Positions 1-64,000 of a stretch of DNA of 64,000 nt are shown piece by piece (within the stretch, counting starts at the first letter, position 1; each line of letters opens with the position of its first letter). Location: positions 62,001 through 126,000 of the forward strand of contig NZ_JACJON010000073.1 of NCBI RefSeq assembly GCF_014695585.1, read 5' to 3'. Position numbers and translations under genes: made by a program. The notes under the pieces were generated by a model. That model was not told where the DNA came from, searched no databases, and saw only the letters and a program-made list of their open reading frames with translations. The stretch is from Microcoleus sp. FACHB-831. Its GTDB lineage: Bacteria; Cyanobacteriota; Cyanobacteriia; Cyanobacteriales; FACHB-T130.

Positions 1-96
1 ATTACAAAATCTTTAACCGCATAAAATATTTTTGAATTTGGCGTCAAGCTTGATTACCCACTACTTGTGGTAGATGCATTTTTAAAACTAAAAATG
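1..96. other. Window edge, no gene seen
   Basis: AT-rich sequence downstream of the minus-strand DUF92 gene. No open frame or clear terminator is visible. Confidence 0.5.
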
Positions 97-909
97 CTAT
101 AGTAACCAACGCCATAGCAAAGCAAACATCAGGGCGGCGAGCGCGCCTATAAATGTATTAATTACATTCACTAATTCATTCGTTAGATAGATGTATTTAG
201 CTTGCAGTGTGGCTCCAATTACGCTTTCTATATTGGTGGCAATGAATGCTGCTAAAAGGCACCAAAGCACGCCTAGCGAATCAATCAAGCCCACTCCCCA
301 ACCAAGAAGTGCGATCGCTGCTGACCCCACTACCCCAGCTAATGTACCCTCTAAACTTATTGCACCTTCTGTCCCCCTCGCTACTGGTTGTAATGTGGTA
401 ATCAAAAATGTCCGCTTACCGTAGGCTTTCCCTACTTCACTAGCGCAGGTGTCGGAAAGCTTGGTGCTGAAACTTGCAACATAACCCAGTAATAGCAGAC
501 GCACAATATCATTAACAAGTTCCCGATCTGCACAAATTTCTACAAAATTAAAGCAACTAATCGGTACAACGAGAACGAGCAAGGCACACAAAGCAGCAGT
601 AAAAGCAGAACCCCAAACATTTTCTGGCCCCCGCGCTCCCGACCGTTTTTCTGCAATTCCCTCGGCTTCTTTTATATCCATGCCAATGCGCGTGACTCCA
701 GAGCCAACAAGGAAATAAAACAATACCACTACATATCCTTGCCAACCCAAAGTACCCCAAATAAGAACGCCTAGCAGCCAGCCGTGCAATAAACCTGCTG
801 GGGTTAGTAACTTTTTGGGAGCTACGAAGGCGATCGCTAGTAACGCCGCGTTCAATGCGATCGCAACTAACCAGGGATTTTCAAAATTAATATTAGGTAG
901 CATAAGCAT
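97..909 (-). CDS. DUF92/TIGR00297 family membrane protein (VTE6-like phytyl-phosphate kinase)
   Basis: A 270-residue polytopic membrane protein with about six hydrophobic segments. The family signature SDTCASEVGKAYGK lies near residue 150, and the polar stretch GARGPENVWGS near residue 92. Plant VTE6 and its cyanobacterial homologues in this family convert phytyl phosphate to phytyl diphosphate, which recycles chlorophyll-derived phytol into tocopherol and phylloquinone. The family is firm from the sequence; the phytyl-phosphate kinase role is inferred from VTE6. Length is normal. An upstream Met three codons earlier than MLPNIN is possible, so the start is uncertain by a few residues. Confidence 0.8.
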   Translation of the reverse strand: MLMLPNINFENPWLVAIALNAALLAIAFVAPKKLLTPAGLLHGWLLGVLIWGTLGWQGYVVVLFYFLVGSGVTRIGMDIKEAEGIAEKRSGARGPENVWGSAFTAALCALLVLVVPISCFNFVEICADRELVNDIVRLLLLGYVASFSTKLSDTCASEVGKAYGKRTFLITTLQPVARGTEGAISLEGTLAGVVGSAAIALLGWGVGLIDSLGVLWCLLAAFIATNIESVIGATLQAKYIYLTNELVNVINTFIGALAALMFALLWRWLL

Positions 910-1022
910 ATCGATTGCAGCTTCTCACTTTTGCCACAATATTAAGAGCCAAACCATTAAATCGTCTAGCCTGCTAGTTGGGCAGAACATTTGTAAATGC
1001 CAACTTTAATTGTCTATAGCAC

Positions 1023-1463
1023 ATGCTTACTATGAACCAAGTCCTATTTCATCTCGCCTTCCCCGTTACCAACATCGCCCAAACTAAAGCTTTCTACGCC
1101 GATGGATTGGGCTGCGAAGTCGGGCGCGAATCTCCCAGCTCGATAATTCTCAACCTCTACGGTCATCAGATTGTAGCTCACGTTACCCATGAACCGCTTG
1201 CCCCCCAGCGCACTATTTATCCCAGACATTTTGGGCTAGTCTTTACACAAGAAGCTGATTGGGAGAACCTTTTAGCACGGGCGCAAGAGAAAAAATTGAA
1301 TTTTAGAGAACAGCCTAGACGCCGATTTGAGGGCTTACCCACCGAGCATCGCACCTTCTTTCTAGAAGATCCGTTTCATAACTTGCTGGAGTTTAAATTT
1401 TACTGTCATTCTGAAGCGATTTTTGGCGATCGCGAATTTGCTCTGGTGGGCGATCGCGTTTGA
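1023..1463 (+). CDS. VOC family protein (glyoxalase/dioxygenase fold)
   Basis: A 146-residue protein with the paired beta-alpha-beta-beta-beta layout of the vicinal oxygen chelate fold. An N-terminal FHLAFPVTNIAQTKAFY strand-helix and a C-terminal FLEDPFHNLLEFKFY strand give the usual His and Glu metal-ligand positions. VOC members include glyoxalase I, dioxygenases and resistance proteins, so the substrate cannot be assigned. A second ATG at 1032 (MNQVLF) is equally plausible as the start. The 3' end overlaps the convergent lipase gene by about 70 bases, and that overlap is rich in GCGATCGC, which may have extended one of the two reading frames. Confidence 0.8.
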   Translation: MLTMNQVLFHLAFPVTNIAQTKAFYADGLGCEVGRESPSSIILNLYGHQIVAHVTHEPLAPQRTIYPRHFGLVFTQEADWENLLARAQEKKLNFREQPRRRFEGLPTEHRTFFLEDPFHNLLEFKFYCHSEAIFGDREFALVGDRV

Positions 1464-2058
1464 TTGGTTGGGAAAGTGCGATCGCTATTGCATCCAAACT
1501 CCTGCGGTCTGTCACCATCCAAGCATGACCCAAAACTGGCACTTGCACTTCTCGACCTACAGGCATTTTTGAACTGGTGGGCGGAACGATCATTAGATCG
1601 TAAGGCGTCCAGATAGATGTAAAATTCACCTGCTCCAGCATGGCTGCATCTTGATTTAAATCCGCTAGAAAAGCACTTTTAGGACGCATTTGAACGCAGC
1701 CAGGGCCAGAGCGCAAGTAGCCCGTTACAGTTCCGTTGTGGGGCGAAGAGACTGTAATAAAGCGCCCTACGCGGTTAATTCCCCCTAGTCTCTGAACATA
1801 ATAGCGGCTGACGATTCCGCCCATGCTAAAACCAACAATATCCAACTGTTGTTCGGGATCGAAGGTCTTGGCGATCCACTTGGCGACTTGTTCGGCTAGT
1901 TTGTCAAGACCCGCGTCTCCATTATTCGGTATGAGATCTAGGTCGTACACGTACCAACCCTTGCCCGTCAGGTAGTAAGCCATTTTCTTAAATATGGCTG
2001 TCGTGTCGTCGATGCCGTGAATCAATAACACGGGATTGCGATTGTTTAAGTCGTTCAT
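1393..2058 (-). CDS. Alpha/beta-hydrolase, triacylglycerol lipase-like esterase
   Basis: A 221-residue cytoplasmic-looking hydrolase. The oxyanion region PVLLIHGIDD is near residue 12, the nucleophile elbow GFSMGG holds Ser78, and a C-terminal GHAWMV supplies the probable catalytic His. No signal peptide is seen. The family cleaves ester bonds of lipids or small esters, and the substrate is unknown. Length and motif order fit the short cyanobacterial lipase class-2-like proteins. The C-terminal 24 codons overlap the convergent VOC gene, so the last residues (a charged RDRPPEQIRDRQ tail) may be a run-on rather than a conserved part. Confidence 0.8.
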   Translation of the reverse strand: MNDLNNRNPVLLIHGIDDTTAIFKKMAYYLTGKGWYVYDLDLIPNNGDAGLDKLAEQVAKWIAKTFDPEQQLDIVGFSMGGIVSRYYVQRLGGINRVGRFITVSSPHNGTVTGYLRSGPGCVQMRPKSAFLADLNQDAAMLEQVNFTSIWTPYDLMIVPPTSSKMPVGREVQVPVLGHAWMVTDRRSLDAIAIALSQPIKRDRPPEQIRDRQKSLQNDSKI

Positions 2059-2514
2059 GTTGTCTGGGTATCGCTTCTAAACTCCAGCTTAGACGGGTGC
2101 GATCGCTTTCCCCTCTGCCTGGGTGCAGTTTGGTTCATTGGCCTAAGCCTTTTGAGTACAAAATGAGATAGAAATCAATATTTGTAAATTTCTTGCTGCT
2201 TGGCTCATATCTATGCAAAGTTACTATAAGCGATCGCTGTTTATGTAAAGTTTTATGTAAAATTTAAAATAAATATTGCGATTGAACGCCAGGTAAATTC
2301 ATAATTCAATATAAATACCACTTGTAGGGATACCTCGCGAGGCATCGAACCGCCAAGGGTAAGAAAAAACAACAGGCTATTTTGTGGCGCAGATGTTGTA
2401 ATAACAAAGCGGAGAACAATAGCTCCGCTTACAGTCTTATAATCACAAAGACTAGCGATACAGACAGTTTTTTGAACTCAGTCAAAGCCATCTAAAAGTC
2501 AGGAGTAACGATCA
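2059..2514. other. Intergenic region with one hairpin
   Basis: Divergent spacer between the lipase and the small Lys/Ala-rich gene. It contains several HIP1 octamers and a perfect 8-bp stem at 2407-2430 (AAGCGGAG/CTCCGCTT, 8-base loop) about 85 bases before the start codon of the following gene. No RNA gene is recognised. Confidence 0.4.
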
Positions 2515-3033
2515 ATGTTTGGTTTTATTAAAAAGTTTTTCGGCGGAATTGCCGCCTTCATTACCGGGCTTTTTAGCTCCAATAAATCTCCCGAAATCAA
2601 GTCAAGCTCTCCCAAAGCTAAGAAAGGGAGTGGGTTTTTCATGCAGCTAGACGAAGCTGAAGAGACTGAGAATAAAGCTTCTTCCGCTCAACCTGTGAAA
2701 GCCCAGACTGCTCAAAACTCATCACCTGCACCGACTAAAGCAGCCCCATTAGCTGCACCAGCAGCAGCAGCAGTTAAAGCGGAGCCAGCTAAGGTCGAGG
2801 CTAAGAAGCCTGAACCCGCGAAAGTAGAACCAGCAAAGAAACCTGAACCAGTCGCCGCCAATAATAACGGAAGCGCTAATAATAACGGCAAGGTTGCGCC
2901 TAGTAATCAATCAGCTACCTTTGCGCCCCAATATTTGAACCCAGCTAGCAGTTCTAGCAGCCGTCGGCGTCCGGGAGCAAACATGAACTCGTTCTTAGAT
3001 TTGGCGCGTCAGGTCAAAACGCCAAACGCCTGA
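2515..3033 (+). CDS. Conserved cyanobacterial hypothetical protein, Ala/Lys/Pro-rich
   Basis: A 172-residue protein. Residues 1-22 form an amphipathic-to-hydrophobic start (MFGFIKKFFGGIAAFITGLF) that could associate with membrane. Residues 55-125 are low-complexity Ala/Lys/Glu/Pro with imperfect KPEPAK-type repeats and look disordered. The tail holds RRRPGANMNSFLDLARQ. No enzyme motif is present. The upstream AGGAG at about 2502 is a good ribosome site for this ATG. No function can be assigned; a membrane-associated structural or adaptor role is only a guess from composition. Confidence 0.6.
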   Translation: MFGFIKKFFGGIAAFITGLFSSNKSPEIKSSSPKAKKGSGFFMQLDEAEETENKASSAQPVKAQTAQNSSPAPTKAAPLAAPAAAAVKAEPAKVEAKKPEPAKVEPAKKPEPVAANNNGSANNNGKVAPSNQSATFAPQYLNPASSSSSRRRPGANMNSFLDLARQVKTPNA

Positions 3034-3067
3034 AATATTAGGTGGCAATTAGAGAGTGGGGATTAGA

Positions 3068-3103
3068 GGATTGGGAGTCTGGGATAAGCGTTATTCCCAA
3101 TCC
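3068..3103. terminator. Hairpin between convergent genes
   Basis: Perfect 9-bp inverted repeat GGATTGGGA/TCCCAATCC with an 18-base spacer, between the stop at 3033 (+) and the stop at 3128 (-). There is no clear U-tract, so terminator activity is inferred from position. Confidence 0.4.
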
Positions 3104-3127
3104 CCAACCGCAAATCCCCAATCTTCA

Positions 3128-4225
3128 TTAGCTATTAGCGTGTCTGAGGAAAACAAGTCCGCTGTACAAATGGAAAGCGCAGTCCCAAGGAGTATCTTCT
3201 CGGCGTAGCAGGTCAATGTGAGAATTAAAACGCTGTAGTAGTTGGACTTGTTCTACCCCGGTTTCTGCAAAGGCCGTGAAATCAGACCAAATTCGTGTCT
3301 GGGGCAGCTTTTGGTTAACAAAGGTGAGTAAGCTATTCCAGTTGGTTCGAGTTGTCTGCTGGCTAATTGGCTGGGCTTGTGCGTGTTTTGTTTGAGACAA
3401 GACAACGCCGTTCTGAAATTGATAGTTGCGATCGCACAAGCGGAGAATACTGCGTCTTGCGGGTAGATGCAAATCGCAAAAGTGGGCATAATCCAGAGTT
3501 TTGGTTTTGCGTTGCAGTTTACGTTGCCAGTCCATGTCCACAACTTCTTCAAAAATTGGCAACAGCCCCTCTACTCTGGCTTCTACTTCAGACCAGTTAA
3601 AGCTTAGAGAACCCTGTTGATCGTGTTCGTTTTGGCAAAAAACTGTGGGTTGTTTGGCTTCCGACTCGAAGTAGTTAATCCTAAAGACATTTATCTTTTT
3701 AATATCTGCTATTGATGCCCAAAAGCTAGGAATTTCGGCTTCATCTAGCTGCTGACCATAATATCTAAGTTCTCCTACGCTGCCAGCACGGTACAAACGC
3801 CAAGAACGAGAAGGCAAATGCAGCCTTGCGGTGTAAGGATCTAGCTGCATGATACGGGCAAACTTTTGGGCGGCTGCTGTTTTTGCATCGTCAGCTATGG
3901 GTTCTAATACTAAAACGCCTTGTTCTTCTGCGTCGGGAGATGCTTTTGATTTGGCAAGTGCTTGTCGTTTTGTTTCTTTTTCCATTTCTGCCAATCGCTG
4001 CATCCCCTGACGAGCCGCTGTGATAATCTTGGGAATTGTCGTGTTACGCAGTAGATTTAGGTAAGCGGTTTCTGCCGCTTCCAGTTTGCCTGTCACTTCA
4101 TGCAGTCGCCCGACATAAAGCTGCACCCAAGGATTTTGGGGTTCTTGCTTTACTAGATCTTTCAGTAATTGGGCAGCGTTTCGATAGTCTTTGCGATCGA
4201 AGGCGGCGGAAACTTCTTCAATCAT
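3128..4225 (-). CDS. TPR-containing conserved cyanobacterial protein
   Basis: A 365-residue protein. The N-terminal 80 residues carry two tetratricopeptide-like helices pairs (KDYRNAAQLLKDLVKQEPQNP, then GKLEAAETAYLNLLR). A charged linker (residues 85-115) leads to an unrecognised region of about 240 residues rich in aromatic residues. TPR domains mediate protein contacts; no catalytic motif is visible. It lies directly downstream of rsmE on the same strand (71-base gap), so co-transcription is possible. Its role is unknown. Confidence 0.65.
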   Translation of the reverse strand: MIEEVSAAFDRKDYRNAAQLLKDLVKQEPQNPWVQLYVGRLHEVTGKLEAAETAYLNLLRNTTIPKIITAARQGMQRLAEMEKETKRQALAKSKASPDAEEQGVLVLEPIADDAKTAAAQKFARIMQLDPYTARLHLPSRSWRLYRAGSVGELRYYGQQLDEAEIPSFWASIADIKKINVFRINYFESEAKQPTVFCQNEHDQQGSLSFNWSEVEARVEGLLPIFEEVVDMDWQRKLQRKTKTLDYAHFCDLHLPARRSILRLCDRNYQFQNGVVLSQTKHAQAQPISQQTTRTNWNSLLTFVNQKLPQTRIWSDFTAFAETGVEQVQLLQRFNSHIDLLRREDTPWDCAFHLYSGLVFLRHANS

Positions 4226-4295
4226 GGTTTATTGTCTCGTTCTTTCAATGTCGCCAATCAAATTCTTTCTTGAGTGCGGAATTTAACTTCCTACT

Positions 4296-5048
4296 TTATT
4301 GTTCCCAAGCTGCCGCCACTAATGACAATGCCACGAGGGGTGCGGTGACAGCGCGGAGGATGCGGCGACCGAGAGAAACGGGTTGAAAGTCAGCAGCGAT
4401 CGCGCTCTCTACTTCTTTTGGCGTCCAGCCTCCCTCCGGCCCCGTCGCTATTACAATATTTATTTGTTCTTTGTCTGGTGTCATCTGTCGCAAGTCATTC
4501 AAGCAATTTAGGAAATGCGGTGACTCGCCTCTCGCAACACAGATATATTGCTTGTTTTTTGTAAATGACTGCTGAGTATTAATCAATGACAAACTTGTAG
4601 CAAACGGAACGGGATCTAAAATTGTAGGTACGATTTGACGTTCCGATTGTTCGGCTGCTTCCCCTGCAATGCGTCGCCAGCGTTCGAGTTTTTGAGGACT
4701 GGGATTGAGCAGAGTGCGATCGCTAATCGTTGGCGCAATGCAAACTACCCCCAATTCTGTCATTTGACGAACTACTTCATCAAAACCGTTGCCTTTGGGC
4801 AAAGCTACCATCAGCGTCACCGTTACGGGCAACTCATTTTGAACTGAGAGTAATTCAATAATGCGGGCTTGTGCGGCACTCGCTCCTAGACTAGCCAGCC
4901 ACCACTGCCCTTGTCCATCCATAGCAATAAAGCGATCGCCCTCTTTTAACCGCAACACCCGATTTAGATAATGCTGTTGCTGAGTATTCAGAATAATTTG
5001 CTGGTTTTGTAGTTGGTGTGGCGCGATCGCTAACCGTTGCAGTCCCAT
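4296..5048 (-). CDS. rsmE: 16S rRNA (uracil1498-N3)-methyltransferase RsmE
   Basis: A 250-residue SPOUT-class methyltransferase. The N-terminal PUA-like part is followed by the knot region, with the S-adenosylmethionine loop ATGPEGGWTPKEVE near residue 200 and the C-terminal LGRRILRAVTAPLVAL motif. RsmE methylates U1498 in the decoding region of 16S rRNA. Length is normal. The gene starts 12 bases after the DUF389 stop on the same strand, so the two are probably co-transcribed. Confidence 0.9.
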   Translation of the reverse strand: MGLQRLAIAPHQLQNQQIILNTQQQHYLNRVLRLKEGDRFIAMDGQGQWWLASLGASAAQARIIELLSVQNELPVTVTLMVALPKGNGFDEVVRQMTELGVVCIAPTISDRTLLNPSPQKLERWRRIAGEAAEQSERQIVPTILDPVPFATSLSLINTQQSFTKNKQYICVARGESPHFLNCLNDLRQMTPDKEQINIVIATGPEGGWTPKEVESAIAADFQPVSLGRRILRAVTAPLVALSLVAAAWEQ

Positions 5049-5060
5049 TCCTGATGTCGC

Positions 5061-6101
5061 TTAAGTTTCCCTTGCAGGCGATTCAAATTCATTGATGGGA
5101 ATCACCCGTACCTTCAACTGTATCGGCCTTTTTAACTCTTTTTCAATAAATTCTCTGACTAAGCTCACCTGTTTTCCAGTAATCGAACCCAAGGGAGCCG
5201 CCACCTCCAGATGAACTAAAAGCGAATTTCCCTGTTGCTGTACCTCTACTGCACTGATGTCAGAAGTGGAAAAAGTAATAGTTTCCCGTCGGATTAATCT
5301 CTCTACGCTGCGACGAACTTGTTCCTTAACTAAAAGATTCTGGAGCGAAAATCCTAAAGGCAAACCTAATACAACTAGCATTGCAACAGACAGCGCCAAT
5401 CCTTTTTTTGCCCTTTTTAGGGAACCGTAGCGCTGCCATAAAAATACAATTCCACCGCTAAAGATAATGCCAATTAAGTTAGTGATAAACAGCAGAAAAG
5501 CCCCACCACTAACCGACTTGGAACCCAGAGATAGCCCAAGACCAACAACGCTGAGTGGAGGAACGAGCGCCACAGCGATCGCTACTCCAGGTAGCGTGTC
5601 AGCAATGCTGCGTCGAGATTTGGCATACGCTCCTGCTGCTCCCGCTGCTAGCGCGACTCCTAAATCAATCAAAGTCGGACGCACGCGCCCCATAACCTCC
5701 GAGTTAAGCGCTGTTAGCCCAACTCCTTGACAAATTACAATTGATGTAATTATTGTTAGCGCAATCCCAGTTAGTAGGGTTAAACTAGCCCGCTTGAGGA
5801 GACGACGGTTTCCTGCCACCATCGCAAAAGCGATCGCAATAATTGGCCCCATCAAAGGAGCAACGATCATTGCTCCAATAATCGTTGCCGCACTGTTGGC
5901 TAGTAGCCCCAGCGTTGCTATAACCCCAGACAGAAACAGCAAAATGTAGAAATTCACCGAGGGGACTGCCCCTCTCCAAAGGCTGCGATTTAAACTCGCC
6001 AGGGGAACGGGCTTTTCTGTCAGCCAAACCCACTGCCCGCTGTTACTGTTCCAGAACCGCTTGAGCTGCTGATTGCCCCAGCCCGTTACTTTGTTATACA
6101 C
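5061..6101 (-). CDS. DUF389 family membrane protein
   Basis: A 346-residue protein with about six membrane segments between residues 50 and 245 and a soluble C-terminal domain of about 85 residues. The conserved segment SAATIIGAMIVAPLMGPI (near residue 70) and the LGVALAAGAAGAYA helix identify the DUF389/TIGR00271-TIGR00341 family, whose transport or signalling function is not established. The ATG overlaps no neighbour; rsmE follows 12 bases downstream. Confidence 0.85.
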   Translation of the reverse strand: MYNKVTGWGNQQLKRFWNSNSGQWVWLTEKPVPLASLNRSLWRGAVPSVNFYILLFLSGVIATLGLLANSAATIIGAMIVAPLMGPIIAIAFAMVAGNRRLLKRASLTLLTGIALTIITSIVICQGVGLTALNSEVMGRVRPTLIDLGVALAAGAAGAYAKSRRSIADTLPGVAIAVALVPPLSVVGLGLSLGSKSVSGGAFLLFITNLIGIIFSGGIVFLWQRYGSLKRAKKGLALSVAMLVVLGLPLGFSLQNLLVKEQVRRSVERLIRRETITFSTSDISAVEVQQQGNSLLVHLEVAAPLGSITGKQVSLVREFIEKELKRPIQLKVRVIPINEFESPARET

Positions 6102-6192
6102 AAATCACACAATAGGCAACTAACCGGGAATAAAAAAGAGCGCTAACACAGGCTACCTTGTGTCATATCATGTCCAGCCATTTGCCCATAAT

Positions 6193-6240
6193 AAAAGAAC
6201 CCCACCCCTCCCCGCAGGTGGGGTGGGCTGGGATTCTTTT
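6193..6240 (-). terminator. Long imperfect G/C-rich hairpin downstream of the BON gene
   Basis: AAAAGAACCCCA pairs with TGGGATTCTTTT (one mismatch) and encloses a CCCACCCC/GGGGTGGG inner stem. It sits 117 bases past the BON gene stop and before the DUF389 start. On the minus strand the arm ends in CTTTT. The form also resembles mobile palindromic repeats, so terminator function is inferred. Confidence 0.5.
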
Positions 6241-6356
6241 GATATTGGGTGTAATCAACCAGACTTGATATCATAGCTGCCGCTGCTCCCCTGTTTCTTT
6301 AATAAATAGCCTAAGCCCGATTTATTTAGGGCAAAGCTACTAAAAGAAGGCGAACT

Positions 6357-6767
6357 TTAACAACCTTGAATTGTTACTTGGCTGGTATCTAATGCCTTCG
6401 TGCCATCTACTTTGGCAGCTACCTCTTCAATATGGCTGAGAACTGCTTCGCCAGGGACGGTACCTTTTAGCACTATAGTGCCGCCATCTTGCGCGATTTC
6501 CAGCGTTTCCACATTCCCGATGTCAGGATCTTTATCAAAAGCAGCAGCAACGCGCTTGGCTAAACCGTTAGCATCGTATTCCCCCTCAAATCCCATATAT
6601 TCTGGAGGTGTAGGCGGTTTATGCATCCCTGCCTTCTCACGCAGATACCAATCGTACTCGCCAGTCAGCCCAGGACTCATTTGTTCTTCAATAGTTTTAG
6701 GGTCCTCGTGCTTCCCGTCTCCCTCGCTGCTAGATGTTTGCCCAAATTGCCGTTCTACCCAACTCAT
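6357..6767 (-). CDS. BON domain protein
   Basis: A 136-residue soluble protein with a BON domain (residues 65-136). It has an alternating pattern ending in the typical GGTIVLKGTVPGEAVLSHIEEVA strand-helix and TSQVTIQG. BON domains bind phospholipid or act in envelope stress proteins such as OsmY. There is no signal peptide, so this copy is probably cytoplasmic. A strong GGAGGG lies 10 bases before the ATG. N-terminal residues 1-30 are polar and probably disordered. Confidence 0.8.
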   Translation of the reverse strand: MSWVERQFGQTSSSEGDGKHEDPKTIEEQMSPGLTGEYDWYLREKAGMHKPPTPPEYMGFEGEYDANGLAKRVAAAFDKDPDIGNVETLEIAQDGGTIVLKGTVPGEAVLSHIEEVAAKVDGTKALDTSQVTIQGC

Positions 6768-7003
6768 AATCTTTTCCCTCCGTTATGAGTTCTGGCTATC
6801 CTAGTTTTGTGGTGATAACAAAACTTGCTAATTTATGCCATTCCAGCGATACCGAAGAATGACATTAAATATTATTTGCTAGGCTTACCACCCTATTACA
6901 GGACAGCCTGATGTCTGTATCATCCATTACACCTCTGACCAGGTTCTACTTGCATCCCTCATTGGGAATCAGCCATAGGGTAGAGGAACTAGCCCAAACA
7001 AGG
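6768..7003. other. Intergenic region with a possible structured element
   Basis: Between the BON promoter side and the sir terminator. AGGCT (6881-6885) and CCACCCTAT (6888-6896) can pair with AGCCC (6991-6995) and ATAGGGTAG (6975-6983), allowing G-U pairs. CTGAT/ATCAG (6908-6912/6968-6972) pairs inside. This could be a structured RNA or UTR element on either strand. It matches no RNA family I can name. Confidence 0.25.
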
Positions 7004-7030
7004 CAAAAAAAAGCCTGCACTAGCAGGCTA
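7004..7030 (-). terminator. Intrinsic terminator of sir
   Basis: On the minus strand, AGCCTGC-TAGT-GCAGGCT forms a perfect 7-bp stem with a 4-base loop followed by a run of eight T. It starts 38 bases after the sir stop codon. Confidence 0.9.
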
Positions 7031-7067
7031 TAACTAAATTGCTAATTTTTCGAGGGGGCTGCAATAG

Positions 7068-9050
7068 TTAATCTTGCGGTTGTTGATTATCCTGCAAGTA
7101 AGCTTCTATCGCTTCCATAGCCAACTGGCTGATCTGCTTGTTTTGAGAAGCTGCGGCTTCCTTCAAACGGCTGTAAAGATCGGCGCGAAGGCCAATGCGG
7201 TGACGCATTTTCTTAGCAACCTGTGTCGCAGAAGGTTCAGGCATCACCACTTCATTGATCAATCCTTGATCTGACTGGGATGATAGAGGTTCAGACTGAT
7301 ACTCGACAGTAAACTGGCGGATAGCATCGAAACCGACGCGATCGCAAAAATCGCCAAAACTTTCTCCCTCTTTCCGTTCTTGTTTAAAGTAAACAAAAAT
7401 CGGCTCTAAAAAAGTTTCTAGGTCATTAGCGTGCATCCTGTCCACATAAGCTTGTGACAGTCGCGTTTGATCTGGCGAAGCACCCAGCCACACCTGATAA
7501 CTCTCAGTAGCACTGCCAACCAATCCTAACTCCGCTAGGTAGGGACGAGCGCATCCATTTGGACAACCCGTCATCCGCACGACAAAATGCTCATCTTGCA
7601 GTCCCACTTTCTCCAGCACAGAACGAATTCGTTCTAACATACTGGGCATTATCCGTTCGGATTCGGTAATGGCTAAACCGCAAGTGGGTAATGCTGGACA
7701 AGCCATCGAATAGCGCACCAAGGGGTCAATGGCATTAGGATCTACCTGTACTTTGTAACCATCGAGAATTTGCTGAATTGCCTGTCGCTGTTCCGGTGCA
7801 ATGTCGCAAAGAATTAAGTTGTGGTTCGCGGTTAACCGACTTGTTAAGTTAAACTTCTGTACAATTTCCCGCAGTGCGGTTCTAAGTTTGAAGTCGCCTT
7901 CGTCTTTAACCCGACCATTTTCGATGGAAATTCCCAAGAAAAGTTTGCCATCTCCCTGTTCGTTCCATCCCAAGTAATCTTGGTATTTAAACGGCGGTAA
8001 TTCCTTAAACGGTGCTAGTTGTTTGCCGAAATATTCTTCTACCTTGGCACGGAACTTATCAACGCCCCAATCTTCCAAGAGATATTTCATTCTGGCGTGA
8101 CGGCGGTTGGCGCGATCGCCATAATCTCTCTGAGTTGCTAAAATCGCTTTCACCGCGTCGTAGACATCTGCCTTATCTACATAACCAATGGGATCTGCCA
8201 GCCGGGGAAATGTCTCTTCTTTGTTGTGGGTGCGTCCCAAACCACCACCAGCAAAAATGTTAAATCCTTCTAGTTCGCCTTTGTCGTTGGTAATTACAAC
8301 CAAGCTGATATCTTGGGAGTAAAGGTCAACTGAGTTATCCCCCGGTACGGTGACGGCACACTTGAACTTCCGGGGCATATAGCGATCGCCATACAGCGGT
8401 TCTTCTGCATCATTTACATTTGTGCCATTCCCGCTGCGCTGTCTTGCGGCTACTACCTCTGGGTTCTCCTCGGCGCTAATGAATTTTTCGCCATCGAGCC
8501 AAATTTCGTAATATGCGCCAGTTTGGGGAGTTAGCAAGTCGGCTACGTTGTCTGCATACTCCCAGGCATATTGATATTCTGGTCGATTTTTGTATGGAGC
8601 GGGTGGAGCCATGACGTTGCGATTCAAGTCGCCGCATGCTCCCAGCGTTGACCCCATGCTTCTGACGATAGCAGCGATCGCGGGCTTGAGATTCTTCTTC
8701 AAAATTCCGTGCAACTGAAACCCTTGGCGCGTTGTTGCGCGTAGCGTTCCATTGCCATACTCTTCAGCCAACTTTTCTAGGGTCAGATACAGTTCGGGGG
8801 GAATAAATCCTCCCGGACTGCGGGTTCGCAGCATGAACTGGTAGTCTTTTTCCTGCCCTTTCACCCGGTTATCGCGGTTATCCTGCTGGTATGAACCGTG
8901 AAACTTGAGAATTTGAATGGCGTCTTCTGAAAAGTAATTCGTATCCAGTAGCAACTCACTTGCCACTGGTTCGCGCAGGTAATTACTGCGTTCTTTAAGT
9001 CCTTCTACCTTAGAAAGCTTTTGTACTGGGGGTGTGGGAGTTTTAACCAT
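7068..9050 (-). CDS. sir: Ferredoxin-sulfite reductase with C-terminal ribbon-helix-helix-like extension
   Basis: A 660-residue enzyme that reduces sulfite to sulfide with electrons from ferredoxin, using siroheme and a [4Fe-4S] cluster. The cluster ligands are visible as CPALPTC (C-X5-C, near residue 455) and GCPNGC (C-X3-C, near residue 497). Both ferredoxin/nitrite-sulfite half-domains are present, including [12 protein letters not shown] near residue 110. Sulfite rather than nitrite reductase is chosen from overall length and the N-terminal sequence. Residues from about 610 to 655 ([18 protein letters not shown] through [12 protein letters not shown]) look like an appended ribbon-helix-helix domain. 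The gene stands alone with its own terminator. Confidence 0.88.
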
Positions 9051-9241
9051 CGAAAATTGGGGGGCTGAAAATGTGAACGCATTCCCGGTAAGTCGGTCGG
9101 GATTCTGTTGAATCCTAATATCCTAATTTTACAACGCCCAGTCTGGGCACTGCTTTACAAACCTAAACTTTTAACAATTATTGTAGGAACTACCCGCCAC
9201 TACTATGCTTCAAATGCAAAGTAGGCACAGAAGTAAGTTCG

Positions 9242-9919
9242 ATGAGGTTATGTATGTTAAAGCTTTATCATACCCCTATTTCTGCAAACTCGCGCCGCGT
9301 GTGGATTGCCCTGCTGGAGAAAGAGATTGAGTTTGAATTGGTGGAAATGAAGCTGGATGGCGATCAATTTCAACCAGAGTTTATGGATATCAGTCCTTTC
9401 AACCACATTCCTGTTCTGGTGGATGATGACTTTAGTGTAGTCGAATCATTGGCAATCCTTGACTACCTTGAGGCAAAGTATCCTACGCCTGCTATGTTGC
9501 CAAATAATGCCAAAGATATAGCAACGGTGCGAATGGTGCAGATGGTGAGTGTAAATGAACTCCTACCTGCTATGAATCCGCTAATTCAGCAAATGATGGG
9601 TTTTGGCGAACTAGATTCGCAAAAGCAGGAACAGTCTAAACAGAAAGTAGCGACTGCACTAAATTTTTTGGAAAATTTAATAGGCGACCGCTCTTTTTTT
9701 GGTGCTAACAATTTAACTCTAGCGGATATCGTCGCCGGAACTGCTGTTCCCTGGTGTCCTAGCATTGGCGTGCCCTTAGATGGCTATCCAAAACTTAACG
9801 CTTGGTGCGAGCAATTAATACAGCGTAATTCTTGGGAAATAACTCAACCCACTCCAGAGGCAATTGAAGCTTTTAAACCTCGCGTTAAGGAGTTAATGGC
9901 ACGGCTTCATTCTAAATGA
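9242..9919 (+). CDS. Glutathione S-transferase family protein
   Basis: A 225-residue protein. It has an N-terminal thioredoxin-like domain (LYHTPISANSRRVWIALLEK, then NHIPVLVDDD with the cis-Pro and VVESLAILDYLE) and an all-helical C-terminal domain with the N-capping LTLADI motif near residue 160. Such enzymes conjugate or reduce with glutathione; the substrate is unknown. The internal ATG at 9254 (MLKLYH) matches the usual family start better than the upstream one. Confidence 0.88.
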   Translation: MRLCMLKLYHTPISANSRRVWIALLEKEIEFELVEMKLDGDQFQPEFMDISPFNHIPVLVDDDFSVVESLAILDYLEAKYPTPAMLPNNAKDIATVRMVQMVSVNELLPAMNPLIQQMMGFGELDSQKQEQSKQKVATALNFLENLIGDRSFFGANNLTLADIVAGTAVPWCPSIGVPLDGYPKLNAWCEQLIQRNSWEITQPTPEAIEAFKPRVKELMARLHSK

Positions 9920-10374
9920 AATTTTTGTCTACCCAACTTCGGCTTATCGCGAAATGCGCCTTTTTTTCCGCATCAACGTACAATTGTACGTTGATGCCAC
10001 AAGAGGGATTTATCTCTATGTGTTTTTAATATTTATAATATGATACTGCCCTATTAAAGTCAATTACTAAAAGAAAAAATATATTGTTTTAGTATTAGAG
10101 CTATAAAAAGCGATCGCGGTTTTGAGGTGGAATATTTTTTATATAGACAAGAGCGAGCTATTACAGAAAACAAAACAGGCTAGAATACTATTTGGATCTA
10201 GAACCAAAAGGCTCTCATTTATAAAACTAACTATAGAAAGCTAGTTTTATAATCTAAAATCCAAAATCGTAGTAGCCTGTTCTAAGTAGTAAGAATCAAG
10301 AACTCAAAACATTGTCAACCCCCACCCAGGGCGAACAAACTGAAGGATCTTCGTCCGATTAGGAATTTAAGAAT
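9920..10374. other. AT-rich intergenic region with two perfect inverted repeats
   Basis: No gene seen. A perfect 26-base palindrome lies at 9971-9996 (half-site CATCAACGTACAA). A perfect 11-bp stem TTATAAAACTA/TAGTTTTATAA with a 12-base loop lies at 10219-10252. The first could be a terminator-like element after the glutathione S-transferase gene, although no T-tract follows, or a protein-binding site. Confidence 0.5.
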
Positions 10375-10411
10375 GTAGTGGGGATAGAAGAATTAGCCAT
10401 AACCCCCACCA
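10375..10411 (-). terminator. Probable hairpin downstream of the barrel-like protein gene
   Basis: GTGGTGGGGG on the minus strand can pair with CCCCACTAC across about 20 bases, 16 bases past the stop at 10427. One mismatch and no clear T-tract, hence the modest confidence. Confidence 0.4.
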
Positions 10412-10426
10412 CATCTACCTCAAACA

Positions 10427-10957
10427 TTAGAAGCTATAGCCTACGCCACCGTTGATGCTGACAGCAGATGCAGGGCTATTTTCATAAGCTTTGATTCCCA
10501 GCTTTACGTCGCTGAAAACAACAACGTTCTTGGCAACTTCAGCTTCAACACCAGCCGCTACAACAGGGGCGTTTTTATTACCAATAGGAGTTGGAGCGCC
10601 GTCTTTTTCCACCAAGGAGTAGCCAGCAGCAACGTAGCCGTTAGCGTTGTTGGTGATGGGAACATCGTAGGAAATCATTGGCATGATAGCGCTAGTTTCA
10701 CCGCTGAAAATTACAGCACCTCTAGCAGAAAGAGGGGTATTTTGAATTTTGTAGCGGCCAACAATAGTACCGCCGAATGTAGCTGCATCTCCGTTTTGTC
10801 CACCATTAGTAACACCCGCGGCAGCACCAGCACCGACGTAGTTTGCATCAGTTCCTGTTGGTTTAGCAGAAGCGGCGCCATGAGACAGTAAAACAGGAGC
10901 GATCGCCAATGTAGATAAAAGGGAAATCTTTGCAGCAGACTTGAGAGAGCGTTTCAT
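10427..10957 (-). CDS. Secreted outer-membrane-type beta-rich protein
   Basis: Translation from the ATG at 10957 gives 176 residues. A ribosome site AAGGAAC lies just upstream, whereas the longer frame to 11020 lacks one. A classical Sec signal peptide (MKRSLKSAAKISLLSTLAIA, cleavage after ASA near residue 31) precedes a Gly/Ala-rich region of alternating beta strands. The chain ends in an aromatic residue (GGVGYSF), typical of outer-membrane barrels. No specific porin family is recognised; the small size suggests an 8-strand barrel-like protein. Monocistronic, with a long AT-rich upstream region. Confidence 0.7.
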   Translation of the reverse strand: MKRSLKSAAKISLLSTLAIAPVLLSHGAASAKPTGTDANYVGAGAAAGVTNGGQNGDAATFGGTIVGRYKIQNTPLSARGAVIFSGETSAIMPMISYDVPITNNANGYVAAGYSLVEKDGAPTPIGNKNAPVVAAGVEAEVAKNVVVFSDVKLGIKAYENSPASAVSINGGVGYSF

Positions 10958-11510
10958 AATTCGTTCCTTATTTTGTATGCTTTTCTGTTGCTTTGTTACT
11001 TTCAAAGTCGCCTTTAGCAATCAAAAAGTTCCGAAAAATCTCACCAAGTTTTTTTATTGGCTTGACTAACTACTTAGCGCGGCTTTAAAATAGGCTCAAT
11101 GCAAGCATCCTGGCTTATTGCCACATCGATAAAAAAATATTGCCATGAAGATTGCCGCGAAAAAATCACCTTTATTTAACAGCTAAATAGAGATATGTGG
11201 AAACACAGTGGACTGTTATTAAACTGGCACATATTTATAAAAATAATTAAATAGTTATACAAAATCGGGTAGTTTACCCTTCATTAGATGCGACACAGGC
11301 AAGGGATAAAAACAATTGTCAATTAGCCTATAACAGTTAATATAGCTACTCAAACGGGCTTGATATTTTAGCAAATAGGATAAATACACTTTTATACGGT
11401 CTATCGGTCAGGGGTTGGGCTAATTTCCCCGAAACAGGAAGCAGGAAACCCCTAAACAAAAACAAACAGCGACAGGTGTTATTAAACGCCTAAAAAATCA
11501 ATTTAAAGCG
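10958..11510. other. AT-rich upstream region of the barrel-like gene
   Basis: No gene is supported. The region probably holds the promoter and 5' leader of the minus-strand secreted protein gene. No motif is distinctive enough to name. Confidence 0.4.
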
Positions 11511-11790
11511 CACTTATCGCGACCTTGTGCTTTCGCTTGATAAGGCTATCTGCTGCCGCAATTAGGGTTGCCGGATTAGCGTCGTGGCTGGGGAACCGTA
11601 CTAGCGACATCTAAACTCAGGGTGACGAACTGGCTGACGAGCGATCGCTGATGTAGAATCTCTAAGGCTCTAACAGCCGCACGAATTTCCTCGGCTATTT
11701 GCATAGCACCAACACTAGGAGTATTGGGCAAAATCGCGGCAAATTTCTCGCCTCTATAGGTCACTCTTTGTCGAAGTACTCGTTAAAACG
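11511..11790 (-). pseudogene. Decayed GGDEF-domain gene fragment
   Basis: In reading order on the minus strand, RFNEYFDKE is followed by a stop. About 60 codons present in the intact neighbours are then missing. Next comes YRGEKFAAILPNT with AEEIRAAVRALEILHQ and VTLSLDVAST. After another stop and frame change come NPATLIAAAD and, in a third frame, YQAKAQGRD. Each piece aligns in order with the two intact GGDEF proteins next door. The GGDEF signature itself is degraded to RGEKF. It is a remnant of a duplicated diguanylate cyclase, with at least one internal deletion and two frame disruptions. Confidence 0.8.
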
Positions 11791-12051
11791 TAATAAATTA
11801 GAGAAGATTTTGATTAATTATTTTGAGGATAAATAAAGTTCTAAGGAAATTATCAAGACAGCTAGATATATTTTTAGATAGTAACGAATAGAGCTAAAAT
11901 CCAGGAATTATCGTCAATAAGAGCAATTAGGAGTATCAACAGATTTCGCTTGTTGAGAGTAAAAATAGAAAGTAGGTGTAAGCGATCGCCAATGCTTGGG
12001 GTAGAGCGCAGAGCCTACAAGTGTAGCAGCATAGAGTAACGCGAATAGGGC
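11791..12051. other. Spacer between GGDEF gene and pseudogene
   Basis: No gene or convincing hairpin is seen. The 5' part of the pseudogene's ancestor is not recognisable here. Confidence 0.4.
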
Positions 12052-14283
12052 TTAGGTGCATACGCTAACGCCATCGCGTCCCTCTGCTTTTGCCTGATAC
12101 AGCGCCTTGTCAGCAAGGGCAATCAACATCTTAACTGACGTATCATGACCGGGAATTATACTAGCGACCCCCAACGATATGGTGACGTGCTGCTTCACCG
12201 ATGAAAAAGCATGAACAATCTCTAAGCCTCCAACACGAGAGCGAATTTCCTCTGCCACTTTAAGCGCACCAGCAAGGTCGGTATTCGGGAGAATCGCCGC
12301 AAATTCCTCTCCACCATAGCGAGCCACTAAATCAGCAGGGCGCTTTACAGCCGAACGTATGGCACAAGCCACTTTTTGCAAGCACTCATCCCCAGCTGGA
12401 TGACCGTAATTATCGTTATATCTCTTAAAAAAGTCAATATCGCACAAAATAAGTGATAAGGGTGTTTTTTCCCGTGCCATACGCCGCCATTCGGCATCTA
12501 GATACTCATCAAACTTACGCCTGTTGGCAAGACTGGTAAGACCGTCGAGGGTGGCGAGGCGCTGTAGCTGTTGATTAGCTGCCTCCAACTGTTGATAGAG
12601 CTGCGCTTGTTGCAGGGCAATTCCCACCTGCGTAGCGAGCGAATCGAGCAGATCGATCTCCCAGGATTGCCACTGCCGGGGGCCACGACACTGATGTGCT
12701 ATCAACAATCCCCATAACGGATTTGGAATTGGGGAGTCGGAGGATTGGGCAATAAATAGTGGCGATTGGGGATTTAGAAGATTCATCCCCCAGTCCGCAG
12801 TCCCCAACGCGCTGTTGTTTTGCACAATGGGAACCACCAAGTTCGCCCGAACCTGAAACTGAGCCAAAAAATCCACGTAACATCGGGCGGTACCGGGGGC
12901 ATAAATATCCTCAGTAGCTTTGATGCGACCGTGCTGATAGGGGTAGGCATAGTTTTTCCCAAAACAGGGGTCTTGGATTGGAGTGCCCAAGAGGGGAGTG
13001 CAACCAGGAGCAGTGGACTCGACGGTTACAACTCCACTCCAATCAGGTTGAAAGCGGTAGATCAGAACCCGGTCAGCTTGCAGGAATTGCTGCACTTCTG
13101 CCACCGTAGTGCTGAGAATTTCTTCTAAGTTTAGAGATTGGCGAATGCGATCGCGCATCGCCCCCATCAATCTCTCGCGGTAAGCTTGCAACCGCACGGC
13201 TTCTTCCGCCTGCTTGCGAGAGGTGATGTCAGTTATAGTGCCGATGAAGCCAACAATCTCACCATTTCTGCCTTTTTCAGCCACAGCTTGGCCAAATACC
13301 CAGCTTATTATTCCATCCGGACGCCTCAAACGATACTCTGACGCAAAGGCCCTAGTCCCCATACGCGCCTGATTCCATTCGGCGAGGACACGTTGCCGAT
13401 CTTCGGCGTGTATGGGCTGAGTCCAGCCTTGTCCTAGTACCTCTCCGAGCGTCATTCCCGCAAGTTCTCGCCAGCGTTCGTTGACATACAAGCATTGCCC
13501 GTCGGCATCTGTGTGGCATATCCCGACGGGCGCCATTTTGGCCAAGGTGTAATATCGGTACTCGCTCTCGCGCAGGGCATCAAGAGCTAGCTTGCGTTCG
13601 GTAATGTCTTCGCAAATAAACAGGATTATTGGTTGTTTTAAGTCGCCAACTTCTCCTTGTTGCGGTTGGTAAGTGGCTTGGGATTCTTGCAGTTGGGTTG
13701 TATTCTCGTGCTGACATATGTCTTTAACAAGGCGAACGGTGACATTTACCCAGAATGCGGTGCCATCTTGGCAACAGATGCGGAACTCCCAATGCACGAT
13801 ATCCAGAGGAGCTAATTGCTGCACAAAGTCTCGCAGTGCATCTTGCAGACGCAGGGTGTCTTCAGGATGAAACAGGCTAAAAACAGGTTTGGCAACTAAG
13901 CGATCGCGAATGTAACCAAGACGTGTGGCGCCAAAGTGATTGATGTTAAGAACAATTCCGTCTGAGGCTAGGGTCAAGTAGATACAAGGAATGCTGTCGT
14001 AAAGGGTGCGATATTGCTCCAGTTCAGCCTCTGTTCGACAGATTGCCTCCTGCATTTTGTTGCGTATGTCGGAGTCGGTGGGTTGCAACTCTTGTCGAGA
14101 GGCGAGCGATCGCGTCTCTACTTGATTCTGGAAATTGTCCTGCCAGGGAAATGGGCGATCGGAGCGCATTTTTAATGTGTGGGTTATGGGGATGTCTGAT
14201 TTGCTTGGTTGAGGACAACCGCGCCGCATCCTGTTTTTGAGCGGTGTTAAAAATTCACGTCCTCTATTTAGATGACACCCCAC
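12052..14283 (-). CDS. PAS-PAS-GAF diguanylate cyclase
   Basis: A 743-residue signalling protein. PAS 1 lies near residues 90-225 (YDSIPCIYLTLASDG) and PAS 2 near 238-360 (MAPVGICHTDADG). A phytochrome-type GAF domain spans about 380-560 with DRVLIYRF and CYVDFLAQFQVRANLVVPI. A GGDEF domain runs from about 575 to the end with an intact GGEEF active site, predicting c-di-GMP synthesis. No membrane segment is seen. The Cys at about residue 466 aligns with the bilin-binding Cys of cyanobacteriochromes, but is followed by Tyr rather than His. The start is uncertain: an internal Met (MRSDRPFPW) could also serve. It lies 303 bases after the REC-GGDEF gene on the same strand. Confidence 0.85.
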   Translation of the reverse strand: MGCHLNRGREFLTPLKNRMRRGCPQPSKSDIPITHTLKMRSDRPFPWQDNFQNQVETRSLASRQELQPTDSDIRNKMQEAICRTEAELEQYRTLYDSIPCIYLTLASDGIVLNINHFGATRLGYIRDRLVAKPVFSLFHPEDTLRLQDALRDFVQQLAPLDIVHWEFRICCQDGTAFWVNVTVRLVKDICQHENTTQLQESQATYQPQQGEVGDLKQPIILFICEDITERKLALDALRESEYRYYTLAKMAPVGICHTDADGQCLYVNERWRELAGMTLGEVLGQGWTQPIHAEDRQRVLAEWNQARMGTRAFASEYRLRRPDGIISWVFGQAVAEKGRNGEIVGFIGTITDITSRKQAEEAVRLQAYRERLMGAMRDRIRQSLNLEEILSTTVAEVQQFLQADRVLIYRFQPDWSGVVTVESTAPGCTPLLGTPIQDPCFGKNYAYPYQHGRIKATEDIYAPGTARCYVDFLAQFQVRANLVVPIVQNNSALGTADWGMNLLNPQSPLFIAQSSDSPIPNPLWGLLIAHQCRGPRQWQSWEIDLLDSLATQVGIALQQAQLYQQLEAANQQLQRLATLDGLTSLANRRKFDEYLDAEWRRMAREKTPLSLILCDIDFFKRYNDNYGHPAGDECLQKVACAIRSAVKRPADLVARYGGEEFAAILPNTDLAGALKVAEEIRSRVGGLEIVHAFSSVKQHVTISLGVASIIPGHDTSVKMLIALADKALYQAKAEGRDGVSVCT

Positions 14284-14586
14284 TGTAACCAGGCCACTTA
14301 CGAAGGCAAGCCGTTTTAGATGCGCCTAAGTGATAACTATTAGTTTAAAAGCTCTCCCAGCCAACTGGGCGATAACAGGTTGTCATAGCAGTTTTAATTC
14401 GGCTCGAATAGATGCTTGGGGTGGGGAATGTGGGATTGTCTCTATGGTGGAATGAATGTGGACTTTATAAACTCCTATAAGCGATTAGAAATAGTAAAAA
14501 CTGACATTTGGCTGAACCTTTGCAGGCAACTCGGATTAACGCCACGAAACTGCCCGCACAATTGCCAGTTGTTTGAATTGGTACTT
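14284..14586. other. Spacer in signalling block
   Basis: 303 bases between two same-strand GGDEF genes. No gene or clear regulatory motif is visible; it may hold a promoter for the PAS-GAF-GGDEF gene. Confidence 0.35.
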
Positions 14587-15531
14587 TCAAGGGTCAAAGC
14601 TGACGCGATCGCGTCCCTCGTTTTTTGCCTGATACAGCGCCTTGTCAGCCAAAGAAATCAGGGCTGCCGGATTTAGGTTGCTCTCAGGAATCGTGCTGGC
14701 AACGCCCAAACTCATTGTGATGTACTGGCTTACCGTTGACGGCTCGTGGACAATTTTTAAGGCTGCGATCTCAAGTCGAATTTCCTCAGCCACCTGCAAT
14801 GCGCTTTCTGCATTGGTATTGGGCAAAAGTATGGCAAACTCCTCACCCCCATACCGAGCGACTAAATCCGGCTGTTGCTTTGCCGCTAGAGTCAGTACAG
14901 CAGCGACAGCCTTTAAACACTCATCACCAGCTTGATGGCCGTAAGTATCATTGTAGAGCTTGAAAAAATCTATATCCCCTAGTATGAGAGACAGCGGCAA
15001 CTGTTCTTGTGCCATTTGCAGCCACTGTTGCTGAAAATATTCCTCAAAGCGTCGCCGATTGGCCAGTAGGGTAAGGCCATCGGAAGACGCAAGTCGTTGC
15101 AACTCTAAATTTGCTGCTTCTAGTTGTTTAAAGAGCGAAGCTGTTTCGATGAGACGACGCACGCGCTGGCGCAGGACGGGCCAGTGAATGGGCTTAGTGA
15201 CGTAATCGGTCGCTCCGACCTCAAAGGCCCGATCAACCGACTGTGGATCGTCAAGGCCAGTAATCATCAGTAGGGGAGTGCGATCGCCCCCAGGCAGAGC
15301 TTGCAGTGCCCTCGCACACGCGAAGCCATCCATCACTGGCATCATCGCATCCAGCAAGACAATATGCGGCTGGATGCTTTTATAAGCGGTGACGCACTCT
15401 TCTCCATCGCTAGCCTCTACCACCTGATATCCTTCCTGTTCCATCGCTCGACGCAGCAGTCGCCGCATCGTCTTATCGTCGTCCACCACGAGGATAACTG
15501 GTGGCTGCTGGGGAAGGGAGAGGGTTTTCAT
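14587..15531 (-). CDS. Response regulator diguanylate cyclase (REC-GGDEF)
   Basis: A 314-residue protein. The receiver domain (residues 12-130) has the acidic DDD pocket, phospho-acceptor Asp in HIVLLDAMMPVMDG near residue 60, and the conserved Lys in VTKPIHW. A short coiled linker leads to a GGDEF domain (150-314) with intact GGEEF and the C-terminal ADKALYQAKNEGRD. Phosphorylation of REC is expected to promote cyclase dimerisation, as in PleD or WspR. The gene starts 105 bases downstream of the hybrid kinase gene, whose HPt domain is a likely phosphodonor. Confidence 0.9.
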   Translation of the reverse strand: MKTLSLPQQPPVILVVDDDKTMRRLLRRAMEQEGYQVVEASDGEECVTAYKSIQPHIVLLDAMMPVMDGFACARALQALPGGDRTPLLMITGLDDPQSVDRAFEVGATDYVTKPIHWPVLRQRVRRLIETASLFKQLEAANLELQRLASSDGLTLLANRRRFEEYFQQQWLQMAQEQLPLSLILGDIDFFKLYNDTYGHQAGDECLKAVAAVLTLAAKQQPDLVARYGGEEFAILLPNTNAESALQVAEEIRLEIAALKIVHEPSTVSQYITMSLGVASTIPESNLNPAALISLADKALYQAKNEGRDRVSFDP

Positions 15532-15636
15532 CCGGTTTTAGACTTTAAGCTTGGGGTTTTCGTTGGTTAAGGAGTCGTGCAGAAAGGTCTTCGATCTATC
15601 AGTCACTCACCGATGCCCAACGATCTAGTCCCTAGT

Positions 15637-18600
15637 CTATAGTTGATCTTGATATCGCTGACGTTCTTGTTGCAATACTGCCTGGACGCGCTCGTATTCG
15701 GCATTAACAGAAGTCGCGATCGCTAGGGCGTTTTCTGTTGTTCCCCCACGACCAATTGCTTCAAGCTGCTTGGACAATTCTGCCAAAGCGGTAGCGCCCA
15801 AAGTCGCGCTGCTTGACTTCAGCGTGTGAGCAGCATATCTCAATGCGATCGCGTCGTTATTTGTCACAGACCGTCGAATTGCTTCCACCAGATTTGGTGC
15901 ATCTTCCAGGTAGCTATCAATTACCTCCACCAAAATTAAAGGTGCCTCTTCACCAGCCATTTCGCAAATACTTTGTAATGCTTCGGGGTCAAATGTCGGT
16001 AGCTGCGCCTCGTCGATCGCCTCATACGCGGGAGATTCAGACTTCGGTGCGATCGCCTTTCTCGGAAGCGGACAACACGAACTCAGCGCCTCAACCAACG
16101 TCTCGACCTGGATTGGCTTGCTCACGTAGTTGTCCATACCCGCATTCAAGCACTCCTCGCGATCGCCCTGCATGGCATTTGCAGTCATGGCAATAATCCA
16201 GGGGCGCACCTCATAACTCCATTCCTGGCAAATCTGCCGCGTGGCGGTTAAACCGTCCATTTCTGGCATCTGCACGTCCATCAGCACCACATCGTAGGGC
16301 TGACGACGCAGCGCTTCTAAGACTTCCAGACCATTTCCAGCAATATCGGCGCGATATCCCAACCGTCGTAACAGGTGGATCGCTACCTTCTGATTAACAA
16401 CATTGTCCTCTGCTAACAAAATTCGCAAGGGCAGCCGAGAGGCTAACTCTGGGTCAATAGCGGATTGTTGGGAGCGGGGAGGCTTTGCCTGCATGGGCTG
16501 TTTACTCAATATACCGCTCAAGACATTGTATAGCTGAGACTGTTTGATCGGCTTGTTTAGAAAGGCTGCAAAATTTGCTTTTGCTGTCTCTTCATCTCCC
16601 TGGGGGTTAACAATCGAAGTCAACATCACTAGGGGCAAGCGCGGGGTAAGCATTCCGCCTGTTTCTTCTAGCTGGCGAATTTCTTGCGATAAAGTTAGAC
16701 CATCCATCTGCGGCATTTGCATATCCAAAATCGCGATATCAAATGTTTCACCCTGACTAAGCCACGAAAGTGCCTCAGCACCAGAAGTCGCCGCACGCAC
16801 GAGCATCCCCCAAGAGTGCGCCTGTAGGGTCAATATTTGCCTATTCGTGGCGTTATCATCAACAACCAGCAGCCGCTTCATATCCAGCGTAATCGGCGGA
16901 GTGGGGGACTCAACCAGCGATGAACTGGGAACGCACTCTTGCACGATGGTGAAATAAAAGGTCGATCCTACGCCAAGTTCGCTTTCGACCCACATTCTCC
17001 CACCCATCATTTCGCTCAAACGTTTGCTGATCGCTAAACCCAGCCCCGTGCCACCATAATGGCGTGTGGTAGAAGAATCCACCTGGCTAAAGGCTTTAAA
17101 TAGCCGATCCATCCGTTCGGCGGGAATGCCGATCCCCGTATCTCGGACGGCAAATTTGAACTCATACCTTTGTTCATCGTTAATTTGTGGTTCCCCATTC
17201 CCCATTAACCGTTGGGCGGTGACAGAAACCACAACTTCGCCAGTTTCAGTAAATTTAACCGCATTACTGAGCAAATTAACTAAAATTTGCCGCAGTCGGG
17301 TAACATCTCCCAAAATCGTCTTCGGGGTTTGTTTATCTATCAGATAGGCCAATTCCAGGTCTTTTTCACCAGCCCGGTGAGCCAACAGATCCAGACATTC
17401 CTCAACACAGGCTCGCAGATCGAAAGGATGCTTCTCAAGCTCCAGTTTGCCAGAGTCAATTTTGGAAAAGTCAAGGATGTCGTTAATGATGGTTAGCAAA
17501 GCATCGCCACTGCTGCGAATAGTTTCGACAAACTCTCGCTGAAGGGGATTTAGAGTAGTATCGAGCAACAATCCAGTCATACCAATTACCGCATTCATCG
17601 GCGTCCGGATTTCATGGCTCATTGTAGCCAGAAACTCACCCTTAGCGCGGTTGCCTGCTACCGCTTCGCCTTTGGCTTTTTCCAATGCAAAATTTTGCGT
17701 ACTCAATTGCTCGCGTTGCCTAGTTTCTTGCTCCAAGAGTCGGGCTTGAGCAAGGGCAATTCCTACTTGAGCAGCTACGGCTTCGATTAGCTCGATTTCA
17801 TCATCTGTCCAATGTCTGTAGTCGTCGCACTGATGTAACCCAATAGCACCGTTGGGTTCCCCCTGATAAGAGGTGCGAATTGTCAACAGAGATTTTACTT
17901 TGAGTCTTTCATTGAGATTCGGCCCTTGTTGTAGTAGCGACTCGGCGTAAACGTTTGATGAGGCGATCGCCCGATCTTGCTCTATCAGATGGGCAGTATA
18001 AGAGTTGGGATGGACGGGGATTTCTAAATCCCCCAGTGAGTCATACCCAGGCGCTAAATATTCTGCCATCACCAATAGCCGGGGTTGTGGCGTTGCCACA
18101 TATGTGAGAATCAAACATTGATTAACTTGAAATGCCTGACCGATCTGAGTCACAGCGGTCTGGAAAATTTTCTCGGTACTAAGCTGCTGTCGAATTTCTT
18201 GAGTAATTTGTTTGAGCAGCAATGCTTTAGAAAATTCCTGTTGCAGGGCACTCTGGGCTGTGGCACGTTCAATTTCACCCCCAACCCACTGAGCCATCAG
18301 CTTCAACAGTTCTTTGTCCACAGCTTTAAAAGCTTTCTGTCGGAGGTAACGGCTAGAAAAGCCAAGCGTGCCGTACACTTTATTGGCAACAACGACGCTC
18401 GTACCAATATAAGCCTCTAAATTGAAGGTGGCATAGGCTGGGTGGAAACACGATTCTGATGTTGCTGCTGACTCACAGAAAACGAGGTTTGGAGCTTTTA
18501 GCGTTTCGCGGCGATCGGTTGACCCCAGCTCGAAGACATCGCCCCTGGCAATTTGGAAAGGGGAATTTTCGGGGACAACGGCTGCAATGATTTCAAAAAC

Positions 18601-21552
18601 TTCGTCTTTAATTCGCCCCAGCGTACCAACCTCCAGACCGAAGCGGCGGCATCCCATCTCTAGCATCCTCTGGAGGCGCTGGTCAAAGTTGAGGTCTGGG
18701 GTTGCCGTGACTTGATACAACGCCCGAATCCCCGCTTCGCTTTCTCGGAGTTGTTTCTCTACTTGTTTGCGTTCTATGAATTGACCGACTTGGCTGCCGA
18801 TGGCGGTCATCATGTTGAGCAGATCTTGGTCTGGCTGTTGGATTTGCTGAGAAAAAAAGACGAACACGCCTAGTATCTCCCCCCCGCTGAGGATGGGAAA
18901 ACCAAAGGCTGAGTGCAGCCCTTCTTTAGCTGCGATCGCTTGTCTTTGAAAGTTCGGATCGCTTGCTAAATCAACAATCCCGCTTGGTTTGCCGCTTGCC
19001 CAAAGCCGACCGGGCAAGCAAATGCCTTGTGCCAATGTGGTGTGTCGCGCGATCGCCTCAAACTCTGTAAAAGGCGATTCCGAAGAACTGGATGGAAGTA
19101 TCTTCTCGCCAGTGTCAATTACCCTACCGTGCCAGTTTTTTACACAACGCAACACGTTAGCTTGTCGATCCACGCTCCAGAGTTCGCCCACGTCCCAGCC
19201 CAAGTTTTCACCAATGGTTTGCAGGATTTTCGGCGTTGCTTCCGATAGCGTGGCTGACTCTGCCAATATGCGGGTAGTGGCGTGCTGCGTTTCCAGACGC
19301 CGCTCCGAGCGTTTGCGTTGGGTGATATCGCTACCAATCCCCATAAATCCCGCGATCTTGCCCCTGCTGTCGCGCCATGCTGTAATCGACAACAGGACAG
19401 GAAAGCGGCTGCCATCTTTGCGGATGTAAGTCCATTCGCGCTCTTCGATCGTGAAGCGACGCGCTTTGGCAACAAAAACCTCAAACCCAGGCTCAATATC
19501 GATTCCAAGCTCTTCAGATAGTTCTTGTGCCCTCTGCACTACTTCATTTGGCTCGTGAAGGATGGCGGGCGTGGTTTTCCCAACTACCTCAGAGGCAGCA
19601 TAGCCCAACAATCGCTCTGCCGCCGAGTTAAAAGTACGAATTGTACCGTCTACAGTTGTGGAAATAATGGTGTAGTTGGCGCTATCTAAAATTGCCCGCT
19701 GCAAGCTAGTCGTCTCTTGTAGGGCATGTTCGCTAGCTTTGCGATCGCTGATGTCTCTTGATGTAATTGCTATACCGTCTGCAAGCGGTACTACTTGATG
19801 TTGAATCCACGAAGCTGAGATCTCTGGCGTACTGATGGGGAATTCTTCCTCTAATACTTCTCCAGTTTCAACAACCCGAACGTACTTCTCCAAAAAACCA
19901 CCAGTGCGATTTATGGGGAGAAGTTCGCACAGTTTCTTGCCAATGATTTCCTCCTTAGACATGGCAATCATCTTCTCGCCACCACGGTTAACATCTACAA
20001 ACGCAAAGTCTACGATTTTTCCCGACTCGTCTCTGATGCTCTGCAATAAGAAGAAGGCGTCTAGACTTCCTGCGACGGCAGCCCTAAATCGCGCCTCGCT
20101 TTCCTGTAACGCCCGAATGCTAACTTTACGCTCGGTGATGTCCTGAATCTGAAAAATAAAGTACAAAGGTTCTCCGCTGCTATCTCGAACTAGAGACACG
20201 CTCAACAGAACCCATACTATGTGCCCTTTTTTGTGTAAGTATCGCTTCTCGATCTGATAGGAGCGAATTTCACCATTGAGTAGTTGACGTACATAATGAC
20301 TATCGGTATTCAAGTCGTCTGGATGCGCGATCGCTTGCACTGTCGTAGCTAGCAATTCGCCTTCTGAATAACCAACAATCTCGCACAACGAACGATTGAC
20401 TTGCAGCCACCGACCATCGGATGCTACCAGCGCCTTCCCAATAGCAGCGTATTCAAAGGCACTGCGTAATGATTCTTCGCTCTGGCGCAATGCTGCCTCT
20501 GCCTGCTTCCGATCCGTGATGTCGTTGAGCGTGCCCGTCGTGCCGATGATATTGCCTTCAGGGTCGAGTGTAACCCGGGCATAAACCTCAACCCACCGAA
20601 AGCCTCCCCGCGCAGTCAGGTAACGAATTTCGTGTTTGTAGTCTTCTTTTTTTCCTTCGAGCAGAAGCTGAAATAGCTCCAGACTTTTTTGGCAATCGTC
20701 GGGATGAATGTACTTTAAAAAGTTTTTCCCGAGGCTTTCTTCAATTGAAAATGCGGTAATTTCTGCCCAGGCGGGATTGAGAAACGTCCACAATCCTGTT
20801 TCGTCTGTTTGAAATATTACTTCTTTGATACTGTCAACGACTGAGCGATATTTTTTTTCGCTTTCTCGCAATTTATCTTCGGTTTGCTGGCGCTTTTTGA
20901 TGTTGCGTTCTAACTTACCTACGGTAATTCGCAACTCCATCTGGGTGATCACTTGCCGACCCAGAGCTTGCAAAGCTTTAATCTGTTCTGGGTCTAAATT
21001 TCGGGGAATCCTGTCGATCGTGCAGAGAGTACCAATGGGAAAGCCATCGGGCGTCACCAGGGGAACTCCAGCATAAAAGCGGATATTGGGTTCAGACGTA
21101 ACTAGAGGGTTGCCCGCAAACCGCTCATCTTCTAAAGCATTGGGCACAATTAACGGATCGTCAGGGCGCAAAATAGCATGGGCGCAGAAGGCCAGTTCTC
21201 TGGGAGTTTCTGGCGCGTCTATGCCGACTTTTGACTTAAACCACTGTCGGTGAGTATCGATGAGGCTGACTAAGGCGATCGGAGTGCCGCAAATATAAGT
21301 AGCCAGAGTTGTCAGGTCATCGAATGCTTCTTCAGGAGCAGTATCGAGAATTTTATAACGATAAAGTGCCTTTATCCTATCTGCTTCGTTGGCTGGTAAT
21401 GCTGCTGGGATCGCCCCCGATGGAGGTTTGATATTAGGTTTACTTCTTGGCGATCGCAAGTCGTTCGACTGTCGCGCTCGTTGCAAGAAGACACGAAAAA
21501 ATCGCAACCAACTTTTAGTTAGAGAACGTACTATAGAACGAATTATTTTCAT
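15637..21552 (-). CDS. Giant hybrid histidine kinase: GAF-PAS4-GAF3-HisKA-HATPase-REC-REC-HPt
   Basis: A 1971-residue soluble phosphorelay kinase with no clear membrane segment. An N-terminal GAF domain (about 50-205) is followed by four PAS/PAC units (about 225-745) and three further GAF domains (about 755-1285). HisKA then carries the phospho-acceptor in [14 protein letters not shown] near residue 1311, and HATPase follows with DTGIGIP and [13 protein letters not shown]. Two receivers have Asp near 1608 ([11 protein letters not shown]) and 1759 ([12 protein letters not shown]). A C-terminal HPt domain has AAHTLKSSS near 1905. All catalytic residues appear intact. The many sensor domains suggest integration of several cytoplasmic or light/redox inputs, which cannot be specified. 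It heads a block with a REC-GGDEF gene downstream. Confidence 0.92.
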
Positions 21553-21711
21553 AATTAACTTGAAATATTCGTTACGGATTGGGAAAATTCTCTTTACTTT
21601 TCATCATTAGTATGTGAATGATTCAGCAAACTATGAACAATAAAAGAGTATTATTTCCCCAGACAATAAATGTCCTAAATCCGATATGTTTTATTAAATA
21701 TAACGCCACCT

Positions 21712-22728
21712 TTATTCAGGTGTAGGATCTAATACATCCAAAAATTCCCCCTCGTCATTCTCTAGGGGCTGCGACTTGGATTCTATCTTTAAGCTGGGCA
21801 AGCCTTCAAGTTTTTCGGCAATTAGGGCTTCTTCAACTTGGGGGACGAGGATCGTTAAGCCTCCTGGTATGCATTCAACATCAACGGGTGTAGTGCCGAT
21901 TAGTTCGCCATCGAGTACGACTTTCTGCGGAGGATTGGTGCGTACCTGTAGGCGGCGGGCACGCAGATAGCCAATGTCGTCTCTTTCTGCGGCATTGCCA
22001 CTCAGGGCGCTTTGCAGTAGGTGATAGGAAGCGGCGATCGCTCCTGCTACATTTATTGGTGCAACTATTGTTATATCCAGCAGTCCATCATCTACAATCA
22101 ATCCCGCTGGCCCCTGAGCCAATATCGAGGTGGGGGGAGCCGCATTGGCTATGGTGACTGCTGCTGCTGTAACGGAGATAATTTTGTCTTCGGTTTCTAT
22201 TTCGACTTCAAACTTTTCCATCTCCCGTAGCTGTTTGATGCCAGCTAGGATATAAGCCAGCATCCCGAAGCGGTTTTTACTCTCTCGATCTGCTTGCTCT
22301 ACTGTCTCTGCCTCGAAACCAATCCCGGCTAGCAATACCATCGGCTTGCCATTGCAGTAGGCTGCATCCACCGTCCGCCTTTTCCCCCCTAAAATAGTGG
22401 CGCAGGCGGCTTCAATATTATTGGGAATTTCTAAAGCGGCGGCAAAGGCGTTAGCTGTTCCGCGCGAAATTACGCCTAAGGGAATGCTGGTGCCCACCAA
22501 GGCGGCGGCTACAGCCGAAACTGTGCCATCGCCACCAGAGGCAATGATGGTATCGGCACCTTGGGCGATCGCTTCACGCGCAAGTTCGTCGGCGTCGAGT
22601 TCAGGCGTTGTCAAGCGAATATCTAGGTCAATTTCTGGCTCCAAAATTGCCTTAATTTGGGCTAAATCTTGCTCTGGGTCGCTTTGACCTGCAACTGGAT
22701 TGAAGATGAGACAGGCAGAACGTTTCAT
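21712..22728 (-). CDS. YegS/DagK-type lipid kinase
   Basis: Starting at the ATG at 22728 the protein is 338 residues. The longer frame to 22782 is made by upstream heptanucleotide repeats and is not credible. It has the diacylglycerol kinase catalytic fold: LIFNPVAGQSDPEQDL at the N-terminus, the nucleotide-binding GGDGTVSAVAAAL near residue 80, and the C-terminal VVLDGELIGTTPVDVE sheet. Members phosphorylate diacylglycerol, sphingosine or phosphatidylglycerol. The lipid substrate is unknown. The rel gene lies just upstream on the same strand. Confidence 0.88.
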   Translation of the reverse strand: MKRSACLIFNPVAGQSDPEQDLAQIKAILEPEIDLDIRLTTPELDADELAREAIAQGADTIIASGGDGTVSAVAAALVGTSIPLGVISRGTANAFAAALEIPNNIEAACATILGGKRRTVDAAYCNGKPMVLLAGIGFEAETVEQADRESKNRFGMLAYILAGIKQLREMEKFEVEIETEDKIISVTAAAVTIANAAPPTSILAQGPAGLIVDDGLLDITIVAPINVAGAIAASYHLLQSALSGNAAERDDIGYLRARRLQVRTNPPQKVVLDGELIGTTPVDVECIPGGLTILVPQVEEALIAEKLEGLPSLKIESKSQPLENDEGEFLDVLDPTPE

Positions 22729-22747
22729 AGTCTTGGCTAATTTGAAT

Positions 22748-22796
22748 GGGGCATGGGGCATGGGGCATGGGTCATGGGTCATGGGGCATGGGTCAT
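22748..22796. repeat. Heptanucleotide tandem repeat (7 units)
   Basis: Seven consecutive 7-base units, five... composition GGGGCAT in four units and GGGTCAT in three, exactly 49 bases. It lies between rel and the lipid kinase gene. This is the short tandemly repeated repetitive sequence type long known from filamentous cyanobacteria. Confidence 0.9.
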
Positions 22797-22846
22797 TTCC
22801 ATTCGCCTTTCCCTATTACCTATTCCCTACTCCCCATTACCCATAA

Positions 22847-25132
22847 TTACTCATCCCCTTGTCCAATGCGACGGAGATTTAAAACGTCGCTCATTTTTTT
22901 AATTTGGGTGAAGCAGCGCTCTAGTTGATCGCGATCGCGTATATCAATGCACAAGTCGATCGTCGCTGGTCTTCCTGGTGCTGTCTTCACGCCTGCACCC
23001 CGCACGTTAATCTTGTCATCCGATAACCGCGAGAGGATATCGTTAAACACTCCCACGCGATCGATTACTTCAATCTGAAGGTTGATGGGGTAAGTTTGGG
23101 GACGGCCTGCCTCATCTAGGGGGTTCCAACTGACGGGCATGCGTCTGTCGCTCTCTACCTTCTCGACATTCTGACACCCATGTCGATGAATGGAAATGCC
23201 GCGATCGCCTTTTGTAACAAGACCTATAATTGCCTCGCCTGGTATAGGCGCGCAACATCCTGCTCTGTGATAAAGTAACCCTTCGACTCCAGCAATCGGG
23301 TTTTTAGTGCTGTTACCTGGTTGGGGGCGTGCGAGCGAGGGAATTTGTTGTAAAGGAGTTGCCTGCAAGGTTTCTGCAAGCGCCGCTGCAATCGGTTGAG
23401 TTGCTTTAACTGCTTCTCGCAGGCGATTCACCACTTGGTTCAGCGTCACTTCGCCGTAACCCAAAGCGGCAAGTAAGTCTTCGACGCTATGGTAATTGGA
23501 TCTTAGTGCTACTGCCTGCATTGGTTCTGACTTGAGCAAAGCTTCAAAGCCATTTTTGCCCATTTCTTTCTCTAGCATTTCCCGACCGCGAGAGACGTTT
23601 TCCGTGCGACGCGATCGCTTGTACCACTGCCGAATTCTATTTTGAGCTGTTGTCGTACTCACAAAATTCAGCCAGTCCAAACTCGGATGGCTGTTTTCTC
23701 TGGTAATAACTTCCACAATGTCCCCATTTTTCAGCGGCGTGTCTAGCGTCACCATCCGCCCGTTCACACGCGCACCATAACAGTGGTTCCCTACCTCTGT
23801 ATGGATGCGGTAGGCAAAATCCACTGGCGTTCCCCCTCGCGCCAGAGATATCACATCCCCTTTGGGCGTGAATACATATACCTCTTCATCAAATAAATTG
23901 TCTTTGATCCCTTCTAGATACTCCTGGGGATCTTTGACATCATTCTGCCATTCCAGCACTTGGCGCAACATTTGCCTGAGCCAGATAAATTTTTCTTCCT
24001 CAGAACTGAACTGGGTTTTGCCCGACCCACCTGTTTCCTTATACTTCCAGTGAGCCGCAATTCCATATTCAGCACTTTGATGCATTCCCAGGGTGCGGAT
24101 TTGCACCTCTAAAGGCGCACCCGAATTGCCGAACACAACTGTATGCAACGACTGATAGCGATTCGGCTTGGGCAACCCGATGTAGTCTTTAAACCGACCT
24201 GGGATCGGTCTAAAACTATTGTGAACTACAGCCAAGGCACGATAGCACTGATCGATCGACTCTACAATAATCCGCACAGCAGCAATATCGTAGATTTGCT
24301 CAAACTCTTTTCCCTGCCGCTGCATCTTTTGGTATATACTCCATAGATGCTTGGGCCGACCGCTGACTTCGACGTAATCTATTCCCAATTGATCCAAGCG
24401 CTGCCCCAGAGTTGCCGCCACTTCAGCTAATCCAGCCTCTCTGTCTCCACGTTTCTGAGCGACCAATTCTTGCACTTTGCGGTAAGCTTCGGGTTCGAGA
24501 TATTTGAACGCAAGATCTTCCAATTCCCACTTAAAACGTCCGATCCCCAGCCGATTTGCCAGTGGTGCAAATATTTCTCGCGTTTCCAGGGCAATCCTCC
24601 GCCGTTTCTCATCTTGTAGGTGTTCTAGCGTTCGCATATTGTGCAGGCGATCGGCTAGTTTGACCACAATCACTCGGATATCTTGAGCCATTGCCAGGAA
24701 CATCCGCCGGAAGTTTTCGGCTTGGCGTTCTGTCTTGCTGGAGAAGTTTTCTGAAAATTTAGATAGCTTGGTGACGCCTTCCACCAGTTGTCGCACTTCT
24801 GCACCAAACCGAGATTCTATTTCTTCTATAGTCACCTCGGTATCTTCTACTACATCGTGCAGGAATCCCGCGGCTATCATAGCACTGCTGCCTCCTAAGT
24901 CTCGCAACAATCCCGCAACGGCGACGGGGTGACAGATATAAGCTTCTCCTGATTTGCGAGTCTGACCCTCGTGCAGGGTATAAGCAAATTCAAAAGCGCG
25001 ACATACCAAGTCGTTGTCGGCTTTGGTGTTAACCGATGTTGTTTCGCCCCCGTTGTCTTGGGCGATTAAACATTGCTGTAGCCAGTCAGGAATAACACAC
25101 TCAAATGTAGAAGTTGCTGTTGTTGCGTTCAT
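22847..25132 (-). CDS. Bifunctional (p)ppGpp synthetase/hydrolase (Rel/SpoT)
   Basis: From the ATG at 25132 (MNATTATS) the protein has 761 residues. The upstream 21 codons to 25195 are probably not translated. The HD hydrolase domain (about 45-190) has GFLHDVVEDT. The synthetase domain (about 240-360) has GRPKHLWSIYQKM and YQSLHTVV. A TGS domain (about 400-460, VYVFTPKGDVISL), a zinc-finger/RIS region with AGCCAPIPGE, and a C-terminal ACT domain (about 685-755) follow. Both active sites look intact, so it should make and degrade the stringent-response alarmone. Length is normal. Confidence 0.93.
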   Translation of the reverse strand: MNATTATSTFECVIPDWLQQCLIAQDNGGETTSVNTKADNDLVCRAFEFAYTLHEGQTRKSGEAYICHPVAVAGLLRDLGGSSAMIAAGFLHDVVEDTEVTIEEIESRFGAEVRQLVEGVTKLSKFSENFSSKTERQAENFRRMFLAMAQDIRVIVVKLADRLHNMRTLEHLQDEKRRRIALETREIFAPLANRLGIGRFKWELEDLAFKYLEPEAYRKVQELVAQKRGDREAGLAEVAATLGQRLDQLGIDYVEVSGRPKHLWSIYQKMQRQGKEFEQIYDIAAVRIIVESIDQCYRALAVVHNSFRPIPGRFKDYIGLPKPNRYQSLHTVVFGNSGAPLEVQIRTLGMHQSAEYGIAAHWKYKETGGSGKTQFSSEEEKFIWLRQMLRQVLEWQNDVKDPQEYLEGIKDNLFDEEVYVFTPKGDVISLARGGTPVDFAYRIHTEVGNHCYGARVNGRMVTLDTPLKNGDIVEVITRENSHPSLDWLNFVSTTTAQNRIRQWYKRSRRTENVSRGREMLEKEMGKNGFEALLKSEPMQAVALRSNYHSVEDLLAALGYGEVTLNQVVNRLREAVKATQPIAAALAETLQATPLQQIPSLARPQPGNSTKNPIAGVEGLLYHRAGCCAPIPGEAIIGLVTKGDRGISIHRHGCQNVEKVESDRRMPVSWNPLDEAGRPQTYPINLQIEVIDRVGVFNDILSRLSDDKINVRGAGVKTAPGRPATIDLCIDIRDRDQLERCFTQIKKMSDVLNLRRIGQGDE

Positions 25133-25499
25133 AGTGCCGAGTATAAATATTACAAATAGGGAGAAGGAACAGGGAGTTGAAACACGGATGCACAAAGATG
25201 AAAGAGGTTGGGATCGTTGGTTTAGGGCTAGTGGATATAGGGAAAAATTATCTACTGCCTGCTACCACCAGAGGAACTATTGACTAATGGCTGTTCGCTG
25301 TTGAGGTTAAGCTAGACAGACGAACAAGGGGTCGCTATGGGAAGGTTGTAAGAATATTCTCAGAAATAGGGCATCAAGCTCTTGGAAACTAAAGGTTACT
25401 TTAATGTTGCCAGAGCTAAAAGACGAAGTTTGACTCGCCAATGCCTGTATTTTCTTGACAAAATTCTTAATATCGATCATATCGTAAGGATATCCTCAA

Positions 25500-25858
25500 T
25501 GTTGCCGCCCGATCATCGACAAGCCCATCAGGAATTTTCAATGGCACTTTTGCAGGTGCAAAAAACGCTAGATGCTTCAATTCCGGATAAGCAGGCGATC
25601 GCAGAGAATGGACAAGAGTTGCAACAAATTTTTCATAGGAGAATAGCCAGTTTGACCGCAGATCAACTAGATCCAGCGTTGGTGTCTAGGTGGCAGTCTT
25701 TTCAAACGGAAATCCACAAACAGATGCGGCTCCTCGAAATGGATGTAATGTTTTTGCAGGCTTCCCGCCAGTCAGCCACAACCTCTGTGAGGTATGCATC
25801 AATGCGATCGCGCATTAAAACTCTGCTTGGCTACTGCGAAGCGCTTCTCCAAGTATAA
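25500..25858 (+). CDS. PatD-like small helical protein
   Basis: The ATG at 25500 (MLPPDHRQAHQEF) gives 119 residues; the longer frame from 25382 has no support. The product is all-helical, with a LSSALLQVQKT-like first helix, a central region with DPALVSRWQSFQTEIHKQMRLLEMD, and a C-terminal helix RIKTLLGYCEALLQ. The pattern recalls the PatD family, which affects heterocyst frequency in Nostoc but also occurs in other cyanobacteria. The family call is by recollection of the pattern and is moderate. It stands divergent to rel. Confidence 0.55.
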
Positions 25859-25954
25859 GGGGGGAGTGAAACGTCCTGAGTCTGCATTCTGGGGGAATCT
25901 TGTCTCAACGCCGATAAGCTCGCGTCTCCCCAGTGGGAGAGGGAAGATTACACT

Positions 25955-25975
25955 CCGGAGGCCAGTCGCCTCCGG
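25955..25975. terminator. Hairpin after the PatD-like gene
   Basis: Perfect 8-bp stem CCGGAGGC/GCCTCCGG with a 5-base loop, 97 bases after the stop at 25858. No T-tract follows, so function is uncertain. Confidence 0.35.
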
Positions 25976-26095
25976 CTCCGCCAAACTTAAAAACCGAAGC
26001 TAAGAACTCAATTGCCATCAACCATTGGCACAAGATGTCATAGTAAACGGGGTAAATTTAATAGGGAAATTGGCGTTTGAGAGGAAAATCAACTG

Positions 26096-26665
26096 GTGAA
26101 CTGCCCAAAATGTAAAAATGTATCGCTAATCGATGGCACGTTGGCTGGACATTTAGCGGTTAAGCAATGTATGGAGTGCAAGGGGACTTGGATTCCTGCT
26201 AGTGAATACGAAGCGTGGCAAGCTAGTCTAGCGCAGCTTCCGAGTGTAGATCCAGAATTGCTCTCTCAAACCCTTCCTGTAGATTTTGTGCAGTCTCCCT
26301 TCGATACCAAGGCTGCTTTGTGTCCGGAGTGCCGACGCTATCTATCCCGCGCTAAGGTGAAGCTGAAGACGCCGTTTTATGTGGAGCGCTGTCTGACTTG
26401 TGAGGGTATTTGGTGCGATTATGGCGAGTGGGATGTGCTATCTAAGCTAGGACTGCACGCAACGATTGAGCAGCTATTTTCCAATGAATGGCAAGCACGG
26501 GTGGAAAAGCAGCAGCAATCGGAGAAAGAACGCGAGGCGACAACGGAAAAACTCGGCTCCGATTTGGCGACGCGCGTGTTTGAGCTTGCTGAACTTTTAG
26601 CAAAACATCCGAATGGGGATTTTGGAGTTGCCTATCTGATGCGGCGAGTAGGAGTAACTAAATAA
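26096..26665 (+). CDS. Zinc-ribbon (TFIIB-type) domain protein
   Basis: A 189-residue protein starting at GTG (MNCPKCKN). Two zf-TFIIB-like modules are visible: CPKC with CMECKGTWI (residues 3-37), and CPEC with CLTCEGIWCDYGEWD (residues 80-120). A charged helical tail (QQQSEKEREATTEKL) follows. The module probably binds zinc. No function is known for these cyanobacterial proteins. It lies 56 bases upstream of the ABC ATPase gene on the same strand. Confidence 0.8.
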   Translation: MNCPKCKNVSLIDGTLAGHLAVKQCMECKGTWIPASEYEAWQASLAQLPSVDPELLSQTLPVDFVQSPFDTKAALCPECRRYLSRAKVKLKTPFYVERCLTCEGIWCDYGEWDVLSKLGLHATIEQLFSNEWQARVEKQQQSEKEREATTEKLGSDLATRVFELAELLAKHPNGDFGVAYLMRRVGVTK

Positions 26666-26721
26666 CAACTCCCCGGCTCCTGCTGAGTAAGAAGAAAGAA
26701 TTAAGATGCTGATAGCTGAAT

Positions 26722-28404
26722 ATGAGTAAAGTCCTTTTTTGTGTAGAAAATCTGCGGGTAGCTTATCCAAGCCGTCGGTCTAGCGGTCAGCCTAGTTGGG
26801 CTGTGGATGATGTTTCTTTTACCCTTGAACCCGGGGAAAAACTGGGGATGGTGGGTGAATCGGGGTGCGGTAAGTCAACGCTGGGACGGGCAATAATGCG
26901 GTTGTTACCTGCACAGACGCGCATTGAAGGACGTGCGTATTTTCAGGGTCAGTCTATTTTTGAGCTTACACCCCCACAGATGCGGCGATTTCGCGGGGAA
27001 GCTGTGGCGTTGGTGTTTCAAGATCCGATGACTCGCCTCGATCCGTTGATGACGATTGGCGAACATTGTCTGGAAACTCTGAAGGCTCATGAACCAGACC
27101 TATCGCGGCGCCAAGCTAAGGACAGGGCGATCGCTACTCTGGAGGCGGTGAAGATTCCGCCTACGCGCTGGTCGCAGTATCCACACGAGTTTAGCGGTGG
27201 GATGCGCCAACGGGTGGCGATCGCTCTGGCTCTCTTGCTCAACCCTAAGCTGATTGTGGCTGATGAACCCACTACGAGTCTTGATGTTACTGTCGCCGCA
27301 CAGATTTTACAGGAACTAACAAGATTGTGTCGGGAAAGGGAAATGGCGTTATTGCTGATTTCTCACGATTTGGCGATGGTGGGGGAATATTGCGATCGCA
27401 TTGCTGTAATGTACGCTGGCAAGATGGTGGAAACTGGCCCTGTGAAGGATATTTTTTCCCGTCCGCAACACGAATATACGCGATCGCTGCTAAATGCTGC
27501 CCTACATCTAAGGGAACAAGGAACAGAAAAAGGGGAACAGGTAATTGAATCTAAAGTCCAAGATGCACCGTTGCTGCGTATAAAAAATTTAGAAAAACAC
27601 TACACTTTGGAACGCGGTTTTATTGAGCAGTTTTTATCACAATTTGGCAATCGAGAAGATGTAAAAACACCTGCGGCGATTAAAGCAGTAGATGGCATTA
27701 ATTTAGAGCTGTATCCAGGTGAAATTCTCGGACTTGTTGGAGAATCTGGTTGTGGCAAAAGTACTTTATCTCGTACTATTTTGCAGCTGATTCGTCCTAG
27801 TGGTGGAAGCGTGGAGTTTTTGGGACAAGATTTAACAAAATTGTCTCCCGAGTCGATGCGAGCGGAACGGCGGGAAATACAAATGGTGTTTCAAGATCCC
27901 CATGCTTGTCTAAATCCGGTGATGACGGTAGGACAAAGTATTGCCGATCCTCTTTTTATTCACAATTTGGCTAGTCCCAAAGAGGCGAAAAGCCGCGTAA
28001 TGCAGATGTTAGAGCGGGTAGGACTTACTCCCGCCGAGGAATATTATCAGAGATATCCTTCCGATTTGTCTGGGGGACAACAGCAAAGGGTAGCGATCGC
28101 GCGGGCTTTGATTACTCGTCCCAAGCTGTTAATTTGCGACGAACCTGTGAGTATGTTGGATGCTACTGTGCAGACGCAAGTATTGCAGCTAATGTTGGAG
28201 TTAAAAAAGGAATTTAACCTGACTTATTTGTTTATTACTCACGATTTGTCGGTAGCAAGATTTTTATGCGATCGCATTGCTGTGATGAATTCTGGAAAAA
28301 TTATCGAACTTGGGGAGACTCAAGAAATTTTTAACAATCCCCAACATCCTTATACCAAAACTTTGTTACAAGCTGCACCATTACTCGTGCCACAGCAAAT
28401 GTAA
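26722..28404 (+). CDS. Fused di/oligopeptide-type ABC transporter ATP-binding protein
   Basis: A 560-residue protein with two complete ABC ATPase domains in one chain (DppD-DppF or YejF type). Walker A GESGCGKST occurs near residues 44 and 339. Signature motifs are SGGMRQR near 156 and LSGGQQQR near 448. Walker B sequences are LIVADEPTTSLD and LLICDEPVSMLD. Both halves carry the C-terminal oligopeptide extension (PQHEYTRSLL and PQHPYTKTLL). It would energise uptake of peptides or related solutes. No permease or binding-protein gene is nearby, so the partner subunits must be elsewhere. Confidence 0.92.
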   Translation: MSKVLFCVENLRVAYPSRRSSGQPSWAVDDVSFTLEPGEKLGMVGESGCGKSTLGRAIMRLLPAQTRIEGRAYFQGQSIFELTPPQMRRFRGEAVALVFQDPMTRLDPLMTIGEHCLETLKAHEPDLSRRQAKDRAIATLEAVKIPPTRWSQYPHEFSGGMRQRVAIALALLLNPKLIVADEPTTSLDVTVAAQILQELTRLCREREMALLLISHDLAMVGEYCDRIAVMYAGKMVETGPVKDIFSRPQHEYTRSLLNAALHLREQGTEKGEQVIESKVQDAPLLRIKNLEKHYTLERGFIEQFLSQFGNREDVKTPAAIKAVDGINLELYPGEILGLVGESGCGKSTLSRTILQLIRPSGGSVEFLGQDLTKLSPESMRAERREIQMVFQDPHACLNPVMTVGQSIADPLFIHNLASPKEAKSRVMQMLERVGLTPAEEYYQRYPSDLSGGQQQRVAIARALITRPKLLICDEPVSMLDATVQTQVLQLMLELKKEFNLTYLFITHDLSVARFLCDRIAVMNSGKIIELGETQEIFNNPQHPYTKTLLQAAPLLVPQQM

Positions 28405-28618
28405 AGTGTTCGTCGGGCGATCGCTACTAGACTAGCGATTCGATACTAGCATGAGTTTTGAGTTTTCACCAAAAACCAGCTATGCGAATGCTGGTATGTA
28501 ATGAATTGTGTGTTAAAATCTTTAGTAAGATTTAAATTCGGCTGTAGTGTTTGTTATTTGTATTGACAGGCGTTTTCCGAATCTAACTCCCCACAACATC
28601 TGATTCTGGAGATATTCC

Positions 28619-28936
28619 ATGTCAATTTATGTAGGCAACCTATCCTACGAAGTTACGCAAGAAGACATTAGCGGTGTATTTGCCGAGTATGGAACTGTCA
28701 AGCGGGTTCAGCTACCAACTGACCGTGAAACGGGTCGCGTGCGGGGGTTTGCTTTCGTGGAAATGTCAACTGAAGCTGAAGAAACTGCTGCTATTGAGGC
28801 TCTGGATGGAGCTGAGTGGATGGGGCGGGATCTGAAAGTTAATAAGGCTAAACCTCGCGAGTCTAGAGGGCCTTCTGGTGGTGGTGGAGGTGGTGGTAAC
28901 TGGGGCAATAACAACCGAAGCAATCGGCGCTATTAA
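28619..28936 (+). CDS. RRM RNA-binding protein (Rbp), Gly-rich tail
   Basis: A 105-residue protein with one RNA recognition motif. RNP2 is IYVGNL (residues 3-8) and RNP1 is RGFAFVEM (42-49). A glycine-rich tail (about 84-105) follows. Cyanobacterial Rbp proteins of this class bind RNA, and many are cold-induced. A good SD-like GGAGAT lies just before the ATG. The rpsU gene lies 255 bases downstream on the same strand; the rbpA1-rpsU linkage is known from Anabaena, where the pair is co-regulated by cold. Confidence 0.93.
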   Translation: MSIYVGNLSYEVTQEDISGVFAEYGTVKRVQLPTDRETGRVRGFAFVEMSTEAEETAAIEALDGAEWMGRDLKVNKAKPRESRGPSGGGGGGGNWGNNNRSNRRY

Positions 28937-29037
28937 ATCTTGAGACCGGAACCATAAATAGGGTCAATTGCAGAGCAAGGAGTCAGAGCATTGAACTGTT
29001 TTAGCCCCTGCTAACGACTTATCTACAGGAACCCTCG

Positions 29038-29054
29038 CCCGCCTGCGCGGGTTT
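29038..29054 (+). terminator. Hairpin 1 in the rbp-rpsU spacer
   Basis: CCCGC-CTGC-GCGGG followed by TTTAAT. Short G/C stem with a weak T-tract; it could be a partial terminator or attenuator after rbp. Confidence 0.55.
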
Positions 29055-29057
29055 AAT

Positions 29058-29084
29058 AATCCTAGCCTGTAGGGCAGGAGGATT
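29058..29084 (+). other. Hairpin 2 in the rbp-rpsU spacer
   Basis: AATCC/GGATT outer stem and CCTG/CAGG inner stem with a 5-base loop and an asymmetric internal bulge, directly after hairpin 1. Confidence 0.45.
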
Positions 29085-29094
29085 AGTCTGTTTA

Positions 29095-29116
29095 CCCCAA
29101 CGCTTTAGCGTTTGGG
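29095..29116 (+). terminator. Hairpin 3 in the rbp-rpsU spacer
   Basis: CCCAACGC-TTTA-GCGTTTGGG (one bulged base) followed by TTTCC, 76 bases before the rpsU start. It may attenuate read-through into rpsU. Confidence 0.45.
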
Positions 29117-29191
29117 TTTCCTTAATCTGCAATTGACTTTTTGGCTGATGAGGGTATCCAGCCATTGATCGAAACTTTAGGAGTAAGCAAA

Positions 29192-29374
29192 ATGACCCAA
29201 ATAGTTGTAGGCGAAAATGAAGGCATTGAGTCAGCATTGCGCCGATTTAAGCGCCAAGTATCTAAAGCAGGGATTTTTCCAGATATAAAGCGCCAACGTC
29301 ACTTTGAGACTCCAATTGAGAAACGCAAGCGCAAAGCACTTGCTAGAAGGCGTAAACGTCGTTTCCGCTATTGA
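29192..29374 (+). CDS. rpsU: 30S ribosomal protein S21
   Basis: A 60-residue basic protein with the S21 signature ([15 protein letters not shown], then [20 protein letters not shown]). The start is the ATG at 29192, preceded by TTTAGGAG; the upstream extension to 29141 is not part of the protein. S21 sits on the 30S platform and helps initiation. It follows rbp, as in other cyanobacteria. Confidence 0.95.
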
Positions 29375-29993
29375 TTTATAGGCTGAGAATTTAGTCAATA
29401 GCAAATGGAATGACTCGTCTTAGTAAGACGCGCCGCCCCGCTGGGGGTTATAAACGAGGGGCAGATGCGATCGCTATGCTTGTTTGTGATGCTTTAAAGC
29501 AAAATTTGCGGTAAGCGCGATCGCGTCGCCGTGCCAATTGTAAAAATTCAGCCAACTGGCAGTAATAATTTCGCATTTGCACGTACCTAAAAACCTTAAG
29601 CCAAGGTTTGCCATTAAAATAGCGCCATATTGTTAATAATTCTGGCTCGTTATTTACCCTCAATACTGGCGCGGGTTTGTTTTTCTGGAAGCGGCGGACA
29701 ACAGGCTATTCACCGATATTTAGATTGGTAACATAACATGGCGATCGTACCATGTTGGCGGTATTTTCTCAAACCAACGGTAGTTAAATTGATTGCCAGC
29801 CTTAGCGGTCAGCAATATCAGCTACAGTGCAACACCTGGCAGATGGATTGGTGTTGCCTTGTCAATTTGCAAAGCCTTGAAATTAAATCTTTAGCGCAGA
29901 TGCGAGAAAATCACCTTGGGAATCTGGCCAGTAGATTTCCTATTAGTAGAAATGCGCGAAACGGTTAACACGCTTAGGATAAAAAACACAAAA
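29375..29993. other. Intergenic region with decayed repeat copy
   Basis: No secure gene. A minus-strand frame at 29448-29663 (71 codons, LAEFLQLARRR core) shares sequence with a broken copy near 31596-31653 and may be a gene relic. A plus-strand frame from 29738 overlaps the pentapeptide gene start and has no recognisable features. A small CGTCTT-AGT-AAGACG hairpin lies near 29418. Confidence 0.4.
29530..29587 (-). repeat. Dispersed repeat, copy A (possible coding relic)
   Basis: Shares CGTGCCAAT, TCAGCCAAC and the GCATT...ACG...AC spacing with copy B at 31596-31653. On the minus strand copy A reads VQMRNYYCQLAEFLQLAR without a stop. Confidence 0.5.
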
Positions 29994-30503
29994 ATGAATA
30001 CCAAAGAACTTTTAAGCCGATATGCAGCCGGACAAAGAAATTTTATTGACGTAGATCTGATGGCAGCAAACTTGAAAAATGTAAATCTTAGCAATATAAA
30101 TTTGAGTGGCGCAAAACTGAATGGCGCAAAACTCAATAATGCAAACTTAACTAAGGCAAACTTAACAAATGTAAATCTGAGCGGTGCAAAGCTCGGCGGT
30201 GCAAGACTAAGCGGAGCAAATTTAACTAAGGCAGACCTCAGTAAGACAGATTTGCATACAACAAACTTGAGTTATGCACACCTGCATGAGGCCAATTTTA
30301 GTAGTGCAAATATGGGGAACGTGGACTTGATGGGGGCAAACCTCACTGGAGCCAATCTTAATGGGGCAAGCCTAATTGGGGCAAACTTAACTAAAGCAAA
30401 CTTGGCTCTAACCGACTTAACTAACGTAGACCTAAGTGATGTAAACCTCAGTCATGCATACCTGCGCGGGGCAACAATGCCTGATGGAACAAAGCACGAT
30501 TAG
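29994..30503 (+). CDS. Pentapeptide-repeat protein
   Basis: From ATG at 29994 (MNTKELLSRYAAGQRNF) the protein is 169 residues. After a 20-residue leader, about 28 tandem pentapeptides of the A(N/D)LxX type (for example AKLNG, ANLTK, VNLSG) run to residue 160. They predict a right-handed quadrilateral beta-helix. The leader ELLSRYAAGQRNF is typical of cyanobacterial members. Function of most such proteins is unknown; some mimic DNA. The 15-base periodicity in the DNA mirrors the protein repeat. Confidence 0.9.
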   Translation: MNTKELLSRYAAGQRNFIDVDLMAANLKNVNLSNINLSGAKLNGAKLNNANLTKANLTNVNLSGAKLGGARLSGANLTKADLSKTDLHTTNLSYAHLHEANFSSANMGNVDLMGANLTGANLNGASLIGANLTKANLALTDLTNVDLSDVNLSHAYLRGATMPDGTKHD

Positions 30504-30974
30504 AATTGCTTACTTGTAGATAGGGTAAGTAAAAGGTTTTTGATTTTTAGGAATAAATTAAACTTGCATGGGGAGTTAAGTATAAGAATAAGCGTAATTC
30601 GGCAAAATTGCCGAATAAATTCATGGCTAAAAACTTGGGGGTGACTTGTTTTCTGCTAGTGTATTGCCTGAATAGCGCCGCCTTGTAAAATTGCAGCTAA
30701 AGAAGGAGATTTTAACAATTTGTAGCAATTTTTATCTAGGCTTATTTAACAGCATTAGTTGGATTAATGCAACAAAATTTAAATACGAAATAAGGGCGGT
30801 AAAAATGCCTTGATAGTGTGGCAATGATGTTTGCTTAGGCAGGGAATGAGTTGGCTGTGTAGTAAACAGGTAATCGCCAAGCAAAGGTTTGTTTACAACA
30901 ACTTTTGCTCTAGGCGATCGCAAGTTTTTAAAAGCGAACTATTTAGCTTATATATTTTCAAGAGTGTAGCAAGA
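30504..30974. other. Intergenic region
   Basis: No gene is supported. A short CGGCAAAATTGCCG inverted repeat lies near 30600, and a HIP1 octamer lies near 30915. Probably holds the promoter of the downstream hypothetical gene. Confidence 0.4.
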
Positions 30975-31478
30975 ATGACCCCAGAATCAATACGCCTTAT
31001 TTCCCAGCTAAGGAGCGAGTTCTACTCTCTGTTTGCTACTGCTATGAATGTGCCAGTAAAAATTAGTGGTAGTTCATATAGCAGTAATTTTGCTATTGCG
31101 TCGTGGGTAGATGATAGGAAAAGGCTAAACTACGTCAGTATTTATGCTTACACAGCACCAGATAAATTAATTCCAGAACGCCCGTTTTTACTTAGGGTCG
31201 CTATTAATAAGAGTGCTGGCAGAGTCGGGACGGCAAAATGGGGCAAAGAATGTCAAGGACTTAATGAAAGTTGGTACTTCGAGTTAACAGTACTGCCAGA
31301 AGAAATCTTAGATTTTCTCCCCTGGATAGTCAGCTTGGTGAAGGTGAACGAAAAAGGTTCACCCTCGTTTGTACAGGAACCACCTCATGCCTTTGACTTC
31401 AACTTGTCTAAGGGGCGATTATCAAATGATGCATGGACTCAATCAGCTTTGCAGGTTGCAGACTTAGCAAGAGTTTAG
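30975..31478 (+). CDS. Hypothetical protein
   Basis: The ATG at 30975 (MTPESIRLISQLRSEFYSLF) gives 167 residues. The open frame extends upstream to 30831, but that part has an unlike composition and no ribosome site. The product is a soluble mixed alpha/beta protein with a short aromatic-rich C-terminal half (WYFELTVLPEEILDFLPWIVSLV). No family is recognised. Local base composition matches its neighbours. It stands alone. Confidence 0.55.
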   Translation: MTPESIRLISQLRSEFYSLFATAMNVPVKISGSSYSSNFAIASWVDDRKRLNYVSIYAYTAPDKLIPERPFLLRVAINKSAGRVGTAKWGKECQGLNESWYFELTVLPEEILDFLPWIVSLVKVNEKGSPSFVQEPPHAFDFNLSKGRLSNDAWTQSALQVADLARV

Positions 31479-31871
31479 TTTTTAAAGAGGGGTCATCTTC
31501 TGTCCTGAGTAATAGTCATTAGGGAAAATTTGACTTAAACTTATTTGATGATTATTTAGGATAGCGATCAGCGCGATCGCTTCGCGAAAGAAGCTCCGTG
31601 CCAATCATATACACTCAGCCAACCGAGCGTACAAATCTTGCATTGGTACGAACTAAACATAAACGTTATCCTGGGCATTAAACACGATACTGGTCAAGCT
31701 ACTACGACCTGGAAACCCCCGAGCCGCAATGCCCATGCATTAGAAACAACTTAGGCCATAATGTAAAGTGTGTCTGTTAGTACATCTAATTGCAGGAAAG
31801 ACAGGAGCTTTTTGATGGGCGACAGCCATCTACAATTATCCACTCTAAATTAGAGTTGCCACTTGTCTCTA
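31479..31871. other. Intergenic region with a repeat relic
   Basis: Contains copy B of the dispersed repeat. No intact gene is present; frames on the minus strand are broken by stops. Confidence 0.4.
31596..31653 (-). repeat. Dispersed repeat, copy B (stop-interrupted)
   Basis: Related to copy A at 29530-29587. The minus strand reads VPMQDLYARLAECI, then a stop, then LARSFFREA, matching copy A in order. It looks like a decayed paralogue of the same short coding unit. Confidence 0.5.
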
Positions 31872-32420
31872 ATGAAGCTGTATCCTTATCTCTATTCAGC
31901 AATTGCGAGCCTTCTCCTCACTGCCTGCACATTGCAAGATGCTCAAAAATTGCCCCAACTTGATAGTAATCAAGTAAGTCAAAAGCAACTCAAGGTGGTG
32001 AATTTAGATAAAACCAAAATACTTATGGGTCAAACTATATACGTTCCCGTTTATTCCCATATCTATTTTGAGAATAAAAAGCAAGCTATAGATTTATCAG
32101 CCACTCTCAGCGTCCGCAATACAGATATAGATAATAGCATTATTATTACTTCAGTACGATACTACGATACCAACGGTAAATTGGTTAGGCAGTATTTAGA
32201 AAATCCGATAGAACTAGGCTCCTTGGCTTCTACGGATTTTGTGGTAGAGAGAAGTGACAAAAGTGGTGGCTTAGGAGCAAATTTTATCGTGGAATGGGTA
32301 GCAGAAAAAGAAGTTTCTCAGCCTGTGTTTGAGACAGTTATGATTAGTGCTTCAAGCGCTCAGGGAATATCTTTCGTAAGTAATGGTAGAGTAATCAAGA
32401 ACCTAAGTCCCAAAAAATAA
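31872..32420 (+). CDS. DUF3124 family lipoprotein
   Basis: From the ATG at 31872 the protein is 182 residues. A lipoprotein signal with lipobox LLTAC (Cys near residue 18) predicts lipid anchoring in the cell envelope. The rest is a beta-rich domain (YVPVYSHIYFENKKQAIDLSATLSVRNTD, SVRYYDTNGKLVRQYL) that matches DUF3124. Its function is unknown. A TTG nine bases upstream is a less likely start. It precedes the antiporter gene on the same strand by about 110 bases. Confidence 0.85.
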   Translation: MKLYPYLYSAIASLLLTACTLQDAQKLPQLDSNQVSQKQLKVVNLDKTKILMGQTIYVPVYSHIYFENKKQAIDLSATLSVRNTDIDNSIIITSVRYYDTNGKLVRQYLENPIELGSLASTDFVVERSDKSGGLGANFIVEWVAEKEVSQPVFETVMISASSAQGISFVSNGRVIKNLSPKK

Positions 32421-32529
32421 ACAGCTCGCGCTTGTTGTATACACAACCTTATCGCAGACTTTTTTATTTATTTGAGGACAGCTTGCCGCAGAGCTAACCA
32501 GTGTAGAGTTATCTATTGTTGCAATCATC

Positions 32530-34188
32530 ATGCTCAATTATATGGACAGTCTTGCATCAACAACAGCATTCCTCTGGTTATTTTCACCGCCATTTATACT
32601 AGGAAGCATCAATAACGCAGACCCATCCAATCCAGGGAAGGTAGAGGGTTTAGTCACCGTTTTGATTATTCTCCTGCTGGTTGCGACTGGTGTTGCTCTC
32701 GTCTCCCGTTACCTTCGGCTTCCGTATGTCACGGGTTTAGTATTAGCGGGGTTGGCAATTACAGAATTGCTGCCGCGTCGCATCGGCTTGGATTCTTCGC
32801 TAATATTCAATCTCTTTCTACCAATTCTGTTATTTGAAGCTGCCATTAATACTGATATCAGCCGCCTCCGCAGCACTATAAAACCAATTGCGCTTTTAGC
32901 AGGGCCAGGGGTGGTAATTTCTTCTGGCATTACGGCAATTATATTGAAATTTGGCCTGGGGTTAACTTGGATACCAGCGTTGTTGGTAGGGGTGATTTTG
33001 GCAATTACCGACACAGTTTCAGTAATTGCTGTTTTCAAGGAAGTGTCAGTCCCCTCTCGGCTGTCCACAATTGTTGAGGGAGAAAGTTTATTTAATGATG
33101 GTATTGCTTTAGTTGTGTTCAGCCTGATTCTACAAGTGCATCAAACTGGCTCGTTAACGTTTTTGGCTGGACTTCAAGAACTCTTTGTAGTGATTGTGGG
33201 AGGCACTCTTGTAGGATTAGCGTTGGGTTACTTAAGCACTGGTTTATTTGTTCGCTCAGACGATCCTCTAAGCAGTATTTTACTGACAGTTGCAGTAGCG
33301 CTAGGAACGTTTCAGATCGGTGAAATTCTGGGAGTGTCTGCTGTTGTAGCGGTAGTAGTAGCCGGGTTGATTATCGGGAATGTTGGGCTTTCCAGAAGTG
33401 TTTCTGCGTCCAGTAACATAACGTTATTAAGTTTTTGGGAATATGCTGGCTTTGGGGTCAATACCTTTATTTTCCTACTTATCGGTTTAGAAATAGATTT
33501 AATAACGCTGTGGAAAACACTGCCAGCAGTTTTGCTGGCGATTGTAGCTTATCAAGTAGGGCGCTTGGTGTCGGTATATCCATTATTGGCACTTGTTCGT
33601 TTTTTTGACCGGGCGATTCCGTTGCGCTGGCAGCATATCCTGTTTCTTGGTAATATCAAAGGCTCGCTGTCAATGGCTCTTGCTTTTAGTTTACCTGCAA
33701 CTATTTTAGGTAGGGAGGCATTGATTGCTTTAGTATTTGGCACGGTACTGCTGTCGTTGGTTGGGCAAGGGCTAAGTTTACCTTGGTTTGTGAAACGGTT
33801 TAATTTGTCTCATTTCTCAGAATTTCAGCAACAAACAGAGGAATTACAAGCCGAGCTAATTACCGCTAAAGCAGCGCAAGATGAATTAGATAGCTTGTTA
33901 AAATCTGGTGTTCTACCGAAATCTATCTATGAGGAAATGCGTTCAACTTATCAATTTAAGGTGGCAGGAGCCGAAAAATTGTTGAGGGATTTGTATAACA
34001 AACGTCCCGAACAACTGAGCAATTCTCTGGGCGATCGCACTAAATTTGATGCTATTCGTCGGCGCTTGCTACTAGCAGAAAAGGGAGCGCTAAACGAGGC
34101 GTTGCGTAAGCGGATTCTTGACGAACAAATCGTGCGCGGCAGGCTACAGACGATTAACCAACAACTGCTCAAACTAGAAGATGATTAA
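32530..34188 (+). CDS. CPA1-type Na+/H+ antiporter
   Basis: A 552-residue membrane protein with about twelve transmembrane segments (residues 35-425) and a cytoplasmic coiled-coil tail (430-552). The ion-binding region ILAITDTVSVIAVFKE and the GESLFNDGIALVVF motif carry the conserved acidic residues of NhaP/NhaS-type exchangers. It should exchange Na+ or K+ for protons across the membrane. An internal Met four codons in is an alternative start. The gene converges on the TrkA-N gene with a 4-base overlap. Confidence 0.9.
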   Translation: MLNYMDSLASTTAFLWLFSPPFILGSINNADPSNPGKVEGLVTVLIILLLVATGVALVSRYLRLPYVTGLVLAGLAITELLPRRIGLDSSLIFNLFLPILLFEAAINTDISRLRSTIKPIALLAGPGVVISSGITAIILKFGLGLTWIPALLVGVILAITDTVSVIAVFKEVSVPSRLSTIVEGESLFNDGIALVVFSLILQVHQTGSLTFLAGLQELFVVIVGGTLVGLALGYLSTGLFVRSDDPLSSILLTVAVALGTFQIGEILGVSAVVAVVVAGLIIGNVGLSRSVSASSNITLLSFWEYAGFGVNTFIFLLIGLEIDLITLWKTLPAVLLAIVAYQVGRLVSVYPLLALVRFFDRAIPLRWQHILFLGNIKGSLSMALAFSLPATILGREALIALVFGTVLLSLVGQGLSLPWFVKRFNLSHFSEFQQQTEELQAELITAKAAQDELDSLLKSGVLPKSIYEEMRSTYQFKVAGAEKLLRDLYNKRPEQLSNSLGDRTKFDAIRRRLLLAEKGALNEALRKRILDEQIVRGRLQTINQQLLKLEDD

Positions 34189-34859
34189 GAGCCGCCGATA
34201 AAATCAATCACTTGATGTAATGACCCCGGCTTCGTCACGATCAAGATGGTTGAACCTGGTTCCAGTATCGTACTGCCGTTGGGAATCATCAAATCCATGT
34301 GGGGATGGGGTTGATAACCAATAATTAGAGAACCTGTGGGGAAGCGAGAGTCTTGAGCGATTTGGGCAACACTACGACCAACAACATTGCACTGCTGTGG
34401 AATTGCGAGTTTTAAAACTTCAATTTGACCCTGCTCAAAATGCATCATAGATTCCACTTCGGGATATTCTATGGCATTGACCATTGTGGCAACTGCTAAA
34501 TCTATGGTGCTAATTACATGGTGTGCCCCAGCAATTTTTAAAGGTTGTTCAAAATCGGGGTGGCGCATCCTACCCACAATATGGGAAACGCCATAGTGTT
34601 TGGCAAGAGTTACCATAGCCAGATTTAAGGCATCATCCCGCAGGACAGCAGCTAGTGAGTCTGCTTTGCGAATTCCCGCTTCTAGCAAGACTTCTGTACT
34701 CACAGCACTGCCTTCAAAAGCCATTATTCCCACTTGATCGCGGGCATAACGGCACGCATTGGGGTCGATATCAATTATTGCGACGGTATGCCCTAGTTCT
34801 ACCAGTTTTTGGGCTAAAGTAAGCCCTACTAAGCCCGCTCCACCAATTAACACGTACAT
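34185..34859 (-). CDS. TrkA-N/TrkA-C NAD-binding regulatory protein
   Basis: A 224-residue cytoplasmic protein. The Rossmann motif YVLIGGAGLVGLTLAQ with the ribose-binding Asp (AIIDIDPNAC) forms an RCK/TrkA-N domain (1-120). A TrkA-C domain (about 140-224, ending in GSTILIVTKPGSLHQVIDFI) follows. Such proteins gate K+ channels or transporters in response to NAD(H) or nucleotides. The convergent antiporter is a possible partner, although a Trk/Ktr membrane subunit could be encoded elsewhere. Confidence 0.88.
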   Translation of the reverse strand: MYVLIGGAGLVGLTLAQKLVELGHTVAIIDIDPNACRYARDQVGIMAFEGSAVSTEVLLEAGIRKADSLAAVLRDDALNLAMVTLAKHYGVSHIVGRMRHPDFEQPLKIAGAHHVISTIDLAVATMVNAIEYPEVESMMHFEQGQIEVLKLAIPQQCNVVGRSVAQIAQDSRFPTGSLIIGYQPHPHMDLMIPNGSTILEPGSTILIVTKPGSLHQVIDFIGGS

Positions 34860-35541
34860 AGCTATCCTCTCTATTGACTTCCTGCTTAACTTTACAGGCT
34901 AATTCAGGAGTTTAGCCATAGGAAGGTGTTGCTAAATATTAGGCTACTTGTTTACAGGCTAAACACTGTTTTAAGAGTTTTTATCTTGGCAGTATCGATG
35001 CCGCATTCAAGTTTAGAGCTCGGATTCAAGCTTTTCCACTTGCCCTTACTCTTTGTAAAGATAACATCTGCCCGATCTATTTTATATATTGATAAATAGC
35101 GGCTCCGGGCAAAAATCTCATTTCTCGAAGCACGTTTAGTAATTACCACGTCTCTATTTATTTACAAAAAAAAGTTTTACTAAACCAAGAAATAGCTATT
35201 TTTTAACTAAAGCATCTAGGCAATGTGGCGCGATCGCCTCCTTTACACAATCTTTATAAAGCAGTACATAAATAAATTTTTTGCAAAATGTTACAAAAAT
35301 ATTTAGCACCCCTCTCTCACCCTCTTCGCAACACAGAAGAATCCAGACTGCTTACCATAATTGCGGAACATCCATAAGGGTTAATTCCAATTTGGTAACA
35401 ACTATAATTAGGCAAACTAAAAATTTTAGTGTCGAATATCCTCAAAAACCTTTCACGGTCAAGCTTTGCACCGTATATGTTGCCTCCACTTGCGAAATTC
35501 AGCGGCTAGAATAGCGGCTACGGTTAGCCAAAATAGCTGCT
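34860..35541. other. AT-rich intergenic region
   Basis: 682 bases between divergent genes. Short frames on both strands show no recognisable protein. The region probably holds the promoters of the TrkA-N gene and of the kinase-VIT-VWA gene. No strong inverted repeat was found. Confidence 0.4.
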
Positions 35542-38500
35542 ATGACAACACTGCCGCCTCAAGAAAATACAACCCAAAATCGGAATCAGTGCTACTGCCT
35601 CAATCCTGCTTGCGAGCATCCAGAGAACGATCGCAATGCCGAAACGTGCCAAAATTGCGGGTCAAAATTACTCCTGCAAGATAGATATAGAGCGATCGCG
35701 CTTATCGGTCAAGGAGGCTTTGGCAGAACATTTCGCGCTATTGATGAATCTTCCCCATCCCAACCATATTGCGCGATTAAGCAGTTTTTTCCTCAACAAC
35801 AAGGCACTAGCAATACTGAAAAAGCAGCTGAGTTATTTCGCAAAGAAGCGACTCGCCTAGAGTCACTCGGCAAACATCCGCGAATTCCTAAACTGTTGGC
35901 CTATTTTGAACAAGACCAACGCCAATATTTAATACAAGAATTTATTGATGGTCGCAACTTAGCAGAAGAATTAGCTGAAGAAGGGCCATTCGACGAAACC
36001 AAAATTCGACAGTTACTTAATGATTTGTTGCCCATACTGCGGGTTGTCCACAGCCATCAAGTCATCCACAGAGACATTAAGCCAGAAAATATTATTCGCC
36101 GTCGCGCTGATGGCAGTTTGTTTTTAGTCGATTTTGGCGCTGCAAAATATACAACAGAAACTACTCTGGGAAGAACTGGCACGGTAATTGGTTCTGCGGC
36201 TTTCACGGCTCCCGAACAAGTCAGAGGTAAAGCCGTTTTTGCTAGCGATTTATACAGTTTGGGTGTCACCTGCATTCATCTACTAACCCAGATACCTCCG
36301 TTTGACTTATTTGATGGTAGCGAAGATGCCTGGGTTTGGCGACATTATCTACGTCAAACGCCGAACGGTGCGCGTGGGAAGAAGGCTAGGAAAAGTGGAG
36401 CTTCTGTGTCGCTACAGTTAGGCAATATCCTCGATAAAATGTTACAAAGTGCGACAAATAAGCGTTACCACTCAGCAGATGAAGTCCTTCAAGATTTGAA
36501 TTCAACTCCTATCCCAGTTGCTAGTTTTGAAATTAAGAAAAAATGGCTAGTGGCGGGTGCTGTTTTAGTGTTGGGATTCGCAGGAGTTCGGTATTTAGTA
36601 TCTCCTGTAACGCAGATGGTGACGCAACAATCTGATGAGCGATCGCACTCTCAACAAAGTGGTTTGTTTGCAGAAGTAGATGGGAAGCAGCAAGTTTTCC
36701 CGTTGCAGCATACCGAAGTGATGGCGAAAGTCGCTGGTAATGTCTCGCGGGTGGAAGTGACGCAGACTTTTACAAACCCCTTTAAAGAACCCTTAGAAGC
36801 GGTTTATAAATTTCCACTCCCTGAAGATGCGGCGGTGGATGATATGGAAATAAAAGTAGGCGATCGCATCATCCGAGGTCTTATCAAAAAACGCGAAGAA
36901 GCAAAGCAAATTTATCAGCAAGCCAAAGAGCAAGGCAAAACTGCTGGATTACTCGAACAAGAACGCGACAATATATTCACTCAGTCGCTAGCTAATATCA
37001 AACCAGGCGAAAAAATTGATGTCACTATTCGCTATACCAATAGCCTGAAGTTTGAAAAAGGCGATTACGAATTTGTATTTCCGATGGTGGTAGCACCGCG
37101 CTACATCTCAAACAATGGCGACAATAGCAATGTTGCCAACGCATCAACAATTAACCCGCCTGTAGAGTCAGGTGGAAACATTGCCGGACAAGATATTGGC
37201 GTGACGGTAGAAATTGAAGCAGGCGTACAAGTTTCTAACGTGCGCTCTACTTCTCATCAAATCCGCACTACGAAAGACGGACGCATCCTGCGAGTTGAGT
37301 TGGCTAAACAAGATACAATTCCCAACAAAGATCTCATTTTGCGCTATCAAGTTGCAGGTAAAGAAACGCAGTCTACCGTACTTGCTGATGCAGATGAACG
37401 CGGCGGACACTTTGCCACATATTTAATCCCCGCAGTGCAATATCAAACTAATGAGATTGTGCCAAAAGATGTGGTATTCCTTATGGATACCTCTGGTTCG
37501 CAATCAGGCGATCCGCTGGTAAAATCTAAGGAACTGATGCGGCGGTTTATTAATGGCTTGAATCCCCAAGATACATTTACCATTATTGACTTTGCCGATA
37601 GCACAACTCAGCTATCACCAACACCTTTACGAAATACACCAGAAAATCGCGACAAAGCCCTAAGTTATATCGAGCGGCTGCAAGCCGACGGCGGTACAGA
37701 GTTACTTAATGGCATTAATACTGTTGTGAATTTTCCACCAGCTCCCCAAGGGCGTCTGCGTAGCGTTGTGCTAATTACAGATGGATTGGTAGGCGACGAC
37801 GTGCGAGCGATCGCAACAGTCCAAAAGAATCTTAAACCGGGGAATCGGCTTTATAGTTTTGGCGTGGGAAGTTCTGTTAATCGCTTTTTAATTGAGCGTT
37901 TGGCAGAGGAAGGACGAGGAACTGCAAAAGTTGTCCGTCAGGATGAACCCACACAGGAAGTAGCTGAAAAGTTCTTCCAACAAATCAACAGCCCTGTGCT
38001 AACAAATATTGAAGTTAGCTGGCAAGGTTCTGGCGCTTCACCAGCAATTTATCCCCTAAAGCCTGCGGATGTATTTGCAAATCAGCCAGTAGTGTTGTTT
38101 GGGCGCAAGCAAGATCGCAGCAATGGCACTTTGAAGATTTCCGGGATTGCTGCGGGTGGCAAACGTTATGAGAAGACAATTCCAGTCAATTTTGACAGCG
38201 CTGGAAACGCAGCGATCGCTCAACTTTGGGGACGCGCCCGCATTAAAGAATTGATGAAACAAATGTATCAGGGTGAAACTTCATCCGGCGTCAAAGATGT
38301 TACCGATACGGCTTTAGCTTATCGTTTGCTATCTAAATACACCGCATTTGTCGCCGTCACTGAAGAAGTGCGAGTCGATCCCAATAACACCAGGAAAATG
38401 CAAGTACCAGTGGAAAATCCGGATGGTATGAGGGGTGACACTACTTCTCGCAAAAATGCTAATCAGCCCCAACTTTCTCCCGCGAAAACAGCTAAGAAAA

Positions 38501-38760
38501 CGTCATCTTCTACAGGGCTTGCCAAGCCGATAACGAATGTAGCAGCGCTACCTAATTCAATGCCAGCACCCAGCGCAATAGGGCAATCCAACCAGGTTAA
38601 TTCACCTAGTCAAGGGGGGCAATCCACTCAATCTTCAGACCCAAGCCAAGTGCCAGAACCCACCAAAATGTTCGGCAATATTCTAGGGCTTTTGTTGTTA
38701 GGAATTTACTTTGGCTGGAAGCGGCTGATGGGATTGAAAAACTCTACACCCCGCCATTAA
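35542..38760 (+). CDS. Ser/Thr kinase-VIT-VWA chimera with PEP-CTERM-like sorting signal
   Basis: A 1072-residue protein. An N-terminal four-Cys zinc ribbon (CYCLNPAC, CQNCGSKL) precedes a full protein kinase domain (about 48-320) with IGQGGFGRTF, HRDIKPEN near 176 and DFGAAKY near 196. A membrane helix follows (about 332-352). A VIT domain (about 374-500) and a VWA domain (about 640-815) with MIDAS motif DTSGS come next, then a Gln/Ser/Pro-rich linker. The end has VPEP at 1037-1040, a hydrophobic helix and basic WKR, which is the layout of a PEP-CTERM signal. The stop overlaps that of the convergent cyanoexosortase-associated gene. The likely picture is a cytoplasmic kinase with an exported adhesive part processed by exosortase. 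Confidence 0.88.
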   Translation: MTTLPPQENTTQNRNQCYCLNPACEHPENDRNAETCQNCGSKLLLQDRYRAIALIGQGGFGRTFRAIDESSPSQPYCAIKQFFPQQQGTSNTEKAAELFRKEATRLESLGKHPRIPKLLAYFEQDQRQYLIQEFIDGRNLAEELAEEGPFDETKIRQLLNDLLPILRVVHSHQVIHRDIKPENIIRRRADGSLFLVDFGAAKYTTETTLGRTGTVIGSAAFTAPEQVRGKAVFASDLYSLGVTCIHLLTQIPPFDLFDGSEDAWVWRHYLRQTPNGARGKKARKSGASVSLQLGNILDKMLQSATNKRYHSADEVLQDLNSTPIPVASFEIKKKWLVAGAVLVLGFAGVRYLVSPVTQMVTQQSDERSHSQQSGLFAEVDGKQQVFPLQHTEVMAKVAGNVSRVEVTQTFTNPFKEPLEAVYKFPLPEDAAVDDMEIKVGDRIIRGLIKKREEAKQIYQQAKEQGKTAGLLEQERDNIFTQSLANIKPGEKIDVTIRYTNSLKFEKGDYEFVFPMVVAPRYISNNGDNSNVANASTINPPVESGGNIAGQDIGVTVEIEAGVQVSNVRSTSHQIRTTKDGRILRVELAKQDTIPNKDLILRYQVAGKETQSTVLADADERGGHFATYLIPAVQYQTNEIVPKDVVFLMDTSGSQSGDPLVKSKELMRRFINGLNPQDTFTIIDFADSTTQLSPTPLRNTPENRDKALSYIERLQADGGTELLNGINTVVNFPPAPQGRLRSVVLITDGLVGDDVRAIATVQKNLKPGNRLYSFGVGSSVNRFLIERLAEEGRGTAKVVRQDEPTQEVAEKFFQQINSPVLTNIEVSWQGSGASPAIYPLKPADVFANQPVVLFGRKQDRSNGTLKISGIAAGGKRYEKTIPVNFDSAGNAAIAQLWGRARIKELMKQMYQGETSSGVKDVTDTALAYRLLSKYTAFVAVTEEVRVDPNNTRKMQVPVENPDGMRGDTTSRKNANQPQLSPAKTAKKTSSSTGLAKPITNVAALPNSMPAPSAIGQSNQVNSPSQGGQSTQSSDPSQVPEPTKMFGNILGLLLLGIYFGWKRLMGLKNSTPRH

Positions 38761-39464
38761 ATCATAATTACTAGGGTGGGCAATACCCATCCTACTAATT
38801 TGTATTGCCACCATTGATACCAAGGAACCCAGGCTTGTTCTAAAGTTTGATATGCATTTTCTACAGCAGAATAATCTTTTAGGGGTATCGACAAATGCGC
38901 CCATAAACAACGCATATCTCGCAGTTCTGCGCGACCTAGCAACCAGGGAATTAAGCGGCTCAAGCGCACATCGTAAATAATACGATTGTTCCTAAACTGT
39001 TCATCCGTGACTGTACTACCGCCACGCGGGTTAATACAGGCGCTAAGATAGGCTCGTTCGCTATGAACAAAAAGGCTATAGAAGCCTATTCCTTGTTGTT
39101 GGCGTAAGATGGGTACAATTTTATCCGTGTAGTTGGGGATATTTTTATAGGTTTTTATTAAGCCTTTGATATCACCGTTTGTATTAGCAAGATAGCGCAT
39201 TTCAATATCTAGGAACCAATCCTTCTGACTGTAGCGATATTGCCTTCCAGAAATGTATTTAGTAAGCTTTTCTGTAGTTTGATTAATTAGGGGGCTGCTT
39301 GCTAAAGCCTGCCAGCCAGGTAAAGATATTGTTGTGGGAAAAACGAATTCTGAAGGGGCGCGATCGCTTACGCTAGGATATAAAATTGAATTCCCCAAAA
39401 CCGCCAGTACACCGCCAAAAATTGCAGCCACCAGCCAAATCCTGATTTTATCCCAACGTTTCAT
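38757..39464 (-). CDS. Cyanoexosortase A system-associated protein
   Basis: A 235-residue protein with an N-terminal membrane anchor (IWLVAAIFGGVLAVLGNSI), a periplasmic domain with GWQ, YRYSQ and RGGSTVT motifs, and a C-terminal hydrophobic helix. The pattern matches the family always found next to cyanoexosortase A (TIGR04153 type), and gene order agrees. Its biochemical role is unknown; by analogy with EpsI-like partners it may assist the sorting reaction. It lies 91 bases downstream of the exosortase gene, and its stop codon overlaps that of the kinase-VWA gene. Confidence 0.8.
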   Translation of the reverse strand: MKRWDKIRIWLVAAIFGGVLAVLGNSILYPSVSDRAPSEFVFPTTISLPGWQALASSPLINQTTEKLTKYISGRQYRYSQKDWFLDIEMRYLANTNGDIKGLIKTYKNIPNYTDKIVPILRQQQGIGFYSLFVHSERAYLSACINPRGGSTVTDEQFRNNRIIYDVRLSRLIPWLLGRAELRDMRCLWAHLSIPLKDYSAVENAYQTLEQAWVPWYQWWQYKLVGWVLPTLVIMI

Positions 39465-39555
39465 GGTGTTTATACTAATATAATAAGTATCTCTTCATAA
39501 TTAGAAATTTTCTACTTTGATTACCCCTATCTATTTAGGGTATTTGCTGTCATCA

Positions 39556-40392
39556 CTATGCAATATTGCTTCGATTTATATTGGATTTTTGTAAAATAAA
39601 AATATGACAGAATAACCCGAAAACCATGACACTAATCATAGAAAATATTACCGAGCCATCCCCTTTATGCCAGTAGTCAAATGCATTTTGATTAGATAAC
39701 GCTACTAAAATAGCCATAAGAGCAACACGCACACCATTAACTACAAATCCCAGCAGCGCAGCCACAAAAGTAATTAATATCTTTTGCCTTGAGTTAGTGG
39801 GAAACAGCACTAAAAAGATAAATGCAAATCCCACTAATTGAAGCATAAGCCCCGTACCGGAACAGCCAGCGTATACCTCTATCGCTCCTGTTGGTAGACT
39901 GACTAGCAGACCTTGGCGGGATACTTGAAATCCTAAAACCCAAAGCACAAAAGCTGCGAATTTAGCTGTTAATTCAGATATATCAAACTGGAATAACCAG
40001 CCTTGAGCTATGGCTAGAAAACAGAGGATGCTAAGTTCCTGCCAATATTGCTTTAACCCTTTAAAACCCGAAGCTACGAGGCTCAAACCTAATATTGAAA
40101 TGAAAGGTGAGATGCGGACGAAAGAGTCTTGGCTAGATAAGTGTATAGCCTTGAAAAAAATTAAAATAATCAGCGATGCACCAAAAAAAGTAGAAAAAAT
40201 ACCACTTTCTAGATTTAAGCGATCGCGTTTTTTCCAAAGTAAGGACAATACAGCAATCCAAAATAAAACGCTAGCCCCCAACAGGTCATTATCTCCAATT
40301 CTCATCGTCAAATGGAGATGAAGAGCAATTAAGCCTGCTGCTATACCCAAAAGCCATAATTTCAACTCTTTGACAAGTTTTAGGCCGCTCAT
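39556..40392 (-). CDS. Cyanoexosortase A
   Basis: A 278-residue integral membrane protein with about eight helices. The exosortase catalytic set is visible: Cys177 in YAGCSGTG, Arg222 in NGVRVA, and His242 in WHKGDGS. Exosortases are thought to recognise PEP-CTERM tails at the outer face of the inner membrane and cleave or transfer the substrate. The family (cyanosortase A, TIGR03763 type) is restricted to cyanobacteria. It lies 40 bases downstream of aat and upstream of its partner gene, so an operon is possible. Confidence 0.88.
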   Translation of the reverse strand: MSGLKLVKELKLWLLGIAAGLIALHLHLTMRIGDNDLLGASVLFWIAVLSLLWKKRDRLNLESGIFSTFFGASLIILIFFKAIHLSSQDSFVRISPFISILGLSLVASGFKGLKQYWQELSILCFLAIAQGWLFQFDISELTAKFAAFVLWVLGFQVSRQGLLVSLPTGAIEVYAGCSGTGLMLQLVGFAFIFLVLFPTNSRQKILITFVAALLGFVVNGVRVALMAILVALSNQNAFDYWHKGDGSVIFSMISVMVFGLFCHIFILQKSNINRSNIA

Positions 40393-40432
40393 TATTAGGT
40401 AATAAATTTAATCTGCCATAATGATAGGCTAG

Positions 40433-41011
40433 CTAATCTAAAAAACAATGGCTTTCTAAGGCTTGCCGCAACAGAACTTCATATTGAATATCGTCAACTA
40501 TGTAAGCTCCAAAACGTTCGAGGTGGGGATTCATCATTTGGGCATCGAAAAAAACAAACTGGCGCGATCGCAATCTCTCCACCAACTTCACCATCGCTAC
40601 CTTCGACCCCTCTGGAATTCTATAAAACATCGACTCGCCAATAAAAGCACCGCCGATAACAATTCCTAAAATTCCCCCAGCCAGTTCATCACCTTGCCAA
40701 GTCTCAAAACTATACGCCCAACCAGCTTGATTAAGCGCCAAGTAAATTTCCTTTAACTCCGGCGAAATCCAGGTTGTTTCCCTGTCAGCACACCCAGCGA
40801 CAACGCCCTTAAAGTCTTTATTCACAGCAACGCTAAAACGCTCCTGGTTGATAACGCGCCGCAGTGACTTCGGATAGCGAAAGCTGTCGTCTAAGGGAAC
40901 CAGCGCCCGTCTGCGACTGGAATACCATCCCAAGCCTTCGCTTTCCTCATCAGCCATCAGGAAGTAGCCTTGGGCATACCCCTGGATAATAGTAGGAACG
41001 TCAAACTGCAT
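40433..41011 (-). CDS. aat: Leucyl/phenylalanyl-tRNA-protein transferase
   Basis: A 192-residue enzyme that adds Leu or Phe from aminoacyl-tRNA to N-terminal Arg or Lys of proteins, marking them for ClpS-ClpAP degradation (N-end rule). Family motifs are [13 protein letters not shown] near residue 27, [19 protein letters not shown], and [12 protein letters not shown] with [12 protein letters not shown]. Length suits the short cyanobacterial form. It precedes the cyanoexosortase gene by 40 bases. Confidence 0.9.
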
Positions 41012-41088
41012 TAATTAGTTTGTGAAGCGATTATGTACTTTATCTTATTCACGGTAAGCTTTTAACTAATAGCTGAATGCTAGATACT

Positions 41089-41418
41089 ATGTCACAACCT
41101 ATCCCACCGATTACGCTACCACCAGTTGAGAATCCTCAGCAGGAGGGTGAATGGTTGCGAGACGCCTTACATAGGTGGCTCGATACAGAATTTATCCCAG
41201 AAGCCGTTAACGAGCAAATTGCCGCGCGAGCGTCCCAGATTTTTGTCCGACAGCGCATGGAAGGGGAAAATGACCTGGGTTCGCTCGTAATTGCAATTTT
41301 GATGGAAATGAAGTCGTTTGACTTTCGAGAGAGTTTTTATAGCGAGTTTGCGATCGCCAATGCGGTCAGCGATCTAATTTTAGATAGTCTTGGCGTAGAT
41401 CGCTGCTGCGGCCAGTAA
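41089..41418 (+). CDS. Conserved cyanobacterial hypothetical protein
   Basis: A 109-residue acidic, helical protein (GEWLRDALHRWLDTEFIPEAVNEQIAARASQIFVRQRM, later ILMEMKSFDFRESFYSEFAIANAVSDLI). No catalytic motif, membrane segment or signal peptide is visible. Another ATG at 41077 adds four residues; neither has a clear ribosome site. The pattern looks like a protein conserved in cyanobacteria, but I cannot assign a function. It diverges from aat and converges on rpsN. Confidence 0.6.
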   Translation: MSQPIPPITLPPVENPQQEGEWLRDALHRWLDTEFIPEAVNEQIAARASQIFVRQRMEGENDLGSLVIAILMEMKSFDFRESFYSEFAIANAVSDLILDSLGVDRCCGQ

Positions 41419-41431
41419 TACATTTAAGTTT

Positions 41432-41452
41432 GAGTTTTGAGTTTTGAGTTTT
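41432..41452. repeat. Heptanucleotide tandem repeat (3 units)
   Basis: GAGTTTT repeated three times, preceded by a partial unit, in the spacer between the convergent hypothetical gene and rpsN. Degenerate relatives (AACTCATAACTCA) follow. Confidence 0.8.
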
Positions 41453-41497
41453 GAATTAACTCAGAACTCGTAACCCATAACTCATAACTTTCTTGTT

Positions 41498-41800
41498 CTA
41501 CCAGCTGGACTTGACCACACCCGGTAACAAACCTTGGTGTGCCCATTCCCGCATGACGTTGCGAGAAAGACCGAAATCGCTGTATACGCCTCTGGGACGC
41601 CCTGTCACCCAGCAGCGATTCCGCAGTCTGGTTCTAGCACTGTTGCGTGGTAGTTGTTGTATTTGACGGTGAATAGCCAGCTTCTGTTGTTGGGAAGTAG
41701 CACTATCAAATTGGTCTTGCAATTCTGCCCGCTGATCGGCATACTTCTCTACAAGCTTCTGGCGTTTCTTCTCACGCTCGATCATGCTCTTTTTAGCCAT
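41498..41800 (-). CDS. rpsN: 30S ribosomal protein S14
   Basis: A 100-residue protein starting at the ATG at 41800 ([20 protein letters not shown]). The C-terminal [23 protein letters not shown] is the S14 signature. It is the zinc-independent long form, since only one Cys is present in that region. The upstream extension to 41857 is not credible. It follows nth on the same strand. Confidence 0.95.
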
Positions 41801-41865
41801 GATTGTTAGTTTCCACAAATAAAGACACCATTCTCCATTGTATCCCAATGCCATCAACTGGAAAC

Positions 41866-42582
41866 TTATAAAGAAATTTCCAAAGTTTGACGCGAGGTTG
41901 TGATGCTGAGATTAGCTAAATTCTCCTCAGACAAATCCGCAGAAGGACATAAATCTGCAAGCACGCAAGCGTAGCACTCCGGTTTGCGAGCCTTACAAAC
42001 TGCCCGACCGTGATAAACCAATCGAATCGACCAGTTTTCCCAATCTGGCTGCGGCAAAAGCCGCATTAAATCTCGCTCCACCCGCACGGGGTCAGTTTCT
42101 TCTGTCAAACCCAGACGGTAGCTAAGTCGTTTTACGTGAGTATCTACCGTCACCCCCTGATGGATATCGTAAGCATGACCAAGAACGACATTAGCTGTCT
42201 TACGCGCCACACCAGGCAATTCAAGGAGCAATTCCATTCTTTTTGGCACTTGTCCGCCAAATTTATCCACAATTAGGCGACAGGCAGCTTGAATGTTTTT
42301 TCCCTTGTTGCGATAAAAACCAGTGGAACGGATCAGATTTTGTAACTCTTCTAAGTCCGCACCAGCGAAAGCCGCTGCATCGGGAAACTGGGCAAACAAC
42401 TCGGGCGTAACCTGATTCACCCGCTCATCGGTACACTGAGCAGACAAAATTGTTGCTACCAGCAGTTGCACTGGGGTTTCATAGTTCAACGTACAGGGAG
42501 CCTCTGGATAGAGTCGCTTGAGGCGAATCAAAATCTCCAGAGCGCGTTGTTTCTTAACCGACCACTTACGAGTAATGCTCAC
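41866..42582 (-). CDS. nth: Endonuclease III
   Basis: A 238-residue base-excision repair glycosylase/AP lyase for oxidised pyrimidines. The helix-hairpin-helix [12 protein letters not shown] contains the catalytic Lys128, VDTHV contains Asp147, and a C-terminal [4Fe-4S] cluster is bound by Cys196, 203, 206 and 212 (C-X6-C-X2-C-X5-C). The GTG start overlaps the rseP stop by four bases (GTGA), indicating translational coupling. Confidence 0.94.
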
Positions 42583-43670
42583 CGAAATAACTTCTGTACC
42601 CCTTCCAGATTGGCAGTATCGCGGAAAATCAGAAAAATTCCTAGCCCCAACAACAGCATCAGCCCAGTCTGCATTACACCATCTTGAATGCGGGTCGGCA
42701 GGGGCTTGCCGCGCAGACCCTCAACCAGCAGAAAAGCTAACTGTCCGCCATCAAGCGCTGGCAGGGGCAGAATGTTAATGACAGCCAAGTTGATACTAAT
42801 AACTGCTGCAAAATACAGCAGGCTCAGAGTGTTAGACTCGGCTAATTTTGCGCCCGCCTCTACGATCGCAACAGGCCCGCTGACCTGGCTGGCGGTTTCT
42901 GTGAAGTTTGTAATTAACTTACCAAAGCCTTCAACCGTAGCCACAAATATCTGCTGGAATTGTTCAGCTCCCAGAGCAAAAGCCTCGCCTATATTTTGGG
43001 GGCGACGATATATACTTTTGCCATTAGCACTCAATTGCACCCCAATACGTCCTTGTCCGTCTGCTCCTAGTTCCGGTCTGACGCGCAGCGAAAGTTTTTG
43101 GCTGTCGCGTTCAATGTTCAGGTCTATTGGCTTGTTGGGATGAGTTTGAATTTCTTTCATCAGGGACGGACGCGCCTGCTCAGAAGCCGGAAGATCCTTC
43201 CCATTTACAGCGAGAATTAAATCCCCTGATTTAATCCCAGCTTGGGCGGCGGGTGTGTTTTCTGAGATTACCTGCCCAACATAAACACCAGGCTGATAGT
43301 TAAACCCTGAAGGTATGCCAACGATACCGGAATGAACCACAAGAACAAAGTAAGCAAATATTAGATTGGCAATTACCCCAGCGCTGATAACGATCGCTCG
43401 GTCGAGGACGGGGCGGTTGCGTAGCAGATTGGGGTCATCGGCAGGGATGTCGCTCTCTGGGTCATCATCGGGAAAGCCGACAAAGCCGCCTAGCGGAAAG
43501 GCTCGGAGGGCATACTCTGTTTCTGGCCCTTGATACTTCCACAGAATTGGCCCGAATCCAAGGGAGAAGCGATTGGCATAAATTCCTTGAAGACGAGCTG
43601 CCATAAAATGGCCTAGCTCATGCACCAGGATGAGGAGGGCTAAAACTGCGATCGCCGCCAAAACATTCAT
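42579..43670 (-). CDS. rseP: RIP-type site-2 metalloprotease (RseP family)
   Basis: A 363-residue intramembrane protease. The zinc site HELGH is at residues 17-21 in the first helix. A PDZ domain lies about 125-200 (AAQAGIKSGDLILAVNG), and a C-terminal helix carries the LPLPALDGGQLAF motif. Such enzymes cut anti-sigma factors or other membrane substrates; the target here is unknown. It lies 63 bases after serS and overlaps nth by four bases. Confidence 0.93.
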   Translation of the reverse strand: MNVLAAIAVLALLILVHELGHFMAARLQGIYANRFSLGFGPILWKYQGPETEYALRAFPLGGFVGFPDDDPESDIPADDPNLLRNRPVLDRAIVISAGVIANLIFAYFVLVVHSGIVGIPSGFNYQPGVYVGQVISENTPAAQAGIKSGDLILAVNGKDLPASEQARPSLMKEIQTHPNKPIDLNIERDSQKLSLRVRPELGADGQGRIGVQLSANGKSIYRRPQNIGEAFALGAEQFQQIFVATVEGFGKLITNFTETASQVSGPVAIVEAGAKLAESNTLSLLYFAAVISINLAVINILPLPALDGGQLAFLLVEGLRGKPLPTRIQDGVMQTGLMLLLGLGIFLIFRDTANLEGVQKLFR

Positions 43671-43733
43671 AGTTAAGTATTTATTGCTACTGAGCTACAC
43701 ACTTCTTCATTTTAGAGCGTGCAGTCAGTAAGC

Positions 43734-45017
43734 TTACAGAACCTCTCGCCCCAAGTAAGGTTGCAGCGCTTCTGGTATCCTCACACTTCCATCGGGTTGT
43801 TGATAGTTTTCCAGTATTGCCGACATCGTGCGCCCCACTGCCAATCCAGAACCATTGAGGGTGTGTACGAACTGCGTGCCCTTCTTCCCAGCTTCTTTAA
43901 AGCGGATGCTGCCGCGCCGCGCCTGAAAATCCATAAAGTTGGAGCAGCTCGATATTTCCCGATATTTTCCAGTTGAGGGCAGCCATACTTCTAGGTCGTA
44001 GCACTTGGCAGCACCAAAGCCCAAATCTCCGGTACATAACTCGATCGCCCGATATGGCAACTTCAATTCTTGTAAAATCGCCTCAGCATTCCCCACTAAC
44101 TGCTGATGCTCTTGCTCTGAAGTGCTGGGATGAACAATTTTAACTAACTCGACTTTGTTAAATTGGTGCAGTCGGATTAATCCCCGCGTGTCTCGCCCGT
44201 AGCTACCAGCTTCTCGACGAAAGCAGGGAGTATAGGCACAGTGATAGATGGGCAACTGCGACGCTTCTAAAATTTCATCCCGGTAGAGGTTAGTTACTGG
44301 GACTTCAGCAGTGGGAGCGAGCCAGAGGTCATCCTGGTCGCATTTGAAGCTTTCTTCGGCAAATTTGGGCAGTTGACCCGTAGCTGTGAGTGACTGGCTG
44401 TTGATGAGAAACGGGGGAATGACTTCGGTGTAGCCAGCTTTGATTTGCCTGTCGAGCATGAAGCTGATTAAAGCTCTTTCGAGGGCAGCACCAGCACCGA
44501 TGAGAGTTACAAACCGGGTTTGAGCAACTTTAACAGCGCGATCGAAGTTTAAAATCCCTAGTTTTTCACCAATTTCATAATGAGGGAGAATTGTAGCGCT
44601 CTGGGGTATGTATTCGTCACCCCAGCGGCGTACTTCAACATTTTCCTCTTCACTCTTGCCAATGGGTGTGGACTCGCTGGGCAAGTTAGGGAGTGTTAGG
44701 AGTAAAGCCTCTAATTTAGCTTTGAGGTCTTTTTCCTGCGGTTCTAGTTCGCCAAGCTGGCTTTTGATTTGGTTGCCTTCGTCCCGCAGCGCTTGAATTT
44801 CTGGGGAAGAGGGGTCGCCAAGCTGTTTAATTTTTATACCGACTAATTTGCCAATTTCGTTGCCTCGGGCTTGGAGTTGATTTCGCTTCGCTTCCAGTTC
44901 CCGTTGCTGCTGGTCTAGCTGCAAAATAGGTTGTAGGTCATATTTACCGACGCCGCGACGATCTAGGCGTTCTTGGACTGCTTGTGGATTTTCTCTTATT
45001 TGCTTGAGGTCTAGCAC
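43734..45017 (-). CDS. serS: Seryl-tRNA synthetase
   Basis: A 427-residue class II synthetase. The N-terminal coiled-coil arm (residues 25-105) contacts tRNA-Ser. Motif 2 is [18 protein letters not shown], and motif 3 is [15 protein letters not shown]. It charges tRNA-Ser with serine. The start codon is GTG ([10 protein letters not shown]). It leads a serS-rseP-nth-rpsN gene cluster with short gaps. Confidence 0.96.
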
Positions 45018-45120
45018 ACATTCTCCCAGCTGTTGCTGCCAATAAATCAGGATATCACTGCGATCGCGTTATGGGTAATTTGGCATGAGGGATGGGGCAT
45101 GGGGAACTGAGTTTTGAGCA

Positions 45121-45142
45121 GAGGCGCAGACAACTGCGCCTC
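45121..45142. terminator. Hairpin between DUF3611 gene and serS
   Basis: Perfect 9-bp stem GAGGCGCAG/CTGCGCCTC with a 4-base loop, 63 bases past the DUF3611 stop. It lacks a strong T-tract on the minus strand. Confidence 0.5.
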
Positions 45143-45204
45143 CGGTTTTGAGTTTAATCTGCACTACTCCCCTACTCCACTACCCCTCTGCTCCCCCTCT
45201 CGCC

Positions 45205-45795
45205 TTACTGTTTGGCGATGCGATTCATAAGCCAAATTGACGCTGCGATTCCGGCAAAGTGAGCGGTAATGGTGTGGGTGTTCGCCAGCACAACAAGGAT
45301 ATCCAGCGGTTGAATTAGGCGGTTGATAGATTGGGGGTCTAAGAGTTGCACACCTTGAGGTTGGGACAAAGACTTGGCTACTAGAGCGCCTGTGATGGCT
45401 TGTGCACCCACAATGTTAAGTAACATTCCCACCAAACTCACAACCAATCCAAGCCGCAATACTTGAATGGTGTCTGCCTTTTTAGGGCGGAGGTTGGGAT
45501 TGGGATCTAGCAGCTTGCGAGCGATGACGACGCAACGAAAAGCTTGATAAATACTGAAATACAGCACTAAGAGGCCGCAAACTGCAAAAAAAGTCGCTCC
45601 TCCCGTCCCTGCATTGCTGGCTCCGGTGTTGGCGCTAGGCTGGGCAAACCGAAACGCCCCCACCAAAAAAAGCCCAGTGGCAACAACGGCTAAGACTAAC
45701 TGAAACCAGAAGCCAATCCAGCTTGTTAGTCGCAGGGTGAGGGCAATTCGCTTTAGGGCTGAGGGAACGGTCGGGGTGTCTGTCGTTTCTGGCAT
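45205..45795 (-). CDS. DUF3611 family membrane protein
   Basis: A 196-residue protein with four membrane segments (about 22-50, 68-90, 110-135, 165-190). The family DUF3611 is conserved in cyanobacteria and related to the chloroplast Tic21/PIC1 protein, which has been linked to protein import or iron transport. Sequence features visible are the ALKRIALTLRLTSWIGFW start and a cytoplasmic LLDPNPNLRPKKAD loop. The exact activity is unknown. A perfect 13-bp inverted repeat lies 74-111 bases upstream of the start. Confidence 0.85.
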   Translation of the reverse strand: MPETTDTPTVPSALKRIALTLRLTSWIGFWFQLVLAVVATGLFLVGAFRFAQPSANTGASNAGTGGATFFAVCGLLVLYFSIYQAFRCVVIARKLLDPNPNLRPKKADTIQVLRLGLVVSLVGMLLNIVGAQAITGALVAKSLSQPQGVQLLDPQSINRLIQPLDILVVLANTHTITAHFAGIAASIWLMNRIAKQ

Positions 45796-45868
45796 ATAGA
45801 TCTAAATCTGATGACTGGGTTGTGACGAATGTGTCCAGGCAACAGCTGCTGTTTAAATTGTCGTATTT

Positions 45869-45906
45869 CAAACGTTTATTGCCATCCCTTTGACAATAAA
45901 CGTTTG
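45869..45906. promoter_or_regulatory. Perfect inverted repeat upstream of DUF3611 gene
   Basis: CAAACGTTTATTG and CAATAAACGTTTG are exact reverse complements separated by 12 bases. Position upstream of the DUF3611 start suggests an operator or a leader hairpin. No known regulator site is recognised. Confidence 0.45.
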
Positions 45907-46133
45907 GCAATCTGCTGCTATTGAGGGTGAATTTGGGCAGACAAGCATATTGCAAGCTCTTGACGCCACCCCGAGCAAATTCAACTATGGCCTAAGTCAC
46001 ATAATTTTTTTTTGGGGAGAACTTTTGAAACAATTCTTTCGTCAAACTAAGAATGTAGGCTCCTGATTTACTCAGGCTACCCCTATCATCGCCTGTCATT
46101 ACTTTTTTAAGCCGTTTCGATTGGTGCAGTACG

Positions 46134-46574
46134 ATGGAGTTTTTAGGAACGACACTGAAAAAGCATTTGGCTAACGGTGCTTATGCCGTTGCTCTCGTAT
46201 GTAGTTTGGTGGTCTACCAAAGAACTGTTGTTGACAAGCCGATATCGATAGGCCAAAAATACCAAAGGGCGAACAGCGTCAGTACGCGCAGCATTGCGGC
46301 TATTCCAAGTCACCAAGTCAAGCCCGACAAGGTGAAAAAGCCAATTTTAAAGCAATCTTCTAGCGCTTTGGGTGAAGTCTACCAGGGTTCGTCTCGCTAC
46401 CCCGCCTGGGAGGAATTTTTATCGCACTACCAAATTAAAGACTTACAGGTGCGTAGACAGAGACTGCACGGAGGCGCTGTGCAAACCAAATTTACGATCG
46501 CAGCTTCGTCCCACCAAGGAGCAGTTGTTGTTCTATCTGTTTCAATTCCGGTAGCACACCAATTGGACTTGTAA
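46134..46574 (+). CDS. Hypothetical single-pass membrane protein
   Basis: A 146-residue protein. Residues 12-30 (NGAYAVALVCSLVVYQR) form a single N-terminal membrane helix. A basic linker and a C-terminal beta-rich domain follow (LQVRRQRLHGGAVQTKFTIAAS, GAVVVLSVSIPVA). No family is recognised. It may be a periplasmic anchored protein. It stands alone before the PadR gene. Confidence 0.55.
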   Translation: MEFLGTTLKKHLANGAYAVALVCSLVVYQRTVVDKPISIGQKYQRANSVSTRSIAAIPSHQVKPDKVKKPILKQSSSALGEVYQGSSRYPAWEEFLSHYQIKDLQVRRQRLHGGAVQTKFTIAASSHQGAVVVLSVSIPVAHQLDL

Positions 46575-46755
46575 AATCAGACATCTACTCTGGCTCCCAA
46601 CGCGGATTACAGTGTCTAAAATTAATGGCTGAGGGTGCCTGTGTGCCCGTCACACTGTTTCCTATAAGGTTTCAGGTGGACAAATGCATCGTTAGAATGG
46701 CCAAGACTATCCCACTGAACATGCGTTTGGTTGGGGTGAAAAGCAGGTTAATCAG

Positions 46756-47115
46756 ATGAAATTTGACGATATCTATCAGTTTTTTCAAGACCCTCCTCCG
46801 ACTTATCTCAACAAGGAACTAGCGGCATGTTATGTCCTAGCAGTCTTGTTGCAGGGAGAATCCTACGGGACAGAACTCATAGCGCGACTGGAGAGGGAAT
46901 ACCCAACCTATCGCCTAAGCGACACCGTTCTCTATAGCGCACTCAAGTTTCTTGAAGAGACAGGGGCGATCGCAGGGTACTGGAAAAAAGTCGAAGGAAG
47001 AGGACGCCCCCGTAGGATGTATCAAATCAACTCCACTTGGCAGGATCGCGCTCAGGAACTTGCCGGGCTTTGGCGTGATTATCTAAACAGGGACAGACAA
47101 GTAATTAGCAATTAG
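46756..47115 (+). CDS. PadR family transcriptional regulator
   Basis: A 119-residue winged-helix protein: AACYVLAVLLQGESYGTELIARLE (helices 1-2), LSDTVLYSALKFLEETGAI (recognition helix), and the wing GRGRPRRMYQIN. PadR proteins repress nearby or distant genes and respond to small ligands. No adjacent target is evident. The N-terminal MKFDDIYQFFQDPPPTYLNKEL extension is typical of the cyanobacterial subgroup. Confidence 0.88.
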   Translation: MKFDDIYQFFQDPPPTYLNKELAACYVLAVLLQGESYGTELIARLEREYPTYRLSDTVLYSALKFLEETGAIAGYWKKVEGRGRPRRMYQINSTWQDRAQELAGLWRDYLNRDRQVISN

Positions 47116-47396
47116 GGTTGTAATGCATCCTATATCGCTTCAGGGTTGCGGCTGCGACGCTCCGTGGCATCGCGATCGCCGCGATGCTAGCATTAGCCGG
47201 GGCTATGCCCACCCCTTGCCCGACTTGGGCGCTGGTGGGCACTACTATTAATTTGCGAAGCTTTAGTGTATTGTTGAAAATTCTCGATTCCTTATCGGCT
47301 CAAGCGATCGCGCGGGGCGAAGGAAGCGGGTAGTAATCTTCAGGGGCAAGCAACTTGTAAAGTAGTAGCAATGTTGCCTCTCTTTACCTAAAATCT

Positions 47397-47930
47397 GTGA
47401 ATACGACTATTCTCTCTTCTACATTCCTGCTAACGCTCTTACTAGCAGTCGGTTTGTTTTTCTTTATCCGGGCTTCTGTTAAAGATCGCACGGAACAAGT
47501 TAAACTAATTGCTCAACAACCAGAAGCATCTCTCTTTTCTCAGTTGCAGCAGTATTTTCAAACCCGCTCCTACCGAGTTACCGCCCTAGATGCCGAACAA
47601 AATAAAGTCACCTTCCAAGGATTTGTCCGCCCCAGCTGGTTTCTAGCTATCTTCTTAACTCTGCTAGCTTTGTGCGGCATCCTTTGTCTGGTGCTGGTTT
47701 TATCTCAATTATTTCCTCAAGCGGGCGGCGTTTTTCTAATATTGCTTCTATTAGCACCCGCAGCAGGAATTTTTTACTGGCAAAAAGCTGCACGCCCAGA
47801 GATTGTATCTCTCAAGGTGGAAGCAGTAGTCGGTGAAGGAAATGAGACACAAAGTGTCCTTACCGTCACCGCCCACCGCGACGAACTGGCTTCTCTACAA
47901 CAGGCATTGCAGTTAAAGACCTGCGAGTGA
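47397..47930 (+). CDS. Cofactor assembly of complex C protein, CCB1-type
   Basis: A 177-residue membrane protein starting at GTG. The first helix (LTLLLAVGLFFFIRASVKDRT) is the family signature of CCB1/DUF3529. Two more membrane helices lie near residues 80-125, and a soluble domain follows. In chloroplasts the CCB factors attach the covalent heme c(i) to cytochrome b6 of the b6f complex. The cyanobacterial protein is expected to serve the same step. Confidence 0.75.
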   Translation: MNTTILSSTFLLTLLLAVGLFFFIRASVKDRTEQVKLIAQQPEASLFSQLQQYFQTRSYRVTALDAEQNKVTFQGFVRPSWFLAIFLTLLALCGILCLVLVLSQLFPQAGGVFLILLLLAPAAGIFYWQKAARPEIVSLKVEAVVGEGNETQSVLTVTAHRDELASLQQALQLKTCE

Positions 47931-48247
47931 AGCATCGGGCAAAGCCTGCAAGCCAGAAGGCGGTAGGCGGAATAATTATTCCTTCTTACAACCTACTGAC
48001 TCTTGTACGCTCCCGCACCTACAAGGAGTGGGATTCTTAAGCTCAGACTCTCCTTTCAAGTTACCTTTACTCAGGTATCGCGTTCTGATGACGAGTCGTT
48101 TCAGACTCCTCCTTAAGGTTTACGTGACCTATGCCCTAGTGTAGTTTTTACCTTGTATTAAAAAAATGGCTGCACTTAATTTTGCCAGGGTATTTTTATC
48201 CCACTTCTCTTGGCAATACGCCTAGAGATGCCTATTTTGTCTAAGTC
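47931..48247. other. Intergenic region containing an IS200/IS605-type end
   Basis: Between the convergent CCB1-type and DUF3155 genes. The middle third carries the transposon remnant annotated separately. The rest shows no gene. Confidence 0.5.
47995..48135 (-). mobile_element. Solo right end of an IS200/IS605-type element (tnpB 3' stub)
   Basis: On the minus strand a short frame GIGHVNLKEESETTRHQNA and a stop at 48067-48069 resemble a tnpB C-terminus. About 40 bases later comes AAGAATCCCAC, then an imperfect hairpin closed by GCGGGAG, the usual right-end form of IS605-group elements in cyanobacteria. The tnpB body and left end are absent. In intact elements this region also encodes the guide RNA scaffold. 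The assignment rests on motif memory. Confidence 0.45.
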
Positions 48248-48565
48248 TCAGCTGGTGCGAACTGCGACCGCAGGCTTCTCTATGGTGTTGTCAATTACCC
48301 TAAGACTAGGAAACAAGAAATGATTCTCTTCTGCGTATTGGGCACCGAAGAGACCTTTTTCTGCCCAGAAGTAGCGGTCTGTTGTGTGTTCGTTCCGCTT
48401 CACTAGCAGTAATGCGGGTGGAACTATACCCTCTGATTGAATAAATTTTCGCGCCGCGGTAACTGGTTTATCTTCCCCACTTTCGATACTAAACTGAGGC
48501 ACGTGTTCCAGAATTCTGCGCCCTTCCTGGCGACGGCGACTTTTGCGCTTGCGTCTTCTTGCCAA
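48248..48565 (-). CDS. DUF3155 family protein
   Basis: A 105-residue protein. A very basic N-terminus (MARRRKRKSRRRQEGRR) is followed by a conserved domain (HVPQFSIESGEDKPVTAARKFI, later YFWAEKGLFGAQYAEENHFLFPSL). The family DUF3155 is found across cyanobacteria with no known function. The basic start suggests nucleic-acid or ribosome contact. A GGAGGT ribosome site lies just before the ATG. Confidence 0.85.
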   Translation of the reverse strand: MARRRKRKSRRRQEGRRILEHVPQFSIESGEDKPVTAARKFIQSEGIVPPALLLVKRNEHTTDRYFWAEKGLFGAQYAEENHFLFPSLRVIDNTIEKPAVAVRTS

Positions 48566-49085
48566 CCTGCTTACCTCCTGTTTCAGACAGCAGTTGTAAT
48601 GGTAGTTACAAAAGCCGTCGCAAGTATATCCGTTTGAGTTTAAAAAATCAACTTGTATTAAACTATTTAGCCAAATCGGTCAAGTGCTGCAAGTACAAAG
48701 CTTAAGCCCCCTTGGGGGGTGCTGAAAAGAGAGTTATATTAAAATAAAATATACAAAGCTTAACCAAAAGTAATAAATAGAAGCTGGCGAGGGGTGAAAA
48801 TAGGGATCTGAGGCTGTGGAATTCCAACTTGAGGAAGTCTACAGTTGATAAGGCAATAGTCTATAGTCAATAAACCGTAAGACCAGGATAAACTGGAGAG
48901 CAACGACTTGGTACGTTGAGCGGGGCGAGACCGCGCAATATCGCCTGTATGGACAGATGGCTTAAGAAAGTCCTTTGTGTATAGCGCGTAAGCGCATCTA
49001 ACAAGCTTCGCTGAAGCTAAACGCAAAACGCAAAAATCTACTTTGGGCATCATGCCACACTGTATCCCTAGCCCCTAGCTACCGC
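48566..49085. other. Intergenic region between divergent genes
   Basis: 520 bases. A short CCCCC-TT-GGGGG hairpin lies at 48707-48718. No gene is supported. It should hold promoters for the DUF3155 and Hik2-like genes. Confidence 0.4.
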
Positions 49086-50435
49086 ATGGACATAATGGCC
49101 AGTTCAGAATTTGTTGCTTTGTGCCAATCGCAGGTGGCACTTCTAACTCAAGGGCTGGGAGCGGCTCTGAGTGCAATCTATTTAACCGAAGAACTGGTAG
49201 AATCAGGCGATGCAAAGCTAATTCCCATAGTGGTATATCCGGAAACAGGTGCTGTATGGGAAGAAAATCGGGCGAGGTGGCGTTTAGCAGACGCGACTGG
49301 CAGATTTGACCAGATTCGCCGCTTACCGTCAGGAAAATTACAGCCCTCCTCCCGCTCGCAACGCGATAATGCCCAGATAAGTTCAACTCAACCCGATGGG
49401 GGAGAAAATCCTCTGGGGCGACAGCGACAAATTGTTTTGCCGCTGATGCATGAAGGTACGGTGATGGGGTTGCTGGTGACTGGAAGGGATGACCGCCCCT
49501 GGAATGATGGAGAAAAGCTTCAGATTGAAAGGATTGCTCAGACGCTGGCTATAGCTTGCATCATGGATCGGCAGCGTGAGTGGTTGGAACATCAGGTGAA
49601 GTTGCAACAACGGCTTCAGGCGCAACAGCGCGACTTGATGGATGATTTGCTGCACCAGTTTCGCAATCCACTGACAGCTATACGCACGTTTGGCAAGCTG
49701 TTAATTAGACGCTTGCGACCTGGAGATGCTAACCGCGAAGTGGCTAATAGTATTGTGCGGGAAAGCGATCGCCTGCAAGAGTTGCTGCAACAGTTCGACC
49801 AAGCAATTGACCTGACAGCAGCCAACTCAGCACCCCGCGAACAATTGCCCCCCACGACGCCACAAGATAATCGGCCAATCCCTTTGTTACCGTACACGGT
49901 GGCGGGAAGCCAACCGCAATCCCAGTCATGCCAGCTAGCTGAAATCTTAGAACCGCTTTTGGATTCCGCAAGGGCGATCGCGCAAGAACGAAATCTAGTA
50001 TTAGTTGCCAACATTCCCCCAAACTTACCCTCAGTCCAAACTAATGCCAAGGCATTGCGCGAGGTGTTGAACAATCTCATCGACAACGCCTTGAAATACA
50101 CTCCAGCAGGCGGGAATGTTTATATCGATGTTGGGAAAGAAAAACATTGCTCTGCGGGAGATTTCCAGGCGATCGCTATTACCGACACTGGCCCCGGCAT
50201 TCCCCCACAAGATAAAGAACATCTTTTTGAGCGACATTATCGAGGAGTGCAAGCTCAAACAGAGATACCGGGTACAGGATTGGGACTGGCGATCGCGCGA
50301 GAGTTAGTCCAGCAAATGAAAGGTGAAATACAAGTAATTAGCCCAGCCTACGACGCCGGGACTACAGATGCTCATTCATTAGACGGAAGGCACGGAACGA
50401 CATTTATTGTCTGGTTGCCGCTGGCTAAGTTTTGA
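49086..50435 (+). CDS. GAF sensor histidine kinase, Hik2/CSK-like
   Basis: A 449-residue soluble kinase. The N-terminal GAF-like sensor (residues 10-165) is followed by HisKA with His190 in DLLHQFRNPLTAIRTFGKLL, and by HATPase (about 310-449) with NLIDNALKYTP, DTGPGIP and [12 protein letters not shown]. The HQFRNPLTA phospho-acceptor site and architecture recall Hik2 (Slr1147), the cyanobacterial relative of the chloroplast sensor kinase that tracks redox state. No response regulator gene is adjacent. Start could be the ATG three codons in. Confidence 0.82.
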   Translation: MDIMASSEFVALCQSQVALLTQGLGAALSAIYLTEELVESGDAKLIPIVVYPETGAVWEENRARWRLADATGRFDQIRRLPSGKLQPSSRSQRDNAQISSTQPDGGENPLGRQRQIVLPLMHEGTVMGLLVTGRDDRPWNDGEKLQIERIAQTLAIACIMDRQREWLEHQVKLQQRLQAQQRDLMDDLLHQFRNPLTAIRTFGKLLIRRLRPGDANREVANSIVRESDRLQELLQQFDQAIDLTAANSAPREQLPPTTPQDNRPIPLLPYTVAGSQPQSQSCQLAEILEPLLDSARAIAQERNLVLVANIPPNLPSVQTNAKALREVLNNLIDNALKYTPAGGNVYIDVGKEKHCSAGDFQAIAITDTGPGIPPQDKEHLFERHYRGVQAQTEIPGTGLGLAIARELVQQMKGEIQVISPAYDAGTTDAHSLDGRHGTTFIVWLPLAKF

Positions 50436-50470
50436 AATTTCAAATGCGAAAAATTTTCGCTTTTCAAACG

Positions 50471-50503
50471 TGAAACCCGTTTTCTTAAAGAAAACGGGTT
50501 TCA
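50471..50503. terminator. 33-base near-perfect palindrome between convergent genes
   Basis: Arm TGAAACCCGTTTTCTT and its exact reverse complement with a single A between them. It lies 36 bases after the kinase stop and 160 bases from the SLH gene stop, and could stop transcription from both sides. A related palindrome occurs at 63948-63990. Confidence 0.6.
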
Positions 50504-50662
50504 AGAAACTCCAGAGGATTAGTTCGCAGACTAAGCCGGGATTTGTGGCGAAGCGATCGCCCAACTTCCAACGCTTCTTTTTACTCAAAACTTTAAGGGC
50601 AGATGGTTAAAGAATGTCGCGGGAATGCCATATATTTTGGTAAACCCGCCCATACATCTCAC

Positions 50663-51913
50663 TTACGGCTGAACCGTTAAGTCTTGGTTTAACTTCAGAC
50701 TCAAAGCTGTATTAGGCTCAACCACGATCAAGTTAACTTTGTCCTTACCGAGGAACAGCCCAATCAGAGTACCAATCCCAGCGCCGCCTAGAACTTCTTC
50801 CGTAGCAATAGCGCGATCGCCCGTCACAGCAGAAACCGCCGCTGCCGCTGCCGCACCCAATACGGTATCCTTAATGACAGTCCTGACGCTAGTGCCCTTA
50901 GAAATCTGCTCAGTTTTTGTAATCACCTGAGAACTAGCACTTATAGGCAAGCGTTGACCATTAGGCAGACGCAACTCTCTGGCAACAAACTGAGACCCTC
51001 CAGTAGCAGGTTGCAATTCCCCAACTACCTCACTTCCTGATGGGATTACTACCGTTCCTTGATTGGTTTGAATGTTAGCCGCTACGGTCAACGTCAGCGG
51101 TGCCTTTTCATCAGGAGTTACGAGAATTTTTTGTTTTTCGTACCTGACTGGAATAGCGGTTCCAGCAGGAATTGTTACTGCCGTGTTTTGTGGGGTATCG
51201 TCAACTAGAGCCACAATGTAAGGTGAGCTGATTGCCGCCGCATCACCAGCGCTAACTAATGCTTGGTAGATGAAAGCAGCCACCTCTGCTCTAGTAGCAT
51301 TTCGCCCCGGATTTAGCTGCTTGACATTGGAATAGTTTACTACAATTTTCTTCTCAGTAGCAGCGGCAATACTATTGCGAGCATAGCTAGAGATTGCAGA
51401 AGCATCGTTATAAAATTGCAAATCTGATGCTACTGCATTAGTTGCAGAATAACCCAATCCATTGGCTAAAGAAACTAGAACTTGTTCGCGGGGAATTCTT
51501 TGTTCCGGTCTGAAGATATTGCCGGGATAACCTGATAGAAACTCTGTCTGATAAGCTTCTTGAATCGCCGTGTAAGCCCAGTAGGAGGACGATACATCTG
51601 TAAATCTGACAGCATCGCGGGATTTATTCTTATTGAAGGCTTGCCGAAGCATTGCCGCAAATTGTGCCCGCGTTACTGGGTCTTGAGGGCGGAAGGTTCC
51701 ATCCGGAAATCCTTTGATAATATCCCTTGAAGCGAGGGCTTCAATAAAATCCTTAGCCCAGTAGCTAGACGCTACATCGCTAAAACCAGCGCTTTGAGCA
51801 ACAGCAGGTGCAGGAGCCAATATTGGTGCGACAATTGGCATCAACGAACCTGTTGTCATCCCCATCAGTAATAGTAAAGAAGTCGTAGATTTGAAGCTCT
51901 TGAAGTTAAACAT
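50663..51913 (-). CDS. S-layer homology (SLH) domain protein
   Basis: The ATG at 51913 with a GGGAG site gives 416 residues. A signal peptide (LLLLMGMTTGSLMPIVAPIL, cleaved near AVAQS) leads to two to three SLH repeats (about 38-215: FSDVASSYWAKDFIEALASRDIIKGFPDGTFRP, FTDVSSSYWAYTAIQEAY). A C-terminal region holds an AVTIPAGTAIPVRYE beta module and Gly-rich hydrophobic helix (VLGAAAAAAVSAV...GAGIGTLIGLFLG). SLH domains bind envelope polysaccharide or peptidoglycan. The helix suggests an outer-membrane or surface-linking role. Confidence 0.85.
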   Translation of the reverse strand: MFNFKSFKSTTSLLLLMGMTTGSLMPIVAPILAPAPAVAQSAGFSDVASSYWAKDFIEALASRDIIKGFPDGTFRPQDPVTRAQFAAMLRQAFNKNKSRDAVRFTDVSSSYWAYTAIQEAYQTEFLSGYPGNIFRPEQRIPREQVLVSLANGLGYSATNAVASDLQFYNDASAISSYARNSIAAATEKKIVVNYSNVKQLNPGRNATRAEVAAFIYQALVSAGDAAAISSPYIVALVDDTPQNTAVTIPAGTAIPVRYEKQKILVTPDEKAPLTLTVAANIQTNQGTVVIPSGSEVVGELQPATGGSQFVARELRLPNGQRLPISASSQVITKTEQISKGTSVRTVIKDTVLGAAAAAAVSAVTGDRAIATEEVLGGAGIGTLIGLFLGKDKVNLIVVEPNTALSLKLNQDLTVQP

Positions 51914-52039
51914 TGAGTGCGTTCTCCCAAACTCATGTGCCTTTGTTTTATTAGACATGAAACTAACTAAGATGTTCCTACAAATAGCAATTTCAATAAA
52001 TTTACTTTTTTTAGGTATAAATGGGTATGTCGGGAACAT

Positions 52040-52421
52040 TTTTAGCTTTTTTAGAATAGAGTGCCCTTAAGTATTAAAGACGTTAATAGCGTAAATTAGT
52101 TGCGGGTTTGCAAGGAAATGGGTTGCTAAAACCAGACCGGGAGAGTGCTGTTCGCAACCATAAACAGGACTTATAGCATTTTGGATTTTGGATTTTGGAT
52201 TTTGGATTGGAAACGCCGACGCCAGTAGGAAATTTCAGCTCTTCAAATGTAGCCAGATTAAACCCAAATGGTATTACGCAAATTAGTGGTACACCGCCAT
52301 GAGTAGGGGCGCCCGTAATATATGTGGAGTTGGTGGGTAAGTCCTGATAAAAAAGGCACACCCAGAGGATGTGCCTGATATATGGAGTTCATACTTTAGA
52401 CTCAAGAGCAGACCTGAATTG
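52040..52421. other. Intergenic region with repeat
   Basis: No gene supported. Holds a heptanucleotide repeat and probably the promoter of the SLH gene's upstream side. Confidence 0.4.
52179..52206. repeat. Heptanucleotide tandem repeat (4 units)
   Basis: TTTTGGA four times in a row followed by a partial unit (TTGG), in the spacer upstream of the SLH gene. Confidence 0.85.
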
Positions 52422-52844
52422 TTAGTCTTGATGGTCAACCCAGCGGCGGTAGAGTTTTTGAATCGCTGCGAGTACAGTCTTATTGCCAGATTTGGGAGAG
52501 GCAGTGGCTGGGTCGAGAAGCTGCAATCGATTCAGCAGTTTAGCTTCCTCGTTCGCCACGTCACCGTCGCTATAAATTAAGGCGCTAATAGATTCAACCA
52601 AACGCTGATAATCTTCTGGGCTGGGGCGATCGCCTAAATAATCTTGCACCCAGTTATAGCACTCGTTGGCTTGCACGGGCCTGAGTTCATATAACAACGG
52701 CTGAATTTCGCGATCTTCAGCGAGACCATTTTCCTTCACCACTCGCTGGAGATAGTCTCGTTCCTCTGGCTGAATTTTGCCGTCTATCCAAGCAGCACCG
52801 ATGAGAATCTTGACAAGCTGTTTAACACTAGAATTAGCTGACAT
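52422..52844 (-). CDS. TerB family protein
   Basis: A 140-residue helical protein. The TerB/DjlA-type fold is seen in LVKILIGAAWIDGKIQPEERDYLQRVV and LVESISALIYSDGDVANEEAKLL, with two acidic metal-binding-like loops (DGKIQPEE, DGDVANEE). TerB domains are linked with tellurite resistance and membrane stress, but many copies have unknown roles. It starts 46 bases after the rsmB stop on the same strand. Confidence 0.8.
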   Translation of the reverse strand: MSANSSVKQLVKILIGAAWIDGKIQPEERDYLQRVVKENGLAEDREIQPLLYELRPVQANECYNWVQDYLGDRPSPEDYQRLVESISALIYSDGDVANEEAKLLNRLQLLDPATASPKSGNKTVLAAIQKLYRRWVDHQD

Positions 52845-52889
52845 AGCTTTTTCCTTTTTGGGTAACAGGTAGTAACTAATAACAACTAC

Positions 52890-54290
52890 CTACAACCCTA
52901 CACCCTGTTTCAGTCGCACCATAAAGAACCCATCCATATGATGACGGTGCGGCCAGACTTTAATCCAGCCATCTGGGGTTGTAAAGCCTGCTGCTGGTGA
53001 GTTTTCCGGCGGCGCTTCGATTTGCCAGCCAGGGTGATGGTCGAGAAAAGGTTGAATGACGGCTTCATTTTCCATCGGATGCAGGGTGCAGGTTGCATAA
53101 ACTAAAATGCCTCCAGGTTTCACCCAAGTGGCTACCTGCTTTAATAGTTCCCCTTGAAGAGTAGAAAGTTCCTCAACTGTTGCTGGTGTTTTCTGCCAAC
53201 GCGCATCGGCGCGACGGTGCAGGGTTCCAAGTCCCGAACAGGGAGCATCTAGCAATACTCTATCGGCTGAGTTGGTAAATTGGGGGAGGTTGCGACTATC
53301 GCCCGTGAGGATTTGAATTGAGTTGAGGTGGAGTCGTTGGGCGTTTTCCTTGACTTTGCGGAGGCGGGAAGAAGTGCGATCGCATGCCCACACTTTACCG
53401 CTATCTCCCATCATTTCTGCAATGTGGGTTGTCTTTCCCCCCGGCGCTGCACACGCATCAATTACCATTTCACCTGGTTGGGCATCTAATAAGTATCCCA
53501 CCAGAGTTGCGCTGCTATCTTGCACTGTCCACCAACCCTCGCTGAACCCAGGCAGTTTTTGAATTGCACCCATGCTGCCAATTAATCTCAACGCATCTGG
53601 TAAGTGGGAAATTCTGCTTGTTAAGACACCAGCAGATTGCAGCGCTGCTTCAACTGTTTCTATGTCAGCGCGGAGTCGATTCACCCGCAAGTCAATGGTG
53701 GGGGATTGGTTAAACCATTCGCAAAGTTGTTCTGTTTCCGCTTCACCAATCTGTTCTAGCCACAATTCCACAATCCAGTCGGGAAAGCTGTGCAAGATTC
53801 CCAAACGCTGGACTGGGTTTTGCGGCAGCGTCAGGGGGTCTGAGTGAGTGCTGAGGGGAGTTTCTGATTTAGAACTCTCGACTCCAGACTCCGGACTCCG
53901 GACTTGTGTTAGACGGATATATTGCCGCAACAGACCGTTAACGACACCTGTGAGTCCCGAAAATCCGTTTTCTTTAGCTAGTTGGACGGTGGTATTAACG
54001 GCGGCGGAGGGGGGAATGCGCTCTTGATAGCGGAGTTGGTATAAGCCTAGATGTAGAATCGTGCGGAGGTCTGGAGGTTGTTGTGAGGCTTTCTTTTTGC
54101 CTAGTTGATCGATGAGAGAATCGAGCGATCGCATCCTCCTGACACTCCCATAAACTAATTCTGTCAGCAGACGGCGATCGCTTGCGCTCAGGTCTGAAGA
54201 GTGCAACACGCGATCGAGGGCTACATCTGCATAAGCCCCCCGATGAACGTCTCGGAGAGCGAGAAATGCTAGTTGACGAGGATTTTGCAT
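52890..54290 (-). CDS. rsmB: 16S rRNA (cytosine967-C5)-methyltransferase RsmB
   Basis: A 466-residue enzyme. An N-terminal NusB-like domain (1-135) is followed by the Rossmann methyltransferase domain. The SAM site DACAAPGGKTTHIAEMM is near residue 275, one catalytic Cys lies in LDAPCSGLGTLHR near 345, and the second lies in YATCTLHPMENEAV near 400. It methylates C967 of 16S rRNA. Length is slightly above average because of a Ser/Pro-rich insert (about 135-155). Confidence 0.94.
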   Translation of the reverse strand: MQNPRQLAFLALRDVHRGAYADVALDRVLHSSDLSASDRRLLTELVYGSVRRMRSLDSLIDQLGKKKASQQPPDLRTILHLGLYQLRYQERIPPSAAVNTTVQLAKENGFSGLTGVVNGLLRQYIRLTQVRSPESGVESSKSETPLSTHSDPLTLPQNPVQRLGILHSFPDWIVELWLEQIGEAETEQLCEWFNQSPTIDLRVNRLRADIETVEAALQSAGVLTSRISHLPDALRLIGSMGAIQKLPGFSEGWWTVQDSSATLVGYLLDAQPGEMVIDACAAPGGKTTHIAEMMGDSGKVWACDRTSSRLRKVKENAQRLHLNSIQILTGDSRNLPQFTNSADRVLLDAPCSGLGTLHRRADARWQKTPATVEELSTLQGELLKQVATWVKPGGILVYATCTLHPMENEAVIQPFLDHHPGWQIEAPPENSPAAGFTTPDGWIKVWPHRHHMDGFFMVRLKQGVGL

Positions 54291-54606
54291 ATTATCCAGT
54301 ATGGGTTAGCCTAGCGACTCAAAACCAGCATTGGCATCTTTGTTTGTGGCACTTTCATTATTGTCCCGATCCACTGCTAGAACTCAGGGAGATTAAAAAC
54401 AAAGTCTGTTTACCTCTGCTGCTTTAGTTGCTTCGCGATAAATGCGAGGATTGGGGTTTTTCCTAGAAACTTGCATTAGGTTTTCTCGTCTTCCAGATGT
54501 GTTCGCTGTTGCAGTCAATCAAAATATTGACACACAACTAACCGTGTTTTATCTTGAGAGCTTTTTACAGTGTAGAGGTAAGCAATTCTAGAGCTTGGAA
54601 CTAATA
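54291..54606. other. Divergent spacer between rsmB and GerMN genes
   Basis: 316 bases. No gene or clear motif; likely promoters on both strands. Confidence 0.4.
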
Positions 54607-55770
54607 ATGTTGACTAACCGCAAACCAGTTTTATTGTCTTTTTGTCTGTTAACAATTTTGGGTATCAGTATTGGTAGCGGGGTTACGAATGCCGCTCAAT
54701 CTGTAAAGACACCCGCAACAGCTACAGAATCATCGACCAAGGCAAACAATTCTACTATACAGGCTCCTCCAGGCGCAGCCGCGCCAGCAAAAAAATCATC
54801 GACTAAAGCAAGCAACCCTACTACGCAAGCTCCTACAGGGGCAGTGATGCCAGCAAAAGCTGCTCTTAACAAAGTGAAGGTTTTCTTCCCTAAAAACCCC
54901 AAAAGTATGGAAGATTATACCTATGTTGAGCCTGTTGTGCGGACTACGGGCAAAACCTCTTTAGCAGGGTTTGCTATTGAACAATTGATAGCTGGCCCCA
55001 CAACCCAGGAAAAGACTTCGGGTTTGTTTAACCCTATTAAGCTAGAAGGCAAATCTAACTGTGGCAGCGATTTTTCTTTAGACTTGAGCAAGGCTGGAGT
55101 TGCTAAACTCAAATTTTGTAAAAAGGTGATTGGGGGCGGCACCTTAGATGATGCTCGTACCAAAATGGCTATTGATGCTACGTTGAAGCAATTTTCTAAT
55201 ATCAGTTCAGTAATTGTTCTAGATACAAAAGGTAACTGCTTAAACGATCAAAGTGGAGAAAACGTTTGTCTGAAGAAACCTCAAAATACTGTAAAACTGA
55301 CAGAACAATCGAAACTAGCTATTAATGGAATCGGCCCGGTCGATCTTGGTATGACTGTTGCTGAAGCGTCAACTGCTGCTGGCGTGCAACTGGTTTCACT
55401 TGGTTCTAAACCCAGTGCTGTATGTTCGGAATATAAGCCAGCGTCGGGGTTGAATGGAGTTAGATTTATGGTGACGAAAGGTAAGATCGCCAGAATAGAT
55501 ATTGACTCGAAAGCGATCGCTACTGTTAGCGGTGCTAAAATTGGCGATACAGAAAGCCGAACTAAGTCGCTTTATTCCGGACAACTTCAGGTATCGCGCC
55601 TTCCTAATTCAACAAAAGGTAAATACTTGACGTTTGTCCCTAAAACTGAAAGAGACAAAAATTTGCGCCTCATGTTTGAGACTGACGGGCAGACTGTACG
55701 CCGCATCCGAGTTGGTAAGCTTCCAGAAGTCGGATTTATAGAAGGCTGTCTTGATGTCCGCCCCGACTAA
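54607..55770 (+). CDS. Secreted GerMN domain protein with extra C-terminal domain
   Basis: From the ATG at 54607 the protein is 387 residues. A signal peptide (LLSFCLLTILGISIGSGVTNAA) is followed by an Ala/Thr/Ser-rich linker with a direct repeat (KSSTKASNPT region) and a GerMN domain (about 88-220: KVFFPKNPKS, FAIEQLIAGPTTQEK, LKFCKKVIGGGTLDDAR). A second domain (about 230-385) begins with INGIGPVDLGMTVAEASTAAG. GerMN domains are found in spore germination and envelope proteins and may bind peptidoglycan. Paralogous to the next gene. Confidence 0.85.
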   Translation: MLTNRKPVLLSFCLLTILGISIGSGVTNAAQSVKTPATATESSTKANNSTIQAPPGAAAPAKKSSTKASNPTTQAPTGAVMPAKAALNKVKVFFPKNPKSMEDYTYVEPVVRTTGKTSLAGFAIEQLIAGPTTQEKTSGLFNPIKLEGKSNCGSDFSLDLSKAGVAKLKFCKKVIGGGTLDDARTKMAIDATLKQFSNISSVIVLDTKGNCLNDQSGENVCLKKPQNTVKLTEQSKLAINGIGPVDLGMTVAEASTAAGVQLVSLGSKPSAVCSEYKPASGLNGVRFMVTKGKIARIDIDSKAIATVSGAKIGDTESRTKSLYSGQLQVSRLPNSTKGKYLTFVPKTERDKNLRLMFETDGQTVRRIRVGKLPEVGFIEGCLDVRPD

Positions 55771-55915
55771 TAGTTTTGTCTTAAGGCTTTTTGACCTAGC
55801 TAGTGCAATCTGGCTGGGTTTGTAGAAGGCGATCGCTAAGTATATGTTGCTCAAGCGCGGCTTGGCGATCGCTATCCCAAACTACCCTATCAAATTCCAG
55901 AAACCAGGAGGAAAA

Positions 55916-56527
55916 ATGTCTATCAAATATCAGTCAACTTTACTATCTTTTGGCCTGTTGCTGACGCTTATCAGCGGTAGCGCTATGGAAAACAAGACCT
56001 CGAATTTTGCATTAGCGCTAGAGTCAAATCAGTCAGTAAAATTAGCGCAAGTTGGGCAAGCAAAACAAAATAACCAAAAACCATCAGCAGGGGTTAAACA
56101 GACCCAAAATAGGGTTAAAGTCTTTTTACCTAAGAACCCTAAGAACAATCAAAATCCCAGCTACGTTGAGCCAGTTTTGCGGACTACGCAAAGAGGGGAT
56201 GTACTCAAGTATTCTATTGAACAAGTTATCGCTGGCCCTACCAGTAATGAGATAAAGCAAGGTTTTCTTAAGCCGATTCAGCTTAGAGGCAGTTCTAACT
56301 GTGGCAGTGATTTTACTGTCAGCTTATCAGGGAGCGTAGCTCGACTAAAATTCTGTAAGACGGTTATTTCTGGGGGGATAGGAAGCGATGCTCGCGCTAA
56401 AGGTTCTCTAGAGTCTACTCTGAAGCAGTTTTCTACTGTTAAATCAGTCGTGATTCTGACAAACACTGGCGACTGCTTAGGCGATCAAAGTGGGGAAAAT
56501 TTCTGCCTTCGTGGGGGCAGAAAGTAG
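55916..56527 (+). CDS. Secreted GerMN domain protein (short paralogue)
   Basis: The ATG at 55916, just after AGGAGGAAAA, gives 203 residues. A signal peptide (LLSFGLLLTLISGSAM) leads to a linker and one GerMN domain (about 60-200: KVFLPKNPKN, YSIEQVIAGPTSNE, LKFCKTVISGG, GDCLGDQSGENFCL). It lacks the C-terminal domain of its upstream paralogue, 145 bases away. The tandem pair probably arose by duplication and both act outside the cytoplasm. Confidence 0.85.
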   Translation: MSIKYQSTLLSFGLLLTLISGSAMENKTSNFALALESNQSVKLAQVGQAKQNNQKPSAGVKQTQNRVKVFLPKNPKNNQNPSYVEPVLRTTQRGDVLKYSIEQVIAGPTSNEIKQGFLKPIQLRGSSNCGSDFTVSLSGSVARLKFCKTVISGGIGSDARAKGSLESTLKQFSTVKSVVILTNTGDCLGDQSGENFCLRGGRK

Positions 56528-56752
56528 TAAGTTTGATTAATACGCGATCGCTCTCTTCTCTATCTGTCTTGAGTGCAAAGATTTAAGAAGTCGAACCGCA
56601 GAGAACGCAGAGTAATAGAGAAGAGATGCGATCGCCCCACTCAAACCATGTCGGGGCTATTGCAATATAAATTCACTTTTATTAATAAAAATTAATAAGA
56701 CGGCGATCGCTCTAAATTGCTCGCCTGAAACCCAATTTTATTCATAAAATTT
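56528..56752. other. Spacer after GerMN gene
   Basis: No gene. Two HIP1 octamers and a CGCAGAGAACGCAGAG direct repeat. The remainder of the gap is occupied by the terminator of the acidic-peptide gene. Confidence 0.4.
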
Positions 56753-56794
56753 AAAAAATGGGTAAGAATTAGATGTATCAGCTCTTACCCATTT
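56753..56794 (-). terminator. Intrinsic terminator of the acidic-peptide gene
   Basis: Perfect 12-bp stem AAATGGGTAAGA/TCTTACCCATTT with a 15-base loop. On the minus strand it is followed by TTTTTTAAATTTT. It lies 128 bases past the acidic-peptide stop codon. Confidence 0.8.
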
Positions 56795-56921
56795 GTATGG
56801 TATTTTTTACGAAATATTAGTTACCTATTGCGATCGCTTGATAGGTATGCAACTCTGATAAAGCTTTTTACAAGCAACGAGCGGACACATATCAAACGCT
56901 ATTAGGCATAGTAGTCAATTT

Positions 56922-57140
56922 CTAACCCGAGCAGCCTTCCGAGCCGTCTCCACCTTCGACTTCCTCCTCTTCCTCGCCCTCGTATTCCTCATCCTCTTCC
57001 TCCTCCTCGTCTTCTTCCTGCTCTTCTTCCTCTTCGCAGTCTTCCTCGTCATGCTCTGCTACAACAGATTCCAAGGAAAACCCAGTTACAGGTTCGGAAA
57101 TGGAGAAGAGGGCATTTTCTAAATTTAATGGGTAAGCCAT
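56922..57140 (-). CDS. 72-residue highly acidic peptide
   Basis: The product has an uncharged N-terminal half (MAYPLNLENALFSISEPVTG) and a C-terminal half made almost only of Glu and Asp. By count, 28 Glu and 5 Asp make up 33 of 72 residues. Cys occurs at 35 and 70, and the end is GGDGSEGCSG. No signal peptide or family is recognised. A strong terminator downstream supports a real transcription unit, but the ribosome site is weak. It diverges from bciB and lies about 2 kb from rimK and 3 kb from another ATP-grasp gene. It may be a ligase substrate, a peptide precursor, or a metal-binding acidic peptide; none is shown. Confidence 0.6.
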   Translation of the reverse strand: MAYPLNLENALFSISEPVTGFSLESVVAEHDEEDCEEEEEQEEDEEEEEDEEYEGEEEEEVEGGDGSEGCSG

Positions 57141-57298
57141 AAATAGTTATACTCTGCGTATAAACAAGAAACTTTCTACATATTAAACCTTAACTTTCAT
57201 TGCCAACCGCCATTAGATAGAACTGTAGTTTATCTTAATGTGGTATTTGAGTTATCTTGATGAAAAGTTGTCCCGCTCGTTAATAAACCGTTTATAGT

Positions 57299-58495
57299 AT
57301 GACTTCGGTGCGTCCCCACCTTAAAGCTAAAGCCCTGAAACCGTTATCCCGCCGCCCTGCGAAAGAACTCTGTAGCGAATGCGGTCTGTGCGATACATAC
57401 TACGTGCATTATGTCAAAGAAGCCTGCGCTTTTATAAATCAGCAAATTACTGAATTAGAAGAACAGACTCACGGACGTAGCCGCAACTTAGATAACCAGG
57501 ATGATTGGTATTTTGGCGTCAATCAAGACATGATGGCGGCGCGAAAAACGCAGCCAATTGAAGGAGCGCAGTGGACTGGAATAGTCAGCAGCATTGCGAT
57601 CGCCATGCTCGATCGCGGCTTAGTTGAAGGCGTTGTCTGCGTCCAGAATACCAAAGAAGACCGCTTTGGGCCAATGCCAATAATTGCTCGTACCGCAGAG
57701 GAAATTTTAGCAGCGCGGGTGAATAAGCCAACCCTATCGCCTAACCTTTCCGTACTAGAGCAAATCGAGCAATCTGGCATGAAACGGCTGCTAGTAATTG
57801 GTGTTGGTTGCCAAATTCAAGCATTACGAGCTGTAGAAAAACAACTAGGCTTAGAAAAACTTTATGTTTTAGGTACGCCCTGTGTAGATAACGTTACTCG
57901 CGCTGGGTTGCAAAAATTTCTGGACACTACCAGTCGTTCCCCAGAAACAGTAGTGCATTACGAATTTATGCAAGACTTCCGAGTTCACTTCAAACACGAA
58001 GATGGCTCGACTGAAACTGTACCTTTCTTTGGACTTAAAACCAATCAGCTCAAAGATGTCTTTGCTCCCTCTTGCATGAGTTGTTTTGATTATGTCAATT
58101 CCCTAGCCGATTTAGTGGTAGGTTACATGGGGGCACCCTTTGGCTGGCAGTGGATTGTGGTGCGGAATAATAGGGGGCAAGAAATGCTGGACTTAGTGCA
58201 AGACCAGCTAGAAACGCAGCCAGTCATGTCAAAAGGCGATCGCCATGCAGCCGTGCAACAGAGCATCCCAGCTTACGATAAAGGTGTCACCCTACCAATG
58301 TGGGCGGCAAAGCTGATGGGCGTGGTCATTGAAAAAATCGGCCCCAAAGGTCTGGAATATGCCCGCTTCTCGATTGACTCCCACTTCACTCGCAACTATC
58401 TCTACATCAGACGGCATCATCCAGAGAAATTAGCGGCGCACGTACCGGAGTACGCCAAGCGGATTGTGGATCGGTATCAACTACCAGAATCCTAA
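57299..58495 (+). CDS. bciB: Ferredoxin-dependent divinyl (proto)chlorophyllide 8-vinyl reductase, BciB-type
   Basis: A 398-residue iron-sulfur flavoprotein of the FrhB/HCAR family. The N-terminal CSECGLC motif (Cys25, 28, 31) and CMSC near residue 262 supply cluster ligands. GVGCQIQALRAVEKQLG and LGTPCVDNVT belong to the FAD-binding core. The cyanobacterial homologue Slr1923 reduces the 8-vinyl group in chlorophyll synthesis; the close relative HCAR acts on 7-hydroxymethyl chlorophyll, so the exact substrate is inferred. A strong terminator follows. Confidence 0.82.
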   Translation: MTSVRPHLKAKALKPLSRRPAKELCSECGLCDTYYVHYVKEACAFINQQITELEEQTHGRSRNLDNQDDWYFGVNQDMMAARKTQPIEGAQWTGIVSSIAIAMLDRGLVEGVVCVQNTKEDRFGPMPIIARTAEEILAARVNKPTLSPNLSVLEQIEQSGMKRLLVIGVGCQIQALRAVEKQLGLEKLYVLGTPCVDNVTRAGLQKFLDTTSRSPETVVHYEFMQDFRVHFKHEDGSTETVPFFGLKTNQLKDVFAPSCMSCFDYVNSLADLVVGYMGAPFGWQWIVVRNNRGQEMLDLVQDQLETQPVMSKGDRHAAVQQSIPAYDKGVTLPMWAAKLMGVVIEKIGPKGLEYARFSIDSHFTRNYLYIRRHHPEKLAAHVPEYAKRIVDRYQLPES

Positions 58496-58513
58496 GTTAA
58501 AACTAAGCAGTTT

Positions 58514-58551
58514 AAGGCAAAAGGTAAAAGGTAAAATTTACCTTTTGCCTT
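58514..58551 (+). terminator. Intrinsic terminator after bciB
   Basis: Perfect 15-bp stem AAGGCAAAAGGTAAA/TTTACCTTTTGCCTT with an 8-base loop, starting 18 bases past the stop. Confidence 0.8.
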
Positions 58552-58590
58552 TCTGAGGAACAGGGCCTTATTGGCATTTTTGGAAAGATT

Positions 58591-59073
58591 ATGACATCTT
58601 CTCAAAAGCAGTTGACGATCGGATGGCGGGAGTGGATCTCACTGCCCGATCTTGGGATCTCCGCAGTTAAAGCGAAAATTGACACGGGGGCACGCTCCAG
58701 TGTATTGCACGCTTTTGATATCGAGCCTTTTGACCGCGATGGCAAACGCATGGTTAGATTCAAAGTGCATCCCAACCAACGGGATAACACTACGACTGTA
58801 ACAGCGGAGGCGGAGCTTATAGATGAAAGATACGTTCGCAATTCCGGCGGACAATCAGAGTTGCGACCAGTGATCCTGACTCAGGTCGAACTTTTGGGAC
58901 AAAGATGGCCCATTGAACTGACATTGACTAATCGCGAAACAATGGTTTTCCGGATGCTGCTTGGTAGAGAGGCAGTACGCCGAAGATTTTTAGTGAATGC
59001 AAACAAGTCATTTTTACTCAGCCCAACTGGGATTAAGAAATTTAAACAAAAGCAAGAGAAACAAGAATTATGA
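58591..59073 (+). CDS. RimB-like retropepsin-fold protease
   Basis: A 160-residue protein with the aspartic-protease-like motif IDTGARSS (Asp31) and a later [17 protein letters not shown] segment typical of the ATP-dependent zinc protease/RimB family. In Pseudomonas, RimB works with RimK and trims the glutamate tail on ribosomal protein S6. The ATG of rimK overlaps its stop by four bases (ATGA), so the two are translationally coupled. The name RimB follows from that pairing. Confidence 0.85.
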
Positions 59074-59975
59074 AAATCGGTATCTTATCGCTGAACGCTT
59101 CGCTTTACTCTACCAAGCGGCTTGTGGACGCTGGCGATAAGCTGGGTCACGAGATGCATGTCATCGATTACCTACGCTGTTACATGAACATTACCGCCCA
59201 CAAACCGATTGTCGTGTACAAGGGGCAACCGTTGGAAGGATTTGATGCGATTATCCCCCGTATTGGGGCGTCAAAAACGTTCTACGGGACGGCGGTGGTG
59301 AGGCAGTTTGAAATGATGGGCGTGTTCACGGCTAACCGTTCTCAGGCGATTTCGCGATCGCGCGACAAGCTACGATGTCTTCAGTTGTTGGCTAAAAAAG
59401 GTATTGGGTTGCCAGTAACTGGATTCGCTCATTCACCAAAAGATATTGAAGGTTTGATCGATATTGTGGGTGGCCCTCCTTTGGTGATCAAACTCCTAGA
59501 AGGTACTCAAGGCATTGGCGTAGTTTTGGCGGAAACTACGCAGGCGGCTAAGTCAGTGATCGAAGCTTTTCGGGGTTTGGATGCCAACATTCTGGTGCAG
59601 GAGTTCATCAAGGAAGCGGATGGCATGGATATTCGTTGCTTTGTGGTTGGCGACAAGGTTGTTGCATCTATGAAGCGGCAAGGTGCGCCTGGGGAGTTTA
59701 GATCTAACTTGCACAGGGGGGGGAGTGCCGAACAAATTAAGTTGACACCAGAGGAGCGCAGTATAGCGGTACGGGCTGCTAAAACGATGGGGCTTAACAT
59801 TGCGGGTGTGGATATACTGCGGTCAAATCACGGGTCAGTGGTGATGGAGTTGAATTCTTCGCCTGGTCTGGGAGGTATTGAGAAGGCGACCGGGAAAGAT
59901 GTGGCGGGGAAAATAATCGAATTTTTGGAGAAAGAAGGGACTTTAGGGAAAAACAGCGATCGCGTCGAATATTAA
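59070..59975 (+). CDS. rimK: Alpha-L-glutamate ligase RimK (ATP-grasp)
   Basis: A 301-residue ATP-grasp enzyme. The sequence [22 protein letters not shown], the [12 protein letters not shown] loop, and the ATP-grasp core ([56 protein letters not shown]) match RimK. It adds glutamates to the C-terminus of S6 and can make poly-alpha-glutamate. Coupled to rimB. Another role, on the nearby acidic peptide, is possible but not shown. Confidence 0.92.
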
Positions 59976-60071
59976 ATTTGCCAGTAACTTCGCGAGCCGT
60001 CATCCCCATTCGTGTCAATTTAAGTAATGTGGGGGAAAGATTATTAAGTTTGGCGATTAAAAAGTAAAAAA
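59976..60071. other. Spacer after rimK
   Basis: AT-rich; no terminator-like stem of note. Confidence 0.35.
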
Positions 60072-60224
60072 ATGTTTTTAAGTTGGCAGCAAGAGATGCC
60101 CTCTGTTATGGATTTTAAGATACAACGCCTACATCGATATTTATTTAAACTAGGTATTCCGCAAAGCGCGATCGCCGTAAACTTACCTTTGGCTAATGAG
60201 GGGGAGCGATCGCCCAGTGCATGA
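60072..60224 (+). CDS. Possible 50-residue small protein upstream of ATP-grasp gene
   Basis: An open frame from ATG (MFLSWQQEMP) with a basic helix IQRLHRYLFKLGI and a C-terminal GERSPSA. There is no ribosome site, and two HIP1 octamers lie within it, so the frame may be fortuitous. It is noted because a short gene directly upstream of an ATP-grasp ligase could be a substrate precursor. Confidence 0.25.
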   Translation: MFLSWQQEMPSVMDFKIQRLHRYLFKLGIPQSAIAVNLPLANEGERSPSA

Positions 60225-60340
60225 TATTATGACTGGCAACTCTCTGACATCGCACAAGCAACAGTACTTCGTTAGCTACACAATGTTTTTTTCTAGCAAT
60301 AGGAGTAGTTTTAACGCTATTTATATTCAGGAGGCTTCAA
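60225..60340. promoter_or_regulatory. Leader of the first ATP-grasp gene with strong ribosome site
   Basis: AT-rich leader ending in CAGGAGG eight bases before a GTG start codon at 60341. The site fixes the start. Confidence 0.6.
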
Positions 60341-61309
60341 GTGAAAACCTTGGGAATTTGTAGCTCAGATAGTGACCAAATTTACTTAGAATCACCTAAC
60401 TCTGTTAATTATGAAACAATCAGCCTCTATAAAGAAGCCAAAAAAGTATATGACGATGTTTTAGTATTTAACCCTTCCCAGATTAGCTATAAATTTGTCC
60501 GAGAACTAGAAAAACCAAAAATTATTCTTGATAATAAGGATATAACAAGTTTAACAACCCTAATTGTACGACGTATTGTAGGCAGCGAACAATCAACAGC
60601 TATTTTAGTTAATTCACTAGCAGCTTGTAATTGCGATGTGATAGACCCACTAGCAAGATTTACAGGTAAAGTAAATTCTAAACTATTACCAGCTCTTAGA
60701 CATCATAAAAAAAAAATAGGGATAAATTCTTACCCTGCTTTTAATATAGAAAACGCAACGCAGTTAATTAACGAGCTAGCTGAATCAGACAAATTCCCTT
60801 TAATAGTTAAGCCTTTCAATGGTAGGGGAGGTATAGGCGTTGAGCTTTTAAACGATCGATATACAGCGCTAGAGTATGCCAAAAATTTCTTTATTCAAAA
60901 TGCCGGGAATAACGTACCAATACTGCTCCAGGAATTTGTACGGTTTAAATCCGAATACCGCGTGATGGTAATTGACGGTAAATGTTTGGGAGCAGTTGAG
61001 AAAAAAGCCAAACCAGGAAGTTTAGCGGCTAATGCTGCACAAGGCGGCAGTTTTGTAGTAGCTAATGTGCCAAATATAGTAGATTTTACTGTTAAGAATG
61101 TAAGCCAAAAAGGTATTTATGGTATAGATGTTGGTGAAGATTGCGATGGCAAACTTTATATCATCGAAGCTAACCCTACACCGATGTGGAGTGCTTTTGA
61201 ACAAGCTACAGGAATCAATGTCGCGAAAGAGATTATTAATTGTGCAATCGACAGGCTGCATAAAAAAGTCAATTCTCCGCTTTTAGGAGCGACAGAAGTT
61301 ACACCATAG
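60341..61309 (+). CDS. RimK-like ATP-grasp ligase, island copy 1
   Basis: A 322-residue protein starting at GTG after AGGAGG. The first 110 residues are a pre-ATP-grasp domain (MKTLGICSSDSDQIYLESPN, VLVFNPSQISYKFVRELE). The ATP-grasp core follows: PLIVKPFNGRGGIGVELL near residue 165, LLQEFVRFKSEYRVMVIDG near 200, and YIIEANPTPMWSAFEQATG near 280. The family forms amide or ester bonds with acyl-phosphate intermediates. The substrate is unknown. Its near-twin lies 1.7 kb away in opposite orientation, with a sulfotransferase-like gene between. Confidence 0.85.
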   Translation: MKTLGICSSDSDQIYLESPNSVNYETISLYKEAKKVYDDVLVFNPSQISYKFVRELEKPKIILDNKDITSLTTLIVRRIVGSEQSTAILVNSLAACNCDVIDPLARFTGKVNSKLLPALRHHKKKIGINSYPAFNIENATQLINELAESDKFPLIVKPFNGRGGIGVELLNDRYTALEYAKNFFIQNAGNNVPILLQEFVRFKSEYRVMVIDGKCLGAVEKKAKPGSLAANAAQGGSFVVANVPNIVDFTVKNVSQKGIYGIDVGEDCDGKLYIIEANPTPMWSAFEQATGINVAKEIINCAIDRLHKKVNSPLLGATEVTP

Positions 61310-61393
61310 CCAACATTTTTTATACGCATAAATATTTAGTATCGCGAGACGCAACTGACTTTTTAAACAAATATTATCTGGTTAAAAAAGCTT

Positions 61394-62125
61394 ATGCAAA
61401 TTACCCATAAGGCAATTATTAGTCCTTGTAGAAGCGCCTCGACTGCTTTAGAAAACTGTTTCGGACAAGAGCCAGAACTCCGAGTAATTCACCAACCTAT
61501 TAAATCTGGGCTTTTACGGTGGGGAATTGAAGACTACCGTATTTTTTTTAAAAAGCCTTTAGGCGCTAGAGCGATTATTTTTAAAGAAACTATCGGGTCC
61601 CGCAAGCTGCGAACGTCTCGGCTAATTGTATTTCCTTCAAAAGAACTGGTATCAAACACCGATCAAGTTTTTATTTTTAGGGAGCCGCTGGAAACATGGC
61701 GTTCGTGGCTGAAATACAACTATAAAAATTTAGACTTTTTTCTAATTTCCTACAAACATACTTTCCATTTATTAAAAGAAAGTTTGGAAATAGCACCGCA
61801 GCGCGTTACTTGCATCACCCAAGACTTATTTTTGGATTACCCAGAACAAGTTCTGAGGGAACTCTGCTCTAAATGGGAGATTCCCTATCGAGAAAATATG
61901 TTGTGGTGGGAAAGACCTTTTGGTAGCGATACTTGCTTGATTGAGTTTTCAAAATTTACAAAGATTGCTATTCATAAAAGGCGGGTATTTGATAGTTTAA
62001 AAAAAGCTGAAACGGTGATAAGAACACAACCGCAGCAAGATTTACACCCTACTAACGAGCAAGAATTTGAGGTGGTTAGACAATTAGCGCCTATTTATCA
62101 AACAGTTTGTAGTCTTAGTTTTTAA
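61394..62125 (+). CDS. Sulfotransferase-like protein
   Basis: A 243-residue protein. The N-terminal P-loop-like SPCRSASTALE (residues 10-20) fits the 5'-phosphosulfate-binding loop of PAPS-dependent sulfotransferases, and VFIFREPLETWRSWLKYNY near residue 95 fits their 3'-phosphate motif (R-x-P and Ser). The C-terminal part is helical. It would transfer sulfate from PAPS to a hydroxyl or amine of an unknown acceptor. It lies between the two ATP-grasp genes; its stop overlaps the stop side of the minus-strand copy (62122). Confidence 0.65.
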   Translation: MQITHKAIISPCRSASTALENCFGQEPELRVIHQPIKSGLLRWGIEDYRIFFKKPLGARAIIFKETIGSRKLRTSRLIVFPSKELVSNTDQVFIFREPLETWRSWLKYNYKNLDFFLISYKHTFHLLKESLEIAPQRVTCITQDLFLDYPEQVLRELCSKWEIPYRENMLWWERPFGSDTCLIEFSKFTKIAIHKRRVFDSLKKAETVIRTQPQQDLHPTNEQEFEVVRQLAPIYQTVCSLSF

Positions 62126-63060
62126 CCATCAGATCTATTATTCACTCGCTCGATGGCACAATTAATAATCTCTTTCGCAACGTTGATTCCTGTAGCTTGT
62201 TCAAAAGCGCTCCATTTGGGGGTAGGGTTAGCCTCGATGATATAAAATTTGCCATCGCAATCTTCACCAACATCTACACCATAAATACCTTTTTGATTTA
62301 CATTCTTAACAGTAAAATCTACTATGTTTGGAACGTTTGCTGCTACAAAAGTAGCGCCTTGTGCAGCATTAGCAGCTAAACTTCCTGGTTTGGCTTTTTT
62401 CTCGGCTACTCCCAAACATTTACCATCAATTACCATCGCGCGGTATTCGGCTTTAAACCGTACAAATTCCTGGAGCAGTATTGGTACGTTATTCCCTTCA
62501 TTTTGAATAAAGAAATTTTTAGCATATTCTAGCGCTGTATTTAGATCGCTCAAAAGCTCAATACCTTTACCTCCTCTGCCATTGAAAGGCTTAACTATTA
62601 AAGGAAGTTGATGTGATTCAGCTAATTCGTTAATCAAGTGAGTTGCGCTTTCTATATTAAAAGCAATATAAGAATTGATTCCTACTTTTTTTTGGTGGTA
62701 TTTAAGAGTTGCTAATAATTTAGAAGGACCTGCACCTGTAAATCTTTCTAGCGGATCTATAACATCGCAATTACAAGCTGCTAGCGACTTAACCAAAATA
62801 GCTGTTGATTGTTCGCCTCCTCTGATATTTCGTACAATCAGAGTGGTTAAACTTGTTATATCCTGCTTATTCAGAATAATTTTTGGCTTTTCTAGTTCGC
62901 GGACAAACTGATAACTAACCTGAGAAGGGTGAAATACTAAAACATCATCATATACTTTTTTTGCTTCTTGATAGAGGCTTAGTGTTTCATAGTTAACAGA
63001 GTTAGCAGCTTTTAAGTTAATTTCTTTACTACGTGAAGTGGAAATCCCTAAAGTTTTCAC
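62122..63060 (-). CDS. RimK-like ATP-grasp ligase, island copy 2
   Basis: A 312-residue paralogue of the plus-strand copy, with a GTG start after AAGGAGA. Most of the chain is identical in both (VNYETxSLYxEAKKVYDDVLVF, then PLIVKPFNGRGGxGxELL). The ATP-grasp residues are conserved: VKPFNGRGGKGIE, LLQEFVRFKAEYRAMVIDG, and YIIEANPTPKWSAFEQATG. Differences cluster in the N-terminal 30 residues and near residue 120, which may set substrate choice. The 3' ends of both copies face the sulfotransferase gene. Confidence 0.85.
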   Translation of the reverse strand: MKTLGISTSRSKEINLKAANSVNYETLSLYQEAKKVYDDVLVFHPSQVSYQFVRELEKPKIILNKQDITSLTTLIVRNIRGGEQSTAILVKSLAACNCDVIDPLERFTGAGPSKLLATLKYHQKKVGINSYIAFNIESATHLINELAESHQLPLIVKPFNGRGGKGIELLSDLNTALEYAKNFFIQNEGNNVPILLQEFVRFKAEYRAMVIDGKCLGVAEKKAKPGSLAANAAQGATFVAANVPNIVDFTVKNVNQKGIYGVDVGEDCDGKFYIIEANPTPKWSAFEQATGINVAKEIINCAIERVNNRSDG

Positions 63061-63504
63061 TCTAATTCTCCTTTAGAAACTGTATATAAAAACTGCCGTG
63101 TTTTATCTGCACTTAGTTCATATAACCATTGGAAGTAAGTTTGTTCTTACAGATTAATAGAATAATTAACTCTATTAACAAACACTTTGACTAAATTCTA
63201 CCATCAAGTTTTATAGATTTAACAAATTGTTATCCCTAACACGCGATCGCTTTATACCCCGTGTACCGCTTTGGCAGATCGTCCACTCAAGAGGGGCGAT
63301 CGCCTAACCGCTTCAAGGCGCGATCGCCGTTTTCTTACTGGCTATAACCCTTGCAGTGCAAGCTTTGACGCCCATAAATTATACACGGCTAGCCTAAAAG
63401 CATACAATGCGGTTTTCTAGTCGCCTAAGATATTGACACAAGTTTCCCATTTTTTATCAAGCCAATACTGATACTTTAAAAACATCGAACTCAAACAAAC
63501 GTAC
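63061..63504. other. Intergenic region with clustered HIP1 sites
   Basis: 444 bases with three GCGATCGC octamers within 85 bases (63243, 63296, 63320). No gene is supported. Part serves as the leader of the minus-strand ATP-grasp gene. Confidence 0.4.
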
Positions 63505-63687
63505 ATGAAACTTACAACCAGAATTATCTATCAGCTAGCTGCTCTTATCTTCTTATCTGATAAATCAAATGAGACGGACGATTGCAAAGAAATCAACGAA
63601 CCATTTAACAACATAGTGCAGCTGGATGAAAGCTCATGGCTACAACATGAAGTTTTAGAGCTAGAACTACTTATGAGACCAGCCTGA
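63505..63687 (+). CDS. Possible 60-residue protein
   Basis: An open frame MKLTTRIIYQLAALIFLS with a weakly hydrophobic start and an acidic C-terminal half (NETDDCKEINEP, HEVLELELLM). There is no ribosome site and no recognised family. It could be a small membrane-associated or precursor peptide, or non-coding. Confidence 0.25.
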   Translation: MKLTTRIIYQLAALIFLSDKSNETDDCKEINEPFNNIVQLDESSWLQHEVLELELLMRPA

Positions 63688-63887
63688 TCTATCTTCTACT
63701 GCTCCCTCTACCACCTCAAATTCCCAGTTGGCTATACAAGAGGTTAAAAGCTCTGCAAGAAGACAGCAATCTCCACTTGATTATTAACGAGCTACATAGC
63801 TTAATCTCTAAACTAGAAACCTACCCTGGTATCTCTAATTGGGTGGTTCGTCATGCACTCAAATCTATTAAGGATAAACGCGAGTAA
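63681..63887 (+). pseudogene. Start-less open frame, possible gene fragment
   Basis: A 68-codon frame reading SLIYLLLLPLPPQIPSWLYK and ending WVVRHALKSIKDKRE before TAA. It has protein-like composition (one hydrophobic helix and amphipathic helices) but no ATG. It overlaps the end of the 60-residue frame in another phase, so one gene with a frame disruption is possible. No family is recognised. Confidence 0.3.
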
Positions 63888-63947
63888 ATGACAAATATAC
63901 ACCGCAAAAGCAAGCTTCCTGGGAAAAATTGGGCTATGTAAACTAAG

Positions 63948-63990
63948 TATGACAAAACCCGTTTTCTGCAAGAAAATGGGTTTTGTCATA
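63948..63990. terminator. Long hairpin at window end
   Basis: 20-base arms (TATGACAAAACCCGTTTTCT and its complement with one G-T wobble) around a 3-base loop, followed by TTTT on the plus strand. Its core is shared with the palindrome at 50471-50503. Confidence 0.7.
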
Positions 63991-64000
63991 TTTTATGCTG

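Follow-up and report, generated by a model that had tools for sequence, protein, structure and literature searches.

The cyanoexosortase A (CrtA) gene analysed here and the large kinase-VIT-VWA protein encoded beside it probably constitute a one-enzyme, one-substrate exosortase system. The proposal of the earlier note that the large protein is the dedicated substrate of CrtA is well supported by comparison of sequences: the two genes are linked across cyanobacterial genomes, the paired enzymes fall into related clades, and the tail subtype gives one strong match per genome. What is new is a cyanobacterial CrtA subfamily with a likely substrate bearing a predicted cytoplasmic Ser/Thr kinase. 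Such a protein would be a sorting-enzyme substrate that keeps its N-terminal catalytic domain in the cytoplasm, and it would tie surface protein sorting to kinase signalling. Exosortase biochemistry is hard where many substrates share one enzyme; a pair that is likely one-to-one, and whose tail subtype can be recognised, would provide a clean test system.

Organization of the CrtA locus

Coordinates are positions in the window, which is the whole stretch of 64,000 nt analysed from contig NZ_JACJON010000073.1 of Microcoleus sp. FACHB-831. CrtA, its TIGR04153 partner and a convergent gene for a protein of 1072 residues are all present at 35542-40392, as had been claimed from the sequence.

35542..38760, + strand: proposed substrate of 1072 aa, a kinase-VIT-VWA protein ending in a PEP-CTERM-like tail (ORF, domain models, alignment)
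35593..35670, + strand: 4-Cys prefix domain, residues 18-43 (NF045510, 37.9 bits, cut-off 24)
35689..36492, + strand: Ser/Thr protein kinase domain, residues 50-317 (PF00069, E 1.6e-41)
36547..36603, + strand: hydrophobic segment, residues 336-354, likely N-terminal transmembrane helix (hydropathy)
36703..37035, + strand: VIT domain, residues 388-498 (PF08487, E 2e-39)
37468..37938, + strand: VWA domain, residues 643-799 (PF13768/PF00092)
38650..38757, + strand: PEP-CTERM-like tail, residues 1037-1072, with VPEP, hydrophobic helix and WKR (alignment and tail profiles; below curated cut-offs)
38757..38760, no strand: convergent stop codons with four-base overlap (ORF coordinates)
38757..39464, - strand: cyanoexosortase A system-associated protein, 235 aa (TIGR04153, 219.4 bits, cut-off 100)
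39556..40392, - strand: CrtA, 278 aa (TIGR03763, 299.4 bits, cut-off 150; C177/R222/H242)

CrtA scores 143.9 bits against PF09721 in a domain search, and C177, R222 and H242, already pointed out in the earlier note and which we take to be the catalytic Cys, Arg and His, are invariant across the six paired CrtAs that were aligned. No solved chain matches CrtA by sequence at E <= 1. TIGR04153 was not detected adjoining CrtA at three of the loci compared (L052, L053 and L214). The four-base overlap of the stop codons is real but means little, because two further convergent ORF pairs in the window overlap in the same way (34185-34188 and 62122-62125); as an ordinary arrangement that occurs three times, it was discarded as evidence.

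The kinase domain of the large protein contains Lys80, the HRD Asp178, Asn183 and the DFG Asp197, and inspection of the alignment by eye indicates that these motifs are retained in all seven kinase rows. Because KKK precedes the hydrophobic segment at residues 336-354, the kinase is predicted, by the positive-inside rule, to be cytoplasmic. The VIT and VWA domains exceed their gathering scores, and residues D649, S651, S653 and D747 of the VWA domain, presumably its metal-site residues, are invariant in 11 homologues. The best-scoring solved chains for the VIT-VWA region are ITIH4 and PARP4. A predicted structure was set aside as poor (mean pLDDT 52.8, pTM 0.35).

A distinct subtype of PEP-CTERM-like tail

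The order of PEP, hydrophobic helix and basic residues was confirmed at the extreme C-terminus of the protein, where P-E-P and Gly1045 are invariant in the alignment of the 11 tailed homologues and the linker before them is variable. The public models score this tail below their curated cut-offs, TIGR02595 giving 9.9 and 11.2 bits depending on the stretch supplied (cut-off 16) and PF07589 giving 7.4 bits (cut-off 20.7). Taken alone, these models would speak against a PEP-CTERM tail; their result stands, and the tail was examined further by means of its homologues and home-made tail profiles.

Two such profiles were built without any VIT-VWA tail. The first, made from 65 PEP tails at other exosortase loci (59 distinct, duplicates included, two from L191-L206, selected by a rule that required the letters PEP), ranks the window's tail first among 168 ORFs (17.9 bits, E 1.5e-5, next 0.42), and the stricter one, made from 52 distinct tails each at most 3 kb from a CrtA, gives the same rank (12.0 bits, E 0.001, next 0.12). 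When 1142 C-termini are searched, the 10 tailed VIT-VWA proteins of L051-L110 outrank all others with the first profile (E <= 0.003, next 0.13) and again with the stricter profile (E <= 0.0078, next 0.087). Hence, the VPEP-hydrophobic-WKR ending described in the earlier note is not a chance resemblance, judging from these rankings and the invariant P-E-P, and the profile check that it proposed for the C-terminus gave a divided answer, negative with TIGR02595 and PF07589 and positive with the home-made profiles.

The tail also differs from PEP tails elsewhere. A profile made from the other 18 tailed VIT-VWA tails gives 54.0 bits for the window's tail versus at most 26.3 for the 65 PEP tails elsewhere. 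In each of 11 genomes searched with it, this kind of profile finds a single strong match, although the subtype profile was made from tails that it retrieves and this uniqueness may partly reflect common descent. The host genome (G000) also encodes 15 PEP-CTERM tails of the generic kind (E <= 0.01), so CrtA may have more targets.

Linkage of CrtA to tailed VIT-VWA proteins

The sample of 70 cyanobacterial VIT-VWA loci comprises 11 tailed loci, 57 tailless loci and two cut by contig ends (L330 and L331), which are outside the tailless count. In a BLASTP search of the flanks with the window's CrtA as the query, CrtA was found adjacent at 10 of the 11 tailed loci, versus none within the fetched flanks of the 57 tailless loci, some of which are clipped by contig ends. 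The survey for the pair suggested in the earlier note thus recovered it in other genomes. Of 80 named CrtA loci, nine carry the pair, and every VIT-VWA protein found beside CrtA there is tailed. The flanks of all VIT-VWA matches were inspected, and no VIT-VWA gene was found at the fetched loci of other CrtAs (80 loci over the cut-off, away from VIT-VWA genes).

The earlier note had named two findings that together would speak against its proposal, namely the lack of a PEP-CTERM profile score and the frequent occurrence of homologous kinase-VWA genes in genomes without cyanoexosortase. The former was formally obtained with the public models; the latter was not seen, since all seven kinase-VIT-VWA fusions among the 70 loci carry the tail and all seven tailed genomes of the class draw possess CrtA.

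The linkage survives two changes of orientation, the genes being convergent in relatives of the window and co-directional elsewhere (L054 is without an assigned orientation, and L230, L245 and L251 are without an assigned kinase state); at L060-L062 the reading frames overlap. Four members without the kinase retain both the tail and the linkage to CrtA. The genome G001, an assembly of 330 contigs that is about 95% complete, is an exception: it encodes a tailed protein, but a CrtA of the paired clade was not found in this assembly, and the CrtA that it does have is accompanied by its own PEP neighbour. A loss in G005 removed the enzyme and the helper along with most of the gene for the substrate; as a single event, it is given no weight in the case for coupling.

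Phylogeny of the enzyme and its likely substrate

In a quick tree of VIT-VWA proteins, the tailed rows, three of which are short (328-383 aa), lie on one side of a single branch (19 versus 51 rows, SH-aLRT 100). In a quick tree of 172 CrtAs, calculated with a simpler model, with long-branch warnings and with one CrtA of at least 230 aa per named locus, all 18 paired CrtAs fall inside one clade of 19 rows (SH-aLRT 99). The partner of the 19th row (L224) could not be seen, because the contig stops about 190 bases past CrtA. A better model applied to 93 CrtAs, after removal of the duplicate loci L192, L193, L194, L196 and L198, splits the paired CrtAs into two clades, and a single clade is not rejected (p-AU 0.327). 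L208 was dropped because, judging by the length of its contig and its position, it lies on the same contig as L051. The enzyme and its likely target appear to have evolved together.

Alternative explanations

It is rather unlikely that the tail, as a true PEP-CTERM signal, is processed by any exosortase of the cell, including the second CrtA and the two CrtBs, with adjacency reflecting shared inheritance and not exclusivity. The two CrtA and two CrtB genes and the 15 generic tails of the host genome would fit such processing, as would G001, which keeps the tailed protein and in which only other exosortases were found, but the gap between 54.0 bits and at most 26.3 bits that sets the tail subtype apart, the related clades and the retained linkage argue against it.

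That the C-terminal segment is a mere second membrane anchor, with an unrelated exosortase nearby by coincidence, is very improbable: the low scores of the public models would agree with it, but PEP is invariant in 11 homologues, profiles built without VIT-VWA tails still find the tail, and CrtA, which is absent from the flanks fetched for the 57 tailless loci, adjoins 10 of the 11 tailed ones. Equally little credence is given to the VIT-VWA protein being a regulator, with the tail serving as a docking element and the kinase controlling either CrtA or the machinery for surface polysaccharides. The presence of a complete kinase is in its favor; the four kinase-less members, however, keep the tail and the linkage, and the kinase is therefore dispensable for the association with CrtA.

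Proposed model of receptor processing

If the large protein is the dedicated substrate of CrtA, it would be a two-pass receptor with a cytoplasmic kinase, one predicted transmembrane helix and the VIT-VWA region outside the inner membrane, the other end being held in the membrane by the C-terminal PEP-helix-basic signal. A distinct cyanoexosortase A subfamily, usually with the TIGR04153 helper, would recognise this tail subtype, and the Cys-Arg-His site of CrtA would cut adjacent to PEP. The VIT-VWA end may then be released or transferred to some acceptor, and the receptor would be retained by its N-terminal helix and perhaps also by the new attachment. The VIT-VWA domain could report to the kinase, which suggests a role for tail trimming in the sensing of the environment by the cell. 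A fuller version is possible but doubtful: CrtA would mature a transmembrane receptor kinase by cutting its C-terminal anchor and joining the VIT-VWA ectodomain to a glycan or a lipid at the surface, and the condition of the extracellular matrix would thereby be coupled mechanically or chemically to the cytoplasmic Ser/Thr kinase.

Comparison with known systems

The second CrtA locus of the host genome (C69, L122) encodes an enzyme of the same family (304.5 bits) with a TIGR04153-like gene; its neighbour is a protein of 240 aa with a generic tail that, unlike the window's tail, exceeds the TIGR02595 cut-off (21.6 bits). VIT-domain proteins also accompany XrtN (TIGR04477, by model name) and XrtO (TIGR02921), and these proteins show only weak similarity to the VIT domain of the window (E 0.062 and E 0.00097, respectively); XrtO directly adjoins TIGR02921 in G001. 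In one open-access collection, no paper was found combining exosortase with VIT domain, PEP-CTERM and exosortase with threonine kinase, or CrtA and exosortase with cyanobacteria, and none of the titles and abstract openings examined describes the CrtA/kinase-VIT-VWA pair.

TIGR03788 (marine_srt_targ), presumably the model for VIT-VWA targets of the TIGR03784 sortase, matches residues 391-966 of the window protein with 457.6 bits, under its cut-off of 551.65, and the tail of the window protein is PEP, not LPXTG. This Gram-negative sortase system therefore has a homologous VIT-VWA substrate, but it combines an LPXTG tail with an unrelated sortase, whereas the window combines a PEP tail with an exosortase and an N-terminal kinase. 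PpkA of Pseudomonas aeruginosa joins an N-terminal Ser/Thr kinase and a C-terminal VWA domain in a single protein; unlike for the window protein, no VIT domain, sorting tail or exosortase is mentioned in the available passages (PMC1262709).

Dedicated VIT-VWA sorting pairs are already known elsewhere, and in the TIGR03784 system a single VIT-VWA target adjoins its own sorting enzyme (PMC3237569). The same paper also covers Verrucomicrobium spinosum, in which a member of the VIT-VWA family ends in a PEP-CTERM tail and its cognate enzyme is an exosortase; this case comes from another phylum, and the passage on it mentions neither a kinase nor a dedicated exosortase nearby (PMC3237569). Homologous VIT-VWA proteins bear tails for unrelated enzymes, namely sortase, rhombosortase and exosortase (PMC3237569), which suggests that the domain repeatedly needs C-terminal processing.

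Organization of the locus and of the 1072-aa protein

In the 6.42-Mb cyanobacterial genome (G000) to which the window (C73:62001-126000) belongs, the gene for the 1072-aa protein and a two-gene set, comprising cyanoexosortase A (CrtA) and its partner protein TIGR04153, are arranged tail to tail on opposite strands:

35542-38760, + strand, kinase-VIT-VWA gene with a PEP-like tail (1072 aa)
38757-39464, - strand, TIGR04153 gene
39556-40392, - strand, cyanoexosortase A gene

The catalytic residues of CrtA, which the earlier note had assigned to Cys177, Arg222, and His242, were found at these positions and are unchanged across six paired CrtAs (those adjoining the gene of a tailed VIT-VWA protein). 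An overlap of exactly four bases between the stops also occurs at two other convergent ORF pairs of the window (34185-34188 and 62122-62125).

In the 1072-aa protein, a 4-Cys prefix is followed by a Ser/Thr kinase domain in which the Lys, HRD, and DFG motifs are present. Three lysines precede the hydrophobic segment at 336-354; VIT and VWA come next, the latter with D649/S651/S653 and D747 conserved, and a linker that varies leads to the VPEP-helix-WKR end. We infer cleavage and transfer of this protein, as well as its topology and signalling. Elsewhere in the window, 15637-21552 encodes a hybrid histidine kinase of 1971 aa, in which PAS and GAF domains recur and which also has two receiver stretches and an Hpt.

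Nature of the C-terminal tail

The earlier note had looked to public profiles for recognition of the tail as a PEP-CTERM signal, which was not borne out at the cut-offs of the models (TIGR02595, 9.9 to 11.2 bits vs. 16; PF07589, 7.4 bits vs. 20.7). At a lax E <= 10, TIGR02595 matches 10 of 11 homologous tails (best E 0.0054) and TIGR04155 matches 9 of 11 (best E 0.029). A profile of 65 PEP-type C-termini (59 distinct), taken from fetched loci of other exosortases with VIT-VWA tails excluded, puts the window tail at the head of the 168 window ORFs (17.9 bits, E 1.5e-5; next ORF, 0.42); against 1142 ORF C-termini of the fetched loci L051-L110, its top matches are exactly the 10 tailed VIT-VWAs (E <= 0.003; next 0.13). 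With a stricter profile, limited to 52 distinct tails found no farther than 3 kb from a CrtA, the window tail is still first, but with only 12.0 bits and E 0.001 (next 0.12), and the same ten tailed VIT-VWAs come out on top (E <= 0.0078; next 0.087). Across an alignment of the 11 homologues with the tail, P-E-P and Gly1045 never vary, and the upstream linker differs in sequence and length. The most fitting interpretation of the window tail is a divergent PEP-CTERM-type tail, though it is no formal member of TIGR02595.

When a subtype profile of the 11 tails was searched in 11 genomes, each (11/11) gave one strong match, which was the VIT-VWA gene every time (E 1.2e-12 or better); because the profile contains those tails, such matches are expected and only the missing second match is informative, the second-best being E 7.4e-5 or weaker (0.0225 in the window's genome). 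In the window's genome, TIGR02595 also detects 15 tails of the generic type (E <= 0.01), and there are a second CrtA that adjoins a generic PEP-CTERM protein and two CrtBs.

Association of tailed VIT-VWA genes with CrtA

Strong VIT-VWA matches (E <= 1e-100) were found in 60 of the 242 genomes of the class draw, at 64 places, and CrtA (E <= 1e-20) in 93. These 64 places and six strong matches in the family relatives G001-G004 were all read, giving 70 VIT-VWA loci, 11 of which carry a PEP tail, either with the kinase (the window, G001-G004, G120, and G216) or without it (G062, G200, G227, and G234). The co-occurrence anticipated in the earlier note was found: CrtA adjoins 10 of the 11 tailed loci and is absent from the fetched flank of all 57 tailless loci (two further loci are cut off). 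CrtA is present in 7/7 tailed genomes of the class draw vs. 27/53 genomes with tailless VIT-VWA only, and a VIT-VWA gene was found in none of the 80 fetched loci of other CrtAs. Because the sequences are related, none of these counts are independent trials.

Tailless VIT-VWAs have a different C-terminal stretch, which in the one scanned, a paralogue in the window's own genome, is the after-VIT domain NF033769. This paralogue (L010:874-3315, G000:C67) is ~70% identical, lacks kinase and tail, has NF033769 at its end, and, as judged by eye, has no signal peptide.

A scan of named genomes with the paired-CrtA alignment revealed, among the best 80 of 120 loci, nine with a VIT-VWA beside CrtA, and the tail is present in all nine: Oscillatoria sp. 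Prado101, Trichocoleus sp. FACHB-40 (judged from length and position to be the contig of G004), Oscillatoria princeps RMCB-10, Oscillatoria sp. PCC 10802, Microseira wollei NIES-4236, and MAGs of Pseudanabaenales, Leptolyngbyaceae (frame split), Xenococcaceae, and Prochloraceae (gene several kb off).

Phylogeny, rearrangement, and exceptions

In a tree built by a quick method on the VIT-VWA part alone, with tail and kinase left out, one branch separates 19/19 tailed from 51/51 tailless proteins (SH-aLRT 100). The 10 paired enzymes of a 93-row CrtA tree fall into two clades, one of six enzymes whose partners have the kinase (support 95/82) and one of four whose partners lack it (100/99), and a single clade is not rejected (p-AU 0.327). 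In a quick 172-row tree under a simpler model, 18/18 paired CrtAs fall into one 19-row clade (SH-aLRT 99), the remaining row of which is L224, a locus whose contig ends ~190 bases beyond CrtA.

The genes are convergent in the window's relatives and co-directional elsewhere; in L060-L062, the CrtA reading frame (longest start) overlaps the end of the VIT-VWA gene. The VIT-VWA tree implies two changes of kinase state and two of gene orientation; the pair was kept through the latter, and the linkage therefore outlived rearrangement.

In G001, the tailed kinase protein is present, and CrtA lies on a different contig, outside the paired clade, with its own PEP neighbour of the XDD3 family. Beside the CrtA of G002, G003, and L214, no gene resembling TIGR04153 was detected. 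In G005, of the same genus as G004, no strong VIT-VWA match was found, and the corresponding place (L340:6232-6942, G005:C13) lacks a stretch that in G004 comprises CrtA, TIGR04153, and the greater part of the kinase-VIT-VWA gene. The G005 sequence matches that of G004 up to L051:6232 and once more at 10644-10726, within the end of the kinase, where a short kinase remnant is left; beyond this remnant, G005 is unmatched to the contig end.

Relation to known systems

In a study attributed to Haft and colleagues, vault-like VIT-VWA proteins of bacteria are reported to bear GlyGly-CTERM, LPXTG, or PEP-CTERM tails, and LPXTG-tailed VIT-VWA adjoins a dedicated sortase (PMC3237569). The XrtN system, judged from its model name, likewise includes a VIT-domain protein. 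The window pair widens this sorting theme to a cyanobacterial CrtA subfamily. As far as literature searches show, what is new is that a sorted VIT-VWA protein has a kinase at its N-terminus; PpkA is a kinase-VWA fusion for which neither VIT nor a sorting tail is mentioned in the available part of the source (PMC1262709).

A second cyanobacterial exosortase pair comparable to that of the window is found in G001, where Exosortase O (XrtO; TIGR04489, 543.2 bits) directly adjoins the gene of a 945-aa TIGR02921 PEP-CTERM protein (L289:6555-11070, G001:C94), which is weakly similar to VIT-domain models.
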